From NCBI GenBank assembly GCA_019358835.1, contig JAHHIH010000008.1:62001-126000 (forward strand): DNA of 64,000 nt. Direction: 5' to 3'. The stretch comes from Tildeniella torsiva UHER 1998/13D. GTDB taxonomy: Bacteria; Cyanobacteriota; Cyanobacteriia; Phormidesmidales; Phormidesmidaceae. The stretch's first letter is position 1, and every line of letters starts with the position of its first letter. Below the pieces are notes generated by a model. It was given only the letters and a program-made list of their open reading frames with translations, was not told where the DNA came from and searched no databases. Both the position numbers and the translations under genes were made by a program. This document shows positions 1-64,000 of this stretch, one piece after another.

Positions 1-447
1 CTGGCACCGCCCGGACATCACGCCGCCTACACTCTGCTGCCCATGCCCAATAACAAGTCTGGGATTGACTGGAACGAGATGGGCGATCGCCTCAAAGACA
101 TCGTCTTTGACTTTCTTGATGAGCGTGGTTATCTGCCCAACCTGAGAGAGCGGCTGGTGTGCCACAGCTACATCACCCCCGACTACTTTGAAAACACCCT
201 TGACGCCTATGCGGGCAATGCCTTTGGCCTCGAACCTTTGCTGGTGCAGTCGGCCTTTTTCCGGCCCCACAACCGCAGCGAAGACATCAACGGTCTCTAC
301 CTGGTTGGTGCGGGCACCCAGCCCGGTGCGGGCACCCCTAGCGTGATGATGTCGGCCAAGATGACGGCGCGACTGGTAGCGGAGGATTACGGGGTGGATG
401 ATGCGATCGTCAGCGGGCAGGCCAGCCCCGAGCTAAGCATCCGCTAG
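1..447 (+). CDS. crtI: CrtI-type phytoene desaturase, C-terminal part (5' cut by window)
   Basis: The reading frame is open from the first base, so the track's start at 43 is only an internal Met. The visible 148 residues are the C-terminal end of a carotenoid FAD-dependent desaturase of the CrtI family, which introduces double bonds into phytoene on the way to lycopene. The family's FAD-binding end motif is clear ([20 protein letters not shown]), as is an upstream [15 protein letters not shown] segment. Related CrtO-type or other CrtI-like oxidoreductases share these motifs, so the exact substrate is not fixed by this fragment. Most cyanobacteria use CrtP/CrtQ; a CrtI-like copy is known in some lineages. 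Stop TAG at 445-447. Confidence 0.8.
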
Positions 448-463
448 ATCAGAGCCAATGTAG

Positions 464-480
464 GGTGGGCAGTGCCCACC
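464..480. terminator. Palindrome downstream of crtI
   Basis: GGTGGGCAGTGCCCACC is a perfect palindrome 17 bases past the crtI stop. It has no T-run, so it is either a transcription end hairpin or a common cyanobacterial dispersed palindrome. The remaining bases to 735 show no convincing gene. Confidence 0.35.
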
Positions 481-735
481 AGCTACTACTGCGGGTTGAT
501 CGAGATACCCGCTACTGTAAGCGGTGCATCGCGGTCTATGACTAGCCTGGGGAGCGCAGGGGTGAGGGCCGTGCACCCTCCAGCCCCTTAGGCATCGGCA
601 AACCTAAAACTGCCAAATCCAAAATCCAGACTTGGTATGTCCAGTTCTATGGCTGGCTCAAAATGGGGCAATAAACCGGCGGTTTGCGGTCTACACTAGG
701 CTAGCCAAAGCTATACGTGCGGGAGTGAGAGTGCA

Positions 736-1503
736 ATGAAACGGCGACAATTACTGGGTTACGCAGGGGCAGGGTTAGGGGCCACCCTGGGGCTAAGTCT
801 AGTCGGCTCCGCCGCCCAGGCTCAGACCGCAGGCGTTACCATCCGCAGCCTGGGCCATACGGCCTTTCTTTTTACCGGTGGCGGCCGTCGTATTTTGGTT
901 AACCCCTTTCGCCGCATTGGCTGTACGGCAGGGTTCCCCTCCCCAGCTGTGCCCGCCGACATTGTGATGATCAGCAGCCGCCTATTCGACGAGGGCTATC
1001 TCGACGAGCTGCCCGGCGAACCGCGCGTACTCACCGACCCCGGCGTTTACGACTTTGAAAACCTGCGAGTGCAAGGGATTCTCACCCCCCACGATCGCCA
1101 GGGTGGTCGTCGCTTTGGCAACAACACCGTTTGGAAGTGGACTCAGGGCGGCGTTACCATCATCCACATGGGCGGAGCCGCTGCACCACTAGGGGTAGAG
1201 GAGCAGATTTTGTTGGGCCGCCCGGATGTGATGCTGGTGCCCGTGGGCGGTGGCCCCAAGGCCTACACCGCCGCCGAGGCAGTGCAAGCTGTGCAGGTGC
1301 TGAAGCCTAAAATTGCGATTCCAACCCATTATCTGACAACGGTTGCTGGCGAGAGTTGCGAACTCTCCCCCGTAGATGAGTTTTTAAGCCTCATGCAGGG
1401 CACACCGGTAACCCGCGCCACCAGCGGCTCCCTGGGTGTACGCCCCAACGACCTGCCCAGCCAGGGGATGCGCATTCAGGTTTACCAATACCCCAGAGCT
1501 TAA
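736..1503 (+). CDS. Exported metallo-beta-lactamase-fold hydrolase (UlaG-like)
   Basis: A 255-residue protein. The N-terminus MKRRQLLGYAGAGLGATLGL has a twin-arginine-type start and a hydrophobic core ending near AQA, so periplasmic export is likely (inference). The mature part looks like the MBL-fold family related to L-ascorbate-6-phosphate lactonases: an early HTAFLF strand, ILVNPF after it, a central MGG segment, and a late IPTHYLTT with a putative metal histidine. The classical HxHxDH metal motif is not evident, so catalytic competence is uncertain. ATG 736 is preceded by a purine-rich GGGAGTGAGAG. It stands between crtI and the aminopeptidase on the same strand. Confidence 0.65.
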   Translation: MKRRQLLGYAGAGLGATLGLSLVGSAAQAQTAGVTIRSLGHTAFLFTGGGRRILVNPFRRIGCTAGFPSPAVPADIVMISSRLFDEGYLDELPGEPRVLTDPGVYDFENLRVQGILTPHDRQGGRRFGNNTVWKWTQGGVTIIHMGGAAAPLGVEEQILLGRPDVMLVPVGGGPKAYTAAEAVQAVQVLKPKIAIPTHYLTTVAGESCELSPVDEFLSLMQGTPVTRATSGSLGVRPNDLPSQGMRIQVYQYPRA

Positions 1504-1604
1504 AGTTCTGCCCTTGCGATCGCGTTTCTGCGGTAAAAGCCAATATCCCTTAGCATTTACAACAGAAACCCGATCGCCACCCCCTACCGAATTTTCTCTC
1601 CGCC

Positions 1605-2915
1605 ATGGCAACCTCCTACACCCACCGTCGTCAGCGTGTAATGGAACTGATTGGCGGCGGCACGGCTATCTTTGCCAGTGCCCCCCCAGCAGTAATGCAC
1701 AACGATGTGGACTACCCCTTTCGTCAGGACAGCAATTTTTACTACCTGACGGGGTTCAACGAGCCGGGCGCGGTGGCCGTGCTGGCTCCCCACCACGACG
1801 AGCACAAGTTTGTGCTGTTTGTGCGGCCTAAGGATCCTGAGAAAGAGACCTGGTCAGGCTATCGGGTCGGGGTCGAAAAAGCGAAGGAGCAGTTTGGGGC
1901 CGACGAGGTCTACCCCATCGCCGAATTCGATGAGCACCTGCCCAAGTATTTAGAAAAGGCCGATCGCCTCTACTATCACTTCGGCCACGACCAAGCCTTG
2001 AACAACAGGGTGATGCGCCACTGGCAGCGGCTGCTGGCTACCTACTACAAGCGTGGCACCGGCCCCGTGGCCATTGAAGACGCCACGCTGATGATGCAGA
2101 CCCTGCGGCGGGTGAAATCGGCAGAGGAGCTGGATTCGCTGCGAAGGGCGATCGCGATCGCCGCCAAAGCCCACAACCACGCCCGCGACATCACTCGCCC
2201 CGGTCGCTACGAGTACGAAATTCAGGCCGAGATGGAGCACATCTTTCGCCTGGAGGGGGCCATGGGGCCAGCCTACACTTCCATTGTCGCCTCGGGGGTG
2301 AACGCCTGCATTCTGCACTACGTCGAGAACAACTGCCAAATGCAGGCGGGCGACCTGCTGCTGATCGACGCGGGCTGCGCCTACGACTACTACAACGCCG
2401 ACATTACCCGCACCTTCCCGGTGGGGGGGCGCTTTAGCGATGAGCAGCGAATTTTGTATGAGCTGGTGCTGGAGGCGCAGCTGCGGGCGATCGCCGCCGT
2501 CAGACCTGGTGCCCCCTTCAACGAATTCCACGACGCCGCCACCCGCACCATCACCGAGGGGCTCGTGGAACTGGGTCTACTGGCGGGCAGCGTAGACACC
2601 CTGATTGAAGAGAAAAAACACAAGGCCTTCTTCATGCACGGCACCGGCCACTTCCTCGGACTGGATGTCCACGACGCGGGGATTCTTCGCAACTCCGACA
2701 AAACCTGGAAGCCCTTTGAGGTCGGCAACGTCGTCACCGTCGAGCCAGGCATCTACATCTCCCCCACCTACGAGCCGGTAGAAGGGCAGCCCCAGATCGA
2801 CGATCGCTGGCGCGGCATCGGCATTCGCATCGAAGACGATGTATTGGTGACTGAGAGCGGTTGTGAGGTGCTGACCGCAGCAGTGCCCAAAGCTCTGGAA
2901 GATATGGAACGTTAG
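1605..2915 (+). CDS. pepP: Xaa-Pro aminopeptidase (M24B)
   Basis: A 436-residue protein of normal length for aminopeptidase P, a cytosolic dimetal enzyme that removes N-terminal residues preceding proline. The N-terminal half is the creatinase-like domain; the C-terminal pita-bread domain has all five metal ligands in order: D255 and D266 (DAGCAYDYYNAD), H349 (HGTGHFLG), E380 (VEPGIYI) and E410 (GIRIEDDV). These ligands identify the family firmly. Several large antisense ORFs in the track are shadows of this GC-rich gene. The next gene begins only 16 bases downstream and may be cotranscribed. Confidence 0.93.
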   Translation: MATSYTHRRQRVMELIGGGTAIFASAPPAVMHNDVDYPFRQDSNFYYLTGFNEPGAVAVLAPHHDEHKFVLFVRPKDPEKETWSGYRVGVEKAKEQFGADEVYPIAEFDEHLPKYLEKADRLYYHFGHDQALNNRVMRHWQRLLATYYKRGTGPVAIEDATLMMQTLRRVKSAEELDSLRRAIAIAAKAHNHARDITRPGRYEYEIQAEMEHIFRLEGAMGPAYTSIVASGVNACILHYVENNCQMQAGDLLLIDAGCAYDYYNADITRTFPVGGRFSDEQRILYELVLEAQLRAIAAVRPGAPFNEFHDAATRTITEGLVELGLLAGSVDTLIEEKKHKAFFMHGTGHFLGLDVHDAGILRNSDKTWKPFEVGNVVTVEPGIYISPTYEPVEGQPQIDDRWRGIGIRIEDDVLVTESGCEVLTAAVPKALEDMER

Positions 2916-2930
2916 AGGATTTAGCAAACC

Positions 2931-3191
2931 ATGATCGGCACTCAGTCAACCGCAAAAACGGTCTTCCTCCTGGTCTCCATGGTGGGTTGGCTGCTGGTGG
3001 GAGCAGCGTTAATGTATCTCTTTCCGGCGATCGCCGATGGGCTGGTAGGCAGCGATCTCACCCACCTGTGGATGACCAATTTAGCCCGCAGCGGCTACAA
3101 CCCAACCCTGGGATGGGTCGGGGGTGGGCTAGCTCTAGCGATCACCGTGGCAGGTAATTGGGTGTGGTATCAGTACTTTGAAGGTAAATAG
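2931..3191 (+). CDS. Small two-helix membrane protein, unknown function
   Basis: An 86-residue protein with two hydrophobic stretches, roughly residues 10-33 (VFLLVSMVGWLLVGAALMYL) and 61-80. It starts 16 bases after pepP, so it is probably in the same transcript. I do not recognise a family. Confidence 0.6.
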   Translation: MIGTQSTAKTVFLLVSMVGWLLVGAALMYLFPAIADGLVGSDLTHLWMTNLARSGYNPTLGWVGGGLALAITVAGNWVWYQYFEGK

Positions 3192-3194
3192 CCC

Positions 3195-3218
3195 AACCCC
3201 TAACCCCTAACCCCTAAC
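3195..3218. repeat. Short tandem repeat CCCCTAA x3
   Basis: Three tandem copies of an 8-base unit (ACCCCTAA) lie between two convergent genes. Short tandem repeats of this kind are common between cyanobacterial genes. No function is evident. Confidence 0.7.
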
Positions 3219-3221
3219 GTT

Positions 3222-3695
3222 CTAGAGCAGCTGTCGCTTGATCACCGACCCCAGCACCAATCCCAAGATCAAGTGGTAGGGCATCAGCCACAGCACAATT
3301 GGGTAATGGGCAAAGAAAAACAGCACCAGCAGCAGTGGGTAAAAGCCGATCAGGGAGAGGGCGATCGCGATCGCCAAATTCTGCGTGTAAAACCGCAGGC
3401 CAAAGGGCACAATGCCAAACTCACGCATGATATTTGGCTGCTTGAGCAAACTTTGCACGTAGCGATCTTGAAAGAAAAACGAGATCGCGTTGATTAGCAC
3501 CGCCGCCGCCAGCAAAATCAGCGCTCCCTGGCCAAAGGGGAGGCCGTTGGCATTGGCCTTAGGCAAGCTCCACTGCCAGGCCACGGCCACAATAGCAATG
3601 CCCGCCAGCAGCGGTACCAGCAGGCCATAGTAGAGCCGAAACTGCTTGAGAATAGACTGCTGAGCCAGAGGAGTAAGGGATATCTGCTCGGTCAT
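3222..3695 (-). CDS. Four-helix integral membrane protein, unknown function
   Basis: A 157-residue protein with about four hydrophobic segments (around residues 24-42, 57-75, 104-130 and 134-150). It is convergent with the preceding small membrane gene. No family is recognised with confidence; it resembles uncharacterised cyanobacterial membrane proteins. ATG at 3695-3693. Confidence 0.6.
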   Translation of the reverse strand: MTEQISLTPLAQQSILKQFRLYYGLLVPLLAGIAIVAVAWQWSLPKANANGLPFGQGALILLAAAVLINAISFFFQDRYVQSLLKQPNIMREFGIVPFGLRFYTQNLAIAIALSLIGFYPLLLVLFFFAHYPIVLWLMPYHLILGLVLGSVIKRQLL

Positions 3696-3848
3696 TGCTC
3701 ACACCTGCCGCTTGATCGCTAAAGACTTTGCCAGAATAGCGGATTTTGCGGCTGAGAATGCCTACGAAAGTTGGCCCCAAAGTTCTTGAGGCGATCGCGC
3801 AAAACGGGTACTATCCTCTGCTAAGATATGAAACTGCGAATGCAGCAC

Positions 3849-3889
3849 GGGCGATTAGCTCAGTTGGTAGAGCGCCTGCCTTACAAGCA
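3849..3889 (+). tRNA. 5' half of tRNA-Val(UAC), gene interrupted
   Basis: GGGCGAT acceptor strand, then a D-arm GCTC...GAGC, an anticodon stem CCTGC and loop CTTACAA (anticodon TAC) are all intact. The 3' anticodon stem should continue GCAGG but reads GCAAC, and no variable loop, T-arm or 3' acceptor strand follows. I found no matching 3' half elsewhere in the window. The break is the likely left junction of an inserted element, or an assembly join. Confidence 0.75.
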
Positions 3890-3957
3890 ACGATTCACAA
3901 GATTTATTTTTGTAAAACTTAATAGAACCCTTTGCAATTTAGGAACAGGATTCCATA

Positions 3958-4026
3958 AGTGGGGTCATTTTTGATTAGGCTACCATAAAAAATAGGCCAA
4001 CGCTAGTCCAAAAAAGAGACCCCACT
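3958..4026. repeat. Inverted repeat AGTGGGGTC / GACCCCACT next to tRNA break
   Basis: Nine-base perfect arms at 3958-3966 and 4018-4026 enclose 51 AT-rich bases. They lie just beyond the stop of the first HNH gene and about 70 bases inside the tRNA junction. They could be an element-end recombination site or a weak transcription end. Confidence 0.4.
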
Positions 4027-4029
4027 AGA

Positions 4030-4563
4030 CTAGGCAATATTCTTCCAGTTCGCACCGCTGAGGATTGCGTGCACGCCTCCTCGCGAACCCCCAAACTCTG
4101 CGCGCAGCTCAGGTACTCCCCATCCTTCCTCATTGGCGAGCTTTCTCATCTCGGCTACCTGCTCGCGCGTGTATAGGCTTCTAACATTGTCCTCGCCACA
4201 TTTGGCGTAGGCCCCTACCACTTGATTTCTGCCCTTGCGGAACGCATCGAGATTGTTGGCGCGCGCTGTTCCTAGAAAGAGATGATGAGGATTGACGCAA
4301 GGAGGGTTGTCGCAGCGGTGACATGTGAACAGCTTTCCAGGGTCATGATTGTGCTCTAGAGCGTAACTTAGACGATGGACAATAAACCTTATCTGCTTGC
4401 CATTGATACGGATTGCAAATGTGCCGTAGCCTTTCTGGTTGCGGGTACCTTTCCATTCCCAACACTCGTCCCGTTCGCCCTTAACTACTCTGCTCCATAG
4501 ACGTTCCTCCCATTCAGTTACAGGCAGTTCAATGCCTTTAAAGCTTAGGGTTTGAATACTCAT
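4030..4563 (-). CDS. HNH endonuclease (homing-type)
   Basis: The track opens at 4662, but ATG 4563 is better supported: it has AAAGGAT upstream, and the region before it holds the preceding gene's terminator. The resulting 177-residue protein begins MSIQTLSFKG. It carries the phage-type HNH pattern: VHRLSYALE, then CHRCDNPPCVNPHHLFLG with Cys pairs for zinc and the catalytic Asn/His. A C-terminal YTREQVAEMRKLANEEGWG segment looks like the helix-turn-helix DNA-binding tail common in free-standing homing endonucleases of phages. Such enzymes nick DNA and spread themselves; they are usually found in phage genomes. Confidence 0.85.
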   Translation of the reverse strand: MSIQTLSFKGIELPVTEWEERLWSRVVKGERDECWEWKGTRNQKGYGTFAIRINGKQIRFIVHRLSYALEHNHDPGKLFTCHRCDNPPCVNPHHLFLGTARANNLDAFRKGRNQVVGAYAKCGEDNVRSLYTREQVAEMRKLANEEGWGVPELRAEFGGSRGGVHAILSGANWKNIA

Positions 4564-4577
4564 AAAATTATCCTTTA

Positions 4578-4605
4578 AATAAAATAAAGCCGGGAAAGCC
4601 CGGCT
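4578..4605 (-). terminator. Intrinsic terminator between the two HNH genes
   Basis: On the minus strand AGCCGGG-CTTT-CCCGGCT forms a 7-bp GC stem with a 4-base loop, followed by TTTATTTTATTT. It lies 8 bases after the stop of the 4613-5119 gene, ending that transcript. Confidence 0.85.
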
Positions 4606-4612
4606 GTTTGGT

Positions 4613-5119
4613 CTATGCGGCGATGTCTTTTCTTCGCTTGCCCAATCGAATATGGGATACACATCCTGGGGTAACGCCTGCCTGCTCAGCGACTGCCCCG
4701 TTGCTCAAGCCATCCTTAAGCAATCGCTTGATTAGAAAGACAGTCTCGTCAGGCAACTTGCCGCGCGTAGTTCCAGCAGCAACTCGATCAATCGCATTGT
4801 CAGAAGCATTTCCCGCGTACAAATGGTCAGGTCGCCAGCACGATGGGGTATTGCACCGATGGAGGGCCCACTGACCATCTGCAAGCGGCTCGTTGAAGTA
4901 TGTGTAACTCAGTCGATGAAGGCGATAATCTTTCCCCAAAACATTGAAAAGGCCATAGCCATCCCTGTTTTTTCGATGGTAGTCCCAGCAATCGCCCACA
5001 GGCTGATTTGCGATTAGTTCTGGGAGCCGAGACTCGAAACAACGAAGAGCTCCCTCCCAAGGGGAAAGGCTTTTGATTTCTCGTTTTAAGTCGTGGAGAT
5101 CAGAGCAGTTAAAGTGCAT
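4613..5119 (-). CDS. HNH endonuclease, atypical core
   Basis: A 168-residue protein with the same architecture as its neighbour: CWDYHRKNRDGYGLF, LHRLSYTYFN, then LHRCNTPSCWRPDHLYAGN, and a C-terminal resolvase-like helix-turn-helix (IKRLLKDGLSNGAVAEQAGV). The conserved Asn of the CxNPxHL motif is Arg here (CWRPDHL), so nuclease activity is uncertain. A candidate minus-strand promoter lies upstream (TTGACC at 5182-5177, TATGAG at 5158-5153, 18-base spacer). It ends at its own terminator, so the two HNH genes are separate units. Confidence 0.8.
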   Translation of the reverse strand: MHFNCSDLHDLKREIKSLSPWEGALRCFESRLPELIANQPVGDCWDYHRKNRDGYGLFNVLGKDYRLHRLSYTYFNEPLADGQWALHRCNTPSCWRPDHLYAGNASDNAIDRVAAGTTRGKLPDETVFLIKRLLKDGLSNGAVAEQAGVTPGCVSHIRLGKRRKDIAA

Positions 5120-5210
5120 GTTTTTCGCATGTAAAAACTATGCTCCCAAACTCTCATAAAGCACCCACGCGAGTCTGGTCAACCTATTTTGTACGGTTGT
5201 ATATACCTAA

Positions 5211-5238
5211 GAATTAGAAAGCCCAGCCGAAGCTGGGC
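5211..5238 (-). terminator. Hairpin GCCCAGC / GCTGGGC
   Basis: A 7-bp perfect stem with a 4-base loop (5221-5238), followed on the minus strand by TTTCTAATTC. It would end leftward transcription coming from the phage-like cluster at 5.5-6.8 kb. Confidence 0.6.
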
Positions 5239-5282
5239 GACACCGTTTTAACATGCACCCTAATTTTAGCAGGAATCGAAAA

Positions 5283-5603
5283 ATGTGGTTTTGTAGGCAC
5301 TCCCAACTCGTTACCCTCGAAAAGCGCGTCTCGGCGGCTGAGGAAATAAATGCCGCGCAGACTCGGACGCTCGAAAAGAATCAGAAATCTATTTTCTTAG
5401 TTATGGCTGGCGTGTGCTTATCGCTATGCTTGCACTTCGGCCTTCAGTCGATGCAGGAAGAAGACAAAAAGTTTGCCTATGACTTCCTTAGACTTATGAT
5501 GGGCGCGAGCGGTCTAACGGTAGCTGCGAAGGCTGGTGTTCTGGAAGTTAAATCAAACTCTCAGTCACAGACTTTAACTTCCCATCTAGATAGCTATAAG
5601 TAA
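5283..5603 (+). CDS. Small single-span membrane protein, holin-like position
   Basis: ATG 5283 is preferred over 5253 because AGGA lies 8 bases upstream. The 106-residue protein has a coiled N-terminal part (TLEKRVSAAEEINAAQTRTLEK) and one hydrophobic helix (FLVMAGVCLSLCLHFGL). Its 3' end overlaps the convergent gene at 5548 by 56 bases. Small coiled-coil membrane proteins next to tail genes are often holins or hemolysin XhlA-like proteins, but no family match is certain. Confidence 0.5.
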   Translation: MWFCRHSQLVTLEKRVSAAEEINAAQTRTLEKNQKSIFLVMAGVCLSLCLHFGLQSMQEEDKKFAYDFLRLMMGASGLTVAAKAGVLEVKSNSQSQTLTSHLDSYK

Positions 5604-5877
5604 CCGTAACAGTTACATCTGTTACCTCATCAGTAATAACCTTTTGGATGATGTTTCCACCCGCAAAGGTAAAGGCCACGGAGAGTAGAAGAGTTTCCTT
5701 GTCAGAACCATCCCACTGGCTGTAGCCGACTATGTTGTTGCCATCATAGCCATACTCTTTATGTAGATTATGATGGCCGCTTAGCCGCCCAGACAGTAGT
5801 TGATGCGCGAGCGTTAGGGTCTCTTCACCCTTTATAGCTCTGATGTCATTTCCAACCAGAGAGAGAGCATTAGGCAT
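5548..5877 (-). CDS. Phage-like protein, unknown function
   Basis: A 109-residue protein, last gene of a three-gene overlapping leftward cluster (5870-6415 and 6408-6845 upstream; overlap of 8 bases with its neighbour). It is mostly beta-like with Tyr/Gly-rich segments (YGYDGNNIVGYSQWDGS) typical of structural proteins. I do not recognise it. Confidence 0.6.
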   Translation of the reverse strand: MPNALSLVGNDIRAIKGEETLTLAHQLLSGRLSGHHNLHKEYGYDGNNIVGYSQWDGSDKETLLLSVAFTFAGGNIIQKVITDEVTDVTVTVTYSYLDGKLKSVTESLI

Positions 5878-6415
5878 CGATTAGAATTACCTGCTCTGTA
5901 GGTGAGAAGAGAAAACTATTGGAGGATTGCCAGAAGACAAGTTGTTGGAGAAATCCTCCAACCGCAGGCGTTTCACGGGTCAGCGTTCCATTCTCTCCAA
6001 GGAATGTGGCAGAGCTGTTTTGGTCGCTCCAAGGTTCGCCATCATCCCAAGTGTCAGAACCAGCCCAGACGGCATCTACAGCCTCTGCGGACATCACCCC
6101 ATATCTAACAATTCTGACGGGTTGCCCCTGAGCAGCTGATTCTAAGGTCATTCCAGCAACTCGACCAGCGTGAGCACGGTTACTGGCTGAGGCATACACA
6201 ACGTTGTCCTGTCCATCGAAGATGACCGCGCGCAGGGCTTCTAGAGCAGCACCAGCGGTTTCATCTGTGACGATCGCGCTGTAGGTAGGTCTGTACGCGG
6301 CTCCACCCAAGGCAACAGCGATGTTAGGTCGGGTAGCTGGGGTGACCGCGATTGTCTGTGGCGTAAGATTCGTAACCGAAACCTGAACAATCGTTGGGGG
6401 GATAATGCTAGTCAT
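5870..6415 (-). CDS. Phage-like structural protein, possibly tail-associated
   Basis: A 181-residue protein beginning MTSIIPPTIVQVSVTNLTP. It is rich in Thr, Val and Ala, predicted mainly beta, with a WAGSDTWDDGEPWSDQN stretch. Overlaps on both sides (8 bases each) imply translational coupling. Composition and packing fit phage tail or fibre accessory proteins. Function is not established. Confidence 0.55.
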   Translation of the reverse strand: MTSIIPPTIVQVSVTNLTPQTIAVTPATRPNIAVALGGAAYRPTYSAIVTDETAGAALEALRAVIFDGQDNVVYASASNRAHAGRVAGMTLESAAQGQPVRIVRYGVMSAEAVDAVWAGSDTWDDGEPWSDQNSSATFLGENGTLTRETPAVGGFLQQLVFWQSSNSFLFSPTEQVILIDA

Positions 6416-6845
6416 CTAAGGAAACCCCCGCGGTCACGAGAACTTCACCACCCAAAAAGCGGTTTTTCACATTCTCAGGACTGGAGTCGTAGACAACCAA
6501 GTCCCAAAAATAAGGTTTTCTGCCGAGAATTAGCAAATCGATTTCGTGTGGCTGGATGCCAGTCTCGCGGTCGTCCCAATCAATCACTTGAGCCCAGTCG
6601 ATCGGGTAGATATTCGGCAGTAGTAGAAGTGTCTGGCCACTATTCATGCCGACAATGATTTTGCCGTCACTGGCGGGCTGCTCGATGAAACATTGAAAGC
6701 TAATCCGCTGGGAGGCGGGGTGCAGATGTTTCGTAAGTTGGGCGCGAACACCTAACCCGGTTAAGTCGATATCGAGGTCGAGAACAATCCCGAAGGTCGC
6801 GCCTTGCATGATTGTCAGATTATATAATCCGTTCTGAACGGCCAT
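6408..6845 (-). CDS. Phage-like protein, first gene of leftward cluster
   Basis: A 145-residue protein starting MAVQNGLYNLTIMQGATFGI. The N-terminal LTIMQGATF segment resembles proteins found in phage tail-fibre or baseplate neighbourhoods (recollection, not a search). It ends with ATGA-type overlap into the next gene. It is probably expressed with the two downstream genes. Confidence 0.55.
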   Translation of the reverse strand: MAVQNGLYNLTIMQGATFGIVLDLDIDLTGLGVRAQLTKHLHPASQRISFQCFIEQPASDGKIIVGMNSGQTLLLLPNIYPIDWAQVIDWDDRETGIQPHEIDLLILGRKPYFWDLVVYDSSPENVKNRFLGGEVLVTAGVSLDD

Positions 6846-6931
6846 TGAAAAGCTCTTTGAATGAATTCTAAGAGCTTATCGATTTGAATATTCAGTTGTC
6901 TGGGCAACTTTGAATCTAGCCTACCCGTGAA

Positions 6932-7303
6932 TCAATACAACCCATAGCATCTTCTATAGAAACTTTTGAACACCACTATTTCATCGATGAACCACACAAG
7001 ATACCCAACGTTCTCCAGGCGCTGAGCCGCCTGTCTAGCCTCACGCTCGCCGCTTACTGGTGTGAGGCCTGCAATTACAAGGATCTTATCTGGGCGAGCT
7101 TTTAAGTAGGTCGTCAGCTGTCCCGCAGCTTCAAACAAGTTTGATCGAGTGAGAATCTTTTTACACTCGATAAGGTAAATATGCGTAACCAAATCAGCTT
7201 TCCCACCCCCTTCAATCGGAACTTCTGTAGCAGCCTCATACCCATGCACCCTAAAGAAGGTGAACAGGAACTCCTGCAGAGAGTATTCGCTGGGGAAGTA
7301 CAT
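6932..7303 (-). CDS. Small PD-(D/E)XK nuclease-fold protein
   Basis: A 123-residue protein with a restriction-endonuclease-like core: D37 in KADLV, then E46-C-K48 in IYLIECKK, which gives a D-x8-E-x-K catalytic set. The following QLTTYLKARPDKILVIAGL supports the fold. Proteins of this size act as phage or defence nucleases, or as resolvase-like enzymes. It stands alone, upstream of the phage-like cluster. Confidence 0.65.
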   Translation of the reverse strand: MYFPSEYSLQEFLFTFFRVHGYEAATEVPIEGGGKADLVTHIYLIECKKILTRSNLFEAAGQLTTYLKARPDKILVIAGLTPVSGEREARQAAQRLENVGYLVWFIDEIVVFKSFYRRCYGLY

Positions 7304-7460
7304 AAGCAGTTATCTGGAGTTTGGCCTCTGGACTCAGGATTTGAATGCAGACATCGTCAGATGGAGAAAGGTCGGCTTAGGCACTAAGATGTGAGCGTCT
7401 GCGGAGGGGCTGCGTGTTAACTCAAACAGTCCTTTGATCGGCTAGCACTGACATAGTGAT

Positions 7461-7492
7461 AAAAAACCCTCTGAAATATCAATTCCAAAGGG
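7461..7492 (-). terminator. Intrinsic terminator of the cyAbrB gene
   Basis: On the minus strand CCCTTTGGAA and TTTCAGAGGG pair over 10 positions with some GU pairs, followed by TTTTTTA. It lies about 37 bases after the cyAbrB stop. Confidence 0.7.
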
Positions 7493-7528
7493 CATGAGTT
7501 GAAACACTTAGTTCATCAATAAATTGCG

Positions 7529-7921
7529 TCAGGATTGCTCTTCATTGCCTTCAGCGTCCAGCTGCTTCAAGTGAATGTGCTTGTAGCCCAACTTAATCGT
7601 GAACTCATCCCCGGTCTTAAGGCCCATCTCTTGGGTGTAGGCTGCGCCAATCACGATCTGACCATTCTTATGAACCGTTAGGGTGTAGGACGGTTCCCGG
7701 CCTCTGCCATCTGCCTTACCATTTTCTGGCTCAAGCTGAATTCCTTTGGCTGCTAGGAGAGCATCATAAAACTCAGCCAGGTTCACACGGGTCTGCTCTC
7801 CTTTACCAACCGTGTAGTAGCCGCATTCCTTAGCGAGTTCCCGCTTAGTAAGGCCATCATTCTCTTTGACCTTGGCTAGGAGAGACTTGCCTGTCAAAGC
7901 TTCCTTACCTTTCACTGCCAT
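7529..7921 (-). CDS. cyAbrB-family transcription regulator
   Basis: A 130-residue protein with the hallmark cyanobacterial AbrB layout. An N-terminal LTGKSLLAKVKENDGLTKRELAKECGYYT segment precedes RVNLAEFYDALLAAKG and GRGREPSYTLTVHKNGQIVIG, with the swapped-hairpin DNA-binding core at the C-terminus (MGLKTGDEFTIKLGYKHIHL). Such regulators (Synechocystis Sll0359/Sll0822 type) control carbon-nitrogen metabolism and other genes. Every cyanobacterium carries core copies, so one in an accessory block is likely an extra copy. ATG at 7921-7919. Confidence 0.92.
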   Translation of the reverse strand: MAVKGKEALTGKSLLAKVKENDGLTKRELAKECGYYTVGKGEQTRVNLAEFYDALLAAKGIQLEPENGKADGRGREPSYTLTVHKNGQIVIGAAYTQEMGLKTGDEFTIKLGYKHIHLKQLDAEGNEEQS

Positions 7922-8335
7922 AATTCAAACCATCCCTAGGGTACACATCAAAATCCACGATGACTGCTAGAAAAAACTCTAGAATCATTTATTTCTCTAT
8001 TTCTCTCACTCTATCCAACGGCTTGAAGGAAGAATTAGAGACAATTTAATTTATCCTACACTGATTATAGTTACTAACATATTCAGTGACTCGCTTATTT
8101 AGGGCTGATATTCAACGAAAAGAACCACTGGGGAGAATTATGCTAACTACCCAACGAGTCCTTGTAGGTCAAGCACGGTTTACTCTAGGCGATGCTACAG
8201 GAATAGTTAAGACTGTCAACAATTAGAGACACTGGAAAACGCGAGGGCGCAAAGGGGTGCAGGCTAATTCGAGTTTTGAGGTAAGTGTTCAGGAGATACT
8301 TAGTAACGCGAGAATATTCAACGGCTTCTACCCAA
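7922..8335. other. Gene-poor AT-rich stretch
   Basis: The 414 bases upstream of cyAbrB hold its promoter and, on the plus strand, one tiny ORF with a good ribosome site (listed separately). The plus ORF at 8257-8439 overlaps the DUF1499 gene and has no supporting features. Confidence 0.5.
8140..8226 (+). CDS. Possible 28-residue small protein
   Basis: ATG 8140 has GGGGAGAATT directly upstream, a strong Shine-Dalgarno match. It opens a 28-codon frame (MLTTQRVLVGQARFTLGDAT...) ending in TAG at 8224. It is too short for the ORF track. It has no known relatives that I recognise; support is only the ribosome site. Confidence 0.25.
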   Translation: MLTTQRVLVGQARFTLGDATGIVKTVNN

Positions 8336-8851
8336 CTAAGCACCTAAGTCCTGTAAGGCAAAGCGGATCTGCTCCAGCCGCCGTCTATTCACGCCTAAGT
8401 CGGATTCTCCTAGTCGGGCCGCTGCTCGAACGTGGATGACTGGTTCATCCTCCGGCAAGTAGAATTCAGTATCGTCTACAAACCCCATAATGCGGCTGGT
8501 GGACTTAACTCGGATATAGTTCTCTTGCTGGGTCGCAATCTCAGTACGCGGCACAACTCCCAGTACTTTAGTCAGCAGCTCACGGGCTTCCTCCCGGCTA
8601 CTTGTATAAGCCATCGGCGCAATCGCGTGGTCTTGGTCGGCTCCCTGGCTAACGACACAGTTAGGCGTTGAGGGACAGGGGAATAACTTGCCATCCTGAA
8701 TACCGAGTTCAGGCGTCTTTCCTGCGAATACCTCTGATAAGCCAGGGAACGCACCTAGAGACTGAGGAGCAGGCGCTGCGATCGCGAAAGCTGAATAAGT
8801 TGGGAAAGCCCACAACGCGATCGCCAGAAAGCACGCAAAGATTGAAGCCAT
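8336..8851 (-). CDS. DUF1499 family secreted protein
   Basis: A 171-residue protein with an N-terminal signal peptide (MASIFACFLAIALWAFPTYSAFA). It then has the DUF1499 pattern: CPSTPNCVVSQ, IAPMAYTSS, a central YIRVKSTSRIMGFVDDTEFYL and RAAARLGESDLGVNRRRLEQIR. The family is widespread in cyanobacteria and its function is not known. It is probably periplasmic or thylakoid-lumenal. Confidence 0.85.
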   Translation of the reverse strand: MASIFACFLAIALWAFPTYSAFAIAAPAPQSLGAFPGLSEVFAGKTPELGIQDGKLFPCPSTPNCVVSQGADQDHAIAPMAYTSSREEARELLTKVLGVVPRTEIATQQENYIRVKSTSRIMGFVDDTEFYLPEDEPVIHVRAAARLGESDLGVNRRRLEQIRFALQDLGA

Positions 8852-9054
8852 AGGAGTTCATCGAGGTACAACCTCACCATAGGCTAATCAGGTTAGTAAG
8901 GGGTCAGACATGCCATTCGACGTTGATCTTTGAGAATCAACAAAAACAAGGGAAACCTAAGCCCCCCAAAGAACTAACCCAGCTGCATCCGTGACCCGCG
9001 AAAAGCTGGCCCTAGTGACACTCGCTTACCCGGAACAAGAGAGTAACTTTTGAT

Positions 9055-10659
9055 CTATGGGCTATTCGAGATTTCTTCAAGTAAAAACTCAACAACTTCT
9101 AAACTACATCCTATCTGACTCTCTGCCCAATTAAGAAGATTTGTCACTCTGATTCCTTGAGCAGCTGAACCATCAATCATATTGGATGAAGGCATGCGAA
9201 CTGAAAACTGCAGTCTTTCAAATTGAGGCTGTGGCAATTCAGATATTTTCTTGTGAAGATAACCTCGCTTCATAAAATTTGATGAATTACTGATAGGAAT
9301 AGTACTCGTCAAGCGATCAGCAACACTAGCGGTGTTAGGGTCTGATCTAGAATGATCAAAACCTATTAATTCCTTTCGTTGAGTATCATCAGAAGGATAT
9401 CTCCCTTCAAATATCCTCCCTGAAAAGCCTAAATATTCAAGCCATATATCTTGAAATTCATTTTCTTCAAAATTACTGTACTTAGGAACTCTTTTTATGG
9501 GGCTATTACGGCGTCCCGCCTGAAAAGAATAATCAACATATATACAATCACATTTAACATTCAAAAAACTTGTCTCAGAGTTAACCTGCCAATTTCCAAT
9601 GCATGCTCCCGTCAGATTTGCTCTCAAGAATTGCGTTCTTAATGCCTTCACACTACCCAAAAAGGCATTGCTAAGATTAGCATTCCTGAGCTTTGCTAAA
9701 GATATATCTGCGTCAAATAAATAAGCTCCTGACAAGTCTGATCCTGAAAGGTCTGCCTGAATCAAATTAGTTTTTTCTAGTCCTGAATTGTGCATTAGGC
9801 TAAATCTCAAGCTGGTGCCACTTAAATCCGCACCATTTAATTGCGCCTGTCTAAAGTCAACATAATCCAAACGAAGCTGGCTTAGGTTCTTGCCTTCAAA
9901 ATTTAACTGCTTGCCGTTACGAGTTCGACAAAGCTCAATCAAGCCGGGATCTACTGAGAATTTGCACTTATTGTTTATCGTGGAATCAACCCATTCTGTA
10001 TATTTTATAGAGGCATTGCAAAAACACGAGTTAGTAATCTTTGCTTTTTTTAAATTTGAAAAATCTAAATTCGAGTAGTTAAAGTCACAACCATTTAGAT
10101 TTGACATTTTAAAGGAAGATGCTTTAAGGTTAGCTCTTTCAAAGCTGGTGCTTGAATTCTCACTTTCGTATATATTATAAAGCCTCAATCCTCTTGGGAA
10201 ATCCAAGGCAAAAATTGCGATTAAGCAAACAACAATAATCCAAAGATCTGGAAGCAAAAGTAAAAAAATAGACAAAAATACTACAATCCAAACCATTATG
10301 AATAACAAGTCAAAAATGGTTTCAATCAATAAAATTTCTCTTTTTGAAGTTTCCCCTCTGTTAGCGGAAAGAAAACTTATTATCTGTCTATAGCTGAATC
10401 CTAAATCTGCACCTTCAAACTTTGCTCCCGCTAAGTTAGTGTTAACGAAGCTACAACCTTTGATTTTGGAATAACTAAAATTTACCCCTGACAGATTGAC
10501 GTTATCAAATGACTGGTGAAGTAAATAAATTCCTCTGAAGTCTCTAACTCCATCAGCATAGCTTTCTAATATTCTTTCAGAGCAGATGCTTCCAAAAAGC
10601 CTTGTTTTTACGCGTATCTTCAATGACTTAAAGTGTTGAACAAAGCGAATTGTACGCAT
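9055..10659 (-). CDS. Pentapeptide-repeat membrane protein
   Basis: A 534-residue protein. Pentapeptide repeats of the A(D/N)LXX type appear before and after a membrane hairpin of two long hydrophobic segments (about residues 108-150, IETIFDLLFIMVWIVVFLSI and LPDLWIIVVCLIAIFAL). The second repeat block (residues ~155-350; e.g. LIQADLSGSDLSGAYLFDADI) should form a right-handed quadrilateral beta-helix. The C-terminal ~180 residues are unrelated. The gene is clearly more AT-rich than its neighbours, a sign of transfer. Pentapeptide proteins are abundant in cyanobacteria, but most functions are unknown. Confidence 0.85.
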   Translation of the reverse strand: MRTIRFVQHFKSLKIRVKTRLFGSICSERILESYADGVRDFRGIYLLHQSFDNVNLSGVNFSYSKIKGCSFVNTNLAGAKFEGADLGFSYRQIISFLSANRGETSKREILLIETIFDLLFIMVWIVVFLSIFLLLLPDLWIIVVCLIAIFALDFPRGLRLYNIYESENSSTSFERANLKASSFKMSNLNGCDFNYSNLDFSNLKKAKITNSCFCNASIKYTEWVDSTINNKCKFSVDPGLIELCRTRNGKQLNFEGKNLSQLRLDYVDFRQAQLNGADLSGTSLRFSLMHNSGLEKTNLIQADLSGSDLSGAYLFDADISLAKLRNANLSNAFLGSVKALRTQFLRANLTGACIGNWQVNSETSFLNVKCDCIYVDYSFQAGRRNSPIKRVPKYSNFEENEFQDIWLEYLGFSGRIFEGRYPSDDTQRKELIGFDHSRSDPNTASVADRLTSTIPISNSSNFMKRGYLHKKISELPQPQFERLQFSVRMPSSNMIDGSAAQGIRVTNLLNWAESQIGCSLEVVEFLLEEISNSP

Positions 10660-10788
10660 AATTTTATCTTTAAAGCGAAAGCCATCCTAATGGAGGACTT
10701 AGATTTTCTCCAAGGATATAAGGGGTTATAGCATTACGGGTGCTAGATTTAGCAATATCTTTGATAACCATGACTCAAAGAGTAAAGC

Positions 10789-11166
10789 TCAAATAGAGTC
10801 ATCCACCCAGCCACAATGCCCACAATCCCAATGAATCTGGCCCTCAGTCGCTTTGGGCACCGGCCTCTCACAGTTAGGGCATCGGGACGTAAACAGCGGG
10901 TGAACATCCAACATCTCCAACCGTTGCTCCAAAGTTAGCCGCTGCACCGGTTCTAAAATTAGTTCCCCATCGTAGTAGCTGGCTCCCTCCGGCTGCCATT
11001 CCTCGCCATACCAGGCCAACGGCTCATCAGGAACAGCGATCGCCCTAGTAGCCAACCTAAAGTCCTTACAGCTATCCTCCTCTACGCCATTAGGATGCTC
11101 AGCGCAGACCATATAAGGGCTGTGGGCGCAGAAGTGACAGAGATTGCAGCAGTCGAGCTTAGCCAT
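10789..11166 (-). CDS. Cysteine-rich zinc-ribbon-like protein
   Basis: The track start at 11232 lies inside the upstream gene. ATG 11166 overlaps that gene's TAA (TAATG), a strong sign of translational coupling. The 125-residue protein has an N-terminal Cys/His cluster (CCNLCHFCAHSPYMVCAEHP) and a C-terminal pair of CxxC motifs (CPNCERP...CGHCGW) that should bind zinc. No family is recognised. Confidence 0.6.
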   Translation of the reverse strand: MAKLDCCNLCHFCAHSPYMVCAEHPNGVEEDSCKDFRLATRAIAVPDEPLAWYGEEWQPEGASYYDGELILEPVQRLTLEQRLEMLDVHPLFTSRCPNCERPVPKATEGQIHWDCGHCGWVDDSI

Positions 11167-11384
11167 TAGTACCCGCAAGCATCTGCCCCAAGTGACCTGG
11201 TAATAGTACCGTCTGGCTCTAGCGTCGCGCACCAGATACCATCAGCTCGCCAGAGTTGATAACGATAGTTGGCCTCATAAACGATGAAGATAGCGGCCAT
11301 GAGTAGAACGGTACAAGCTGCGATCGCTCCTATGACGCGTAAAGGCCTTACCGTAGTCGGCGTAATTGGCTGAGTGTTTTTCAT
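11166..11384 (-). CDS. Small membrane protein coupled to zinc-ribbon gene
   Basis: A 72-residue protein with one transmembrane helix near residues 15-36 (VIGAIAACTVLLMAAIFIVY) and a short extracytoplasmic tail with two Cys. Its stop overlaps the next start (TAATG), so the two are made together. Function unknown. Confidence 0.6.
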   Translation of the reverse strand: MKNTQPITPTTVRPLRVIGAIAACTVLLMAAIFIVYEANYRYQLWRADGIWCATLEPDGTITRSLGADACGY

Positions 11385-11567
11385 CTGGTTTTCTAAGCAC
11401 CTTTGCTTAAAATGCCCAGAGACGGGGAATCCATCACTGCTCTTAGGTAAGGGGTATTAATTAGTAGCCGTCTCTACCCCTTGCTGGGAGTCGTCTATTT
11501 GCTACTGCTGGGACGGTTGCTATCGAGGTAACAGCATCAACGTAGGACAGTCCTACAGGACAGCAGA

Positions 11568-11753
11568 TTACTCTGACCGAATAGAACGATATCTAGCAAT
11601 AATCTGGTGCATTTCCTCACGAACTAAGCGATGAACTCGTGAATCCGCTTGGATCGGCTCTGAGAAGTCTGGTGCTACCAGGAATGCTTGACCATCCTTG
11701 TCGAAGGTCAAGCGCATCTCCTTCACATCCACAAAGGGTTCTAAGTCTTTCAA
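11568..11753 (-). CDS. Short conserved-looking ORF, possibly 5'-truncated
   Basis: Sixty-one codons from a TTG start. The same frame stays open back to the IS border at 11793 (adding KDVGQLFNTFYHLL-type residues), where a TAG lies just beyond the insertion site. It may be the remains of a gene damaged near the IS. Residues such as EMRLTFDKDGQAFLVAPDF look protein-like, but I recognise no family. Confidence 0.35.
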   Translation of the reverse strand: MKDLEPFVDVKEMRLTFDKDGQAFLVAPDFSEPIQADSRVHRLVREEMHQIIARYRSIRSE

Positions 11754-11793
11754 GAGGTGATAAAAGGTATTGAAGAGTTGACCAACGTCTTTA

Positions 11794-12343
11794 GAGGGTG
11801 TTTGAAAAGTCGGACGGGGTCAAAAATTACGCTAATCGCCTGACCATGATACGGATCATGGCGACGTAGATGAGGGTTTCTGAGGTTTCCGGCAACCGTT
11901 CGTAATCTCGCACCAAGCGTCGGCAACCCATCAACCAGCCAAAGGTACGCTCGACCACCCAGCGTTTCTTCAGCAGGACAAACCCTTTGGTCTGTTGTGG
12001 TCGCAAGACGACCTCGACGATCCAGTGATAGGTATCCATCACCCACATCATGAAGGCAGGGCCGTCAAAGCCGCCATCCGCCCAAATCAGATTTAGCCTG
12101 GTGATGGCTGCTCCCATGGCCTTCACCCGAGCGAGCACCTGCTTGCCGCCTTCCCGTTCGGGCACACTGGCCGCGGTGACGAGTACCAGCAACACCAGAC
12201 CCAACGTATCGACGGTCGCGAACCGTTTGCGACCTTTAATCTTTTTGCCCGCATCGTAGCCCCACTCCGGCGTTGCTGACGACTATCTGCAACCTATACG
12301 GAGTGAGCTTTTTTACTCAAGCCCTAACTTTTCAAACACCCTC
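11794..12343 (-). mobile_element. Internally deleted IS5-family element with intact ends
   Basis: Perfect 17-base terminal inverted repeats GAGGGTGTTTGAAAAGT (11794-11810) and its complement (12327-12343) bound a 550-base element. It is flanked by a direct TTA on each side (11791-11793, 12344-12346). A 3-base TNA duplication fits the IS1031 subgroup of the IS5 family. Only the C-terminal part of the transposase remains inside, so the element is non-autonomous but could be moved in trans. Confidence 0.85.
11827..12266 (-). pseudogene. IS5-family transposase, C-terminal remnant
   Basis: The frame is open upstream of the track's Met and includes GYDAGKKIKGRKRFATVDTLGL, the start of the IS5 DDE catalytic domain. 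ADGGFDG carries the second Asp region, and WVVERTFGWL-x-RRLVRDYE carries the catalytic Glu signature of the family. The N-terminal half, including the helix-turn-helix, is missing, so it cannot be a full transposase. Confidence 0.85.
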
Positions 12344-12597
12344 TTAGGCTAAATACTAAGTGGCCTTAGGATACTTTGCTTGAAAAATTGAAATAGACCG
12401 AAAGTTTGACTGGCCTGTATTCTACCTTTAGACCGGTAGATCTCTCAAATTACACGTTTTGACGGTTCTCCATGCTCCCCCAGCACTACGCGCTACGATG
12501 AAAAAACACTGCGAACCCTCCTGGGACAAAGCAATTAATCTCAAATAACCCAGGAATTGATAGTTAGTCTTAAATGCGCTGTTACTTAAATCTTCGG

Positions 12598-13080
12598 CTA
12601 TCCTACAATTCCGAGTGTTTTTTCCCTCACATTTCTCACTGAAGCAGCTATAAATAACACTTCTTGTGTTGGTTCCAGCTTCTCTCTTTCACCCTCTAAT
12701 CTTCTTACTTCTTCTGGATTTTCATTGGGTGGATGCGAAAAATAACGTATTTCTGAGTTTAGTTTAGCCCTACTATCATCCAGTTCACTATCTAGTCTTG
12801 GATCGAAGATGCCACCACATGCCAAATATAGTTCACGAGCATCAACCTCACTGAGGTCATCTAAAGAGATCCCTCCTGCATCCAAGGATTTGATCATATA
12901 TGAAATAAAGTCTGGAATTTCAAAAGCTCTTGGAACGGCGCCAGCTGCACGTCCAGATATATGTTTTAGCCTTTCTTTATAAGGATCCTTATCGTGAATT
13001 GCTATGACTTCTCCAACGCCAGGAACCCCTTTGAAATAATCTTTAATGCGCTTTCCAACATAATCAAAGAAATTTCCCAT
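12598..13080 (-). CDS. Hypothetical protein, unknown function
   Basis: A 160-residue acidic, largely helical protein starting MGNFFDYVGKRIKDYFKGVPGVGEV. It has no signal peptide and no clear motif. It is AT-rich compared with the chromosomal genes on the left. It could be a pre-toxin or signalling accessory, but nothing seen supports a call. Confidence 0.55.
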   Translation of the reverse strand: MGNFFDYVGKRIKDYFKGVPGVGEVIAIHDKDPYKERLKHISGRAAGAVPRAFEIPDFISYMIKSLDAGGISLDDLSEVDARELYLACGGIFDPRLDSELDDSRAKLNSEIRYFSHPPNENPEEVRRLEGEREKLEPTQEVLFIAASVRNVREKTLGIVG

Positions 13081-13281
13081 AACGCAAAACCTGGTAAATG
13101 CTAAAAGTATTTTAGCGTCAGCATTTCAGATATAAACGGATTTATTTAAAAAATCTGTATCCTGCTCAACAAAAGTGACCTAAATTGATCACCTTTCCCT
13201 CCAGGGGTAGCTTTTTCTCACTGTTCAAAAACTTCGTCGAATAGCTGCTTGTAGCTGGGTATTCTCTAGGAACAAACGACA

Positions 13282-13838
13282 GTGAACTATTGGTCAGCAG
13301 GAATTGCAGCACTTCTAGCAGTAGTATTGGTGAGCTGCTTCAGCACAGCAGTTGTGGCCACAGAACGCTAGGTGACGGACCCTGCCCTGCTGCCGTCGCC
13401 AGCCTTAACCTGCCCACCGCCATTGTTGTCTCTGTAGGCGATGGCGACACACTGCGGACGGACTATCAAGGCCAGAACATCACAGTCCGGTTCGTCTGCA
13501 TTGACACGTCAGAGACAACACAAACCCCTTGGAGGTCAGCGGCTACAGAGCGCTTGCGCCAGCTCATCCCCAGCGGCTCCACCATTCAATTCAAGGAAGC
13601 TGATACAGACTGCTATGGACGCATGGTGGCTAAGGTTTATGCTGGTGGCCAGAACGTAAACCTACAAATGGTCAACGAGGGGCATGCAGCGGTCTACACC
13701 CAATTTTTGAGCAGTTGCCCCAATACAGACGACGCTCTCCTGTGCGCAAAAACTCAAGCCCAGCAGCAGCAGCGGTTGAACTTCTGGAATCAGCCCAATC
13801 CTGTAATGCTCTGGGATTATCGACGCAGTAATCGTTGA
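13282..13838 (+). CDS. Thermonuclease-like protein, signal peptide out of frame
   Basis: Residues from about 13395 on form a staphylococcal nuclease (SNase) domain: VVSVGDGDTLRTDYQG, VRFVCIDTSET, IQFKEADTDCYGRMVAKVY and NEGHAAVY. A GTG at 13282 begins a lipoprotein signal peptide (NYWSAGIAALLAVVLVSC, with a lipobox ending in Cys) in a different frame that hits TAG at 13369. The nuclease frame itself opens only with a TTG at 13290 and lacks export signals. A single indel near 13365-13390 would join the two. Either the gene is frameshifted or the sequence contains an error. Confidence 0.65.
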
Positions 13839-13855
13839 GGGCTTTAAAAGGGGAA

Positions 13856-13895
13856 AGAATGGGCCCGCAGAGTTATGCCTCTGCGGGCCCATTCT
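13856..13895 (+). terminator. Strong hairpin after the nuclease gene
   Basis: A perfect 17-bp stem AGAATGGGCCCGCAGAG with a 6-base loop lies 17 bases past the nuclease stop. There is no long T-run, but the stem is very stable and sits where a terminator belongs. Confidence 0.65.
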
Positions 13896-13994
13896 CTGTG
13901 ACCTCCAAAATATCACATTTGTTTTGCTGGTGCCACTCCTTTAGCAGCTTCAAAAGCATTACTTTATTTAGGCTGTAGGCATTTGAGGAACGCT

Positions 13995-14315
13995 ATGACC
14001 ATCACTGCAGAAGAAAGAATTAAAGTCATCCATAACTCCCTAGCCGCGTTTGAAAAGGTTGCTGAGTTTGTTTTGGATGTGGAGATAGTCTACTTTGACC
14101 GGCCCAAGAACCACACGCTACGGATGGCCATCGAGCATTTCAGAGAGGGCTTGGGCGCTAACTGGCGCGACTACAACCAATCTGGCCTCAACGATGAGTT
14201 AGTGACTAGCTTTGGAATGGTGGCCCACAACCTACAGCCCAAGCCGCTGAAGGAGGCTATTCAGTGGCTGCACTTCACCACCCAAGACATGTTGCTGCTG
14301 AGGGAGCGGGGGTAG
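13995..14315 (+). CDS. Hypothetical protein
   Basis: ATG 13995 has GAGGAA five bases upstream and is preferred over the TTG at 13983. It gives a 106-residue soluble, helical protein (MTITAEERIKVIHNSLAAFE). No family recognised. The Nudix gene follows 60 bases downstream. Confidence 0.55.
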   Translation: MTITAEERIKVIHNSLAAFEKVAEFVLDVEIVYFDRPKNHTLRMAIEHFREGLGANWRDYNQSGLNDELVTSFGMVAHNLQPKPLKEAIQWLHFTTQDMLLLRERG

Positions 14316-14375
14316 TTGGCTTTAGCACAAAGGGCAATTGCACCCCTCCCCTGGGCGATCCTAATCAACTAGACT

Positions 14376-14957
14376 GTGCAGACTCACCCTCAATGGGTGC
14401 TTGAACCAGCACCTACCCTGACGATGATCGAACCCCAGAACTGCGCCCAGGCGATCGCATCCCATACTCCAATCGACCCAGCAGAGGCAGAGTCCATAGT
14501 CGCCACGCTGGCGTTCCTGGATGAACACGATCGCTGCTGGCAACGAGACAACTACGTGGGACACCTCACTGCTTCGGCCTGGGTGGTCAATGCTGCAAAA
14601 TCCCATGTGCTGCTGACTCATCACCGGAAGTTTAACTACTGGCTTCAGTTAGGTGGCCATGTGGATGAAGAGGATGGATCTCTACTAGCAGCTGCCCTGC
14701 GCGAAGCTAGGGAAGAATCCGGCATCCAGGCAATTGAGCCCCTACAGACCACCATCTTTGACATCGGCCACCACCCCATCAATACCGCTAAAGAACCGCC
14801 CCATGTGCATTACGACATCCGGTTTCTGCTGGTGGCCAAGACGATGGACTTTGTAATGTCTGAGGAATCCAACGACCTAGCCTGGGTTCCCCTGGGAGAG
14901 GTGGCCACCGTCAGCAGTTCAGCAGCCCTACGGCGGATGGCCCAGAAGCTTTGCTAG
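14376..14957 (+). CDS. Nudix hydrolase
   Basis: A 193-residue protein. The Nudix box is present as GGHVDEEDGSLLAAALREAREESGI, one residue longer than the textbook GX5EX7REUXEEXGU spacing; I recall the same form in a bacterial subfamily with GGHVD. The core REAREESG with its metal-binding glutamates is intact, so activity on a nucleoside diphosphate-linked compound is likely, but the substrate is unknown. The start is uncertain: GTG 14376 gives the longest frame, while ATG 14424 (MIEPQNCAQ) is an equal alternative. Confidence 0.85.
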   Translation: MQTHPQWVLEPAPTLTMIEPQNCAQAIASHTPIDPAEAESIVATLAFLDEHDRCWQRDNYVGHLTASAWVVNAAKSHVLLTHHRKFNYWLQLGGHVDEEDGSLLAAALREAREESGIQAIEPLQTTIFDIGHHPINTAKEPPHVHYDIRFLLVAKTMDFVMSEESNDLAWVPLGEVATVSSSAALRRMAQKLC

Positions 14958-15320
14958 ATGGCGCTCTGAAAGAGCATTGCCCAGATTTATGACTCGGTGG
15001 GATGAGCTGGCGATCGCTCGGTAGCCTAAGCGATCGCCTACCTCCACCTGGGCACTCTAGACCTACAGCGGACAACAGCGGATTGCACCCATGCAAATCT
15101 GCACCCTGAATTTGCAACCTCCGAGACTGCCGCTGGTCTTGGAGGTTTTGTTTTTGGATCCCCTCAATGACAACGGTTTGCCGATAGTGGGGATGGAACA
15201 ATTATGAAGTGCTAATGCAGTAATGATGTAGAAAATGAAGTGCAGATATTTTCTGTGCTAATCAGTTCAAGAGTATGGGTTTTGCTTTAGTTCAGGGGAA
15301 CAATAAATCTATCTTAATTC
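14958..15320. other. Intergenic region with terminator hairpin
   Basis: No gene seen in these 363 bases. Two HIP1 sites lie near 15010-15035. A terminator (listed) ends the Nudix transcript, and the AT-rich end from 15200 probably contains the promoter of the next gene. Confidence 0.5.
15116..15157 (+). terminator. Intrinsic terminator downstream of the Nudix gene
   Basis: AACCTCC-G-AGAC pairs with GTCT-T-GGAGGTT around an 8-base loop and is followed by TTGTTTTTGG. Confidence 0.75.
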
Positions 15321-15761
15321 GTGAATTTTCTAGTGGAAAATGTATTCTTGCAGGCGCTAAAGCTTTCTCCCCTATTTTTCTTATTGCTAAGTGGAACTAG
15401 GGTTAGTGCTCAAAGTCTCCCTCCTTATGCAGGCACAACCTGCTCTGCCTTTGCGACCCATCCAGAAGCCCAGTGGCATTACTACATGGGGACTGCGCCA
15501 TCTTCCGTGGATGACGATAGTGATGGACTGGCCTGTGAGTATTTGACCAGCACTATTAGGAGCGATGGCAGCCGAATCTTTAACAATCAAGCTAATCGTG
15601 GCAACGTAAGATACACGATGGAAGTTTGGCGAGTTAATGCCACAGATGTTTATCTACGCATCAAATCGAGCCAGGGAATGGATTTTACAACCCGTAGTTT
15701 TCCATCTGATCCAGCGGCCCGAGAGCATATGAATACTTACTACCGAAATCTGCTCCGTTAA
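15321..15761 (+). CDS. Secreted excalibur-like calcium-binding protein
   Basis: A 146-residue protein from a GTG start. It has a signal peptide (FLQALKLSPLFFLLLSGTRVSAQ), then an excalibur-like motif: CSAFATHPEAQWHYYMG followed by DDDSDGLACEYL, where DxDxDG is a calcium-loop pattern and the two Cys bracket it. The C-terminal half (NVRYTMEVWRVNATDVYLRIKSS) is a small beta domain. The excalibur motif often accompanies secreted nucleases, and a thermonuclease lies 1.5 kb upstream. Likely extracytoplasmic. Confidence 0.65.
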   Translation: MNFLVENVFLQALKLSPLFFLLLSGTRVSAQSLPPYAGTTCSAFATHPEAQWHYYMGTAPSSVDDDSDGLACEYLTSTIRSDGSRIFNNQANRGNVRYTMEVWRVNATDVYLRIKSSQGMDFTTRSFPSDPAAREHMNTYYRNLLR

Positions 15762-15782
15762 TACCAATTTGATAAAAGGTGG

Positions 15783-16415
15783 ATGTCAAAGTATCGTCGC
15801 TCTAGCCGATCAATAAATCGCCGTCATCCTGCGACCCGACCCCATTGGGCAGTGGTTCTCTCTGCCCTGGTGTTTGGCAGCTATGCTCTGGTTCATCTTC
15901 ACCACCTATTTTTCCAAAGCAATAGTGCAGATGGCCCTGGCTGGGCGATTGGTAAACCTCAAACCCAATGGAACTTTCGCCTGGGGAATCAGCCGCTGCC
16001 CGAACTCAAAGCGCTAGCCCTGGAGTTGGTGAACCGCGATCGTCAGGTGAATGGACTACCGCCTCTGGTCGAAGACCCCCTACTCTCCCAAGTGGCGCAG
16101 CGCCATGCCGAGGATATGCTGGCTCGTCAGTTCTATGATCACGTTAACCCCGATGGCCAAGACCCCTCAGACCGTTTCATAGCAGCAGGAGGCCAGGTTG
16201 GGGCTGGGGAAAACATCATGCAGCAGAAGGGAACGATCCCGATGGCTCTGTCTCTAGGTTTGGTAGAAGAATACCAGCAGGGGTGGATGGATAGCCCTGG
16301 CCATCGAGAGAACTTGCTGACTCCCCACTACACTACCTTTGGGTATGGGATAGTGGCCTCGCCCACGGGGACTGAAATCTATGCGGTGCAGTTGTTTAGC
16401 TTTCCAGCGCAGTAG
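15783..16415 (+). CDS. CAP-domain (SCP/PR1-like) secreted protein
   Basis: A 210-residue protein with one N-terminal membrane or signal segment (AVVLSALVFGSYALVHLHHLF). It then has a bacterial CAP domain: LVNRDRQVNGLPPL, VAQRHAEDMLARQFYDHVNPDG, GENIM, and WMDSPGHRENLL. The His and Glu residues of the CAP cavity are present. Bacterial CAP proteins are extracellular, and their role is generally unknown. It lies 21 bases after the excalibur-like gene, so the two may be an operon. Confidence 0.88.
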   Translation: MSKYRRSSRSINRRHPATRPHWAVVLSALVFGSYALVHLHHLFFQSNSADGPGWAIGKPQTQWNFRLGNQPLPELKALALELVNRDRQVNGLPPLVEDPLLSQVAQRHAEDMLARQFYDHVNPDGQDPSDRFIAAGGQVGAGENIMQQKGTIPMALSLGLVEEYQQGWMDSPGHRENLLTPHYTTFGYGIVASPTGTEIYAVQLFSFPAQ

Positions 16416-16429
16416 GCAAGGGCGAAGAT

Positions 16430-17452
16430 TTACTCTTCTACCAACTGAGTCCATTCCGCTAGAGCCAACGCAACCAGATCCTCAAAAGACTCAAACTGTG
16501 GCCGATAACCCAGCAATGGCTCACAGAACTTGGCGTAATCGCCATAGGAAAGATGATAGCTAGAGCTAATCCGGCTTTTCCCTAAGTAGAAGGTGACGCG
16601 CTTCTCTTTAAACCATAGTGAGATGCCTGCCCAAGCCAACCCTTTCACCCGCTCTTTTTTATAGGTACGGCCTGGTGCCCCAAACTCCTTTTTGGGGTAG
16701 GGCAAAACTAGGTATAGCTCAGGCAAACTACTGCCCATCAATGGCAGAAACTCGGCACAGAGCTTGGTTTTGTAAACTTCTTTTTCACCTTTAGCCAAGC
16801 CGTACTGAGTTCGGCTGGAGCGGCCTACCTCCCCCATGCGCTCGTCGAACTCAAGGATCTGAAGTCGCAGGGCCGATACCAGTTCTGCCTGTTCCGGGGT
16901 CATCTGCTCTAGCTGTGCCCGCAAGGACTTAGGTGGCCGCCCGATGACCCGCGCAGGGGTCGTTAGCGCTGGCTCTCCCTCTACAGACCGTAGAAAAGGA
17001 TGAAACTTACGATCTACCTCAACCACTGGCTCTGCTGCTGAGTCAGCGCTGGTAATCTGGAAGCTGAAGTGATCACCATCGCCAGTAATGGTGAATCGGT
17101 AAAACTCAAAATTGAGGCGGTTGTACTCCCGGTCGATGTGGTTGTGGGCATGGAATGTGGGGGCGATCGCTACCAGGCGAATGGGCAGACTGTAGTCTAC
17201 TTGGTCAGCAAAGGGCTGGGCATGGCGCAAGCTGGCGTAGTAGCGGGTGAGCTGCTGCACCACATATCGATCCTCTACATTCTTCAGTTCAAGAACGACA
17301 AGCTGCCGTTCTGGGGTAGTAGCTAGGATGTCGCAGATCTGGCCTTCAATGATGTACTGGCGGGCCAGAGGCTTGAGGTTGAGTAGTGGTTCTAGACTTG
17401 CCCAGATGAATTCTTCCAAGTTGAATTCTGTGTGGAAAGCCCAATCTGCCAT
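16430..17452 (-). CDS. PD-(D/E)XK nuclease-like protein (NucS/DUF91-like)
   Basis: A 340-residue protein. The N-terminal third has an endonuclease-fold active site: D41 in GQICDILATT, then E55-L-K57 in LVVLELKNVED, followed by QLTRYYASL, like NucS/DUF91-type nucleases. The C-terminal part (FLPLMGSSLPELYLVLPYPKKEFGA, YHLSYGDYAKFCEPL) resembles the DUF5655-like region of some predicted transporters and nucleases (weak recollection). The neighbour on the CRISPR side runs the same way, so a defence role is possible but unproven. Confidence 0.6.
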   Translation of the reverse strand: MADWAFHTEFNLEEFIWASLEPLLNLKPLARQYIIEGQICDILATTPERQLVVLELKNVEDRYVVQQLTRYYASLRHAQPFADQVDYSLPIRLVAIAPTFHAHNHIDREYNRLNFEFYRFTITGDGDHFSFQITSADSAAEPVVEVDRKFHPFLRSVEGEPALTTPARVIGRPPKSLRAQLEQMTPEQAELVSALRLQILEFDERMGEVGRSSRTQYGLAKGEKEVYKTKLCAEFLPLMGSSLPELYLVLPYPKKEFGAPGRTYKKERVKGLAWAGISLWFKEKRVTFYLGKSRISSSYHLSYGDYAKFCEPLLGYRPQFESFEDLVALALAEWTQLVEE

Positions 17453-17509
17453 ATTTTTCCTGAGGCTACTTTAAGAAGAATAGCAATTTGACCAAGCTGG
17501 GCTGCTGGG

Positions 17510-18361
17510 TTAACTTACCAGCCGTTGCCAGCCGTGGGCGACATACCCTGCATCGGCTACTACACCAATCAAGTTGACAGGAGTATTAGCAGCCGCGTAG
17601 TAAGCAATTTGCGGTGATAGGTTGTCGATCGCCTCCACCCGACGCTTGGCGGGACGAATGTATATGACTAAAACAGCGCGATCGCCCATGCGCCCTAGTA
17701 GCCGAGTTGCATTATCAATAACACTTTTTTCCCGACGATTGTGGGCTTCGTCCTCTGACAGATTTGCTAGGGCTTGGGCGCTCAGCAGCGGGGCATTCAC
17801 CAGGTCGAGCACCACCACCTGCCCCAACAGATCCACTAAATCGGTTTCGTTCCAGTAGTTGACCCGCTTAAAGCCTCGGGTTTTGAGAAAGGTGGCCTCT
17901 GCTGGAGGCAAAGCATCGCTACCGGGGACAAAATAGTCCACAGTAATATCGCTGATGATGCGCTCCCGACCAATTAGCCGCCTGACACTGTCAATTTCAT
18001 CCTCGACAGCATCTTTAACCTGAGTAGCAATTTTGCGTTCAACTTCTTGCTGCACAATGTCGGCGGCAACTTTGCGGGCATCGCCCAGGCTTTTGCCAAA
18101 GATATAGGTGGCTATACCGCCCAAGGCACCCAACGCTACCAGCAAGAACTTCATCAGGTCTAAGAACTGGTTGAAGCTTTTGCTCAAATCCTCGTTGGAT
18201 TGCCGTAACAGTTCTACCACTTCGTTTGAGGTTAGCGGTGTCGCTGGGGGCGGGGCAGTAGGGGCTGGAGTGGACTGAGGTATCTGAGCCAGTACATCCA
18301 GCATGTGAAACCAATCAGACGGTAACCAGTGCATAAGGTTTGGTGCAGCGTGCTCTGGCAA
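17510..18361 (-). CDS. Membrane-anchored coiled-coil protein with C-terminal Rossmann-like domain
   Basis: A 283-residue protein. A Pro-rich N-terminal part is followed by a transmembrane helix (about residues 68-88, MKFLLVALGALGGIATYIFG), then a long coiled coil (ARKVAADIVQQEVERKIATQVKDAVEDEIDSV). A C-terminal alpha/beta domain has strands ITVDYFVPG, VVVLDLVN, RAVLVIYIRP and VNLIGVVADAG. The layout (anchor, coiled coil, nucleotide-sensor-like domain) resembles some membrane effectors of signalling defence systems, but I recognise no named family. Confidence 0.6.
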   Translation of the reverse strand: MPEHAAPNLMHWLPSDWFHMLDVLAQIPQSTPAPTAPPPATPLTSNEVVELLRQSNEDLSKSFNQFLDLMKFLLVALGALGGIATYIFGKSLGDARKVAADIVQQEVERKIATQVKDAVEDEIDSVRRLIGRERIISDITVDYFVPGSDALPPAEATFLKTRGFKRVNYWNETDLVDLLGQVVVLDLVNAPLLSAQALANLSEDEAHNRREKSVIDNATRLLGRMGDRAVLVIYIRPAKRRVEAIDNLSPQIAYYAAANTPVNLIGVVADAGYVAHGWQRLVS

Positions 18362-18413
18362 TTATAAAGAACTATTGGTTGCTACCGTCTCAAGGAAAGG
18401 TAAACGGCTAGAG

Positions 18414-18581
18414 ATGATGCACGATGTGATCAGGATTCCAGTTACCGGACGCTACCGATTGCTGTGCCGTGATGATGGCGAGCAGGTGGTGCCGGTCAAG
18501 GTGATCTCCCATGAGGACTATAACCCCCTAAGCAGAAGCCCTAAACGATTTCTGAGCAAGCTGCTTTCGAGGAAGCCTTAG
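18414..18581 (+). CDS. Small basic protein, unknown function
   Basis: A 55-codon frame from ATG 18414 (or a TTG at 18375). The sequence MMHDVIRIPVTGRYRLLCRDD...VPVKVISHEDYNPLSRSP looks protein-like with a basic tail. It lies between a divergent gene and the first CRISPR array. No family recognised. Confidence 0.4.
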   Translation: MMHDVIRIPVTGRYRLLCRDDGEQVVPVKVISHEDYNPLSRSPKRFLSKLLSRKP

Positions 18582-18869
18582 CCAAAGGAAAACACAAAAC
18601 CCTATTTTGGGTCACTAGTCATAATTTCACGGCTTTTCTCGCCGCCAGGCAGCATGTTCTCCCTCAGGCTCTGTTTCTTATTGGGGTCTACTGATCGCCA
18701 AAACCCGTATTCTCTCGTTGAAGCCAGCGGGAGCGTTGATATACAAAGGTTTCAGGTGTTTTCAATAGAGCACTATTGCGAGGGAGTGTCATTAGCGGGC
18801 GGGTGGGGTAGACCCCGACGAAAATGGTGGTCTAGAATCGTTGTGTAGTCGGCCTCCCAGAAGCCGACC
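18582..18869 (+). promoter_or_regulatory. Probable leader side of CRISPR array 1
   Basis: These 288 bases contain no gene. They lie upstream of the first repeat in the orientation that places the GAATGGAAAC end as the crRNA 5' handle. The first ~200 bases have AT-rich patches; the part next to the array is GC-rich with short inverted repeats (GTCGGCCTCCCAGAAGCCGAC at 18849-18869). Confidence 0.4.
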
Positions 18870-19691
18870 CTTCCCACTCGCTGGGAAATTAATTGAATGG
18901 AAACGGGTGGCACCAAGCCGGGACCACATTGTGTGCGGTCTTCCCACTCGCTGGGAAATTAATTGAATGGAAACATCGTGGCGCCGGATGAGGCTCACCT
19001 CAAACTTTTCCACTTCCCACTCGCTGGGAAATTAATTGAATGGAAACCATCGCTCATCTTGGCTATTAGTACTTTAGAGGAAGTACTTCCCACTCGCTGG
19101 GAAATTAATTGAATGGAAACATTACTGAAGGTTTCCACTCGCTGCCAATCTCCGTCTTCCCACTCGCTGGGAAATTAATTGAATGGAAACGGGTAAACTC
19201 GCCGTCCGCGTCCACGGGAATTCCAACACTTCCCACTCGCTGGGAAATTAATTGAATGGAAACTCTTCGTTTGGCTCCTCCGCTGGTGGAGCCGGGGCTT
19301 CCCACTCGCTGGGAAATTAATTGAATGGAAACAGTTAGTCTGTTGAGGGTCTGGCGCTGGTTCCGGGTCCTTCCCACTCGCTGGGAAATTAATTGAATGG
19401 AAACCTCGCAGTGCCCCAAGAGATATAGGTAATACCTCCGGCTTCCCACTCGCTGGGAAATTAATTGAATGGAAACGCTTCATATTGAATACACATCGCT
19501 GCAACGAATCCGGCCTTCCCACTCGCTGGGAAATTAATTGAATGGAAACGCGGGAGAAATACAAATCCGACGCTCTTCAAACAACTTCCCACTCGCTGGG
19601 AAATTAATTGAATGGAAACTAACCTAAGCTTCTATCCTCTCAAGAGTTCATAAAATCTTCCCACTCGCTGGGAAATTAATTGAATGGAAAC
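18870..19691 (+). CRISPR. CRISPR array 1, 12 repeats of 35 bases
   Basis: The repeat is CTTCCCACTCGCTGGGAA plus ATTAATTGAATGGAAAC, 35 bases, with an internal TTCCCA/TGGGAA palindrome. Copies start at 18870, 18940, 19013, 19086, 19156, 19229, 19298, 19370, 19442, 19515, 19585 and 19657. All 12 look identical, giving 11 spacers of about 34-38 bases. The end TTGAATGGAAAC is like the cyanobacterial type III-B variant repeat (as I recall for Synechocystis CRISPR3), which sets the plus orientation. Uniform repeats suggest a recently active array. Confidence 0.98.
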
Positions 19692-19770
19692 GGTAACCAA
19701 GGATGCAGAGCTTTACCCGTGCGAAGCAGGACGAAAGGTTAAGTGGCCATGGCATAATTTCAGGCTATAG

Positions 19771-20958
19771 TCACGTTTCTATTTTTGCCTTATACCTTTG
19801 GTTCTCGTAACGACTGGCTAAAGCCAATGCATTTTGAAGATGATTATTAGCCAAGGTATCTGGGGCCAAAATCTTTGCCAAATGCATAAACCGATTTACC
19901 CAGCGGCCAAACTCTTGAAGCGATCGCTCTGGCAGATTCACCGAAAAGTCCACATGAGGCTCTCCCCCATGGTGGCCCTTTTTAACCGTTTGGGTGGGGT
20001 GGCGACGATCGCCCTCCAAAATGAATTCGGCCATGGGGTACCAAAACCTCACTTTCACTGGTACAAACTCCGATTGCCCAGCCCGTTCTTGCTGCTGCTC
20101 TTCTGGGGTACCCAAATAGAGACCCCACCCCTGCTTTAGTAGTTGATGGGCCGCTTCTAGGCTGTGAGTTTGAGCTGCTGTGCCCCGCCCCACCACATCT
20201 AAAACTTTTACCTGTTCACTCAGGCGATCAACACGGGCAAGCTCAAAGTGTTGACTTTGCACCTGCTCAAACAGTAGGTACCAGGCCACATCCGAGTAGA
20301 TCAGCTGAAGTGGGTAGATTTGGAGGTAGCCTGTACCCATGCTGCCATGAGGGTCGCGGTGGCGCAGCACCTCTAATGCCTGTCCCTGGGCGATCGCCCG
20401 CTCTACCGTCTCTAGTTCATGAAACAGGGTACGGCGGTAGTGGCCCTGGGTCATCATGTCTTCGGGGTCGGTGAAGACAATAGTGCGGCTGAAATGGGTA
20501 CGTACTGGATAAAACAACTGGCCGTTAAGTTCTAAGTTGAGGCCACGTAGGCGGCGCTCCAGGCTCTCATAGAGGCGGCGAATTCGAGGATCACCCTGAT
20601 ATTGGGCCTGGGTAGCTAGGGCTTGTAAGCCCGCCTGAAGCTCCTCATGGGTGAGGGCACCAGTCCCCAAGTAGTAGCCCCAGCGGTACATGCGGTCATC
20701 CAGAATCTTGTACCGGCGGAGGGTTCTGAGGTCTTTGCGAATGGTATGGACGGAATAGACCGGCAAGGTAATTTGCAGGCTTTGAGCGACCTGCTCCATT
20801 TCGCTCAGAATGGCTTGCGCTGCATCGTGCTCACCGGGTTTTTCACATTCGGGGTCTCGCCCTCCAATCCCTGGATGCTGCACCAGAGTTGCAATCAGCA
20901 CCATTAATCGCTCAAAGGCATGAGGGTTGACGTAGGAATTTAAACTGACATCGCTCAT
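19771..20958 (-). CDS. WYL-domain transcription regulator, CRISPR-associated
   Basis: A 395-residue protein. An N-terminal winged-helix region (to ~residue 100, with SVHTIRKDLRTLRRYKILDDRMY) is followed by a WYL-type sensor domain (LQIYPLQLIYSDVAWYLLFEQ, FELARVDRLSEQV) and a C-terminal WCX-like extension. WYL proteins next to cyanobacterial CRISPR loci (for example Sll7009) act as regulators. Its position, divergent from cas10 and sharing a 272-base intergenic region, makes control of the cmr operon likely. Confidence 0.9.
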   Translation of the reverse strand: MSDVSLNSYVNPHAFERLMVLIATLVQHPGIGGRDPECEKPGEHDAAQAILSEMEQVAQSLQITLPVYSVHTIRKDLRTLRRYKILDDRMYRWGYYLGTGALTHEELQAGLQALATQAQYQGDPRIRRLYESLERRLRGLNLELNGQLFYPVRTHFSRTIVFTDPEDMMTQGHYRRTLFHELETVERAIAQGQALEVLRHRDPHGSMGTGYLQIYPLQLIYSDVAWYLLFEQVQSQHFELARVDRLSEQVKVLDVVGRGTAAQTHSLEAAHQLLKQGWGLYLGTPEEQQQERAGQSEFVPVKVRFWYPMAEFILEGDRRHPTQTVKKGHHGGEPHVDFSVNLPERSLQEFGRWVNRFMHLAKILAPDTLANNHLQNALALASRYENQRYKAKIET

Positions 20959-21230
20959 TATTTTTGAATGTCAACAAGAAGAAAATATTTCTGAAAAGCT
21001 TGCTCAACCCTGGAAACCCAAATATAGCAACCCTTTATCAAGATGTCGGTTATCTGAAGGAATATCAATTTAAGGGGGCATCAACGCGTTAGCTCTGTTA
21101 GATTAGGCGCGAGCTACGACACTATAAAGGGAAGCACTGTGTCAAAAGCATTCTGGCAAGCAAAGCTCTGGGGGCTGTTAGACGCTCCACTAAAGGAGTT
21201 GCACTGCATCTCTCCACAGGAGGCAGTGGC
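20959..21230. promoter_or_regulatory. Divergent promoter region between WYL gene and cas10
   Basis: No ORF here. On the plus strand TATAAAG near 21122 is a candidate -10 element for the cmr operon. GGAGG with spacing of 7-8 bases to ATG 21231 (CACAGGAGGCAGTGGCATG) is a strong ribosome site. The WYL operator is expected here but I cannot define it. Confidence 0.5.
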
Positions 21231-22799
21231 ATGACTGAAGAGATCTATACAGCAATTAGCTTTGCTCCAGTACAGGGATTCATCGAAAAATCACGCAAAC
21301 TGCGCGATCTGTATGGGGCCTCCGGGCTGCTGTCATATCTAGCCGAAAGGCTCGTGGAGGCAACCCCCGCCAATTGCGAGGTGATTTCTCCAGCCTCGAT
21401 TAACCTGCAACGGGGCATGCCCAACCGCTTACTCATCCGCGGCGACTACCCACGCAACCTGGTCGAGCAAACCTTACTGCAAGCTTGGCAAAGGGTTTTA
21501 GACCAATGCCGTCAATGGGTTGAAACCCGCCTACAAGATTCGTTCCCCAGGGAGAGCTACCACTGGCAAGAGGTCTGGGCCAAGTGGGGTCGCTACCACT
21601 GGGAGATATTTTGGGGCCATGGCGATTCAATTCAAGCAGCCATGAAGGATTTAGAGACTCGTAAGCTTCGGCGCGACTGGGTGGCGGTGAACTGGGTAGG
21701 TGAAAGCTCTAGCTTATCGGGGGTAGATGCGATCGCCTGGCCGGGGCTAGGGGCATTGAACTCAAATCCTGGCTGGTCGTTATCGCCACCAGAACGGCAG
21801 CAGATGGAAAGCTTTTATGAGGCTTTGGCCGCACGACTGAGCAGTTCCAATGCCAGCAATGAGGACACTGTAGGCCGATTTCTGGCTACTAACGAACGAT
21901 TGAGCGTGCCCGAGTTAGTGAAACGGTTGGTGACCTGGCCTCAACTGGCCAGAGAACTGGGCATTAGCGAGCTAGAGAGTGGCTTTACTGATATCCATCG
22001 CAATACCCGCGATGGCAAGGGCCAGTGGACAGGTTGGTTTATGGGGGATGGCGATCACGTTGGCAATTACCTCCAAGACCAGTTGACGCCAATGGGTGAT
22101 GAAGCTGTACAAGGCTTTAGTCGGCAAATGCGGGAGTGGGGACAGAGCTTTAGCCAGTCTCTTTCTCGCGATCGCGGGCGGGTGGTCTATGCCGGTGGGG
22201 ATGATTTTTTAGGAGTCCTATACGGTCAAGCTAGCGATCGCCCCCTGCCCGCTAGCCAAGCGCTGGAGTGGCTCATGGGGCTAAACGCCCAGTGGCAGCA
22301 GCACGGCCACCCTATTACCGTCAGCGTTGGGTTTGTGTGGGTGTCACCTGATGTGCCGCAGCGAGATGTTTTACAGCACTGTCGCCTGGCTCAGAAGCGG
22401 GCTAAGCATCTAGGGCGCGATCGGGTCACGATTCGCATTGTGTTTAACAGTGGTCAGTTTGTGGAATGGACCTGCCGCTGGCTGGACTTGGATGTACTGC
22501 AAAGATACTGCGATCGCAACGGCATGGGCTGGGGCCACAACCCCAACTGGGCTCATATCTTTACCGACTGGGCTGAACTCAAAGCTCGCCACGCCATTCC
22601 CACCCGGCCTAACAATGCCGCTGGGGACAACTTAGCCGCGAACCTAGTGGCGATCGAGTTTTTCGACCTCTACTTCAAAGGCTACGGTCAGCGGTTGACG
22701 AACAATAGCGCCGCCATTCTCGGGTCTATGGACGACCCCCTCGCCCTGATCAACTGGATCAACGGTGCCATTCACACAGGTTGGTACCTGGCCGCATAG
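21231..22799 (+). CDS. cas10: Cas10/Cmr2 without HD domain, cyclase motif intact
   Basis: A 522-residue large subunit of a type III-B-like effector, well below the usual 800-1000. It starts directly in the first palm-like domain (ISFAPVQGFIEKSRKLRDLYGAS), so the N-terminal HD DNase domain is absent. FMGDGDHVGNYL lies in the first half, and the polymerase/cyclase motif is intact as YAGGDDF (G322-G323-D324-D325). From family knowledge this predicts cyclic oligoadenylate synthesis on target RNA binding, but no ssDNA cutting by this subunit. First gene of the plus-strand operon. Confidence 0.93.
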   Translation: MTEEIYTAISFAPVQGFIEKSRKLRDLYGASGLLSYLAERLVEATPANCEVISPASINLQRGMPNRLLIRGDYPRNLVEQTLLQAWQRVLDQCRQWVETRLQDSFPRESYHWQEVWAKWGRYHWEIFWGHGDSIQAAMKDLETRKLRRDWVAVNWVGESSSLSGVDAIAWPGLGALNSNPGWSLSPPERQQMESFYEALAARLSSSNASNEDTVGRFLATNERLSVPELVKRLVTWPQLARELGISELESGFTDIHRNTRDGKGQWTGWFMGDGDHVGNYLQDQLTPMGDEAVQGFSRQMREWGQSFSQSLSRDRGRVVYAGGDDFLGVLYGQASDRPLPASQALEWLMGLNAQWQQHGHPITVSVGFVWVSPDVPQRDVLQHCRLAQKRAKHLGRDRVTIRIVFNSGQFVEWTCRWLDLDVLQRYCDRNGMGWGHNPNWAHIFTDWAELKARHAIPTRPNNAAGDNLAANLVAIEFFDLYFKGYGQRLTNNSAAILGSMDDPLALINWINGAIHTGWYLAA

Positions 22800-22832
22800 C
22801 CCACCCAGCTCCCTCGCTGTTTCACACGCCCT

Positions 22833-23891
22833 ATGTTTACCCACATCATCACCATTTCCCCCTTGGGGTTTCTCTATGGCAGTGCCGGAGCCTTTTTGTC
22901 GCCAGAGAACCTGGTAGGGCGCTCAGGGGCCAAGTTTCCCCCCGATGCTGCCACCCTGGCCGGGCTCCTGTTCAGCGCCAACAAACACAGCGGTGCCCAC
23001 GACCAGGTCACCCTGCGAGATTCGCTGTTTTTGGCTGGGCCCTTTTGGGCCAACGTGGACGACCCCCATTATTTTTATGTACCCGTCCCGCGCCACAAAA
23101 TTCTTGGCAGAGACGACACCGACCAATGGGAGGTACGCAACTATCAGTGGTGGCGCGACGAGGCCGCCCACCCCGACCTGGAGGCCGACTACCACTGGCA
23201 GCGCATCGATACCTGGGACTACACCCCCGACGAAATCAAAGCTAATGGTGCCGCAGCCCAAGACCCCTGGACATTTTTGCCCCTGCTGCACCCCAGCCTA
23301 AAGTCTGATGAACGCAACGTGCGCGACGAAAATGGCCTGTTTTTAGAAAATGCGGTGCAAATGCTGCCCAACCAGTGGGACGGCAGCCAGGCTGAAACCT
23401 GCCTGGTCTACCTCTCTACGGTGCCCCTGGAAGACGGCTGGTACCGCTTTGGCGGTGAAAGTCACCTGGTCGAAGTCGCTAGCCACCCCATTGCCGACAC
23501 CAGCCCTATTGCCGAACTACTGCAACGCCCCATTGACCATGCCTTTGCGCTGTTGGGGCCAGGGCTGTGGGGCTCCACCCACCTATCGCTGCGCTACCCG
23601 CGCCACGCAGACTTTTCCGATCGGCGACCCATGATGTTGACCGATCGCCCCCAGCCCCATCGGTATCGTCTGGGCAGCCAAGCCAAGTCACCCCAGGGTG
23701 AGGCTCTTGCCCCAGCCGGGCGGCTGAGCCGTGGCCGCTACGCTGTACCACCGGGCACGGTGTACCTGTTTAAAGAAGCCATTGGCCGGTCTTGGTGGGA
23801 TTGGCCAGAAGCGTGGTTCCCCAAAGAAGGCTTTTCACTTAAACACCTGGGCTGCAACCTCTGCCTGCCCGTCGATATTTCCAGGAGCTAA
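22833..23891 (+). CDS. cmr3: Cmr3 RAMP protein
   Basis: A 352-residue protein starting at ATG 22833. N-terminal ISPLGFLYGSAGAFL and FPPDAATLAGLLFSAN correspond to the Cmr3 beginning (Asp-Pro-rich capping region and RAMP fold). C-terminal PGTVYLFKEA fits the family's glycine-rich strand. In Cmr complexes Cmr3 binds the crRNA 5' handle and Cas10. The next gene starts 4 bases after its stop. Confidence 0.85.
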   Translation: MFTHIITISPLGFLYGSAGAFLSPENLVGRSGAKFPPDAATLAGLLFSANKHSGAHDQVTLRDSLFLAGPFWANVDDPHYFYVPVPRHKILGRDDTDQWEVRNYQWWRDEAAHPDLEADYHWQRIDTWDYTPDEIKANGAAAQDPWTFLPLLHPSLKSDERNVRDENGLFLENAVQMLPNQWDGSQAETCLVYLSTVPLEDGWYRFGGESHLVEVASHPIADTSPIAELLQRPIDHAFALLGPGLWGSTHLSLRYPRHADFSDRRPMMLTDRPQPHRYRLGSQAKSPQGEALAPAGRLSRGRYAVPPGTVYLFKEAIGRSWWDWPEAWFPKEGFSLKHLGCNLCLPVDISRS

Positions 23892-23895
23892 CCCC

Positions 23896-24900
23896 ATGTA
23901 TTCCAAAGCCTACGGCATTATCAAAACCCTGGCCCCTCTCCATGTGGGCGCTAGCGCTGGTGAAGAAAGCGGCAACCTTAACCTGATCTTCCGCGACCAG
24001 TTTACTCAAACGGGTATTATCCCCGGTAGCTCTATTCGGGGCCGGTTTCGAGCCGATATGCGCAACAACCGCCAGGACTGGTTGGAGAGTCAGCTAGCCG
24101 ACCGTGGTATCACTGTCCCTGAAAATTTTGAGGAGATAACGCAGAATGCCCCATCAGGAGACCGCCAGCCTGATCGAATGTCGATATTGAAATGGCTTGA
24201 ACAGCAAGCTAAGCAGTGGGAGTCAGAGCATGAAGACTCTGATGCCTTTACGGTACCTGTCTCCTACAAAGAAAACCGTTGGTACGGCCACGAATCAGTT
24301 GATAATCAAAAAGATGGTGGCACTACAGAGGCGATCGTTAAGTTTGAGTATGCATCCCTAGTCTGGCTGCCTGTCTTCTGCCCAGGGCAGCCCATTGTCT
24401 GGGTCACCTGCCCCTACCTGCTCAAGCGCTACAAGCGGATTGCTGCGATTGCAGCCGATCTGCCGCTGCCCTACTCGGCCCCCAGCGGCTTGCAGGCTCG
24501 GCCCCTGGGCACAGGTCGCAAGGTGCTGTTCTTCAACCTTGGCTTTTTAGACATCGAGCACGAGGCGGATCTATCCCCCTGGGCAGCAGGGTTCGACATT
24601 GAGCACACCCAAACCGTGGTGGTAGCCGACAACGACATTGCCATTCTGCATGACATGGCCCTCTACCGCCAGAGCCGAGTCAAGCTGGTAGATGACATGA
24701 AAAAAGTGGATACCGACAAGGGAGCCTTTTTCAATGTCGAAGCCCTGCCAGAGGGCAGTGTGCTGGTCTTTCCCATCGCGCTCAAGCACACCGGGTGGCA
24801 ACCCTTTAGGCCAGCCACACCTTCCCAAGAACTCTATTTTGGCGGCCTAGAGTCTGTCGGTTTTGGCCGCTGCCAAGTCACCCTAGGAGGCACGTATTAA
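23896..24900 (+). CDS. cmr4: Cmr4 RAMP, backbone and target-RNA nuclease
   Basis: The track's start at 23731 lies within cmr3; ATG 23896 begins MYSKAYGIIKTLAPLHVGAS, the typical Cmr4 start, and gives 334 residues. The RAMP motif IIPGSSIRGRFRA is at residues ~41-53, and D34 (NLIFRDQF) is placed like the catalytic Asp in Cmr4 (D26 of Pyrococcus). The end GGLESVGFGRCQV is a second RAMP Gly motif. Several copies form the filament and cut target RNA every 6 nucleotides, according to family knowledge. Confidence 0.9.
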   Translation: MYSKAYGIIKTLAPLHVGASAGEESGNLNLIFRDQFTQTGIIPGSSIRGRFRADMRNNRQDWLESQLADRGITVPENFEEITQNAPSGDRQPDRMSILKWLEQQAKQWESEHEDSDAFTVPVSYKENRWYGHESVDNQKDGGTTEAIVKFEYASLVWLPVFCPGQPIVWVTCPYLLKRYKRIAAIAADLPLPYSAPSGLQARPLGTGRKVLFFNLGFLDIEHEADLSPWAAGFDIEHTQTVVVADNDIAILHDMALYRQSRVKLVDDMKKVDTDKGAFFNVEALPEGSVLVFPIALKHTGWQPFRPATPSQELYFGGLESVGFGRCQVTLGGTY

Positions 24901-24902
24901 TC

Positions 24903-25355
24903 ATGGCATGGAATTCCTACGGCCTTGATCGAGAGGCCCAAAAGCTGGTGTTGGCCGCTCGCCAGCGAGATGAAAAATTGCCCAAAGCAGAGCGTTCAAG
25001 GAAGGCATCGCTAAACCAGGGACACAAGATGCGTATGGCCGTTCCCTACGGCCTGGAACGGTTTTGGGGTGAACACCTGCGGCTCCAAGAGAAAGAAACG
25101 AATAAAGCTACCTACTGGAAAGAAACCTGGGAAGCATTTGTGCACATCATGGCTCGGTCAGGGGTCACAATACCCAACGACGCTGTTGGGTATTCGGATA
25201 CCAAGGCCATTCAGGCGATGTCTGAAAAGCTCTGGGTTTTAACAATCGATGACCAGCGATTGGCTCTGGCGGTGCTGACGCAGCTCTGTGATGCGGTGGT
25301 GTGGTGGACACAGCGGTACAAAGGAGGGGCAAAGCTCAATGACTCAGATTCCTGA
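24903..25355 (+). CDS. cmr5: Cmr5 small subunit
   Basis: A 150-residue all-helical protein 2 bases downstream of cmr4. Its position, length and C-terminal helix (ALAVLTQLCDAVVWWTQRYKGG) fit Cmr5, which lines the inner face of the complex. The N-terminus (LDREAQKLVLAARQRD) is rich in charged residues. It overlaps the next gene by 17 bases. Confidence 0.75.
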   Translation: MAWNSYGLDREAQKLVLAARQRDEKLPKAERSRKASLNQGHKMRMAVPYGLERFWGEHLRLQEKETNKATYWKETWEAFVHIMARSGVTIPNDAVGYSDTKAIQAMSEKLWVLTIDDQRLALAVLTQLCDAVVWWTQRYKGGAKLNDSDS

Positions 25356-27045
25356 TGCTTACCAAAAAGTGCCGATGATGTTTCGGGCACAGGTCGATGG
25401 CCGCTGCCAGCTCCAGCGTATCTATCCCGCTCGCACCAAGGCCCGTGAACCCCAGGATGTAGAACTGTGGGTCGATGAATGGGTTGGTGAGGCCAGCGAT
25501 CGCCCCCCAAACCTACCCACCACAGGCAATCCTCAACCCTACGAAATCAACTGGCGGTTTGTCACCAACGGCGGCCAAGACGACGGCATCATTCGTCCTG
25601 TGATCGGGGCTTACGGCTGGCCCTTCTACCCCGGCAGCAGCATGAAAGGGGTCTTTCGCGCCGTCTGCCGCGCCGTCTGCACCCCAGAGCAGACCGATCG
25701 CTACTGCGGCAAAGAACTCCCCGGCGGCGACTTTCAGCCCGGCATTTTGCGCTTCCACGGTGGCTACCCCACCAGCACAGACTGGACAGAAGGCTTGGTG
25801 GATATGATTCACCCCCAGCAAGAGCGCCAGGTGCAGCGCGAAAAACGCACCCGCGCCTTTGCCCAAATCTCGCTCCGTCAGCCCCATCTGAGGTTTGGCA
25901 TTTCGAGCACGGTGCCCCTAGATGCAGCGGAGTGGGAAACCGTTTGGCAACTGTGGGAAACCGCCCTCGCCAGGGGACTGGGCTGTCGGGTGAGTGCGGG
26001 CTATGGCCAGGTGGCAAATCACACAGGCGAGGTGTTGTTTCACTGCACCCTGCAAGGGCAGGGGCAGGCCGCCAAGCTGATTGACCAGTCTGGAGAATTT
26101 CGACCCAACATCTTTCGCGCGGCGCTGCGGGGCCATGCCCTACGCCTGTTCGGTGGGCTCACCTCTGCCGAGCAGGCAGAGCGGCTGGTTGACCAGCTCT
26201 TCGGCAGCGTGCGGGGGAGCGGCGATGTCGGGCTGCTGGCCATGAGCTTTCAGCCAGGGCAACTGACGATGGGACGCTATGGGCGCGATCGCTGGCAGCA
26301 GCCCACCTACGATGTCGAGGGCGACCTCTACTGGATGCTCAACCGCCCGCTAGACAACGTGGCCCAGCGTCAGGCCCTCAGTAACTTGGCCAGGGCGCTG
26401 ATGCACTTTGCCATGGTCTTCGGCGGGTTCGGCAAATCCTGGCGACGGGCCGACCACCGTTTGTTTCACAAGGACTACGCCGAGCTATCCAGCAAGCCCC
26501 TGATCGGCTGTCACTGGCAGTGGGGGGAAGAGTCTCTGACCCGAAATTACCAAGTGCGCAAGCTGGAGAGTATCCCCGGTTTTCTCAATGCTGTTAGGGC
26601 AGTGGCCCAAACCTGGGTGAACATGCAGACAGCCCCAACCAGAGATTGGGCGGCAACCTGGCGCGAAGCCTGGCACCCCGACAAAGTGCAAGTGTGGGGA
26701 CGGCTAGCCGCCCACGAAGACGACAGCATCGCCATTCATTGGCTGCACGGCCCCTATCGCAGAGCCAATCGTGACCTGGGATTATCAGAGGGGACGATCA
26801 AAAATACCTCCGTCACGGGTCAGATGGGCAAAATTGGGCGGCTGTGGCACCGCATGTATCCAATAGTGCAGCTAAAAAAGCGCAAGGACGACCCCACGGG
26901 CAAACCCTTTGCAATCACCCCCGCCAAGGGCCAGTACCTGGAGCTGCTGACCCTGTTTCCCGATCAGTCATCAGTGGAGTGTCGGCAGTTTCTAAAATTT
27001 CTACAAAACGAGCAACCCGACTTTGTCCAGCTCTGGCCTCAGTAG
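25339..27045 (+). CDS. Double RAMP protein, probable Cmr6-Cmr1 fusion
   Basis: ATG 25339 is chosen because AAGGAGGGGC lies 10 bases upstream; the track start at 25288 is inside cmr5. The 568-residue protein has two RAMP modules. In the first, YPGSSMKGVFRAVCR is near residues 97-111 and ALARGLGCRVSAGYGQV closes it, as in Cmr6. In the second, FRAALRGHALRLFGG near 259-272 is followed by LFGSVRGSGDVGLL, as in Cmr1. No separate cmr1 or cmr6 gene exists, so this chain probably fills both positions at the head of the complex. Assignment of the halves is inference. Confidence 0.75.
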   Translation: MTQIPDAYQKVPMMFRAQVDGRCQLQRIYPARTKAREPQDVELWVDEWVGEASDRPPNLPTTGNPQPYEINWRFVTNGGQDDGIIRPVIGAYGWPFYPGSSMKGVFRAVCRAVCTPEQTDRYCGKELPGGDFQPGILRFHGGYPTSTDWTEGLVDMIHPQQERQVQREKRTRAFAQISLRQPHLRFGISSTVPLDAAEWETVWQLWETALARGLGCRVSAGYGQVANHTGEVLFHCTLQGQGQAAKLIDQSGEFRPNIFRAALRGHALRLFGGLTSAEQAERLVDQLFGSVRGSGDVGLLAMSFQPGQLTMGRYGRDRWQQPTYDVEGDLYWMLNRPLDNVAQRQALSNLARALMHFAMVFGGFGKSWRRADHRLFHKDYAELSSKPLIGCHWQWGEESLTRNYQVRKLESIPGFLNAVRAVAQTWVNMQTAPTRDWAATWREAWHPDKVQVWGRLAAHEDDSIAIHWLHGPYRRANRDLGLSEGTIKNTSVTGQMGKIGRLWHRMYPIVQLKKRKDDPTGKPFAITPAKGQYLELLTLFPDQSSVECRQFLKFLQNEQPDFVQLWPQ

Positions 27046-27083
27046 CTTTTTCCATCCACCCCTTCACCAACATCTAACGCACT

Positions 27084-28529
27084 ATGGCCACCTGGATTTT
27101 GACCCTTGGCGACAGCGATGTTTTGCTCAGCACCAAAGCCCAGTGGAGCAGTTTAGAAGGGCCAGCAAAGGCTCAATACCCCGATCTGCTGCATTTCAAC
27201 GGCACTGAGGTGATCACAGCGGACAGCAAACGGCTGTACAGCTTTCCGGCACGGGCGTTGGGTCTGGTGTATAGCCCACAGCCAGAGCAGCATAGCGCCA
27301 CTCTGCGCTTTCCACGATTGGAAGCATTGGTTCAGCACCTCGCCCAGATCTCCACTCCGCCCCACCACATTGTGGTGCTGCTGACCGATCAATCCCTGTT
27401 GTTTGGCCCGAGCGATCGCCGCCTGCCCCGCTGTCCCTACTGGCGCGATACCTGCACCCTGGAACCACTGCTGCGGCACTTTCTCAGCCACGCCCTGCCT
27501 CGTGCCACTCAATCCTATTGCACCATTGCGCCCCTGTCCGACCAGCCTGGCCTAGACCACTGGGACAGTACGCTCTCGCTAATTCAAGCCTCGCTTGGCC
27601 AGGTAGACTGCACGCCGGGCAAGCCAGTCTTTGTAAGCCACCAAGCAGGCACCCCGGCGCTTTCATCAGCGGTGCAGTTTGTGACGCTGACCCGATTTGG
27701 GTCGCAGGTTCAATTTTTAGTCAGTAGTGAGTTTCAAGCAAACGCCTCAGAGCTAATCCCTAGCTCGACCTACCTGCTGGGCATTCGCCTGCAAGAAGCC
27801 AGGCGGCTACTACATCGCTACGACTATGCAGGTGTACAGGATGTGTTGAAGCAAGATTTGCCTGCTCTAGAACCAGCTGTGAGGCAGAGAATTGAGGGCT
27901 TACTCAACTCCGCCATTCTTTGGAACCAGGCCAAGTTTGCTGAGTTTGCTGCCTCACTCCAAGAAGCACCTGACAGAACGAAAGAGTGGTGGTGGGCGGC
28001 CTACGAGTCAGCTTTTTTGGCGTTGGTGCGGCTAGAACAGGGCAATACTGTAGAAGCTCTGTTCCATAGCTTTCGTGCGGCAGAAGGTATGTTGAGCGAC
28101 TGGGCTAAGTGGCGCTACCCAGAAGATATTAAGGCAAATAAAAAGGGTGCTCCGGTTGCCTTCCTACGAGAAGATAGTGGTTTACCTGCTTACTTGAAAG
28201 AAAAATTGGTAGGCGAAATTGATGGCCTGATGCTTTATAGCGGAGGATTATTTGAACTTTTTAGATCAGCTTGCCCAGCTGTCTCTGACAACGAAGACGT
28301 AAATGTCATCTGGAAAGGGGCCAGCAGCACAAGAAATCAGCAGTTTCATAGACTTTTAGGCTTAAGCGAAAAGGAAGTTTTTCGTTCTTGGGCCACTAAA
28401 GAAAATAAAGATGCTTGGCAGCAACGATTACTAAATTGTCTAAATTCTATTGCCAATCAGAACTTTGAATCTATTCAAGCAGCCAGCTTAATGGCAAATA
28501 TTCATCAGGACTTGAAAACTATTCTATAA
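27084..28529 (+). CDS. CARF-HEPN ribonuclease (Csx1/Csm6-like effector)
   Basis: A 481-residue protein, last gene of the operon. The N-terminal domain has CARF-like features: ILTLGDSDVLLS, strand HHIVVLLTDQS, and VSHQAGTPALSSAVQF around residues 185-200, which matches the ligand-loop GGTP-type motif. The helical C-terminal domain carries R417-N-Q-Q-F-H422, the RNxxxH catalytic motif of HEPN ribonucleases. From family knowledge, cyclic oligoadenylate made by Cas10 binds CARF and turns on nonspecific RNA cleavage. The 3' third is more AT-rich than the rest, hinting at domain exchange. Confidence 0.85.
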   Translation: MATWILTLGDSDVLLSTKAQWSSLEGPAKAQYPDLLHFNGTEVITADSKRLYSFPARALGLVYSPQPEQHSATLRFPRLEALVQHLAQISTPPHHIVVLLTDQSLLFGPSDRRLPRCPYWRDTCTLEPLLRHFLSHALPRATQSYCTIAPLSDQPGLDHWDSTLSLIQASLGQVDCTPGKPVFVSHQAGTPALSSAVQFVTLTRFGSQVQFLVSSEFQANASELIPSSTYLLGIRLQEARRLLHRYDYAGVQDVLKQDLPALEPAVRQRIEGLLNSAILWNQAKFAEFAASLQEAPDRTKEWWWAAYESAFLALVRLEQGNTVEALFHSFRAAEGMLSDWAKWRYPEDIKANKKGAPVAFLREDSGLPAYLKEKLVGEIDGLMLYSGGLFELFRSACPAVSDNEDVNVIWKGASSTRNQQFHRLLGLSEKEVFRSWATKENKDAWQQRLLNCLNSIANQNFESIQAASLMANIHQDLKTIL

Positions 28530-28564
28530 GAATGATCTGCTTGGATGCTACTTTCAGAACTAAC

Positions 28565-31846
<3,282 letters not shown>

Positions 31847-31991
31847 GTGGCGCAGGTCGCGCAGCTTGCGACTTGTCGCTACTGCTCCAGACAGAGTTAC
31901 CAAGGAACCAGTGAAGCTATGAATACTACACGCGTAGGCAGTTGAGATAATTTAAAGGAGCTGATGGGGGGTTGCTCTTGATGCCTCAGGG

Positions 31992-32336
31992 TCAGTCAAC
32001 GCCCCAATCGTCATCGCTCAGGCCATCCTCACCAGGCGCGGGCGCGAGCGTAGGTGTGGGTTGATGGATAACGGAAGGTACGGATTGGTTAGGAACCACC
32101 GTATGAGGAGCCATTTGAACCGTTGGGGCTGAGTCAGAGTGAGTGCTTGATTTCTGGATGAAGCTAATCAAAGCGTAGTTCAGCAGTTCAGAATCACTAA
32201 GAGCACTTCCAGCTTCGCCAAGAACCTCGCGGGCTTTAGCAATCAGTCCTTTTTGAGTCGAGACACGAACGGTGTTCCGTTCTACTCGCTTAGTGCTTTT
32301 TCTACGGGTTTTGGGCTTGGAGTTTGAAGTTGTCAT
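31992..32336 (-). CDS. ParR-like small DNA-binding partner of the ParM-like protein
   Basis: A 114-residue protein with a Lys/Arg-rich N-terminus (PKTRRKSTKRVERNTVRVSTQKG), then a helical region with ALSDSELLNYALISFIQ that could be a ribbon-helix-helix dimerisation core, and a disordered acidic C-terminus. Its ATG overlaps the ParM-like stop (TAATG). The order actin then DNA-binding adaptor is that of type II plasmid segregation operons. The family assignment rests mainly on context. Confidence 0.6.
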   Translation of the reverse strand: MTTSNSKPKTRRKSTKRVERNTVRVSTQKGLIAKAREVLGEAGSALSDSELLNYALISFIQKSSTHSDSAPTVQMAPHTVVPNQSVPSVIHQPTPTLAPAPGEDGLSDDDWGVD

Positions 32337-33382
32337 TATGCGGCCACCTTTTGGGATAGTTCTTGTGCAAGAGAGTGCAAACCTAGGGCATTCGCGAATT
32401 GGGGGTCAGAGACAGTCTTGAAGCCAAGACCTGAGGCCCATTCCTTAACCCCAGGAACGAGGGAGCCACCACCAGAGAGCAGTAGTGTCCGCCCAGGCTC
32501 GTTTAAGTAGCTAGCCGAGAGACTCTGGTGCAATTCGCTCTCCAGGCTGTTCAGCCAGCGGGTGACCACAGGTGCGATCACTTCGCGGCAGTCGAGTTTA
32601 ATCTTCCCTACGGTAGCGATCCCTTTGTTCTTGAGCATGGACATCAAACCCTCGTTAGACATGACCCGCGCGTAGTGGGGAGCCATAGCCGCATCAGAGC
32701 GAATAAGTGATTTCAATTCATTACAGACTGTCAAGTTCCCGAGCAAGGCTTTAACACCGCTATGAGGAAGCTCGATTACAGAATCAAGGGCAAGGCGCGC
32801 TTTGTTCATTGGAATTGCCAAAACAGTGCCGCCGCCAATGTCGAGAATGAAAGACTTTAATGGACGGTTGTCCTGTCCAAGGACAACTCCAGCGCTTTCG
32901 TAAACAACATTCAAAACGCTGATGCAGAAGGTTTTGGTTTCTTGTTTCTCATCATTTGAGGTATAGGTAACGCTATGGACGCCATCTAAACCATCTTTCA
33001 TAGCCTGACCGTAGGCACTTTTGTCATGGACACTGACTACGACCTTTAGGCAATCCCCATTCTGTATATATGGCCAGATTGCAGAGACTAGCATTGGAAA
33101 CGCATAACGAGGCTTGCCATTACCGCTGGGGTCACCCACGATTACCTGAAAGGGGTTGTAAACCGGATTCGTACTCCAAGATTTGAAAAACTCGCGGCTG
33201 TTATCCTTCTCAGGATCGGTGAATAGAGTGAAGCTATCGGAGCTCTCTTCCTGAACAATACTATTCTGGTCAGTAGCTAACGAGGAAGGAATAACAATCT
33301 TCTCTATCTTTCCGTCAAGTGTCTTAACACAGACTTTAGTCCAGTGGTTGCCAGGGTCGAATCCGATGATTAGCTGTTGCAT
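32336..33382 (-). CDS. ParM/Alp-like actin ATPase for DNA segregation
   Basis: ATG 33382 (MQQLIIGFDPGNHWTKV) is preferred over 33448 because the actin fold begins immediately and AGGA lies upstream. The 348-residue protein has the actin-superfamily signatures: phosphate-1 loop GFDPGNHWTK, phosphate-2 loop FILDIGGGT, and the adenosine motif LLLSGGGSLVPG. Plasmid and phage members polymerise into filaments that push DNA copies apart. Together with the coupled small downstream gene it points to a low-copy plasmid-like state. Confidence 0.8.
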   Translation of the reverse strand: MQQLIIGFDPGNHWTKVCVKTLDGKIEKIVIPSSLATDQNSIVQEESSDSFTLFTDPEKDNSREFFKSWSTNPVYNPFQVIVGDPSGNGKPRYAFPMLVSAIWPYIQNGDCLKVVVSVHDKSAYGQAMKDGLDGVHSVTYTSNDEKQETKTFCISVLNVVYESAGVVLGQDNRPLKSFILDIGGGTVLAIPMNKARLALDSVIELPHSGVKALLGNLTVCNELKSLIRSDAAMAPHYARVMSNEGLMSMLKNKGIATVGKIKLDCREVIAPVVTRWLNSLESELHQSLSASYLNEPGRTLLLSGGGSLVPGVKEWASGLGFKTVSDPQFANALGLHSLAQELSQKVAA

Positions 33383-33470
33383 TGAGTCTTGGTTCCTTTT
33401 CTGAGTTTTGCAGTTTACCGAGCAAGTTGCGGCGGTGTTGTGTTGCATGGCGGGTTTTGTTTTTGGTATA

Positions 33471-33525
33471 TCAACATTGGCCTTTTTGAACCATTGTTGT
33501 CACAATTGTACCAACTTTGGTTCAG
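33471..33525. repeat. CCAACTTTGG-type half-sites upstream of the ParM-like operon
   Basis: ATCAACATTGG, CCATTGTTG and TGTACCAACTTTGGTTC are three related sites spaced about 20 bases apart, directly in the promoter region of the actin operon. Matching repeats occur at 53.7 kb and 63.9 kb. In type II segregation systems the adaptor binds an array here (parC) and also represses the operon. Confidence 0.55.
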
Positions 33526-33547
33526 CAAGTCTGTTCAACTCGAGGTG

Positions 33548-33585
33548 TGAAAACCGAAGTATTTTGAGCAATTAAAACTTCGGTT
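33548..33585 (-). terminator. Intrinsic terminator ending the lysis-like operon
   Basis: Perfect 9-bp arms AACCGAAGT (33552-33560) and ACTTCGGTT (33577-33585) enclose an AT-rich 16-base loop. On the minus strand the stem runs into TTTTC. It separates the leftward lysis-like genes from the actin operon promoter. Confidence 0.5.
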
Positions 33586-33652
33586 CAGACTAGGTAGGTA
33601 ACTATTTAAGGAACGCTCTTCTATTGAAAATTTGAGAAGATGCCAAACTACT

Positions 33653-33898
33653 TCAAAGCGACTTGAGCCTATCGCAGATGACTGTGAGTAGACCAAAAGC
33701 TGTGAGGCCAACTGCGAAATGGACGCCTCTTTCGAAACGCAATGCGCGCGGGCTATTCAGAAACGACTCAATAGCCAGCCCGATCGCGATGTATCGATCC
33801 TGGTAGCGACACCATTCACGGTAAGCTTTCCGAACTTGTTTCCTCGTAGATGTCTCAGCGCGCGATACTCGTCGTCTTTTGCAATGAGTTGTATTCAC
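33653..33898 (-). CDS. Small protein with C-terminal membrane helix
   Basis: Eighty-one codons from a GTG start. A strongly basic N-terminal half is followed by a hydrophobic helix near the C-terminus (VGLTAFGLLTVICD). It starts 8 bases after the preceding small gene. The position after an endolysin-like gene suggests a holin or other lysis partner, but there is no family match. Confidence 0.4.
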   Translation of the reverse strand: MNTTHCKRRRVSRAETSTRKQVRKAYREWCRYQDRYIAIGLAIESFLNSPRALRFERGVHFAVGLTAFGLLTVICDRLKSL

Positions 33899-33906
33899 AA
33901 TGAGCC

Positions 33907-34077
33907 TCAGATAAACATTGGATTTCTTGAAGTTTCAATCTCTCTAACCCGCAACTTTAGAGAGACTTGCGCGATCGCTAGCTGATGAATTAGTTCAGCT
34001 ATCGGCTCTGGCGGCTTGGGTGAAAAGCCAAACCAGAGAACGAGAGCTATAGCGGCGGATGCGATTTTGGTTTTCAT
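33907..34077 (-). CDS. Small exported protein, possible spanin-like partner
   Basis: Not in the ORF track. ATG 34077 opens 56 codons ending TGA at 33907. The sequence MKTKIASAAIALVLWFGFSP gives an N-terminal membrane or signal helix, followed by a helical part (ELIHQLAIAQVSLKLRVREIE). It starts 18 bases after the endolysin-like stop. The size and position resemble Rz-type spanins or lysis accessory proteins. Confidence 0.4.
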   Translation of the reverse strand: MKTKIASAAIALVLWFGFSPKPPEPIAELIHQLAIAQVSLKLRVREIETSRNPMFI

Positions 34078-34095
34078 GATTTTTTGGGTGGGACA

Positions 34096-36315
34096 TTAAC
34101 CTTTAGGAATTGCTGCGGGATCTACCTTCGGCTTGAAGCTTTCTCCAGTCGGCTGCACGAACCACTTTTTGAGTAGATTCGGTTTTGGCTCGTTCTCCAC
34201 AGACTGCTGGGCTTCTTCAGCAGTGGGTTCAGGACGCTCTTCGCCGTGCAGAAACCCAACAGGAGGCTCATGCTCGATCGCCTCTGGAGCCTTCGCTGTA
34301 AAGCCGGATTCCTCAGGCTCAGGGACAGTGCTCTGCCCAGCTAGGACGATTTCGCCACCGCTGTACTGACTGGCTTTGATTGCAGCTTCAACTTCATTCA
34401 TGCGTCGGGTTTGGTCAGCGTGAACCGCTCGCCAGGTGTTGCACTCACCCTGGTAGCAAAGACCATCAGCCCAGAACGCGCCGGTCTCAGAATTTTTATA
34501 AGCCTCGACCCGCGCGTGCTCAATCGCAGCTCTGCCGGTCTTGCCGAGTTGGGTCTTGGCCTCATACAGATGGTCAACAAAGCCTTTCCCTCCAGCTTTT
34601 GAGCGAGAGCCACTCGCGATTACGCCACCAGCCCAAGGGCTCTGATTCAGGAGATCAGCGAGGTTTGCGACTTCTTCCAGACTGAGTTCGAGACCCATCT
34701 TTTCAGCGTCGGCTAGGACAATGTCGAGTTGGCCTAGCAGGCGCTTTAACTGAGCCTCGTCAGCCTCAGCAGGACTCATAGCGTTTCCGTGGTGTTGGAA
34801 GGAAAAGCTGCCGATGTTTCGAACCTGGTTGCCGGGGTCAGTATGCTCCCGGTAGTACTTAGTCTTCGAGCCGTCAGGGCGACGAGTCCCCTCAGCAGAA
34901 CCGATCGCAATGGTCATAAAGCTGTTCTCGCCGCCCTCGAAGAGCTTGTCTAGTAGATCGTCTCCACCCAAGGTTGGGGTGATCGCCTGAACAACATCCG
35001 CAACGTTCGCGGGGGCTGCGGTGCTGGCGACGCTGACGGAAGTCTCAGGGGTCGGGGGCTCTTGAGCAATAACACCAGAACTGCCAGAGAGGGCAGCGAC
35101 TTCGACCACGCTGGGTATTTTGGAAACGTCCAGCCGCCGCTCGTGATTTGAAAATGCGGGCTGACCCTCGGCAACGTGAACCGGCTCGTTCACACCCCAG
35201 TGGAGCAAATGTACCAGAGTGGTTCGGACTTTTAGGAAGCGTGGGTCGTGGTCATCTCGGTCAACTCCAAAGCCCTCCCCAGATACCAACTTCAAACCAA
35301 CGTGCGTGTGCTCACCATAATCTCCAGGCCCGTTTGCACCAGTCGAACCAACTGCACCAATTACTTTGGTTCCAAGCTCTTCGACAGACACAGTGAAGGT
35401 TTTCCGACCGTTCGATTTGTAATAGCTCCAGGACTGACCAAACGCCTCGTTACAGTGAAGGTTTTGAATCAACACACCAGGCATGTTGGGGTGCTGCTGT
35501 TCGATGACCAGCCCGCCGCCGCCTCGGTCGTACCAAACTGAGACTTGGGTGCCTAAGGCATAAATTTGGTGTCCAGTTTTCAGGGGCAGGTCAGCGCCCC
35601 GGTGAGGGCGAGTTACACTGCCGATGGTTCTCATGTACTGGTGACTGATGATTGGCCAGCCGTTCACATAAGTGGCTGTGCTTCGCCCTCTGCCGTTATG
35701 GGGAACGACGCCAGACAGAATCTCTTCAGGCGACCACAACCCTAGAGGCTTATCTTGCGTAGCTTTTGTCTGGGGATACTCACCATTGAATAGCGCGCGC
35801 TTAGAATCCTCGCCAAAGAAGCCATCAGCGGGGAGACCAATGTCGTACTGAAAACGCAGCACAGCGAGCTTAGTCGTGCTGCCGTAATGGCCATCGACCT
35901 GAACGTCATAACCCAACCACTTGAGCTTGCTTTGGGTTAGCAGAACCCAATTCCCCTCACTGAGGTGCGGGAATTTAAACTGGGTGATATCGATGCTGTC
36001 GATGGTTTCAAGGGTGACTTCGGGTAGTACCACTTGAGAAGGGTTCTCCACGATGGCAGGCGCAGACTTTGGTTTCGATTCTTGAAAGAAATTCAGCAGC
36101 AGGTTTCCAGCAAACCCATTAGCTTGGGCTACTTGGACACCAGGGAGCATTAAGCGCCCTTCAGCTGGAGTCTGTAGGCTGAGATGAATCCCTACGGAGA
36201 GGGTGCCAGCAATAGCCAGACGCTGGGCGGTTTTAACAGCGGCGGGGTCGCAAGTGCGATCGCCATAGATTTCATGATCGGCAAGGGCTTCATTAAAGCC
36301 GTAAACTTCTAACAC
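34096..36315 (-). CDS. Large endolysin-like protein (peptidoglycan-binding plus M23-like domain)
   Basis: A 739-residue protein. Residues ~115-175 form a PG_binding_1 domain (LTQSKLKWLGYDVQVDGHYGSTTKLAVLRFQYDIGLPADG). The next region has an M23 metallopeptidase-like beta fold: RPHRGADLPLKTGHQIYALG, GGGLVIEQQH, and GEHTHVGLKL carrying the HxH pair. Residues ~455-650 (LDKLFEGGENSFMTIAIGSAEGT...) look like a second catalytic or lysozyme-type domain. A Pro/Glu-rich tail ends it. There is no signal peptide. It probably degrades the host wall for a phage; it could also be virion-associated. Confidence 0.7.
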   Translation of the reverse strand: MLEVYGFNEALADHEIYGDRTCDPAAVKTAQRLAIAGTLSVGIHLSLQTPAEGRLMLPGVQVAQANGFAGNLLLNFFQESKPKSAPAIVENPSQVVLPEVTLETIDSIDITQFKFPHLSEGNWVLLTQSKLKWLGYDVQVDGHYGSTTKLAVLRFQYDIGLPADGFFGEDSKRALFNGEYPQTKATQDKPLGLWSPEEILSGVVPHNGRGRSTATYVNGWPIISHQYMRTIGSVTRPHRGADLPLKTGHQIYALGTQVSVWYDRGGGGLVIEQQHPNMPGVLIQNLHCNEAFGQSWSYYKSNGRKTFTVSVEELGTKVIGAVGSTGANGPGDYGEHTHVGLKLVSGEGFGVDRDDHDPRFLKVRTTLVHLLHWGVNEPVHVAEGQPAFSNHERRLDVSKIPSVVEVAALSGSSGVIAQEPPTPETSVSVASTAAPANVADVVQAITPTLGGDDLLDKLFEGGENSFMTIAIGSAEGTRRPDGSKTKYYREHTDPGNQVRNIGSFSFQHHGNAMSPAEADEAQLKRLLGQLDIVLADAEKMGLELSLEEVANLADLLNQSPWAGGVIASGSRSKAGGKGFVDHLYEAKTQLGKTGRAAIEHARVEAYKNSETGAFWADGLCYQGECNTWRAVHADQTRRMNEVEAAIKASQYSGGEIVLAGQSTVPEPEESGFTAKAPEAIEHEPPVGFLHGEERPEPTAEEAQQSVENEPKPNLLKKWFVQPTGESFKPKVDPAAIPKG

Positions 36316-36485
36316 TTGTAAACTCCGTTGAATACTTCCGAACGGAGGCCAAGCTGCTAGAATTGAGTGCAGCAGAGCCTCCTATTTGCGTGGGCGGTTT
36401 TTGTGAATCGAGCGGAGAAGTTCGTAGCTTCTTTTGCTCTCTTGGGCCTCTTAGCAGTTCGTAGCTGCTGAGGGGCCCTTTTTAA
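36316..36485 (+). ncRNA. Candidate structured small RNA ending in a terminator
   Basis: Three hairpins precede a rho-independent terminator on the plus strand: CTCCGTT/AACGGAG (36323-36347), GCTGC/GCAGC (36353-36373) and AGAAG/CTTCT (36416-36432, followed by TTT). The terminator GGGCCTCTTAGCAG/CTGCTGAGGGGCCC ends in TTTTTA. The last two hairpins share the identical 7-base loop TTCGTAG. No plus-strand gene feeds this terminator, so a short RNA opposite the endolysin leader is likely. Promoter not identified. Confidence 0.35.
36444..36484 (+). terminator. Rho-independent terminator
   Basis: A 14-bp stem (two GU pairs) with loop TTCGTAG and a T5A tail. It is strong on the plus strand only. Confidence 0.85.
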
Positions 36486-36535
36486 TGGACTGCTGGGAAT
36501 TCTGAGCTCTCAACACACTTTCGATAACACTGAAC

Positions 36536-36679
36536 TCAAGCTGCTCCGGGAGCAATTGTTTCAGGTATTGGATTTGAGCTTCGACTGTCATCGCGGGTTT
36601 GGTAATACTCACTTAGTAGGATCTCAAGCTTCGATAGAGCTTTTTCGACATCGGGACTGGAGTTAACTTGTGTTCGCAT
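36536..36679 (-). CDS. Small hypothetical protein downstream of repressor
   Basis: ATG 36679 has AAGGAACAAA directly upstream and is preferred over the track's 36751, which lies inside the repressor gene. It gives 47 residues (MRTQVNSSPDVEKALSKLEILL), helical and acidic. It is probably cotranscribed with the Xre-type gene 10 bases upstream. Confidence 0.5.
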   Translation of the reverse strand: MRTQVNSSPDVEKALSKLEILLSEYYQTRDDSRSSNPIPETIAPGAA

Positions 36680-36689
36680 TTTGTTCCTT

Positions 36690-36926
36690 TTAAGGTGTTG
36701 GGACTTGCAGGTCGATTTCAAAGTGGACTTCAAGTTTTTGAATGACTTCATAGGGGATTGCTCGTTTACCTTGCTCCCATCGCCACCAGTTGGTTCGGTT
36801 GACCTCGAAGTGGTCGTAGAAACTCTCGTAGGTGGGGAAGTCTTTTTTATTGAGACCGCGTCTTAGAGCTTTTAATCGCAGCTCCAGACCAACGACCTCT
36901 ATGGATTTACAAAATAGAACTTGCAT
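36690..36926 (-). CDS. Xre-type helix-turn-helix regulator
   Basis: A 78-residue protein with the core FYDHFEVNRTNWWRWEQGKRAIPYEVIQKLEVHF, a Cro/C1-type helix-turn-helix with recognition helix RTNWWRWEQGK. Small phage and plasmid repressors have this form. Two GAACA/TGTTC inverted repeats lie just upstream and are likely operators. Confidence 0.75.
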   Translation of the reverse strand: MQVLFCKSIEVVGLELRLKALRRGLNKKDFPTYESFYDHFEVNRTNWWRWEQGKRAIPYEVIQKLEVHFEIDLQVPTP

Positions 36927-37229
36927 TGCGGACTCTTATTTTTGTTCCTGAGCGAACAATATCAGGGAGGTAATAGCTAAAGGTGGTCAATCTGGTGTTT
37001 CTGAGAGGAACATAAGTAACTATTGTTCTTGTCGTCTCAGTTATTTATTGGCAACCTGAATTGTTTTTTATCTGTTAATCCGCGCGCGAGGTTGTGCGGT
37101 GGGCATGAGCTGTGGGAAGAATACATGAGCCGATCGTTAAGCTTTGGGTAAGGATCTAGAAGCTTCCGGGATCTGTCGCTAAGGTTTGAGAAAAGCAAAA
37201 GCCTTGTAAAGCCCCGCTACCAATCCCCC
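36927..37229. other. Intergenic region between repressor and RM gene
   Basis: No gene in these 303 bases. It contains two operator-like inverted repeats (listed) and the promoter of the MmeI-like gene. CGCGCGCG occurs near 37081. Confidence 0.5.
36942..37028. promoter_or_regulatory. Two GAACA/TGTTC operator-like inverted repeats
   Basis: TTGTTC-CTGAGC-GAACAA (36942-36959) is a perfect inverted repeat. GAACA...TGTTC (37008-37028) has the half-sites in the opposite order with an 11-base spacer. Their position next to an Xre-type gene suggests autoregulation and control of the divergent MmeI-like gene. Confidence 0.5.
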
Positions 37230-40200
37230 ATGACCCCAGCAGATACCCAGCGCATCCAGACTTTTTTGGCTAAGTGGCAAGGATCAGAGGGCAATGAACG
37301 CGCCAATTACCAGGGGTTCTTTCTCGACTTGTGCCTGGCTCTGGGGGTAGAGAGCCCACCACCCAAGGGAAGAATCCCTGGAGACCCTTACTGCTTTGAC
37401 AAGGACATCAAGTTTTTCAGCAGCGAAAAGGCTGAATCAACGCGCTTTGCTGACTTTTACAAAGAGGGCTGCTTTCTAATTGAGGCTAAGCAGGGCAGTA
37501 CCGAGTCGAGCAAGGGCCACGGCAAGCGGGGTACTAAGGTCTACCGCGACACCATGCAGAAGGCGTTTAACCAGGCCAAGTCCTACGCCTATAACCGCTT
37601 ACTGGGCTCGATGCCACCGTTCCTCCTAACCTGCGACATCGGCTCTCACTTTGATCTTTGGGAAGGCTTTAGCGGTGAGTACGGCAGCTATGGTGCACGC
37701 CAGCGCATTGAGCTGGCCGACCTAGCGACAGAGAAGGAGTTTGATCGCTTCGTCGCCATCTTTACCGATCCGCAGTCGCTCAACCCAGAAAAGCTAAGGG
37801 CTCAGGTCACGCGCGCTGTAGCGGCAGAGCTAGCTAAGCTATCACGTTGGCTAGAGGAGCAAGGTCACGACCCTCAAGTAACCGCTAGCTTCTTGATGCG
37901 CTGCATTTTCACGATGTTTGCCGAAGATGTGGAGCTATTGAAAGGCGAAGTCTTTACCAAAGCCCTGCGTGATCGCTGGATACCCAACCCCGCCACCTTT
38001 AAGCCCGAAATCGAGCAGCTCTGGCAGACCATGAACACAGGCGGCACCTTTGGCTTTGAGCGGGTATTGAAATTTAACGGCAGCTTTTTTGAAGATGCTA
38101 CGGCTATTGCCCTTCCACAAGAACAGCTCCAAACCTTACTTGAAGCCGCTGAAAAAGACTGGAGTCAGGTAGAACCTGCTATTTTTGGCACCTTGGTTGA
38201 GCGGGCCCTTGAGAAAAAAGAGCGCAGCCGATTGGGGGCACACTATACGCCTCGATCTTATGTAGAGCGGCTAGTGCGTCCTGTGGTGATGGAACCTCTG
38301 CGCCAAGAGTGGGATGAGATTGAGCTGGAGGTAAATCGCCTGCTAGAGCTAGAGGCAGGTAGAGAGGAACCTACCGCTAATCAGCGCAGAAAGGCTGAGC
38401 AAGAGATCCGCGCCTTCCTCGACAAGCTGCGGACTGTCAGAATTCTTGACCCAGCCTGTGGTACGGGCAACTTTCTCTATGTGTCACTCGATTTGCTCAA
38501 AGGGCTAGAGGCCGAGGTGCAGACGCGCCTGGTGGATGTGGCGGGCAATGTGCAGCTCAATGTGCTGGAGCAAATAAACCCGTCGCAGTTTTTGGGGATT
38601 GAGATCAACCCGAGGGCAGCAGCTATTGCCGAGCTGGTGATATGGATTGGCTATTTGCAGTGGTTTTTTAAGCGCTATGGCAATGCAGAACCACCAGAGC
38701 CGGTCTTGCAGGCGTTTAACAATATCGAAAACCGCGATGCGGTGCTGGCCTATGACGGCACCGAGCCAGATGTGGATGCCAAGACGGGGCAGGTGAGAAC
38801 GCGGTGGGGTGGGCGGATGATGCAACACCCAGTAACTGGGGAGCAGGTGCCCGATCCCAGCGATCAGGTGGTGATCTATAAGTATTTCAACGCGCGGGCG
38901 GCAAAGTGGCCAGATGCAGATTATGTGGTATCAAACCCCCCATTTATTGGGAATGCTCGAATGAGAGAAACCTTAGGTGATGGGTACACAGAAACGTTAC
39001 GTCGAATATACAAAGATGTTTCGGAAACCGTTGACTATGTAATGTATTGGTGGCACAAAGCCGCTAATAGAATTCACGCCGGAAGTACTAAGAAGTTCGG
39101 GTTTATTACCACTAAGACGATCCGACAACCTTGGCAAAGAAAAGTTATTGAGTTTCACCTTTCTCATAAAAATCCCATACGCATAATGTTCGCAATACCT
39201 GATCATCCTTGGGTTGATGAGGGAGCTGCTGTCAGGATCGCTATGACTGCAGCAGCAGCAGAAAGTGTTGAGAGCATCAAAAGAATAGCAAGGCTGGGAA
39301 CTGTTATCTCTGAGGGAGAGTCCGAAACGCCAGAAGACACTGCTGAGCAAATTGAAATTTGTTGGGAATCAGTCTCTAAAATATTTGCAAATCTCCGAAT
39401 TGGAGCAGATATTAGCAACACGATGAAGCTCAAAGCTAACGGAGGTCTCGTTTCTAGAGGAGTAACTCTTTCAGGGCAAGGTTTCGTTTTAGATAGTAAA
39501 CAACTTAAGGAGATATTGCAAAACCAATCTTCCTCGTCCGAAGTCATTAAAACTTATAAGGCAGGAAAGGATTTGATTCATGTTAACAAGAAGAGATTTG
39601 TTATTGATTTATACGGTTTGGATGAGAAGACGGTTTTACAAAAATATCCGAGTATATATCAGTGGGTTTTACAAAGGGTCAAGCCTGAGAGAGATACGAA
39701 TAACAGAAAATCCTATCGAGATAATTGGTGGATATTTGCTGAGCCGAGAGCAAATATTCGTCCTGCGCTTACTGCTATACAATCCTATATTGCGACTCCA
39801 AGAACTGCAAAACATAGGTTCTTTACGCTCTTGCCAGTAGATGTTATGTCTGAGAGCGAGATAGTGATGATTGCCCTCGAAGATGTCTATTTTTTGGGAA
39901 TACTCTCAAGTCACGTTCATGTCTCTTGGGCTCTTGCAGCAGGTGGGCGCTTAGGGGTCGGAAACGATCCGCGCTATAACAACTCCGTTTGTTTCGATCC
40001 TTTTCCCTTTCCAGATCCAACTTCCGAGCAAAAGCAAAAAATCCGTAATTTGGGCGAGCTGCTCGACACTCATCGCAAAAGTGTCCAAGCCGCCTACCCC
40101 GACATCACCATTACTAACATGTATAATCTGCTCGAAAAACTTCGTGCTGGGGAGCCTTTTACCGACGCAGATCGTGAATTTAATAACGAAGCACGCGTCT

Positions 40201-40691
40201 CTACCCTCAAACAAATCCACGACGAGCTAGACATTGCCGTTCTCGACGCTTACGACTGGCCTCACGACATCACTGACGAGCAAATCCTCGAAAACCTTGT
40301 GGTTCTTAATGCCCAGCGGGCTGAAGAAGAGCGCAATGGACTTATCCGCTGGCTACGTCCTGAGTATCAGGCACCTGATGAAGTGCAAACACAGCCTACT
40401 TTAGAAGGCATTATGACCTCAGAAGAACCCGTTGTCGAACCTGTGGAGCAGCAGAAGTGGCCATTGAAACCTAAGGAACAACTCGCAGCTATTCGAGACC
40501 TGTTGCGTACTACCAGCGGTGAGTGGACAGTCAAGCAAATAGCAGTTCAATTCACCGGCAGGAACACCAGGAACAAGTTGGACGCGATCACTGAGAACCT
40601 GGAGCGGCTGGAATGGTTTGGGCTAGTGCTATCTGAGGAGCGCGAGGGCATACTATACTGGCACTTCGCTGAGATAGTAAAGATCGCTTAA
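37230..40691 (+). CDS. MmeI-like type IIL restriction-modification protein
   Basis: A 1153-residue single-chain enzyme. The N-terminal nuclease motif is D75-x9-E85-A-K87 (FADFYKEGCFLIEAKQG). A helical linker (GTLVERALEKKERSRLGAHYTPRSYVERLV) leads to the N6-adenine methyltransferase, with motif I DPACGTGNFL (D407) and motif IV NPPF (N569) in SNPPFIGNARM. The target recognition region follows (to ~920). Compared with MmeI (about 920 residues) it has a C-terminal extension ending in a winged-helix-like segment (WTVKQIAVQFTGRNTRNKLDAI). Bases ~38,950-39,980, coding the end of the methyltransferase and the recognition domain, are AT-richer than the flanks. It likely cuts foreign DNA and modifies one strand. 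Confidence 0.9.
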   Translation: MTPADTQRIQTFLAKWQGSEGNERANYQGFFLDLCLALGVESPPPKGRIPGDPYCFDKDIKFFSSEKAESTRFADFYKEGCFLIEAKQGSTESSKGHGKRGTKVYRDTMQKAFNQAKSYAYNRLLGSMPPFLLTCDIGSHFDLWEGFSGEYGSYGARQRIELADLATEKEFDRFVAIFTDPQSLNPEKLRAQVTRAVAAELAKLSRWLEEQGHDPQVTASFLMRCIFTMFAEDVELLKGEVFTKALRDRWIPNPATFKPEIEQLWQTMNTGGTFGFERVLKFNGSFFEDATAIALPQEQLQTLLEAAEKDWSQVEPAIFGTLVERALEKKERSRLGAHYTPRSYVERLVRPVVMEPLRQEWDEIELEVNRLLELEAGREEPTANQRRKAEQEIRAFLDKLRTVRILDPACGTGNFLYVSLDLLKGLEAEVQTRLVDVAGNVQLNVLEQINPSQFLGIEINPRAAAIAELVIWIGYLQWFFKRYGNAEPPEPVLQAFNNIENRDAVLAYDGTEPDVDAKTGQVRTRWGGRMMQHPVTGEQVPDPSDQVVIYKYFNARAAKWPDADYVVSNPPFIGNARMRETLGDGYTETLRRIYKDVSETVDYVMYWWHKAANRIHAGSTKKFGFITTKTIRQPWQRKVIEFHLSHKNPIRIMFAIPDHPWVDEGAAVRIAMTAAAAESVESIKRIARLGTVISEGESETPEDTAEQIEICWESVSKIFANLRIGADISNTMKLKANGGLVSRGVTLSGQGFVLDSKQLKEILQNQSSSSEVIKTYKAGKDLIHVNKKRFVIDLYGLDEKTVLQKYPSIYQWVLQRVKPERDTNNRKSYRDNWWIFAEPRANIRPALTAIQSYIATPRTAKHRFFTLLPVDVMSESEIVMIALEDVYFLGILSSHVHVSWALAAGGRLGVGNDPRYNNSVCFDPFPFPDPTSEQKQKIRNLGELLDTHRKSVQAAYPDITITNMYNLLEKLRAGEPFTDADREFNNEARVSTLKQIHDELDIAVLDAYDWPHDITDEQILENLVVLNAQRAEEERNGLIRWLRPEYQAPDEVQTQPTLEGIMTSEEPVVEPVEQQKWPLKPKEQLAAIRDLLRTTSGEWTVKQIAVQFTGRNTRNKLDAITENLERLEWFGLVLSEEREGILYWHFAEIVKIA

Positions 40692-40728
40692 ACCCCATAC
40701 TTAACTAATTCACTGAAGGGTAATGATT

Positions 40729-41409
40729 ATGTCTAGCTGGATCTCCAAATTCTCATCCTCAGATATCATTTCACTTCTAGCACTGTTAGTAAGCGGAGGG
40801 GCATTTTTTCAAACTATAAGAATATCAGCAAAAGAAGAGATAAACACCAAGAATATAAATAGGAATAAGGCCGAAAGACTCCTCGATGAAGCGTTGGATT
40901 TAATGAATAGCGGGAGGCAAGGAACTGAATTTTTGCACACTTGTCATGAACGGCCACCTTCACCTGATGAAAGACCATACCTCGAACTTGCAAGGAGAAA
41001 GATTGATGATGCAAATTTCTTAGCACCTGACTTTTATCTATGCCATCAATACGAAGGTATTTATGTTCATAGAACACAAGGTCGTAGTGTCGAAGAAAGG
41101 GCATCCAATTCCTTGAAATACCATCAAAAAGCTGTCAAACTTTGGAAAGAAGACAAAGATCCAAGAGTTAAAAACGATGGGTGGCCATATCATGACCTGG
41201 CGTTAGTTTATGAACATCTAGGAAGATACAAAGAAGCCGAAGAGTATTTTCTAAAAGCTCTTGAAGTTAATCGGACAACAGAGCTATATTTCCACCGGGA
41301 TTTTTCTATTTTTCTTTCAGGTATTGGCAGAGAGAATGAATCCATAGAGTATATGAACGAAGCCAAGAAAATCGCTCAAGCAACAGGTAAAGAATTACCT
41401 CATGACTGA
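40729..41409 (+). CDS. TPR-repeat protein with N-terminal membrane helix
   Basis: ATG 40729 is favoured over 40723 because GAAGGG lies 8 bases upstream. The 226-residue protein has one hydrophobic helix (DIISLLALLVSGGAFFQTI) followed by tetratricopeptide-like repeats (PYHDLALVYEHLGRYKEAEEYFLKALEV). It follows the MmeI-like gene by 37 bases and may be cotranscribed. The role is unknown; TPR proteins often accompany defence enzymes. Confidence 0.65.
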   Translation: MSSWISKFSSSDIISLLALLVSGGAFFQTIRISAKEEINTKNINRNKAERLLDEALDLMNSGRQGTEFLHTCHERPPSPDERPYLELARRKIDDANFLAPDFYLCHQYEGIYVHRTQGRSVEERASNSLKYHQKAVKLWKEDKDPRVKNDGWPYHDLALVYEHLGRYKEAEEYFLKALEVNRTTELYFHRDFSIFLSGIGRENESIEYMNEAKKIAQATGKELPHD

Positions 41410-41453
41410 GCCAGTAAAGACAGCTTAAACATAAAGATAAAAAGGAAAAGACT

Positions 41454-41672
41454 ATGGCTATCGATCCGTACAAACCAGAACTGGCAAAACGCCAGACAGC
41501 CTTTCAAATCGCCGCGAAGCAACTCATGGAGCGCTTAAACCAAAATGTCAGCCTGGCCAGTCAGGCTAAGCCAGAGTTTGTTGAAAATTTTAATGGCGCA
41601 TTAGAGGCGCTGCGGGATTATGAGCAGTCAGGTCGTGAGTTGGCTGAATGGATATCCCAGAAGAGTAATTGA
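41454..41672 (+). CDS. Small helical protein, unknown function
   Basis: Seventy-two residues from ATG 41454 with AAAAGGAAAAGACT upstream, a strong ribosome site. All helical (AKRQTAFQIAAKQLMERLNQNV). Likely a phage or plasmid accessory protein. No family recognised. Confidence 0.6.
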   Translation: MAIDPYKPELAKRQTAFQIAAKQLMERLNQNVSLASQAKPEFVENFNGALEALRDYEQSGRELAEWISQKSN

Positions 41673-41839
41673 TTGAAAGACCATTATTTGCGTTTTCGAC
41701 TTAGGTAACACCTCCTTTTTTGCATTTTTATCTTAGGTGGGGGGTGGGCGGCGGCGCTGGATTTAGCTAATATCGGCGCGCCTTCCTTGGCATCATTGAT
41801 TCGCTTTCGCAGTAGGGGGTGCGCAACGATAGTTCCGGT

Positions 41840-41868
41840 TAAAAATAAAAGGCCCCCTATCGGGAGCC
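41840..41868 (-). terminator. Intrinsic terminator of the ribbon-helix-helix gene
   Basis: On the minus strand GGCTCCC-GATA-GGGGGCC is followed by TTTTATTTTT, 25 bases after the stop at 41893. A very similar hairpin ends the polymerase gene at 43.1 kb. Confidence 0.85.
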
Positions 41869-41892
41869 TATAAAACATGCTCTGTATTTTTA

Positions 41893-42513
41893 TCAGGCCG
41901 CGTATTTTTCCCTCCACTCGGCTATTTTCTCCTTCAATTTGGCTGGATTATTACTGAACTGGGATTTGATGCTGTTAAGCTCCCACTCTTTCTTTCGCTC
42001 TAAATCCTCGTCGTATTCGTCGTCAAAATTACGCTCTGGTTCACATTCGTCGTCAGGGAAAGGGTTTTCGTCATCATTAAACTGAGCGTCTGGTTTTTGA
42101 ACCTGCTTAGCAATCCCAATCTCTCGCTGCATTCTCTCTCGGGATGGCGGTTCATATCCTGCGAGCCCTTCCTCAATAACAACAGGTCGCGGTCTTCTCG
42201 GCGGCGGTGTGTATAGAACAGCGTCGTCTTCATCATCATCTTCAAGCACGGGCGCTTTAGTTTCTTTAGCGGGCTCAGACTTAACCGCAGCTGCGGCCTG
42301 GGGAAGCTCAGGGGCTTCAAGCTGTACTGCGGGCAGTACAGAGGGTTCCTGTGTTGAAGCGGGCGTGGTGCCCTCGTGCGCTTCAACCTCCCGGCTCAGA
42401 AGGTAAGCAACGAAGGTGGAGAGGCTCATTTGCTTAGATGCCGCCAGTGATTTGGCTCTGGCCTCTAGGTCGTGGGTGAGGTACGCGGAGATTTTCTTTT
42501 TGTCAGTGGTCAC
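41893..42513 (-). CDS. Ribbon-helix-helix protein with acidic tail
   Basis: A 206-residue protein. The N-terminus (KKISAYLTHDLEARAKSLAASKQMSLSTFVAYLLSREVEA) reads as a CopG/Arc-type ribbon-helix-helix domain. A long Pro/Ala and Asp/Glu-rich linker follows, with RRPRPVVIEEGLAGYEPPSRERMQREIG and a C-terminal helix (SNNPAKLKEKIAEWREKY). The upstream region holds six TGGAGTTACT-like boxes, the expected target. Likely a partition, copy-number or early-gene regulator. Confidence 0.7.
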   Translation of the reverse strand: MTTDKKKISAYLTHDLEARAKSLAASKQMSLSTFVAYLLSREVEAHEGTTPASTQEPSVLPAVQLEAPELPQAAAAVKSEPAKETKAPVLEDDDEDDAVLYTPPPRRPRPVVIEEGLAGYEPPSRERMQREIGIAKQVQKPDAQFNDDENPFPDDECEPERNFDDEYDEDLERKKEWELNSIKSQFSNNPAKLKEKIAEWREKYAA

Positions 42514-42529
42514 AGGTCTACCCTTTTGG

Positions 42530-42692
42530 TGGAGTTACCTCCATTGTACCGTAAGTGGAGTTACTTTAACTCCATAGTGGAGTTGTTTCTATGCAACTTT
42601 ATTTGGCGGGGTGGTGGAGTTGCTTGAATAACTCCATACTGGAGTTACTTTAACTCCAGTATTAAAGCGTTTGGGGCCACATGGAGTTACTT
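42530..42692. repeat. Iteron cluster TGGAGTTACTT upstream of the RHH gene
   Basis: At least six copies of TGGAGTTRCTT begin near 42531, 42556, 42578, 42614, 42640 and 42679. Three are followed by the inverse TAACTCCA, making TGGAGTTACTTTAACTCCA palindromes. They lie directly upstream of a ribbon-helix-helix gene and about 450 bases from the end of the polymerase gene. This is consistent with an operator, a partition site or an origin. Confidence 0.8.
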
Positions 42693-42744
42693 TTCCGCAG
42701 AATCGCCGCAAAAACGGGCGGCTGGAGGGGTGGAAAACAGGTCG

Positions 42745-42919
42745 AATCGCTGAAACCCTTACACAGCAAGGGTTTTAGGAATCCCGCAATCCCAAAAACA
42801 GAGAATCCCTGAAACCCTTATATACCAAGGGTTTCAGGGATTAGCGAAGAATGATTTGCGGGATTTGGGAATTTTTGTTCATCGCCTGAAGCCCTTTCAA
42901 GGTAAGGGTTTCAGGGATT
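42745..42919. repeat. Three 39-base palindromes with 7-base loops
   Basis: Arms of 16 bases flank 7-base loops at 42745-42783 (loop ACACAGC), 42804-42842 (ATATACC) and 42881-42919 (TCAAGGT). The middle copy is perfect: AATCCCTGAAACCCTT and AAGGGTTTCAGGGATT. A fourth copy is at 57.93 kb and a partial fifth at 58.05 kb. They could be replication, regulatory or mobile palindromic elements. Confidence 0.85.
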
Positions 42920-43142
42920 TTATCTTATAGGTATTTCACTTACATAGTAATAGATAAATATTCCGTACACCATCACTTCCTCCTTTCATACCTACTTTCC
43001 TACCACTTTGTACAACCTGCAACGAGAAAATGTCAGCATAAAAAAAATGCCCCGACCCCAAGCCCCCCCCCAAAACACCCATAAAAAAAGACCCCCGTCT
43101 ATCGGGAGCCTTGGCGACCCTGTGTGAGCCCTGACGATAACG
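42920..43142. other. Intergenic region with polymerase terminator
   Basis: No gene supported. An AT-rich patch (42920-42970) follows the palindromes, and a poly-A/poly-C stretch (43040-43090) precedes the terminator. Together with the iterons this is the longest non-coding block of the phage-plasmid part, a candidate origin region. Confidence 0.4.
43083..43110 (-). terminator. Intrinsic terminator of the polymerase gene
   Basis: On the minus strand GGCTCCCG-ATAGA-CGGGGGTC is followed by a run of seven T, 33 bases after the stop at 43143. Confidence 0.9.
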
Positions 43143-45137
43143 CTAAGCAGCCGCGCGCTTCGCCAAGCATGCCTCCCAAACCCTAGTCCAATAGCCTGGC
43201 GGTTCAGTTTCCAATGACTCGTAAAAGCGCTCACCATCCCACTTCTCGTATACGACCAGGTCGTTTACTCCTAGATACGTGCGACCGTATATCGCTTTGC
43301 GCGGGTCTTTGTTCAGCTTCTTGTAGCGGCCTGAAGTTATCCATTTCGTCGCCAACATCTGGTTGCAGCGTGGCCCCCAGAATCTAGGATGCTTCAAAAA
43401 CCACAGCACCTCAGCCTCAAACTTGTGTTCGGGGTGATGTTGCTGAAGCCACTCATCACACTGCTCAAGTACTTCGTTAACGCGATCCATATGGACTGAG
43501 AGGGTAACACCGTCGTATTGATAGTTAATCAGGTGGACGTCATTGGCCTCAGAGATGATGTTGCTCGCTACGAATCGCTGCATCACCAGCTGCTCAGCCC
43601 CTTGCGCGAGGTGGGCTAACAGCTGGCCTGCTACTTTGGCTTGGTCAGGCCGGGTGTACTCAGCTCTCACTTCCTTAGCATGCTCCCTTAGGTTGAACGG
43701 GAGCCCGACAGCATTCTTGACCACCAAAGCGCGTTTGTTTGCAACCCGCTCCTCGATAGCGTCTAAGCTGTAATCCTGAAAGAAGCTTTCCCTCGCAGCT
43801 ACCACAGGGGCCATGAGAGGGCTAGCTAGAATATCAGCAATCTGCCGCTTAGAGAACCGGAAGTCCAGCCCCAGCTTCCCGAGTTTCTTATTGGTTTCGC
43901 GTCGTAGGCACTTCACCTGCATTCCAAAACAGAAAGCGTAAATCAACTGCTTCAACGCGGGTTTGCCTGTTCTTAAATCAAACCCTTCTGGTGCAATGTG
44001 CTCCCACAAAGATTTGCCACCGTGAATCACATCTAGCACCTGCTCTAGCGTTTTGGGACAGTCGAGAATCTGGGGTAGCGCCACCAGCTGACAGCTCTTG
44101 AGGTCGATATCGACCAGAACGTGATATGGGTGAGGTGTGCCAACCAGCAACCAGCGCAGGGCTTTTGGCAAGTTGACGATACCACCACCCTCGGGGTACA
44201 ACCGACCGCAGCTGGTCATGTGAACCGACCCTACGTATTGCTCTTCTAGGTTGATATCCAGCGTGCTGAGGGTTGCTAGCATGCTGGTCAGCTTTGCCAA
44301 GTAAGCCTTCTGTCCCTCCATCTTGTAATCCCAATCGGGGCAGTTCTCCATAGCCAAGTCGTGAATCCAACAGTGCAGTCTAAGGTAGGCCTGTTGCGTG
44401 TTCAGCTTGAACTTTGCACTAGCCAATTTCTCAGCTGCTTCGATCGTAAAAGGCTTTAAACGGCTCTTGTACTTAAAGTCAGCCGATAGGGGTGAGGGAT
44501 TGCTGTAGTCCTGCCGCGCGCTGATATCCTTATCCTTCCATCCTTCCTGGATTTGCTCTGCTAGAGCGCACTGGAGCCCCAAGATGTCGTACTCACGAGG
44601 CTGATGATATTTATAGGAGTAGGTCTCCACTTTAACCAACGGGATGCGCCCAAATAGCCTGGTTTCAACTTCTATTCGGGTCAAAGGTTCGATGACCTCC
44701 TGAAAGAAAGCCCCGCTCAGGTGCTGAATGCTGCGATTCTTCTTACAGGTTTTGTAGTCGTGGCCCGTCAGCTTACTCATTATTAGAGCGGCGGGAATCT
44801 TGTCTCGATAAATTAGGTCAGGAATTGCTACTTCATTCTGTCTGTATTGGTTGCAGATGAGACTCATTAGAATCTCACCAGCTACTCTGGCCAGTACATT
44901 GTCTCCATGACCATGCCTCTCGAACCAGCTACGCAGCAGCCGAGCGATGGGTGTCACACTTCTGTAGCCGATGTGCTGGCGTGCCTTAGGTTGAATCTCC
45001 TTTTTAGGCAAAGCGTCGATAGCGTCAACTGTTTTGGGACAAGAATCCTTGATGTTGGCTAGTTGCTCGTCTAATTTGCCTTTGCCGGTCGAGCTGGTCG
45101 TGGTATAATTGATTTCAGACATGATTGATTCGGTCAT
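43143..45137 (-). CDS. Divergent family A (PolA/T7-like) polymerase core, phage-plasmid replicase
   Basis: A 664-residue protein. Family A polymerase landmarks appear in order: MTSCGRLYPEGGGIVNLPKALRW (residues ~307-329, like TxxGRLSS...IPxxxR); motif A VLVDIDLKSCQ (D343, Q350); motif B KPALKQLIYAFCFGM (K396, Y400, G405); QGAEQLVMQ (512-520); and motif C NYQYDGVTL (D542), where the usual H-D-E is Y-D-G. No 3'-5' exonuclease domain is evident; the first 250 residues are unfamiliar. It is probably the element's replication polymerase, though a primase or transcription role is possible. Start ATG 45137 or 45122. Confidence 0.7.
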   Translation of the reverse strand: MTESIMSEINYTTTSSTGKGKLDEQLANIKDSCPKTVDAIDALPKKEIQPKARQHIGYRSVTPIARLLRSWFERHGHGDNVLARVAGEILMSLICNQYRQNEVAIPDLIYRDKIPAALIMSKLTGHDYKTCKKNRSIQHLSGAFFQEVIEPLTRIEVETRLFGRIPLVKVETYSYKYHQPREYDILGLQCALAEQIQEGWKDKDISARQDYSNPSPLSADFKYKSRLKPFTIEAAEKLASAKFKLNTQQAYLRLHCWIHDLAMENCPDWDYKMEGQKAYLAKLTSMLATLSTLDINLEEQYVGSVHMTSCGRLYPEGGGIVNLPKALRWLLVGTPHPYHVLVDIDLKSCQLVALPQILDCPKTLEQVLDVIHGGKSLWEHIAPEGFDLRTGKPALKQLIYAFCFGMQVKCLRRETNKKLGKLGLDFRFSKRQIADILASPLMAPVVAARESFFQDYSLDAIEERVANKRALVVKNAVGLPFNLREHAKEVRAEYTRPDQAKVAGQLLAHLAQGAEQLVMQRFVASNIISEANDVHLINYQYDGVTLSVHMDRVNEVLEQCDEWLQQHHPEHKFEAEVLWFLKHPRFWGPRCNQMLATKWITSGRYKKLNKDPRKAIYGRTYLGVNDLVVYEKWDGERFYESLETEPPGYWTRVWEACLAKRAAA

Positions 45138-45203
45138 TTCAGGAACCCATCCTTGAAGTTTTGACTTGTTGATTGTGTTGTGAGCGCAGTAAATTAATTT
45201 CTA

Positions 45204-45235
45204 AAAAAGCCGTTGTTTCCCGCAGCGGCTTTTTT
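45204..45235 (-). terminator. Bidirectional intrinsic terminator
   Basis: AAAAAGCCGTTG pairs with CAGCGGCTTTTTT, with one GU pair, around loop TTTCCCG. The T-run on either strand lets it end the 45.2-45.65 kb repressor transcript leftward. Confidence 0.9.
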
Positions 45236-45240
45236 GTTGC

Positions 45241-45444
45241 CTACCTATCGAAGGGCATTTGTGACCCGTAGGTGTGGTCAGCCTCGCGCTCGTATTGAAC
45301 TAAGAACGACGCTGGGCCATTGAGCAATTGCTCCAACTGAAGTTTTACTAATTCGACCTCGACTGAGACGATCGGGCGATCGCGGTAGATTGTCGTTGAT
45401 AACTCGTTTTGGCCTTGGCAGGCCGTTATTTCTGCGGTGTACAT
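45241..45444 (-). CDS. Small protein cotranscribed with Xre-type repressor
   Basis: Sixty-seven residues starting MYTAEITACQGQNELSTTIYRD, three bases after the repressor stop. It is beta-like at the start, helical in the middle (VEVELVKLQLEQLL). Unknown family. Possibly an antirepressor or accessory early protein. Confidence 0.55.
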   Translation of the reverse strand: MYTAEITACQGQNELSTTIYRDRPIVSVEVELVKLQLEQLLNGPASFLVQYEREADHTYGSQMPFDR

Positions 45445-45447
45445 GAT

Positions 45448-45654
45448 TTAGTCCTCGACTAATTCGAAAATGTCTTCAACTGAATTCAGATCAAAAGTTT
45501 TCTTTAGCGCGCGGTAAGTTTTAGCGCTAATTTGCTTGACAGGGCCTCTATAGAGTTGATAAACGGTGGGATGACCCAACCCAGTCTGATTGACAAACCA
45601 TTCTCGGTTGCGACCCACTGAGTCTAAATACTCTTTAAGTCTGCAATGAAACAT
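45448..45654 (-). CDS. Cro/C1-type repressor
   Basis: A 68-residue helix-turn-helix protein: LKEYLDSVGRNREWFVNQTGLGHPTVYQLYRGPVKQISAKTYRALKKTF. It lies at the boundary between leftward early genes and the rightward late operon, with a good promoter upstream, as expected for a phage repressor. Confidence 0.75.
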   Translation of the reverse strand: MFHCRLKEYLDSVGRNREWFVNQTGLGHPTVYQLYRGPVKQISAKTYRALKKTFDLNSVEDIFELVED

Positions 45655-45682
45655 TATTTAAACTTGTTAAATTCTTATTTCA

Positions 45683-45711
45683 ATTATACCTAAAAAAACT
45701 TAGGGAGACAA
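45683..45711 (-). promoter_or_regulatory. Sigma-70-type promoter of the repressor operon
   Basis: On the minus strand TTGTCT (45711-45706) and TATAAT (45688-45683) are separated by 17 bases, 29 bases upstream of the repressor ATG. Confidence 0.7.
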
Positions 45712-45823
45712 GCGTACTGCTTTAGCTTGCACACAACGAGGCACATTCTAGAAACTCCTAAGAATGGCCAGACAAAGCCCTCATTGATATGGAACCCTCT
45801 TTATAAGTTCCTGGCTATGAATA

Positions 45824-46216
45824 ATGACAAAAGTTCAACTCAAAAAACGAGAAGCCACGCGACGGCTCTTCCTTGAATATCTCAAAACCCCTAGCCTGCG
45901 GGAGTTAGCGCGCCGTTCTGGTATCGCCTACCGCACACTAGCTTATAGATTTCAACATCACATCCATCGAGATTACGCTGACCTAGTCCGGCGCGGAATC
46001 TTCGTGGTAATCAGACCTCACCTATTTTCTAAAAGCGCTCGGATTAGAGAACAAGTTTCTATTTGGTTAGTCGAAAATCTCGACTTAATCATACAGAACG
46101 AGGCTCATAGCTCGCGCGTTGTCTTCAGTGAAAAGAAATTAGACCGGCTTACCTATTCAGAATGCGGTCGCATCGGTGATTACCGAGACAACCTGCTGGA
46201 GGTACTGGCATGTTAG
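45824..46216 (+). CDS. Helix-turn-helix protein, first gene of the rightward operon
   Basis: A 130-residue basic protein. LKTPSLRELARRSGIAYRTLAYRFQHHIHRDYADL reads as a resolvase or Psq-type helix-turn-helix. Its position at the head of the late operon suggests a late-gene activator or terminase-associated DNA binder. It overlaps the next gene by 7 bases. Confidence 0.55.
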   Translation: MTKVQLKKREATRRLFLEYLKTPSLRELARRSGIAYRTLAYRFQHHIHRDYADLVRRGIFVVIRPHLFSKSARIREQVSIWLVENLDLIIQNEAHSSRVVFSEKKLDRLTYSECGRIGDYRDNLLEVLAC

Positions 46217-46620
46217 AGCCTCAAGTAGAAAATGACTATATATATATAGAGTCAGTCGAGCGGCAGTTATGTCCTTACATCAACCTGCTTGAACTCGAAG
46301 AGGCAATTGAGCTCTACTACGCTGGAAAGCTTAACGATGTGGATGAAGAGTACTTCGCGCGGCTCTACATGGAGAACTATCAGCTGATCCCTGGAAAGAC
46401 CTTGCTCTCCGTCTTAGACCAGGCAACTATGCGGGAAGCTCTCTACAAGTTAGACTTCATTCACAGATGCACTTTGAATGCCTGCTATGGCGACAGCGTT
46501 GTAGCGAACACTCAGCTCTCTAAGTTGGTTCCTCCTGGCATGCGCCTGAGTGATTATCAGAGCTACTTGTTGCCGCTTGCGATCAATCACCTTGCCTATG
46601 TCGTTCATCAAGTGATTTAG
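46210..46620 (+). CDS. Hypothetical phage protein
   Basis: A 136-residue acidic, helical protein (LEEAIELYYAGKLNDVDEEYF) translationally overlapping the preceding gene. No family recognised. Upstream of terminase small subunit. Confidence 0.55.
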   Translation: MLEPQVENDYIYIESVERQLCPYINLLELEEAIELYYAGKLNDVDEEYFARLYMENYQLIPGKTLLSVLDQATMREALYKLDFIHRCTLNACYGDSVVANTQLSKLVPPGMRLSDYQSYLLPLAINHLAYVVHQVI

Positions 46621-46764
46621 TTTTCTGCACATGCTGTAAAGGTAGAGGGATTGTGTGTCTTTCTCCTTTTGAGTTGGGTTTACTCGGGACTGGGGCTTCA
46701 CTTCGGTGGGGCCCTTCTTATTTTCATAAGCAATTCTCAACACAGTCATTATTTTTATAGGCAG

Positions 46765-47256
46765 ATGACCAACAAGACGAACAAAGCCAGAATTAAATAT
46801 TCAGAGGCTATAGTCAACGTCATTGTTGGTGTGCTGGAGCAGGGTGGTTCTAACCTAGAGGCTGCTAACGCGGTTGGTATGGATAGGAACACTCTATATT
46901 TATGGCGCAATAAATACCCTGAGTTCAAAGCTCGAATCGAAGCTGCTAAAGCTGTCTTTACTGCGGGCAAGGCTGAAGAAGTCCTTGACAAGCTTGATGA
47001 GTGTAAGTCTCTCGCTGAGTCTTATGTCTTAAGGCTCTTTAAGGGTGAGGTTGTTCATACTAAGACTCGTGTCGATGGTAAGGGCGGTGTCATCTTTAAG
47101 GACACTGAAATTGTCTTACCAAGCGATCGCCTGCTTGAGCGCTTCTTGCAGTTGGGCTCTGCTGAAAAAGAATTCACCCTAAACATCGGTTTGGCTCAGC
47201 CTGACGATGACCTAGACGATTTCGAATTTTCTGAGCTTAGCGAACCCGAGGATTAG
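46765..47256 (+). CDS. Terminase small subunit (putative)
   Basis: The real start is ATG 46765 (MTNKTNKARIKYSEAIVNV); the 38 residues before it in the track are non-coding-like. The 163-residue protein has an N-terminal helix-turn-helix (EQGGSNLEAANAVGMDRNTLYLWRNKYPEFKARIEAAK) as in DNA-recognising small terminases, and an acidic tail. It lies 39 bases before the large subunit. It would select the packaging site. Confidence 0.75.
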   Translation: MTNKTNKARIKYSEAIVNVIVGVLEQGGSNLEAANAVGMDRNTLYLWRNKYPEFKARIEAAKAVFTAGKAEEVLDKLDECKSLAESYVLRLFKGEVVHTKTRVDGKGGVIFKDTEIVLPSDRLLERFLQLGSAEKEFTLNIGLAQPDDDLDDFEFSELSEPED

Positions 47257-47295
47257 CTCTCTTCGATGTAGGGTTCGCCCTTTATACGACACTTT

Positions 47296-48570
47296 ATGAA
47301 ACACCTAGACCTGAATCTCCATCGGGCCCAGATGAAGGTGTTTAACGATAAAGCCCGCGTTAAAGTTCTCTGTAGCGGTCGTGGCTTCGGTAAAAGCCGA
47401 CTCTTATTAACGATCGCACTCTATTTATGTATTAGCTTCCAAGGAACCATCGACCCGGTATCGCCGCAGGTTGTCTGCATTCTGATGCCGACGCTGAAGA
47501 TGGCTAAGGCCATTCACTGGCTTCCTTTATTAAGTGTCTTGGAAGGATGTCCCTTAGTAAAGGACATTAACAAGTCTGACTTTCGAATCACCTTTCACGG
47601 CTCGCGCCCTGACTTGATTTTGCGAGGTTGTGATAATGGCGGCGATCGCTTGCGCGGTCTTAACCTCCACGCGGCCCTGCTGGATGAATTTCAAGACATC
47701 AGTCCTGTTGTTTGGGAAGAGGTCGTCTTTGCTGCGCTGGCTCGTAACAAGGACTGGCAGGCGCTGTTGATTGGGACGCCGAAGGGCAAAACATCTTATT
47801 TCTTCAAGATTCACACGCAGGCTCTCAAAGAACCTGACTGGAGTTATCACCACTTCGTAACCAGCGACAATCCGTTTTTCCCTCGTCAACATTTGGAGCG
47901 TGCTCGTCGTGAACTACCCCCGAAGATTTTCAGGCAAGAATTTGAAGCGTCCTGGGAAAGTTTTGAGGGAGCTCTATTTACGGCAATTGAAAGACACCAC
48001 ATCACCAACGATATTCCTGATTCATTCCGGTCGATTTATCTAGGTGCTGACTTCGGTGATATTCACCCCGCGCTGGCTGTTGTTGGTTTATCCCACAGCG
48101 GCGCTTATTACATCATTGATTTCTGGAAAAACAAAGCAGGCATTCCTGTCACTGAGCCTGAACTACAGGCCCAGGCCGCGCGCTTTTCTAAAGAGTATGG
48201 AATCTATAGATGTTTCCTACCTGATGACCGCCCTGGTTCCATCTTGAGCTTCAGAAGATTCGGCAAAGCTAATGGTGTTCCTGCCCTACAGCGCTCTGTA
48301 GAAGTCAAGCGAAACAAGCCTGGCCCTATGGAACGGGTGCAAATTGGCGACTCGATGTTCTACCAAAACCGGCTGTTCTTTGGCCCTAAAGCTGCTGACT
48401 TATATGACGAGTTCGCCAGCTTCCATAGGGATAAAGATGCTGATGGTAACTTGATGAACCGCCCTGCCAAGGGTCAAGAAAATCACGTTATCGACGCAAC
48501 CATGCACGTGGTCGCCACCCTTGAGTTCAAGCATGGCGACCACGTCTTAAACCTTCCCAAAACTGCTTAA
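47296..48570 (+). CDS. terL: Terminase large subunit
   Basis: A 424-residue packaging motor. Walker A-like CSGRGFGKS (residues 26-34), Walker B ALLDEFQD (D130-E131), then an RNase H-like nuclease domain starting IYLGADFGDIHPALAV and ending near the conserved ENHVIDATMHV. All key elements are present. It cuts concatemers and drives DNA into the procapsid. The portal gene starts 3 bases downstream. Confidence 0.93.
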   Translation: MKHLDLNLHRAQMKVFNDKARVKVLCSGRGFGKSRLLLTIALYLCISFQGTIDPVSPQVVCILMPTLKMAKAIHWLPLLSVLEGCPLVKDINKSDFRITFHGSRPDLILRGCDNGGDRLRGLNLHAALLDEFQDISPVVWEEVVFAALARNKDWQALLIGTPKGKTSYFFKIHTQALKEPDWSYHHFVTSDNPFFPRQHLERARRELPPKIFRQEFEASWESFEGALFTAIERHHITNDIPDSFRSIYLGADFGDIHPALAVVGLSHSGAYYIIDFWKNKAGIPVTEPELQAQAARFSKEYGIYRCFLPDDRPGSILSFRRFGKANGVPALQRSVEVKRNKPGPMERVQIGDSMFYQNRLFFGPKAADLYDEFASFHRDKDADGNLMNRPAKGQENHVIDATMHVVATLEFKHGDHVLNLPKTA

Positions 48571-48573
48571 ACT

Positions 48574-50091
48574 ATGATTTACCCCCCACAACTTACGCTT
48601 AAGCAGCTACAGGCCGAACACCCTGACTACACGGCGGCTAAGCCTCACCTGGAGCGCATTCAGCTTCTCACTGAGGGCGGCTGGAGGCTAAGAGACAAAC
48701 TCTCCTCGTTCCTGAAGCAGCGGCCCGGTGAGGAGGATGAAATCTATGAAACCAGACTAGAGAAGTTTTCGTATTCTGGTGTCTTGGGCAGCTGCATCTC
48801 ACAGATGGCGGCTAAGTTGACCTCAGGCACGATTCACCTATCGAACGTTACTAATGAATCGTTTTGGGAAGGGTTTAGAGAGGACAACAATGGCTTGGGT
48901 CGTACCGAAAGTCAGTTGATAGAGCAGCTGTTCGCTGAGAGCCTGAAGTATAAAACCGTCTTCATTCATGTCGATAAGCCCAAAGCGCTGGTCATCCCTC
49001 AGTCTCGCGCGGAAGAGGAGCAGTTGGGATTACGTACAAACCTTGTTTTGTACCCCTGCATTCAGGTGCCGATGTGGTCTGAATCTAACGGGAAGCTGTC
49101 TTGGATTAAGGTCTTTCAGATTCTTGATGACACCAGTGACCCGCTGCGTAATCCTCTAAAGCTGGCGAAATGGACTTTCATTGATAGCGAGAAAATCGCG
49201 GTCTACCAGTCCTATGTGAAGCTTGGGCGTAAGGGCGAAATCTTAGAGCTTCTAAACAACAAGGGCGAACCTCTGCCTACAACCGAGGGAGAGCCTAAGG
49301 TTCCTCAAACGAGCCTCGTGCCTCATGGCTTTGGAACTATTCCCGTCGCCAAGCTGGAGTTACCCAATGATAAATGGTCTGGCAACCACGCCGCGCCTAA
49401 AGCTGAGGAGTGTCTAAGGCTTGAGTCACATCGCTATGATTTGCTCACTGCCGCGTACCTTCAGAGAACCTATAAGCCTGTCCAAACGCCTGATGCCGAC
49501 CTGGGTAACAGCTACGTCGATGACGATGGCGAAAACATGCCGACAGGTCTTCAGTACGTTTTGAGGGTTGATAAGTTCGAGTGGAGTGAACCCGAAGGTA
49601 AAATCATTGAGCATATCGATAAGGCTCTAACCCAAGCAGAGAAGCAGATTCGAGCCATCCTGGGTACTGGCGGTGCTTATGCCCAGGAGCCGATTGAGGC
49701 CTCGGGTGTCTCCAAGCAGATGGACTTCGAGATTGAGGACGATCGCCTTGAATCCTACGGCAGTATTCTGACCGACACCTTGCAGGATGTTTACCAATTG
49801 GTTGCTATAGCTGAAGCACAGGAGGCTGAAAAGCTTGCTGTGTCAGGCCTGGATGAGTTCGGCGGCGATCGCTTAGTTGACCTTATCGAAGCTCTGAACA
49901 TGTTGTTGGGTATTGACCTGGCGCGGCTGGAGCAGGTTTTGACACCTACTTTATATGTCCTGATTCGCGAACGGCTGCTGTCTCTACTGATGGGGAACCT
50001 GACGCCCGAGCAGCGGCAGACCATTCTAGATGAGGCTGCGGTGGCAGAGATTCCTAAACCTGTTATCCCTGAATTTGAACCCATGGAGTAG
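48574..50091 (+). CDS. Portal protein (DUF4055-like)
   Basis: A 505-residue protein. The N-terminus (YTAAKPHLERIQLLTEGGWRLRDKLSSFLKQRPGEEDEIYETRLEKFSY) fits the DUF4055 portal-like family, and the position directly after terL agrees. C-terminal LTPEQRQTILDEAA is typical of portal tails. It would form the dodecameric gate of the capsid. Confidence 0.85.
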   Translation: MIYPPQLTLKQLQAEHPDYTAAKPHLERIQLLTEGGWRLRDKLSSFLKQRPGEEDEIYETRLEKFSYSGVLGSCISQMAAKLTSGTIHLSNVTNESFWEGFREDNNGLGRTESQLIEQLFAESLKYKTVFIHVDKPKALVIPQSRAEEEQLGLRTNLVLYPCIQVPMWSESNGKLSWIKVFQILDDTSDPLRNPLKLAKWTFIDSEKIAVYQSYVKLGRKGEILELLNNKGEPLPTTEGEPKVPQTSLVPHGFGTIPVAKLELPNDKWSGNHAAPKAEECLRLESHRYDLLTAAYLQRTYKPVQTPDADLGNSYVDDDGENMPTGLQYVLRVDKFEWSEPEGKIIEHIDKALTQAEKQIRAILGTGGAYAQEPIEASGVSKQMDFEIEDDRLESYGSILTDTLQDVYQLVAIAEAQEAEKLAVSGLDEFGGDRLVDLIEALNMLLGIDLARLEQVLTPTLYVLIRERLLSLLMGNLTPEQRQTILDEAAVAEIPKPVIPEFEPME

Positions 50092-50475
50092 TTACAGATC
50101 GTCGCAAAATAGCGGGTAGGTATCTGTTTCACAAATACTCATCTCCACAAGTGCTCCATTCACAACTTTGTAGCCATTCCAGATGTCATATTCAGTGTGG
50201 TATCCATCATGCCCATAGATTGTGAATCTACTAACAGGGCAGTAAGCCAGCAGGACGGTAGCTACTTGAGATGTAAGTACAGGTGAGTTTGAGATGTCGC
50301 TAGACCTTGAATGATCCAAGTTGAAGTAGGCCACCAACTCGGGGCCGTTTGAGCTGTCATACTCTACCCTAAACCACCCGTCATTTGTGTCGCCCTTGAT
50401 TTCTCTATTGACGATTTGCAACGCCGTAACGCACTCATTGTTGAAATGAGCGGGCAAAGAATCGTAGTCAATCAT
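50092..50475 (-). CDS. Reverse-strand small protein inserted in the structural operon
   Basis: ATG 50475 (MIDYDSLPAHFNNECVTAL) is preferred over the track start at 50493; AGAAGG lies 10 bases upstream. The 127-residue acidic protein immediately abuts the portal stop and opposes all neighbours. It has no recognised family. Orientation and size fit a moron; an anti-defence role can only be guessed. Confidence 0.5.
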   Translation of the reverse strand: MIDYDSLPAHFNNECVTALQIVNREIKGDTNDGWFRVEYDSSNGPELVAYFNLDHSRSSDISNSPVLTSQVATVLLAYCPVSRFTIYGHDGYHTEYDIWNGYKVVNGALVEMSICETDTYPLFCDDL

Positions 50476-50617
50476 ACTAGCTAGCCTTCTCAAAATACCT
50501 GTGCGCTAACAAAACCTACTTTTGTATTTCGTCAAACCAGGAAACCCGCTTTTCTCCTAACCTTCTCAACACATACGCGTGCCCCAACTGGTAAGGGGCT
50601 TTACAAATACCAGACAC

Positions 50618-50656
50618 AGCCGCCCACGACCTACTGCAGTCGGGGCGGTTTTATTT
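50618..50656 (+). terminator. Terminator between portal and scaffold genes
   Basis: CCGCCC pairs with GGGCGG, with an inner GAC/GTC, and is followed by TTTTATTTTG. It would limit read-through from the upstream block, and marks the inserted reverse gene's region as separate. Confidence 0.7.
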
Positions 50657-50695
50657 TGCATGCAGAAAAATCCTAAACGGACAAATAAAAATCCA

Positions 50696-51355
50696 ATGAC
50701 GACATCAGAAGACAAGAACCAACCAGAAACTCCTCAGTCTGAAGCTGTAACCCTAGAGCAACTCACCGCGCTCTTCAACACCTTCAAAGCTGAAGTCTTA
50801 ACCGAGGTCAATACCGCCAATGCAGGCGCTGTCTCTGCTATGAAGAAGCAGCTGCAGAAGATGACGGATGCGCCTCAGGCCCCAGCGGCTGACCCTGGTG
50901 CTGAAACCCCTGACGATACCGGCAGTCATAAGCTGACCCTTAAAGCTCTCCAAACCCAACTCGCTGAGCTTCAAGCTGAGCGTGAGCGGGAACGACAAGA
51001 GACTCTTCAGGCCAAGCGAAATTCTGCCCTTACCCAGGCGATCGCAGGCACTGGCGCACTGAACCAAAAGGTTCTTTACCGCTTATTCCTAGCTGACCAC
51101 GGCGACAAGATTCAGCAGGAAGGCGACCAATGGTTCGTTAAACACGGGGACGATGATGTCGCTCCTCTAGAAACGACCATCACAAAGTTTCTGGCTTCTG
51201 ACGAAGGTAAGTTTTTCATCCCTCCCTCTGGTGTCAGCGGGTCGGGAAGCACTGAAACGAAGTCTACGACTGCCCCCGCTAAAACCACCTACAGCTCTCG
51301 CCTCGAACAAATCACGGCAGAGCTTCAGAGTGGTGAAGCCAAACTCGCTCTTTAA
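50696..51355 (+). CDS. Putative capsid scaffolding protein
   Basis: The track start at 50579 lies before the terminator. ATG 50696 (MTTSEDKNQPETPQSEAVTL) gives 219 residues; ATG 50660 is an alternative. The acidic N-terminus, coiled-coil centre (KLTLKALQTQLAELQAERERERQETLQAKR) and Ser/Thr-rich end with a final helical segment are typical of scaffolds. Its position directly before the major capsid gene agrees. Confidence 0.7.
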   Translation: MTTSEDKNQPETPQSEAVTLEQLTALFNTFKAEVLTEVNTANAGAVSAMKKQLQKMTDAPQAPAADPGAETPDDTGSHKLTLKALQTQLAELQAERERERQETLQAKRNSALTQAIAGTGALNQKVLYRLFLADHGDKIQQEGDQWFVKHGDDDVAPLETTITKFLASDEGKFFIPPSGVSGSGSTETKSTTAPAKTTYSSRLEQITAELQSGEAKLAL

Positions 51356-51382
51356 CCTTTTCATCCATAAAGCCAAACAACA

Positions 51383-52441
51383 ATGACAAATATCAACTCC
51401 TACAGCCCTGCTGACCTCATGTCGGCTGTGGCCGAACAAACGTTGGCCGAGACTCGCTTGATTGAAACCCCTCTTTTGGGTCTCCTAGCATCTCGTTCAC
51501 AACTCACTCGTCAACGCCCTATCGAATGGGCTGCTCGTTTAACTGATGCTGCCTCTGGTGGCCGTGCTGTCGCTGGCTCTCTCGCTGACGATACTGCTGG
51601 CTCCCTTGGGGAAGCTGCCCTGACCGTTCCTGACTACTACTTCAAGTATCAGATGAGCGTTCGCCGTCGTGACCTCATCGAAGCTGCTGCTACTGGCAAA
51701 ATCCAGGCGGTTCGTTCTGCTGTGGGCACTGAAGTCGCTGATGCTCTTCGGTCTCTCACTCAGCAGATCAATGGAGCGTTGTATACCGGCAACGGTACTG
51801 CTAACGCCACTCACTTTGGGGTAATTGGTCTAAACACGATTGCAGCCCAAACTGGTAGCTACGCTGGCATCTCTCGCACCACCTACCCTCGTTGGAAGTG
51901 CATCGTCAAACGGGGCGCAACTCCTGGTACCCCTGAGGCTCTAACCGTAGACCGTGTAACTGCTTTGCTGCGCGATCGTCGGGTCGCTGGCGCGACCTCT
52001 GCTCGAAACAATGGGACAAATCTTCTCATCCTGACTAGCGATGAGATTGACCAAGACGTACTGAGAAAGCTTTATCAGGCTGAGACTCAGGTCAATGCTG
52101 ATTACGGCAACATGGTCGCGAACATTCAGCCATTCGCTGGCTATGCCATCAAAGGCATCCCTGTCGTGTCTGATGTTGTGGCCTCGACTGCTAACCAAAT
52201 GCGGTTCATCGACCCCAGCAAGATGGATATGTACGTCTTCGATGAAGAGGGCTCACCCGGTACCGAGGACAGTAAGATCTCATTCTTCTCCTACCAGGGC
52301 CTGAAGTTCCGTATGGCCGATGTCTCTGACAACCATCCCGATGTCTTCAAAGCTGAGATCTCTATCTCCCTGCAGCTCAAGTGCCATGACCCCATTCAGG
52401 GTTTGTCCATCTTGGATGACGTAGCTCAGACCGCGGCCTAA
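51383..52441 (+). CDS. Major capsid protein (HK97-fold type)
   Basis: A 352-residue protein. N-terminal EQTLAETRLIETPLLGLLASRSQ, central GALYTGNGTANATHFGVIGL, VTALLRDRRVAGATSARNNGTNLLILTSDE and KGIPVVSDVVA are patterns of phage major capsid proteins. Location after the scaffold and before head-completion genes supports this. Confidence 0.85.
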   Translation: MTNINSYSPADLMSAVAEQTLAETRLIETPLLGLLASRSQLTRQRPIEWAARLTDAASGGRAVAGSLADDTAGSLGEAALTVPDYYFKYQMSVRRRDLIEAAATGKIQAVRSAVGTEVADALRSLTQQINGALYTGNGTANATHFGVIGLNTIAAQTGSYAGISRTTYPRWKCIVKRGATPGTPEALTVDRVTALLRDRRVAGATSARNNGTNLLILTSDEIDQDVLRKLYQAETQVNADYGNMVANIQPFAGYAIKGIPVVSDVVASTANQMRFIDPSKMDMYVFDEEGSPGTEDSKISFFSYQGLKFRMADVSDNHPDVFKAEISISLQLKCHDPIQGLSILDDVAQTAA

Positions 52442-52466
52442 GTTCTTTAATTTTCTGGAAATCACA

Positions 52467-52901
52467 ATGTCTAACTCTGTTGTTGTTAGGGGGATCTATG
52501 TCACCCCTACTGTTGATATCTCTAAGGCTGTCGCCATCATTTCTGGTGATGTTGATGCTACCCACCTAGCGACTGTACCTGCTGGTGAATCCTGGGAAAT
52601 CCTGGGCGTCGTCGCTACCGTGACTACCACCGCTGCTGTAGGAAACCGAACTCACTCTGCCCAGGTGCTTGGCCCTGATGACGAAGTCTTCTACCAGACC
52701 GCTGTTGCCGCTAACCTGGCCGCATCTCAAACCGATGCTACCCGCTCTTTCCTCATTGGTGGCTCTCCGGGCCTGGCTGCGAACATGTTCGTACCCGCGG
52801 GTGGAAAAGTTCGTGTGAAGGATCTAGCTGCGATCGATGAAACCGATCCAGCCGATGTTGTCGCTATCAAGGTTCTCGCTCGCAGACATTTCGAGGCGTA
52901 A
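52467..52901 (+). CDS. Capsid decoration or head-associated protein
   Basis: A 144-residue beta-rich protein (IYVTPTVDISKAVAIISGD, SWEILGVVATVTTTAAVGNRT) immediately after the capsid gene. Size and place suggest a head decoration protein. No direct family recognition. Confidence 0.6.
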   Translation: MSNSVVVRGIYVTPTVDISKAVAIISGDVDATHLATVPAGESWEILGVVATVTTTAAVGNRTHSAQVLGPDDEVFYQTAVAANLAASQTDATRSFLIGGSPGLAANMFVPAGGKVRVKDLAAIDETDPADVVAIKVLARRHFEA

Positions 52902-52903
52902 GC

Positions 52904-53293
52904 ATGGCTAAGCTCGACCCTAGCATCATCGAAGATATTTTTATCAGGCTGGGCTACCCGAGCGACGGAGTAATTCTTCTTCAAACTGGTTACGCGACTG
53001 ATGGACTAAACATCCTTCAACGCCGACTTGAAGAGGATTACTCCCAGGCAACCATCGACCGGGTGTCTGTCATCATCAATGAACTTGACGAAATTGATGA
53101 GCAGAAAAAGGAATCACGACAGTCCAGCATGGCTGGCTCTACGTCTCACACTAAGTTGAACTGGAAGCTCCACCTTCAGCATCTGAACCGCGATGGGCAC
53201 ACTCTCCTCGAAGAGCTGGCCCGTCGCGTCAACCTGCCAATTTACTGGAGCAAGTACTCCCCTGCTAAGAGACATACAACTCAGTACCAATGA
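52904..53293 (+). CDS. Head-tail connector or adaptor protein (putative)
   Basis: A 129-residue helical protein. It starts 2 bases after the decoration gene and overlaps the next by 4 bases. The N-terminal half is rich in LNILQRRLEEDYSQATIDRVSVIINELDEID-type helices. The position matches connector proteins; the identity is inferred. Confidence 0.55.
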   Translation: MAKLDPSIIEDIFIRLGYPSDGVILLQTGYATDGLNILQRRLEEDYSQATIDRVSVIINELDEIDEQKKESRQSSMAGSTSHTKLNWKLHLQHLNRDGHTLLEELARRVNLPIYWSKYSPAKRHTTQYQ

Positions 53294-53610
53294 AAGTTTC
53301 CTTCGTAGCGTCCGGGCCTCTCCATGAGAATCCCAACTTACATTTCCGTCGCGCCGTCTCTCAAGCAATGAGCGACACTGCCGACTACGGCTTGGGGATT
53401 CTCAAGGCGAGAACACCTGTTCGCACAGGGAGACTGCAAAATTCTTGGTTCAGCAAAATCGAAAGCTGGAATCAGTTTTACTTTGACAACTCAGCTCCAT
53501 ACGCTCGCTTCGTTGAGCAAAAAGTTTTGATGGCTAGCCGCTCTCAACCAGAGATCGATCGCTACCTTTCGCGCGCGCTTGACGAAAATATTGAGCGTGA
53601 AATGAATTGA
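53290..53610 (+). CDS. HK97 gp10-like tail-completion protein
   Basis: A 106-residue protein with AVSQAMSDTADYGLGILKARTPVRTGRLQNSWFSKI, a pattern of the HK97 gp10/minor tail family (ARTPVRTGRLQNS). It overlaps the previous gene by 4 bases (ATGA). The start ATG 53290 fits. Confidence 0.75.
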   Translation: MKVSFVASGPLHENPNLHFRRAVSQAMSDTADYGLGILKARTPVRTGRLQNSWFSKIESWNQFYFDNSAPYARFVEQKVLMASRSQPEIDRYLSRALDENIEREMN

Positions 53611-53956
53611 GATTAGCAAGACTCATCGCAAGATTAGAAACCTTTTTGAGAGTTTGAAAAATTTCATCTCACTGAGTACTTTTACTCATAAAAAATGGTG
53701 TGTCAAAGTTGGCGCATGTGTACCAACTTTGGCGCACTCTGTACCAAAGTTGGCGCAAAGGTGCCAACATTGGCGCACATTTTTAGGAGTTTCGAAAAGT
53801 GTGCCAAAGTTGGCGCATTTGTGCCACAGTACGCCAATTTGTACCAACTTTGGCACACCAAAAACACCCCAAAAAAGGGCCTATTTTTCAGCTTTTTCCT
53901 GACATCCGTAAGACTCAATTCGAGACTAAAAATTATTTCTCAACACCAGCTCAACG
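53611..53956. other. Non-coding gap in the late operon
   Basis: None of the overlapping track ORFs here is credible; they arise from the repeat cluster. The region contains the CCAACTTTGG repeats (listed) and then AAAAAAGGGCCTATTTTTC (53873-53891), which may be a weak terminator. Confidence 0.6.
53699..53860. repeat. Cluster of CCAACTTTGGCGCA repeats in both orientations
   Basis: Seven sites: GTCAAAGTTGGCGCA, TGTACCAACTTTGGCGCA, TGTACCAAAGTTGGCGCA, GTGCCAACATTGGCGCA, TGTGCCAAAGTTGGCGCA, TGTGCCACAGTACGCC and TGTACCAACTTTGGCACACC. The first five abut at 17-20-base intervals; the last three follow after a gap. Each has a CCAA-N2-TTGG inner palindrome with a GCGCA flank. Related sites lie at 33.5 kb and 63.9 kb. 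Confidence 0.85.
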
Positions 53957-54430
53957 ATGCCGAACCTTTTTCAAAAACTTGCTGGAGTCGAGAATGTCGC
54001 CGCTATTATCGAAACTCGATTGGGTCTGCCTCAGCGGCGCACTTTATTGTTTCGTCATCAGTCGCTCAACGCCGAGCGCACTGCTTCAATCATTGAAGAT
54101 TTCCTTGTCGTCCCTCGACCATACATCACCTCAGCCCCGCCGCGACTGATTGGTCTGCTGATCGGAAATGATGAAACCGCAGTGAGTGTTACCTCGACTG
54201 ACATCTATGTTGAGCTGGCTCGCACCGTTCCCTTTGATCGCTTTGTAAGAGTTGATGGCAAACGCGCGATCGCCTTCGTGGATGTTGAAACAAACTCTGC
54301 TGACAACGCTCCAGTTTATTCAAACTCATTAACTAAAACTCTAACGGCTGGCCTGCCTTGCAGAATCATTCACGTTGATGACAAAGACGACACGTTATGG
54401 AAGCTCGTGCTCAGGCGGGATAAGGACTAG
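53957..54430 (+). CDS. Tail-completion or neck protein (putative)
   Basis: A 157-residue protein from ATG 53957 (MPNLFQKLAGVENVAAIIE). Beta-rich second half. It ends TAG with the next ATG immediately after. The location between gp10-like and tail-terminator genes suggests neck assembly; no family seen. Confidence 0.5.
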   Translation: MPNLFQKLAGVENVAAIIETRLGLPQRRTLLFRHQSLNAERTASIIEDFLVVPRPYITSAPPRLIGLLIGNDETAVSVTSTDIYVELARTVPFDRFVRVDGKRAIAFVDVETNSADNAPVYSNSLTKTLTAGLPCRIIHVDDKDDTLWKLVLRRDKD

Positions 54431-55060
54431 ATGAGTAACATCCAAACCACGCGAACGAGACTTAAGACCTGGTTGTCTTCTCTCGTGAGAATCGATAAGT
54501 ACGATGCTGACCCGCCTGCTGAGCTTTACTCGGTGGCCAGCACCAGCGAAGCTCTTTACCCTGCGAACTGTGCGATCGAATATCCCTGTAAGGATTTAAT
54601 CTTCGAGCGCTCAGAGATAACAGGCATCACCGGCTCTGGCTCCTTCAGCTACTCGATTGTCTATCGCTACCCTGGCGACCTCACGCTTAACGAACTACCT
54701 CTGGTGCAGTTGGAGGGGTTAGTTCAGTACATCCAAGCTCAGGCACTGCTATCGCTCAGCGGCTGCGGTGGCATTCGTCGCGCTGCCCCTGGTGTCAATG
54801 AATTCCCAGTACAGGTTGAGCGTAATGGTACCGACCAAGGCGACTGGCTCATATACGCCAACCTAGTTTTCAACATTGAGTTCACTCTCACAGACTTTGG
54901 CCTAGACCCAGCCTTTGGCCCCACGCCTGAGTTACCCCCCGCACTCAATGAACTCACCATCGGTGTCTATCGAGCCAAGACTGGTTTCGATGTTGACGAA
55001 CCCGACGACTCAACCTTAGACGCGACCCTCACGGTCAACATCTCCAACCAATCAGATTAG
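54431..55060 (+). CDS. Tail terminator-like protein (putative)
   Basis: A 209-residue protein directly adjacent to the preceding stop. N-terminal IQTTRTRLKTWLSSLVRIDKYDADPPAEL and a beta-rich centre (GSGSFSYSIVYRYPGD). It precedes the sheath gene, as tail-terminator proteins do in contractile phages. Assignment by position. Confidence 0.5.
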   Translation: MSNIQTTRTRLKTWLSSLVRIDKYDADPPAELYSVASTSEALYPANCAIEYPCKDLIFERSEITGITGSGSFSYSIVYRYPGDLTLNELPLVQLEGLVQYIQAQALLSLSGCGGIRRAAPGVNEFPVQVERNGTDQGDWLIYANLVFNIEFTLTDFGLDPAFGPTPELPPALNELTIGVYRAKTGFDVDEPDDSTLDATLTVNISNQSD

Positions 55061-55073
55061 GAATTATCTAACT

Positions 55074-56543
55074 ATGGTATCCACCACTTTTGCCAACCTT
55101 ACTCGACCCGGCACGTTTCTTGTCGAGACCACCGCGGGTTACCGAGCGCCTGAGCTCGCAAGCTTTAATACTGTCTACATGGTCGGCAGTTCAACCACTG
55201 GTGACTACGGCACCCCCACCCTGTGCACCAGCCTAGAAGACTTCAGCAATCAGTTTGGCTCTAGCCCTTCTGAGGCAAGCGTGAAGCTGTTCTTCCGCAA
55301 CGACCGGCAGGGCAAGTTGTTCTTCATTCGCACCCGAATCGCTGACCTGTTCGAGATTACCCTCGTTGACATTACCGCTGGCGCTGTCGTTATCACTATC
55401 AACGGTACCGCTGTCTCCACGACTTTGGTGGGTGATGAGACTGAAGCTGAGGCCATCGCCAAGTATGTCCTGGCCATCAACGGTTCTGCTGTTGCCTCCG
55501 CTGTAACCGCTGTTTCTGGTGGTACTGACAGCGTTCTGATTCGCTCTGACAATCCCGCTGTCGCTCTAACCGTTGTTTCGGTTGATGCTGACCTAGAGGT
55601 TGATGAAGTTACCCCTGCGTCTTTGCCTACCGCCAGCGATTACATCTACGCCATCGAAAATACCTTTGATGCGCTGGGTGGTAAGAACCTTGATCAAGGC
55701 TTCCTGATTGCACCTGAGGGTTTCCAAAACCTGAGCGATGCCACCGACCGTCTGGCCCTGGGTACTGCTATGGAGAACCTCTGCGCTGACAAAGACTTTG
55801 ACTGGATGGCTCTCGTTGACTGTGGCCCTGGTCTAACCACCGTGGCTCAAATTCAAACTGACGGTCAGCAGTACAGCACTCCTCAAGGTCATTTGGCCTT
55901 TTATGCTCCCTACGTCATTGATTTGGAAGACGGTGTTGTGCCTCCTTCTGCTGCGATCGCTGGCCTAGCTACTCGTCGCTACCGCAGCCAGGGATACCAT
56001 CAACCTCCCGCTGGCGCTCAGTTCCCCGTCCAGGGTGTCAAGGATGTTCAGACTCGCTTTGGCAACACTCAACAGTCTGTTCTCAACCCACTGGGTATTA
56101 ACCTCGTTCGATTTCTCTTGAACCTGGGTGTGGTCGCTTGGGGCGCTAGAACCCGCTCTAGCAATAGCTTCTACACCTTCGTCAACACCAGGGTCATCCT
56201 GAATGCCTTGAATGGCACCCTGCGCGATGCCTTTGATTACGAGATTTTCTCGACCGTCGATGGCTTCGGTATTTTGTTCTCTCGTATTCAAGAGACTGCT
56301 CGCTCCATCTGTCGCCGGTTCTGGCTCAGTGGTGCTTTCTACGGCCAGAGCGAACAGGAAGCCTTCGCCTGCATTTGCGATCGCACCAACAATCAAGCTG
56401 ATGACCTTGAGAACGGTAACGTCCTCCTCGAAGTGTACGTCGCCCCTTCACCAACTTTGGAGAAGCTCCTGGTGAACACCATCCGCGTGGGCATCGGCCA
56501 AGTCGAAAGCGCTGCTGCTGCTGGTCAGACAATCACCAACTAG
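55074..56543 (+). CDS. Contractile tail sheath protein
   Basis: A 489-residue protein. PGTFLVETTAGYRAPELASFNTVYMVGSS at the start is typical of sheath proteins; the C-terminal domain contains FVNTRVILNALNGTLRDAFDYEIF and VLLEVYVAPSPTLEKLLVNTIRVGIG, which match the sheath handshake region. This establishes a contractile, myovirus-like tail. Two structural domains with an inserted beta domain (around 100-200). Confidence 0.9.
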   Translation: MVSTTFANLTRPGTFLVETTAGYRAPELASFNTVYMVGSSTTGDYGTPTLCTSLEDFSNQFGSSPSEASVKLFFRNDRQGKLFFIRTRIADLFEITLVDITAGAVVITINGTAVSTTLVGDETEAEAIAKYVLAINGSAVASAVTAVSGGTDSVLIRSDNPAVALTVVSVDADLEVDEVTPASLPTASDYIYAIENTFDALGGKNLDQGFLIAPEGFQNLSDATDRLALGTAMENLCADKDFDWMALVDCGPGLTTVAQIQTDGQQYSTPQGHLAFYAPYVIDLEDGVVPPSAAIAGLATRRYRSQGYHQPPAGAQFPVQGVKDVQTRFGNTQQSVLNPLGINLVRFLLNLGVVAWGARTRSSNSFYTFVNTRVILNALNGTLRDAFDYEIFSTVDGFGILFSRIQETARSICRRFWLSGAFYGQSEQEAFACICDRTNNQADDLENGNVLLEVYVAPSPTLEKLLVNTIRVGIGQVESAAAAGQTITN

Positions 56544-56610
56544 TCACCTGGGCCTGGCTTAATCGCTGGGCCCTAACCCTTTAACAACCTTTCTGGAGCT
56601 ACTCCTAAGA

Positions 56611-57069
56611 ATGTCGATTCGATTACAACAAAAAGACCCAATGACCAACAGTGACGTGCTCGTCACCGTTGAGGGTGTTGCTGGTTACTGGTCTAAGATG
56701 TCTGGTCTGTCTGAGACCATCAGCCGCGCCATGTTCTCTGATGGCAGCACCAACCGCAAGCGCCACGCTACTTCTGGCTCGTCTGAAATCGCTGAAGTCA
56801 CTATCAGTCGTCCCTTTGACCCTGACAATGCCGACGACCAAGCTGCCTATGAGTGGGCCAAGTCCGTTCGCTGTGGCGATCCTTTCCAGGTTCAAGTACG
56901 ACCCGTTCGCCGCTGTGATGGTGTTGAGCAACGAGGCAGCAAAGCTCTATTCTTCTACGGCTGTCGCCTGACCAAGCTCGAATTCATGAACTCGATGGAT
57001 ACCGGCGCTGGCGACAACGTTGTCGAGCTGTCAGTCACGTACTCAGTCGATGACTACGACTTCACCTAA
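56611..57069 (+). CDS. Tail tube protein
   Basis: A 152-residue protein (MSIRLQQKDPMTNSDVLVTVEGVAGYWSKMSG). It is beta-rich, with ETISRAMFSDGSTNRKRHATSGSSEIAEVTISRPFDP resembling phage tail tube (gp19/T4-like) proteins. Placement directly after the sheath supports it. Confidence 0.8.
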   Translation: MSIRLQQKDPMTNSDVLVTVEGVAGYWSKMSGLSETISRAMFSDGSTNRKRHATSGSSEIAEVTISRPFDPDNADDQAAYEWAKSVRCGDPFQVQVRPVRRCDGVEQRGSKALFFYGCRLTKLEFMNSMDTGAGDNVVELSVTYSVDDYDFT

Positions 57070-57129
57070 GCGATCGCACTAATAAATGGCCTGCTCGCGC
57101 GGGCCTAATACCCTTTCTCGAATAAAAAG

Positions 57130-57567
57130 ATGCCTACCAAGACCCGACATATTGACCCGCTACCCGCTGCGCCCAAAGCTCAATCTCAGGACATTGTGGT
57201 TGAAACTCTAGACGATGGCCAAGTCCGCGTTGCTCTTCGCGATGGCGATAAGGTCACCTTCAAAGAACCCAAAGTTAAGCAATTCCTACTGATGGATTCT
57301 TGGGCTAAAGACCCTGAGAATGCCATTTACGCTAGCGAGACTGGTATCACAGTTAAGCTTTGCCACCTGTGCATCACTGATGTTAATGGCGAACCTTTCA
57401 CCCTAGACTTTGACACCTGGATTGATGACCTAGACATTCGGGATATGGAGGCCCTGGGCAGCGCCCTCGCCACCTTTCAATCTGTCTTTGAGTATCTCAA
57501 CGCCAAAGCAAAAGAAGCCGAAGCAGCCAAGAAAGCAGCAGAGCAAGCCGCCCGAGCTTCAGTTTAG
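57130..57567 (+). CDS. Tail assembly chaperone, first frame
   Basis: A 145-residue protein between tail tube and tape measure, the usual place for the tail chaperone pair (lambda gpG/gpGT, P2 gpE/E'). The C-terminus is Ala/Lys/Glu-rich (AKEAEAAKKAAEQAARASV). It overlaps a second frame by 80 bases, which indicates programmed frameshifting. Confidence 0.7.
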   Translation: MPTKTRHIDPLPAAPKAQSQDIVVETLDDGQVRVALRDGDKVTFKEPKVKQFLLMDSWAKDPENAIYASETGITVKLCHLCITDVNGEPFTLDFDTWIDDLDIRDMEALGSALATFQSVFEYLNAKAKEAEAAKKAAEQAARASV

Positions 57568-57829
57568 TATTGCCGGTCGAGGGTTCACGGCTGAGAGTCT
57601 TCTCTGTTTAATACTGTCAGCCTGCGGCGGCTTTATTAATGATGCCTATCTGAAGATGCTGGACTTCGACATTAGTGATGCCTTGTATCACGTCGAGATT
57701 GTTCAAACAACCCAGAAGCTTCAACAAGCCGCTGCTGAGCAACAGAAGCAAGCCCAAACAAATCAGAAAGTATTCGGTCTTTTTGGAGGTGAAGATGCGA
57801 TCGAGTGGGAAACCGTTAAAAATGGCTAA
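57488..57829 (+). CDS. Tail assembly chaperone, frameshift extension
   Basis: The track begins at a TTG; there is no ATG or ribosome site, so it is more likely entered by ribosomal frameshift from the preceding gene. The new frame is +1 (or -2) relative to the first. The credible coding part starts FSIAGRGFTAESLLCLILSACGG and ends in a Gln-rich helix (QTTQKLQQAAAEQQKQAQTNQK). I could not pinpoint the slippery sequence. Confidence 0.6.
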   Translation: MSISTPKQKKPKQPRKQQSKPPELQFSIAGRGFTAESLLCLILSACGGFINDAYLKMLDFDISDALYHVEIVQTTQKLQQAAAEQQKQAQTNQKVFGLFGGEDAIEWETVKNG

Positions 57830-57928
57830 AATCCCGAAAAAGTGCCCTCTCAGAATGCCCCACAACGAACGAAACGGCATAGGTCTATATACTGCAACCT
57901 GCACTTCGTTACAGAGCATCCTCGACGG

Positions 57929-58066
57929 ATAGGCTTGAAAGCCTTATATAGCAAGGGTTTCAGGATTCAAATTGGCCACCCAAATATATTGACTCTTCCG
58001 TACTCTAAAGGAGTCAGTTAATCTAACAAATAAACAAATGGCCGCTAAAACCCTTACATATCAAGG
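57929..58066. repeat. Copies of the 7-base-loop palindrome before the inserted regulator
   Basis: CTTGAAAGCCTT-ATATAGC-AAGGGTTTCAGG lies at about 57933-57964. A shorter copy ACCCTT-ACATATC-AAGG lies at 58050-58066, inside the first codons of the next gene. Arms and loop length match the three palindromes at 42.7-42.9 kb. Confidence 0.75.
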
Positions 58067-58532
58067 CAAAACCCAGACTTACGCAGAGTGGGCTGCTGAA
58101 ACAGGTATCAAGCAAAGTACCCTTATAGGTCGCGTCAAAGCAGGCTGGCCTGTCGAACGTACCCTGACTGAACCTGCCAGAAGCGGGCGCAGAAAAAAGC
58201 CTGTGGACGCTTCCCTAATCGGTAAAAAGATTGGGGAGAATCTAAGTGTTAAGGAAAAGATGGGGTCTTCCAATAACTACATTGTTGAAAACAGGGATGG
58301 TTCCAAGTCTTGGTTGGTTCCTGGTTATACCCTGTTAAAGCCTCAAAATCTACAGTTAGATGAATCGTCTCTTCGGGCTCGATACTACGTGACGGACCCT
58401 GACAAGACAGAGGTGGGTGTTGTCAATCTAAACGCCTTCTGTGAAGTGGTGAAACTTGACTTCAACATTATGTTGAGGGTCGCTGAAGGCCAACAAGCTA
58501 CTCACAAAGGCTGGAAGTGTCGTAGGGCATAA
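58038..58532 (+). CDS. Free-standing DNA-binding protein inserted in the tail operon
   Basis: A 164-residue basic protein. Residues 6-45 (LTYQGKTQTYAEWAAETGIKQSTLIGRVKAGWPVERTLTEP) form the helix-turn-helix module usually attached to HNH or AP2 homing enzymes in cyanobacteria and their phages. No nuclease motif is visible in the rest. It is bracketed by palindromes and a terminator, so it is an independent unit between the tail chaperone and tape measure genes. Confidence 0.6.
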   Translation: MAAKTLTYQGKTQTYAEWAAETGIKQSTLIGRVKAGWPVERTLTEPARSGRRKKPVDASLIGKKIGENLSVKEKMGSSNNYIVENRDGSKSWLVPGYTLLKPQNLQLDESSLRARYYVTDPDKTEVGVVNLNAFCEVVKLDFNIMLRVAEGQQATHKGWKCRRA

Positions 58533-58555
58533 CCAACCACCATTGATCCTTTTAT

Positions 58556-58577
58556 AAGCCCTGCACACGCGGGGCTA
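58556..58577 (+). terminator. Terminator of the inserted regulator
   Basis: AGCCC-TGC-ACAC-GC-GGGGCT is an interrupted stem followed by ATTTTTATGG. It lies between the regulator stop and the tape measure start. Confidence 0.65.
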
Positions 58578-58582
58578 TTTTT

Positions 58583-60565
58583 ATGGCAAATACCGTTCAG
58601 ACACGCATTGTAGCGAAGGATGAGGCATCATCCGTTTTCGCTCAGCTCAACAATTCAATGCGGTCGAGCGTGCTTCAGGGGAACCTGATGGCCAGCGCGA
58701 TTACCGCTGGGTTAGGGGCCGCTACTAGAGGTGTTGGTGCCTTAGCTAGTGGAATGAGAGAAGTCGTTGGCATTCAGCAATCGAATATCGCCGTCGCTGG
58801 CGATTTCATGAAGCTAACAGGCCAGAGCTACGGTGAGGCTACCGAGTTCATCGACAACTTTTCAGCCTCTATGGCCAAGGCCGCAGCATCTCTCCCAGGG
58901 GATACAAAGGACTATGTGAGCCTGGGTAAGGGCATCATGGATAACCTCATTCCCGCCTTTAAGGGGCTTGATGGTGTCCTCAATGAGGCCGACTACACCA
59001 AGGCCCTAGAATCCATCACCAAAATGGGTGCTCTGAGAGCCGCTACGTCTGGTGTTGACACGAATCTAGCTAGCCAGGGCCTATCCAAAATGTTGGGTGG
59101 TTCTAGCCTGGCAGAGCTGAAAAACCTCAAGTTCTTTGAGGCTAACCCCGCCGTAATCGCTTTCATTGAGGAAGAAGCCCAGAAGATGGGCAAGGGTCTA
59201 AAGGACATGACCGCTCGTGAGCGCGCAACAGTCTTAGAAGCCGCTCTCGCTGTGCCTGACGAGGTGATCGCAGCATCCACACAGAGTATTGAGGGTTTGA
59301 TTCAAGGTCTTAAATCTAGCCTGCTCGACCCGCAGGTTGGTCTATTCGGCTTGATGCGCGACCTGGAGCCCAATGTTAAAGGGAACCAGACGGTTATCCA
59401 AGCGACGAACGACCTCTTGAAGAAGATTATGTCGCCTGGTGGGCCGCTAAGCAGCCTCAAAGACATCTTCGAACTCATCGGGGTTGAGATGGGTGACCCG
59501 ATGGAGTCACTCTATAACTCCATCAACTGGACGAGTAATAAGCTCGACCAGCTAGGCGGCTTTCTGGATAGAAACCAAGCCGGTATCTCGAAATTTGTCT
59601 ACGGTGCCAAGCAGTCGTTCGAGAAGTTAAAGGAAGCGCCAGGCAAGTTCATCTCTGAGTCAATCAGCTCTTTGTTGAGAGGCTTCAACGCTTCTAGAGG
59701 TGCTGGCTCTACCGATTACGGCAGCATCGTAGGCAAAGCGCTGGCGCAGGCCACTAACTTCTTTGCTTCACAAGTCCTGTCCATGATTGGCAATATGGAC
59801 TACGGTGCACTGCTGGTAGGGCTCTTCAACGTTGGAAAGATTGTCATCTCTGGCATAGGTTCCTTCCTAGCAAACCTTGATTGGCAAGTACTGATGATGG
59901 GTGGTTTAGCTGTTCTTGGAGCGGCACTACTCACGGCTGTGATGGCTACCGCAGTTCCAGCTATCCTCTCGTCCTTCGCCACTGTAGCTGTCTTAATCGG
60001 TGCTGGTATCGTTGCCACGCTCACAGGGCCTGTAATCCTCGCGATCGCTGGCGTTGGCCTTGTCATCGTAGGAGCCATGAAATACTTTGGCGTCTCCTTC
60101 CAAGATGTGATGAGGTTTGTCTTCGAGGCTGTGACAGGGTTTGCGAATCCGGTTATCGCAGCTGCGCGGATAGGTTTCAACCTTCTGAGGTCTGCTATCA
60201 CCGCTGTGATTGGTGGAATTACATCCGCTTTCAATGCGGTTAGAGGTCTAGTGAACCGTATTCCTGGGATGGGCGTAGGCAGAGCTGACAGTGTTCCTAA
60301 CGCAGCTGCTGGCTTCATCCCAGATGCCTTCAGACGGGAAATGAACGCTATGCCCGCTGGGGCGAGCCCAGTGATTGCTAATTCAAGCGAGCTAATTCTC
60401 AATCGTGAGCAACAGGCCGCGCTGCTTCAGCCTAGGAGCAACAGCATCAACTTTGGGGGAATCACGATCAACGCCGGTAACTCAACGAATCCCAAAGAGC
60501 TTGCTAGTCAGGTCATTCGGGAAATCGAGATGCGCCTTCAACAGTCACAGATGAGGCTTGCATAA
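58583..60565 (+). CDS. Tail tape measure protein
   Basis: A 660-residue protein. It starts MANTVQTRIVAKDEASSVFAQLNNSMRSSVLQGNLMASAITAGLGA and has alternating helical and hydrophobic segments (around 405-510, MGGLAVLGAALLTAVMATAVPA and VAVLIGAGIVATLTGPVILAIAGVGLVIVGAM). It ends ASQVIREIEMRLQQSQMRLA. It sets the tail length; at ~0.15 nm per residue this predicts a tail near 100 nm. It overlaps the next start (ATAATG). Confidence 0.85.
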   Translation: MANTVQTRIVAKDEASSVFAQLNNSMRSSVLQGNLMASAITAGLGAATRGVGALASGMREVVGIQQSNIAVAGDFMKLTGQSYGEATEFIDNFSASMAKAAASLPGDTKDYVSLGKGIMDNLIPAFKGLDGVLNEADYTKALESITKMGALRAATSGVDTNLASQGLSKMLGGSSLAELKNLKFFEANPAVIAFIEEEAQKMGKGLKDMTARERATVLEAALAVPDEVIAASTQSIEGLIQGLKSSLLDPQVGLFGLMRDLEPNVKGNQTVIQATNDLLKKIMSPGGPLSSLKDIFELIGVEMGDPMESLYNSINWTSNKLDQLGGFLDRNQAGISKFVYGAKQSFEKLKEAPGKFISESISSLLRGFNASRGAGSTDYGSIVGKALAQATNFFASQVLSMIGNMDYGALLVGLFNVGKIVISGIGSFLANLDWQVLMMGGLAVLGAALLTAVMATAVPAILSSFATVAVLIGAGIVATLTGPVILAIAGVGLVIVGAMKYFGVSFQDVMRFVFEAVTGFANPVIAAARIGFNLLRSAITAVIGGITSAFNAVRGLVNRIPGMGVGRADSVPNAAAGFIPDAFRREMNAMPAGASPVIANSSELILNREQQAALLQPRSNSINFGGITINAGNSTNPKELASQVIREIEMRLQQSQMRLA

Positions 60566-61329
60566 TGACAATCGTCAACACTGAAGCCCTTAACGCGCTG
60601 GCTGAGTCTCCCAAAACAGCTGGAGTCCCGGCACAACTGGTCGATGAGAAGGGCGCAATCCTCTATAAATTCCTCTACGCCCCTGAGAAGCAGGCTTTCA
60701 GCAAGTCAGCCAAGTTCACTGAGGTGCCCGTAGGTGGTACGGCCAGGCAACCTCAGGTCTACGGATATACCACGGGCACCACGCTCAGGCTTGATAACCT
60801 GCTGCTCGATACCTTCTGTGATGGTCGCTCGGGCAGAGAACTTATTGAGGGCTTAGGTCGCTTAACGATTCCAGCCGCTGAAACCTTTAAGCCTCCTGCT
60901 ATCTACTTTGTCTACGGGACGTTCTCCTATGGCCCTGCCTACATTACCGACCTGAGTTGGGAGACTGAGGCTTGGCTAAACGGGGAACCAGCTATAGGAC
61001 GAATCGGTATCACATTCATTGAGGTACCTGGTTCTCCCACAGCAGCCACCACCGCTGGCACAGAGACACCAGCTGCTGGTACAGCTACCCCTGACCTGAC
61101 CGACAGGCAAAAGCTAGAAGCTAGGCAACAAGCCGATGCTTGGCTATCCGCTAACATCAACCGCCTGAAGCCAGACATCCAGCAGCGGGTTCGCTCTAGG
61201 TCATTCAAGTTCTTGACCAGCGATACCGGCACCGTTCAAATAACAGACAACAACAACCAGGTCTTAGGCACCGTAGGCACCTGGGACGGTCGGCAGTGGG
61301 CACCTAATTCAGAGCTTTTGAGGAGCTAA
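60565..61329 (+). CDS. Baseplate tube-connector protein (gp53/CIS-tube-like)
   Basis: A 254-residue protein. Its N-terminal 150 residues (VPAQLVDEKGAILYKFLYAPEKQAFSKSAKFTEVPVGGTARQPQVYGYTTGTTLRLDNLLL) resemble the tube-initiator domain of contractile systems (XkdP, Afp7, gp53). The C-terminus is a Thr/Ala-rich linker and a small beta segment. In such proteins a LysM domain follows; here it is encoded as the next separate ORF. Confidence 0.7.
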   Translation: MTIVNTEALNALAESPKTAGVPAQLVDEKGAILYKFLYAPEKQAFSKSAKFTEVPVGGTARQPQVYGYTTGTTLRLDNLLLDTFCDGRSGRELIEGLGRLTIPAAETFKPPAIYFVYGTFSYGPAYITDLSWETEAWLNGEPAIGRIGITFIEVPGSPTAATTAGTETPAAGTATPDLTDRQKLEARQQADAWLSANINRLKPDIQQRVRSRSFKFLTSDTGTVQITDNNNQVLGTVGTWDGRQWAPNSELLRS

Positions 61330-61330
61330 C

Positions 61331-61624
61331 GTGACAACTCAAGAAATCCGACCCGGCCAGAGCTTATCGTCTCTAGCCGGTTCTTTGTATGGGGACACCT
61401 CCTATTTCAGAGAGCTAGCTGAACTAAATAATTTAGACATCTTCGACCCTGAAAGCCTTGCTGGACAAACCATTGAGGTTCCTAGCGTTGAAGAAATTCA
61501 GTCCAGAGCTTCTAGCGCGATCGCACCGGCATTGTCCCAGTTAAACACCCAAAGCTTAGACCTCAGCGCCATCCGCGGGCCTGCTTCTCTGAGCCCGCAA
61601 CAACTCATTGAATGGCTCTTGTAA
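61331..61624 (+). CDS. LysM-domain baseplate protein
   Basis: Ninety-seven residues from a GTG start, one base after the previous stop. A single LysM module spans residues 6-52 (IRPGQSLSSLAGSLYGDTSYFRELAELNNLDIFDPESLAGQTIEVP). In contractile tails LysM-type proteins of this place lie in the baseplate hub rather than acting on cell walls. Possibly split from the preceding gene. Confidence 0.8.
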   Translation: MTTQEIRPGQSLSSLAGSLYGDTSYFRELAELNNLDIFDPESLAGQTIEVPSVEEIQSRASSAIAPALSQLNTQSLDLSAIRGPASLSPQQLIEWLL

Positions 61625-61627
61625 ACA

Positions 61628-63832
61628 ATGTTCCAACCGTATGCCCGAATTGAAGTAGGTATGGGGGATGAGAGCCAAACGTTCTCCTGGGGCGATGGGA
61701 AACTGCGTGCAGTCTCTGTCACTCTCTCAGAAGGTAAAGGCCTATCAGGCTGTACTTTCAGCATCTACGACGAAGACCGCAAAGTAACAGATGCGTTCCT
61801 TGCCTACATCAAGGAAATCGAGGGGCTTGAGCCTGTAGAGGAACCTGGTCAGGCCGCAGCTGCTGGAGCTGAACCAGAGACCTCAGCATCTCCCGCTATC
61901 TCTGGTTCAGCACCAGCGGCAGGGTCATATGGGAGTTCTACCCTCACAGCTGAACAAGTCGGCAATGCCTACACGATCGCTAGTGTTGGAGCTAGCCTAG
62001 GCGCTACCCGATGGGACTTGGAAGTAGCCCTGATGACGGCACTTCAGGAATCCAGTCTCAGAAACCTAAGGGGCGGCGATAGAGACTCCGCTGGGCTTTT
62101 CCAGCAAAGACCCTCCCAAGCCTGGGGCAGCTACGCAGAAATTACTAATCCTTCCTACTCAACGGGCGCTTTCCTCAGAGGAGCTGGCACCAACAAAGGG
62201 CTCTTTGATTACCCGAAGCGTCAGCAGGAATTTACTAAAGGCCAGGCCGCACAAAGAGTTCAAAGAAGCGCTTTCCCCGATGCCTATAACGCGTGGGAAG
62301 ACGAGGCGACCGCCCTGCTCAACGCGATGGATATCAACTACCAGGGCGCAGCACTCACCCCTGAACAGGAAACCTCAACGAGTCAAGAAGCCGCTACCCA
62401 GAGCACGGCTAAGCGAAACCCTGATGTACCAGGGCGCAGCGAGACTCTAGCGGGTCAGCAAATCACCCTCTATCTCGGGTTCGACGGAAAGCCCCTGGTT
62501 GCCTATAGCTTCATTCATACCGGCCTGAGCTACAGTCTCTATGATCAATCGACTCTAGAGTTCACAGGCACAGCCGCTGCTTGGGTGATGCACCAGGCCC
62601 CCAAGAACTCGGCCTATACCAACATCTCCCTCAAGCAGCTCGCTGAGAAGATTGCGGCTAACTATGGCCTCAGAGTGGACATGCAGGTTGAAGGGCCCAG
62701 GTATGTCTACATCTCCCAGAAAGCGCTGACTGATTACCAATTTCTGCTGCAGGAGTGCGAGCGGGTCGGGCTCATCCTTAAGAATGTTGGAAACAACACC
62801 CTGGAGATTAAAGCGCGATCAGAAACGCTGGAGCAGGGCAACGACAACATCTACACCCTGGCCATCGGCAAGAACCTAAATAACTTCAGCGTGAGCCATC
62901 AAGCTCAGTCGGCTGGTGGTTCAGCGCGTTCTTCTGAACCTGGCGAACAAAACTCCACTGGGGTCAAGAAGTTCGAGCTCAACCCGGATACTGGGTTAAT
63001 CGAAGAGGAGACCGCTGAGACAACAGACGCCAAAGGTGCAGACGAAACCGAATCCACTACTGGCTCTAACGTTGATAGCAATCGCCCTCTAACTACTGGT
63101 GTTACTGACCTCGAAGACGGGCAGCGGAGAGCTAATGAGCAGCGGGTTAAAGGGATTGAGGCTACCTACTCGGCTCCTTCAACTCCTGAAATTCTTATCC
63201 TGACGCCTGATGACCCCATTCGAACTGAGAAGCTCGGCGGGTTCCTCAATCGAATCTGGGTGCATGAGTCTGTGACTCACACGCTGGGCGCAGACACAGG
63301 TTTCGTCACCAGCGGAAAGCTCTACACACCTCTCCGCAATAAATATCTGACCCCTGAACCTGTGGCGGCTGAAGCTGGCGCGTCTGGCACTGCTCCCCCC
63401 AGTGGCGATGCTCCTGCATCAAAGGCAGGCGGCTTTATCAGACCTGTCTCCCAACCCATCAATTCTCCCTTTGGCCCTCGCTGGGGAAGACAGCATGGTG
63501 GTGTGGACTTCGCCTGTCCCATCGGTACAAACATATGGGCATCAGCGGCTGGAACTGTCGAGTCAGTTACAACCAGTTGCCCCCTCAACGGGTACAGAGG
63601 TAGCGGCTGCGGCGGAGGCTTTGGCAACAACATTGTCATCGCTCACGCTGGTGGAATCAAAACCTACTACTGCCACCTCGATGGAGACAATATTTTTGTC
63701 TCTCCCGGCGCTACGGTTCGCCAAGGCCAGCAGATAGCTAAGAGTGGAAACAGCGGTAGCAGCACTGGCCCTCATTTGCACTTTGAGTTTCGAGTCAGCG
63801 GCACACGAGTTGACCCGCAGCGGTACATCTAA
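61628..63832 (+). CDS. Baseplate hub/spike protein with lytic transglycosylase and M23 peptidase domains
   Basis: A 734-residue protein. Residues 1-70 start a gpD-like hub (IEVGMGDESQTFSWGDGKLRAVSVTLSEGKGLSGCTFSIYD), which resumes after an insert (IKQLAEKIAANYGL-like region, 330-430). Residues ~100-225 are a lysozyme-like insert (EVALMTALQESSLRNLRGG, DSAGLFQQRPSQAWGS; catalytic Glu near 140). The C-terminal 130 residues are an M23 endopeptidase: HGGVDFACP (H~622, D~626) and GPHLHFEF (HxH~715). It likely pierces and digests peptidoglycan during infection. Confidence 0.87.
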   Translation: MFQPYARIEVGMGDESQTFSWGDGKLRAVSVTLSEGKGLSGCTFSIYDEDRKVTDAFLAYIKEIEGLEPVEEPGQAAAAGAEPETSASPAISGSAPAAGSYGSSTLTAEQVGNAYTIASVGASLGATRWDLEVALMTALQESSLRNLRGGDRDSAGLFQQRPSQAWGSYAEITNPSYSTGAFLRGAGTNKGLFDYPKRQQEFTKGQAAQRVQRSAFPDAYNAWEDEATALLNAMDINYQGAALTPEQETSTSQEAATQSTAKRNPDVPGRSETLAGQQITLYLGFDGKPLVAYSFIHTGLSYSLYDQSTLEFTGTAAAWVMHQAPKNSAYTNISLKQLAEKIAANYGLRVDMQVEGPRYVYISQKALTDYQFLLQECERVGLILKNVGNNTLEIKARSETLEQGNDNIYTLAIGKNLNNFSVSHQAQSAGGSARSSEPGEQNSTGVKKFELNPDTGLIEEETAETTDAKGADETESTTGSNVDSNRPLTTGVTDLEDGQRRANEQRVKGIEATYSAPSTPEILILTPDDPIRTEKLGGFLNRIWVHESVTHTLGADTGFVTSGKLYTPLRNKYLTPEPVAAEAGASGTAPPSGDAPASKAGGFIRPVSQPINSPFGPRWGRQHGGVDFACPIGTNIWASAAGTVESVTTSCPLNGYRGSGCGGGFGNNIVIAHAGGIKTYYCHLDGDNIFVSPGATVRQGQQIAKSGNSGSSTGPHLHFEFRVSGTRVDPQRYI

Positions 63833-64000
63833 ATCTCAACTAAACCAAGCAGTTTAATCGGCCCTGAAAAAAGCTGATTTTTCGCCCCCTTTTTCAAACC
63901 TCTCTGCTGCGCCAAACTTGGTACATATGCGCCACATCTGGTACATACGCGCCAACTTTGGCACACCAAAATTAATTTCTCAAAAAGTGAGCCACCCTTG
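63833..64000. other. Intergenic region at the window edge
   Basis: No ORF before the window end. It carries the third CCAACTTTGG repeat cluster (listed). Confidence 0.6.
63908..63970. repeat. CCAACTTTGG repeats, second late-region cluster
   Basis: TGCGCCAAACTTGGTACATA, TGCGCCACATCTGGTACATA and CGCGCCAACTTTGGCACACC follow each other at 20-base spacing. The end GCCAACTTTGGCACACC is the same as the end of the 53.7-kb cluster, apart from one flanking base. Confidence 0.8.

Follow-up and report, generated by a model that had tools for sequence, protein, structure and literature searches.

A TGGAGTT box array as the probable autoregulatory operator of an RHH gene in the replication module of a tRNA-integrated cyanobacterial element

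CopG, the RHH protein of the plasmid pMV158, represses its own promoter, to which it binds at a single 13-bp pseudo-symmetric element in the cop-rep operon. For ORF56 of the Sulfolobus plasmid pRN1, binding to its own promoter and a role in setting the copy number have likewise been proposed; the minimal replicon of this plasmid consists of the RHH gene, a polymerase-type replication protein, and an origin formed by a stem-loop 3' of the gene for this protein (PMC3869888). PrpA of pMBL6842 represses its own promoter, binds the origin iterons, and lowers the copy number (PMC7848731). The nearest analogue among partition systems is omega/parS of pSM19035, in which iterated short boxes, arranged as 7-10 contiguous heptads, extend over the promoters (PMC4498918). 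The regulator and operator proposed below are of this ordinary, known kind (CopG, ORF56, omega); their setting, a poorly described replication module, is unusual.

The window, i.e. the whole analysed stretch of 64,000 nucleotides from Tildeniella torsiva UHER 1998/13D, is part of the chromosomal contig C37 (221,895 bp; genome size 5.84 Mb). A 78-bp repeat, 99% identical between its two copies, borders a segment whose flanks are contiguous in the relatives G025, G004, G012, and G018, which indicates that 69,701 bp have been inserted in the anticodon arm of a tRNA-Val(UAC) gene (Table 1). A search of the contig for a tyrosine integrase was negative. Besides the RHH/polymerase module and a ParM/ParR-like pair, the element carries virion genes, a type IIG restriction enzyme, and the genes and arrays of a type III-B CRISPR system. 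The CRISPR arrays are located at 18870-19691 and 28565-31850, and the type III-B genes (Cas10, Cmr6, and Csx1-like) at 21231-28529. An IMG/VR entry (UViG 3300037860_000063) was discarded as independent evidence, since it is 100% identical.

Within 42530-42692, the box TGGAGTTA occurs ten times if a single mismatch is allowed (six times on the plus and four times on the minus strand), and the array begins 17 bp before the GTG start codon of the RHH gene. The boxes mostly form inverted pairs, use both orientations, and are irregularly spaced. Exact TGGAGTT sequences start at 42530, 42556, 42578, 42615, 42640, and 42682, and exact AACTCCA sequences, marking minus-strand boxes, at 42568, 42630, and 42652; the box arm with one mismatch, TACCTCCA, lies at 42536-42543. 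Two of the pairs are copies of the same perfect 19-bp palindrome. The nine exact 7-mers span 159 bp, compared with a maximum of two per 165 bp in order-2 Markov resamplings of the window, and no other 7-mer of the window exceeds five copies per 165 bp (CRISPR arrays excepted), making the TGGAGTT cluster the densest. When 386 cyanobacteria were scanned for the pattern TGGAGTTRNNNYAACTCCA, the source genome alone had two sites; among the viral contigs listed, nearly all had a single site. The gap between the RHH gene and the polymerase gene measures 629 bp, with the boxes filling the RHH-side half and three palindromes (42744-42918) the polymerase-side half. The original prediction of densely packed direct TGGAGTTRCTT boxes, some fully palindromic, in about 160 bases before an RHH gene is thus borne out, and the 400-base block that they were said to form with the adjacent palindromes is real. 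The term iterons, also used there, is an interpretation and not something observed.

Table 1. Coordinates of the attachment repeats, genes, boxes, palindromes, and hairpins of the element, numbered from the first letter of the window
Feature	Position	Strand	Remarks
Left attachment repeat	3812-3889	+	Promoter and 5' half of tRNA-Val, 78 bp
Right attachment repeat copy	73513-73590 (window-equivalent)		L018 9513-9590; intact tRNA there
ParR-like and ParM-like (ALP_N) pair	31992-33448	-	31992-32336 and 32336-33448; separate segregation candidate
144-bp block	41676-41819		Conserved in G012, G022, and G016; duplicated in G022, flanking an RHH-like gene
Terminator-like hairpin	41850-41869	-	Just past the RHH stop codon
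RHH protein gene	41893-42513	-	206 aa; N-terminal RHH domain of ~46 aa (predicted) and acidic tail with EDDDEDDAVLYTPP
Box pair 1	42530-42543		TGGAGTTACCTCCA
Possible -10 hexamer	42543-42548	-	TACAAT, with a box pair on either side; spotted by eye, absent from promoter scan calls
Box pair 2	42556-42574		Perfect palindrome TGGAGTTACTTTAACTCCA; 8-bp arms, centres 11 bp apart
Single box	42578-42585	+	TGGAGTTG
Box pair	42615-42636		TGGAGTTGCTTGAATAACTCCA
Perfect palindrome, second copy	42640-42658		TGGAGTTACTTTAACTCCA
Single box	42682-42689	+	TGGAGTTA
Palindrome 1	42744-42782		CTGAAACCCTT-7 nt-AAGGGTTTTAG; kept in G012
Palindrome 2	42803-42841		AATCCCTGAAACCCTT-7 nt-AAGGGTTTCAGGGATT; outer C-G pair changed to G-C on both arms in G012, palindrome kept
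Palindrome 3	42880-42918		Kept in G012
Terminator-like hairpin	43088-43112	-	3' of the PolA-like gene
Divergent PolA-like polymerase gene	43143-45137	-	664 aa; candidate replication protein of the element

None of the Pfam, NCBIfam, and PHROG families names the protein encoded upstream of the first hairpin as RHH above its cut-off; the sub-threshold scores were 17 bits for DUF6364 (cut-off 27.3) and 13.6 bits for HicB (cut-off 21), with none in NCBIfam and PHROGs. The assignment comes from an AlphaFold (AF2) model of the first 52 residues, built with 23 relatives (pLDDT 86.7), in which helices span residues 13-25 and 30-46 and the N-terminal strand is unassigned in the monomer. Foldseek matched this model to StnY, CopASO, ORF56 of pRN1, CopG, ParG, and Arc with probabilities of 0.97-1.00 and E-values of 0.05 or worse, which are as modest as expected for a length of 50 residues. 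A profile of the RHH relatives also matches ORF56 and CopG. Thus, as modelled, the protein has a MetJ/Arc-type RHH fold (beta-alpha-alpha, ~45 residues). Beyond this domain it is acidic and of low complexity.

The RHH gene is probably an isolated, monocistronic transcription unit. It is bracketed by terminator-like hairpins, and its promoter should therefore fall within 42514-43087. The consensus promoter scan called none inside the box array; the boxes fill the region upstream of this isolated unit, where they may overlap the promoter in the manner of CopG/ORF56-type operators. Co-transcription with the replication gene, as in the CopG and ORF56 systems, is not seen, since a hairpin separates the RHH gene from the polymerase gene. 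A role of the RHH protein as an antitoxin was rejected, because a terminator-like hairpin directly after its stop codon leaves no apparent toxin gene in the same operon; PrpA, in comparison, is an antitoxin with a ParE toxin, and no co-transcribed toxin gene is apparent here.

Taken together, the array, the predicted RHH fold, the predicted isolated unit, the co-variation of boxes and RHH gene, and the conservation of the palindromes (both described below) make it probable that the TGGAGTT array is the autoregulatory operator of the RHH gene, situated inside the replication module of the integrated element. RHH dimers would bind the 8-bp boxes, with each inverted pair or 19-mer holding two dimers one helical turn apart. 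By filling the array, they would cover and silence the promoter of their own gene. Such negative autoregulation is the most economical reading, both binding and repression being inferred. CopG, ORF56, and PrpA suggest by analogy that the protein probably also restrains replication or expression of the module, copy control or repression of replication being the plausible next step, while its conserved acidic tail may contact another protein of the element. The regulatory role that the original prediction had considered is supported in that the boxes occupy the only possible promoter region of the monocistronic gene and co-vary with it in relatives. The locus differs from that of CopG by its ten boxes, the long acidic tail, and the separate polymerase unit. 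In pRN1, orf56 and orf904 are co-transcribed with the RHH gene first, and orf904 encodes a primase-polymerase, whereas here the polymerase is of the PolA-like type and the RHH gene, located downstream of the palindromes, forms a separate unit.

The co-variation is seen best in one of the two genus-mates, Leptolyngbya sp. FACHB-60 (G012) and Nodosilinea sp. LEGE 07298. On contig 84 of the former, the gene order is as here, with insertion sequences in between, and the module comprises a CRISPR array, ParM/ParR-like genes, a 72-aa ORF, the RHH gene, a box array, the three palindromes, the PolA-like gene, and HTH genes. Upstream of its RHH gene, in the same position, TGGAGTT is absent and an array of GTGTATA is found instead (seven boxes with at most one mismatch; matched by none of 60 shuffles); the arrays of both genomes exceed all 60 shuffles. 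Absence of the boxes from relatives that keep the gene, which the original prediction had counted against itself, therefore holds literally in this strain, but different iterated boxes replace TGGAGTT there. The two RHH proteins are weakly related (BLAST E = 0.12). Between their tails, the similarity goes beyond composition (score 73, against a mean of 36 and a maximum of 61 in shuffles), and both contain the motif EDDDExDxVL[YF]TPP.

Two more distant RHH genes were included in the comparison. The closest other RHH protein by direct search is encoded on a 2.9-kb circular plasmid of G010 (its ends repeat), which contains TGGAGT just twice, both copies inverted and in the RHH promoter; a third relative, in G004, has four GTTCCA sites upstream. 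The G010 plasmid (contig 499, L021) is complete; besides the RHH protein, it encodes a putative replication protein and a second protein of the RHH/CopG-like type. Each tested RHH gene is accompanied by its own boxes (nine TGGAGTT in T. torsiva; five TATACA and two GTATAC in Leptolyngbya sp. FACHB-60; four GTTCCA in G004; two TGGAGT in G010), and no array among these four holds the boxes of another. Taken alone, the array tests of G010 and G004 are not significant. A 6-mer array test on 32 RHH relatives was mostly negative, with a minority significant at 0.05, so array operators are no rule of the RHH family; among further RHH relatives in the order, the four loci with a scored upstream region contained no significant arrays. 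It follows from the comparison that the boxes go with the RHH gene and the palindromes with the polymerase, i.e. that there are two cis modules. The argument from co-variation rests mainly on the one close orthologous pair, together with the two more distant genes, and the few copies of the module, all in one genus, are too few to show that the exchange of RHH gene and boxes is general.

It is conceivable, if tentative, that in a modular replicon whose polymerase is exchangeable as well (family B in G022), specificity resides in an exchangeable cassette made up of the RHH gene and its boxes. The protein tail, the palindromic origin candidate, and the position of the polymerase would then have been kept, while the DNA-binding face of the RHH protein and the whole box array would have been swapped or rapidly diversified. 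If so, co-resident elements would not repress or exclude one another. This seemingly exchangeable arrangement is the interesting part of the locus. T. torsiva and Leptolyngbya sp. FACHB-60 provide a natural pair in which RHH protein and binding-site set changed together and the neighbouring cis-elements stayed, so that a change of RHH-DNA specificity and replicon incompatibility become directly testable. The regulator-plus-operator pair is placed in the replication module of largely undescribed tRNA-integrated, CRISPR-bearing, phage-like elements of filamentous cyanobacteria.

The boxes might instead be origin iterons, bound by the initiator of the element (the PolA-like protein or another), with the RHH gene just adjacent. 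They lie between the RHH gene and a polymerase gene that has plasmid-borne relatives, and RHH proteins such as PrpA do bind origin iterons and thereby limit replication (PMC7848731). An iteron origin, however, should be conserved along with its replication protein, and Leptolyngbya sp. FACHB-60 has retained the polymerase and the palindromes without the TGGAGTT array. It is the palindromes, not the boxes, that are conserved at fixed spacing: all three measure 39 nt, they are 59 and 77 bp apart here versus 60 and 77 bp in that strain, and the block is 70% identical over an alignment of 206 bp. Nor did the GC-skew check that had been suggested favor an origin at the boxes, as the cumulative skew reaches no minimum around 42.6 kb and, after detrending, is close to its maximum there. 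Origin iterons are accordingly a doubtful explanation of the boxes. An origin in the block, as originally proposed, is at most plausible: the boxes are not conserved in a relative that keeps the module, and the neighbouring palindromes are. Since they follow the polymerase and are kept in sequence and spacing, the palindromes are more likely the better origin candidate and, rather than the boxes, the place to seek an origin.

With similarly low probability, the array could be the parS-like centromere of an RHH partition protein (compare omega of pSM19035 and ParG), its boxes doubling as operator. The combination of an RHH protein with an iterated-box promoter corresponds to the parS arrangement of pSM19035 (PMC4498918), and the folds of ParG and CopG both match the RHH model. 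The boxes, however, are spaced inverted pairs and not contiguous heptads, and the RHH gene looks monocistronic. Omega has an obligatory ParA partner (delta), whereas the ParA-type motif KGGxGK is absent from the ORFs of more than 100 codons in the 69.7-kb element (three control plasmids were positive), for which reason a ParA partner was rejected. The ParM/ParR-like pair, 9 kb away, has its own small protein and lacks a TGGAGTT array. Partition by the TGGAGTT array is therefore unlikely, and the earlier reading of the block as a partition site is not supported. Of the two separate candidate systems for segregation or regulation that the element was said to have, the second is the ParM/ParR-like pair.

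Several HTH genes lie nearby, and the boxes would serve another regulator of the element if one of these proteins (Cro-like or other, 45-46 kb) bound them. This is improbable, given that the Cro-like/HTH genes are common to Leptolyngbya sp. FACHB-60 (73% DNA identity over 45190-46278) while the boxes changed completely, and that the boxes of the RHH homologue on the G010 plasmid resemble the TGGAGTT boxes. A functionless short tandem expansion is very improbable: slippage can produce repeats of a single motif, but the irregular spacing, the use of both orientations, the perfect palindromes, the exact placement in the promoter region, and the fact that Leptolyngbya sp. FACHB-60 has another array in this position all speak against it.

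The polymerase, for its part, matches no Pfam, PHROG, or NCBIfam family. In its alignment with the proteins of G012 and G016, three blocks (DLKxxQL, K-x(n)-YG/FG, and YDGxT) look, by inspection, like the family A polymerase motifs A, B, and C. PolA-like relatives occur in G012, G016, and G035, as well as on complete 24-kb and 31-kb plasmids of Synechococcus elongatus, where they adjoin ParAB. The pMAS-type 24-kb plasmids of this species (pMAS: PMC9239245) resemble the element in their PolA-like relative (26-34% identity), segregation genes, and CRISPR-Cas, and they have no annotated replication protein; they differ in that they encode ParAB and not ParM/ParR, show no RHH array, lack virion genes, and are not integrated. 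On two of them (L093 and L094), the PolA-like relatives, annotated as hypothetical, are the only evident replication-protein candidates. No relative of the RHH protein or the polymerase was found among INPHARED phages. In a related element of G022, a family B DNA polymerase (L078 9611-12481) takes the position of the PolA-like gene and adjoins a different RHH-like gene, which is flanked by two copies of the 144-bp block.

With regard to the palindromes, their interpretation as a dispersed host repeat was rejected, because the strict form occurs at one site of the genome. At 57935-57963, in an intergenic gap among virion genes, the CTGAAACCCTT palindrome recurs a fourth time in degenerate form. 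Rfam returned sub-threshold microRNA and sroD matches only, which arise from the hairpins and were rejected as chance. On a 208-kb viral contig (L058 7547-7589), a perfect palindrome with 18-nt arms lies 60 nt 3' of another PolA-like gene, and its loop of 7 nt has the length of those in the window. Both G012 and G022 keep the 72-aa ORF (MAIDPYKPEL..., 41454-41672) beside the module, and in G018 it is found elsewhere in the chromosome. Finally, GGTTCA/TGAACC sites occur upstream of the ParM-like gene (33449-33600) together with an inverted repeat of 34 bp; this region may be the parC of the ParM/ParR-like pair.
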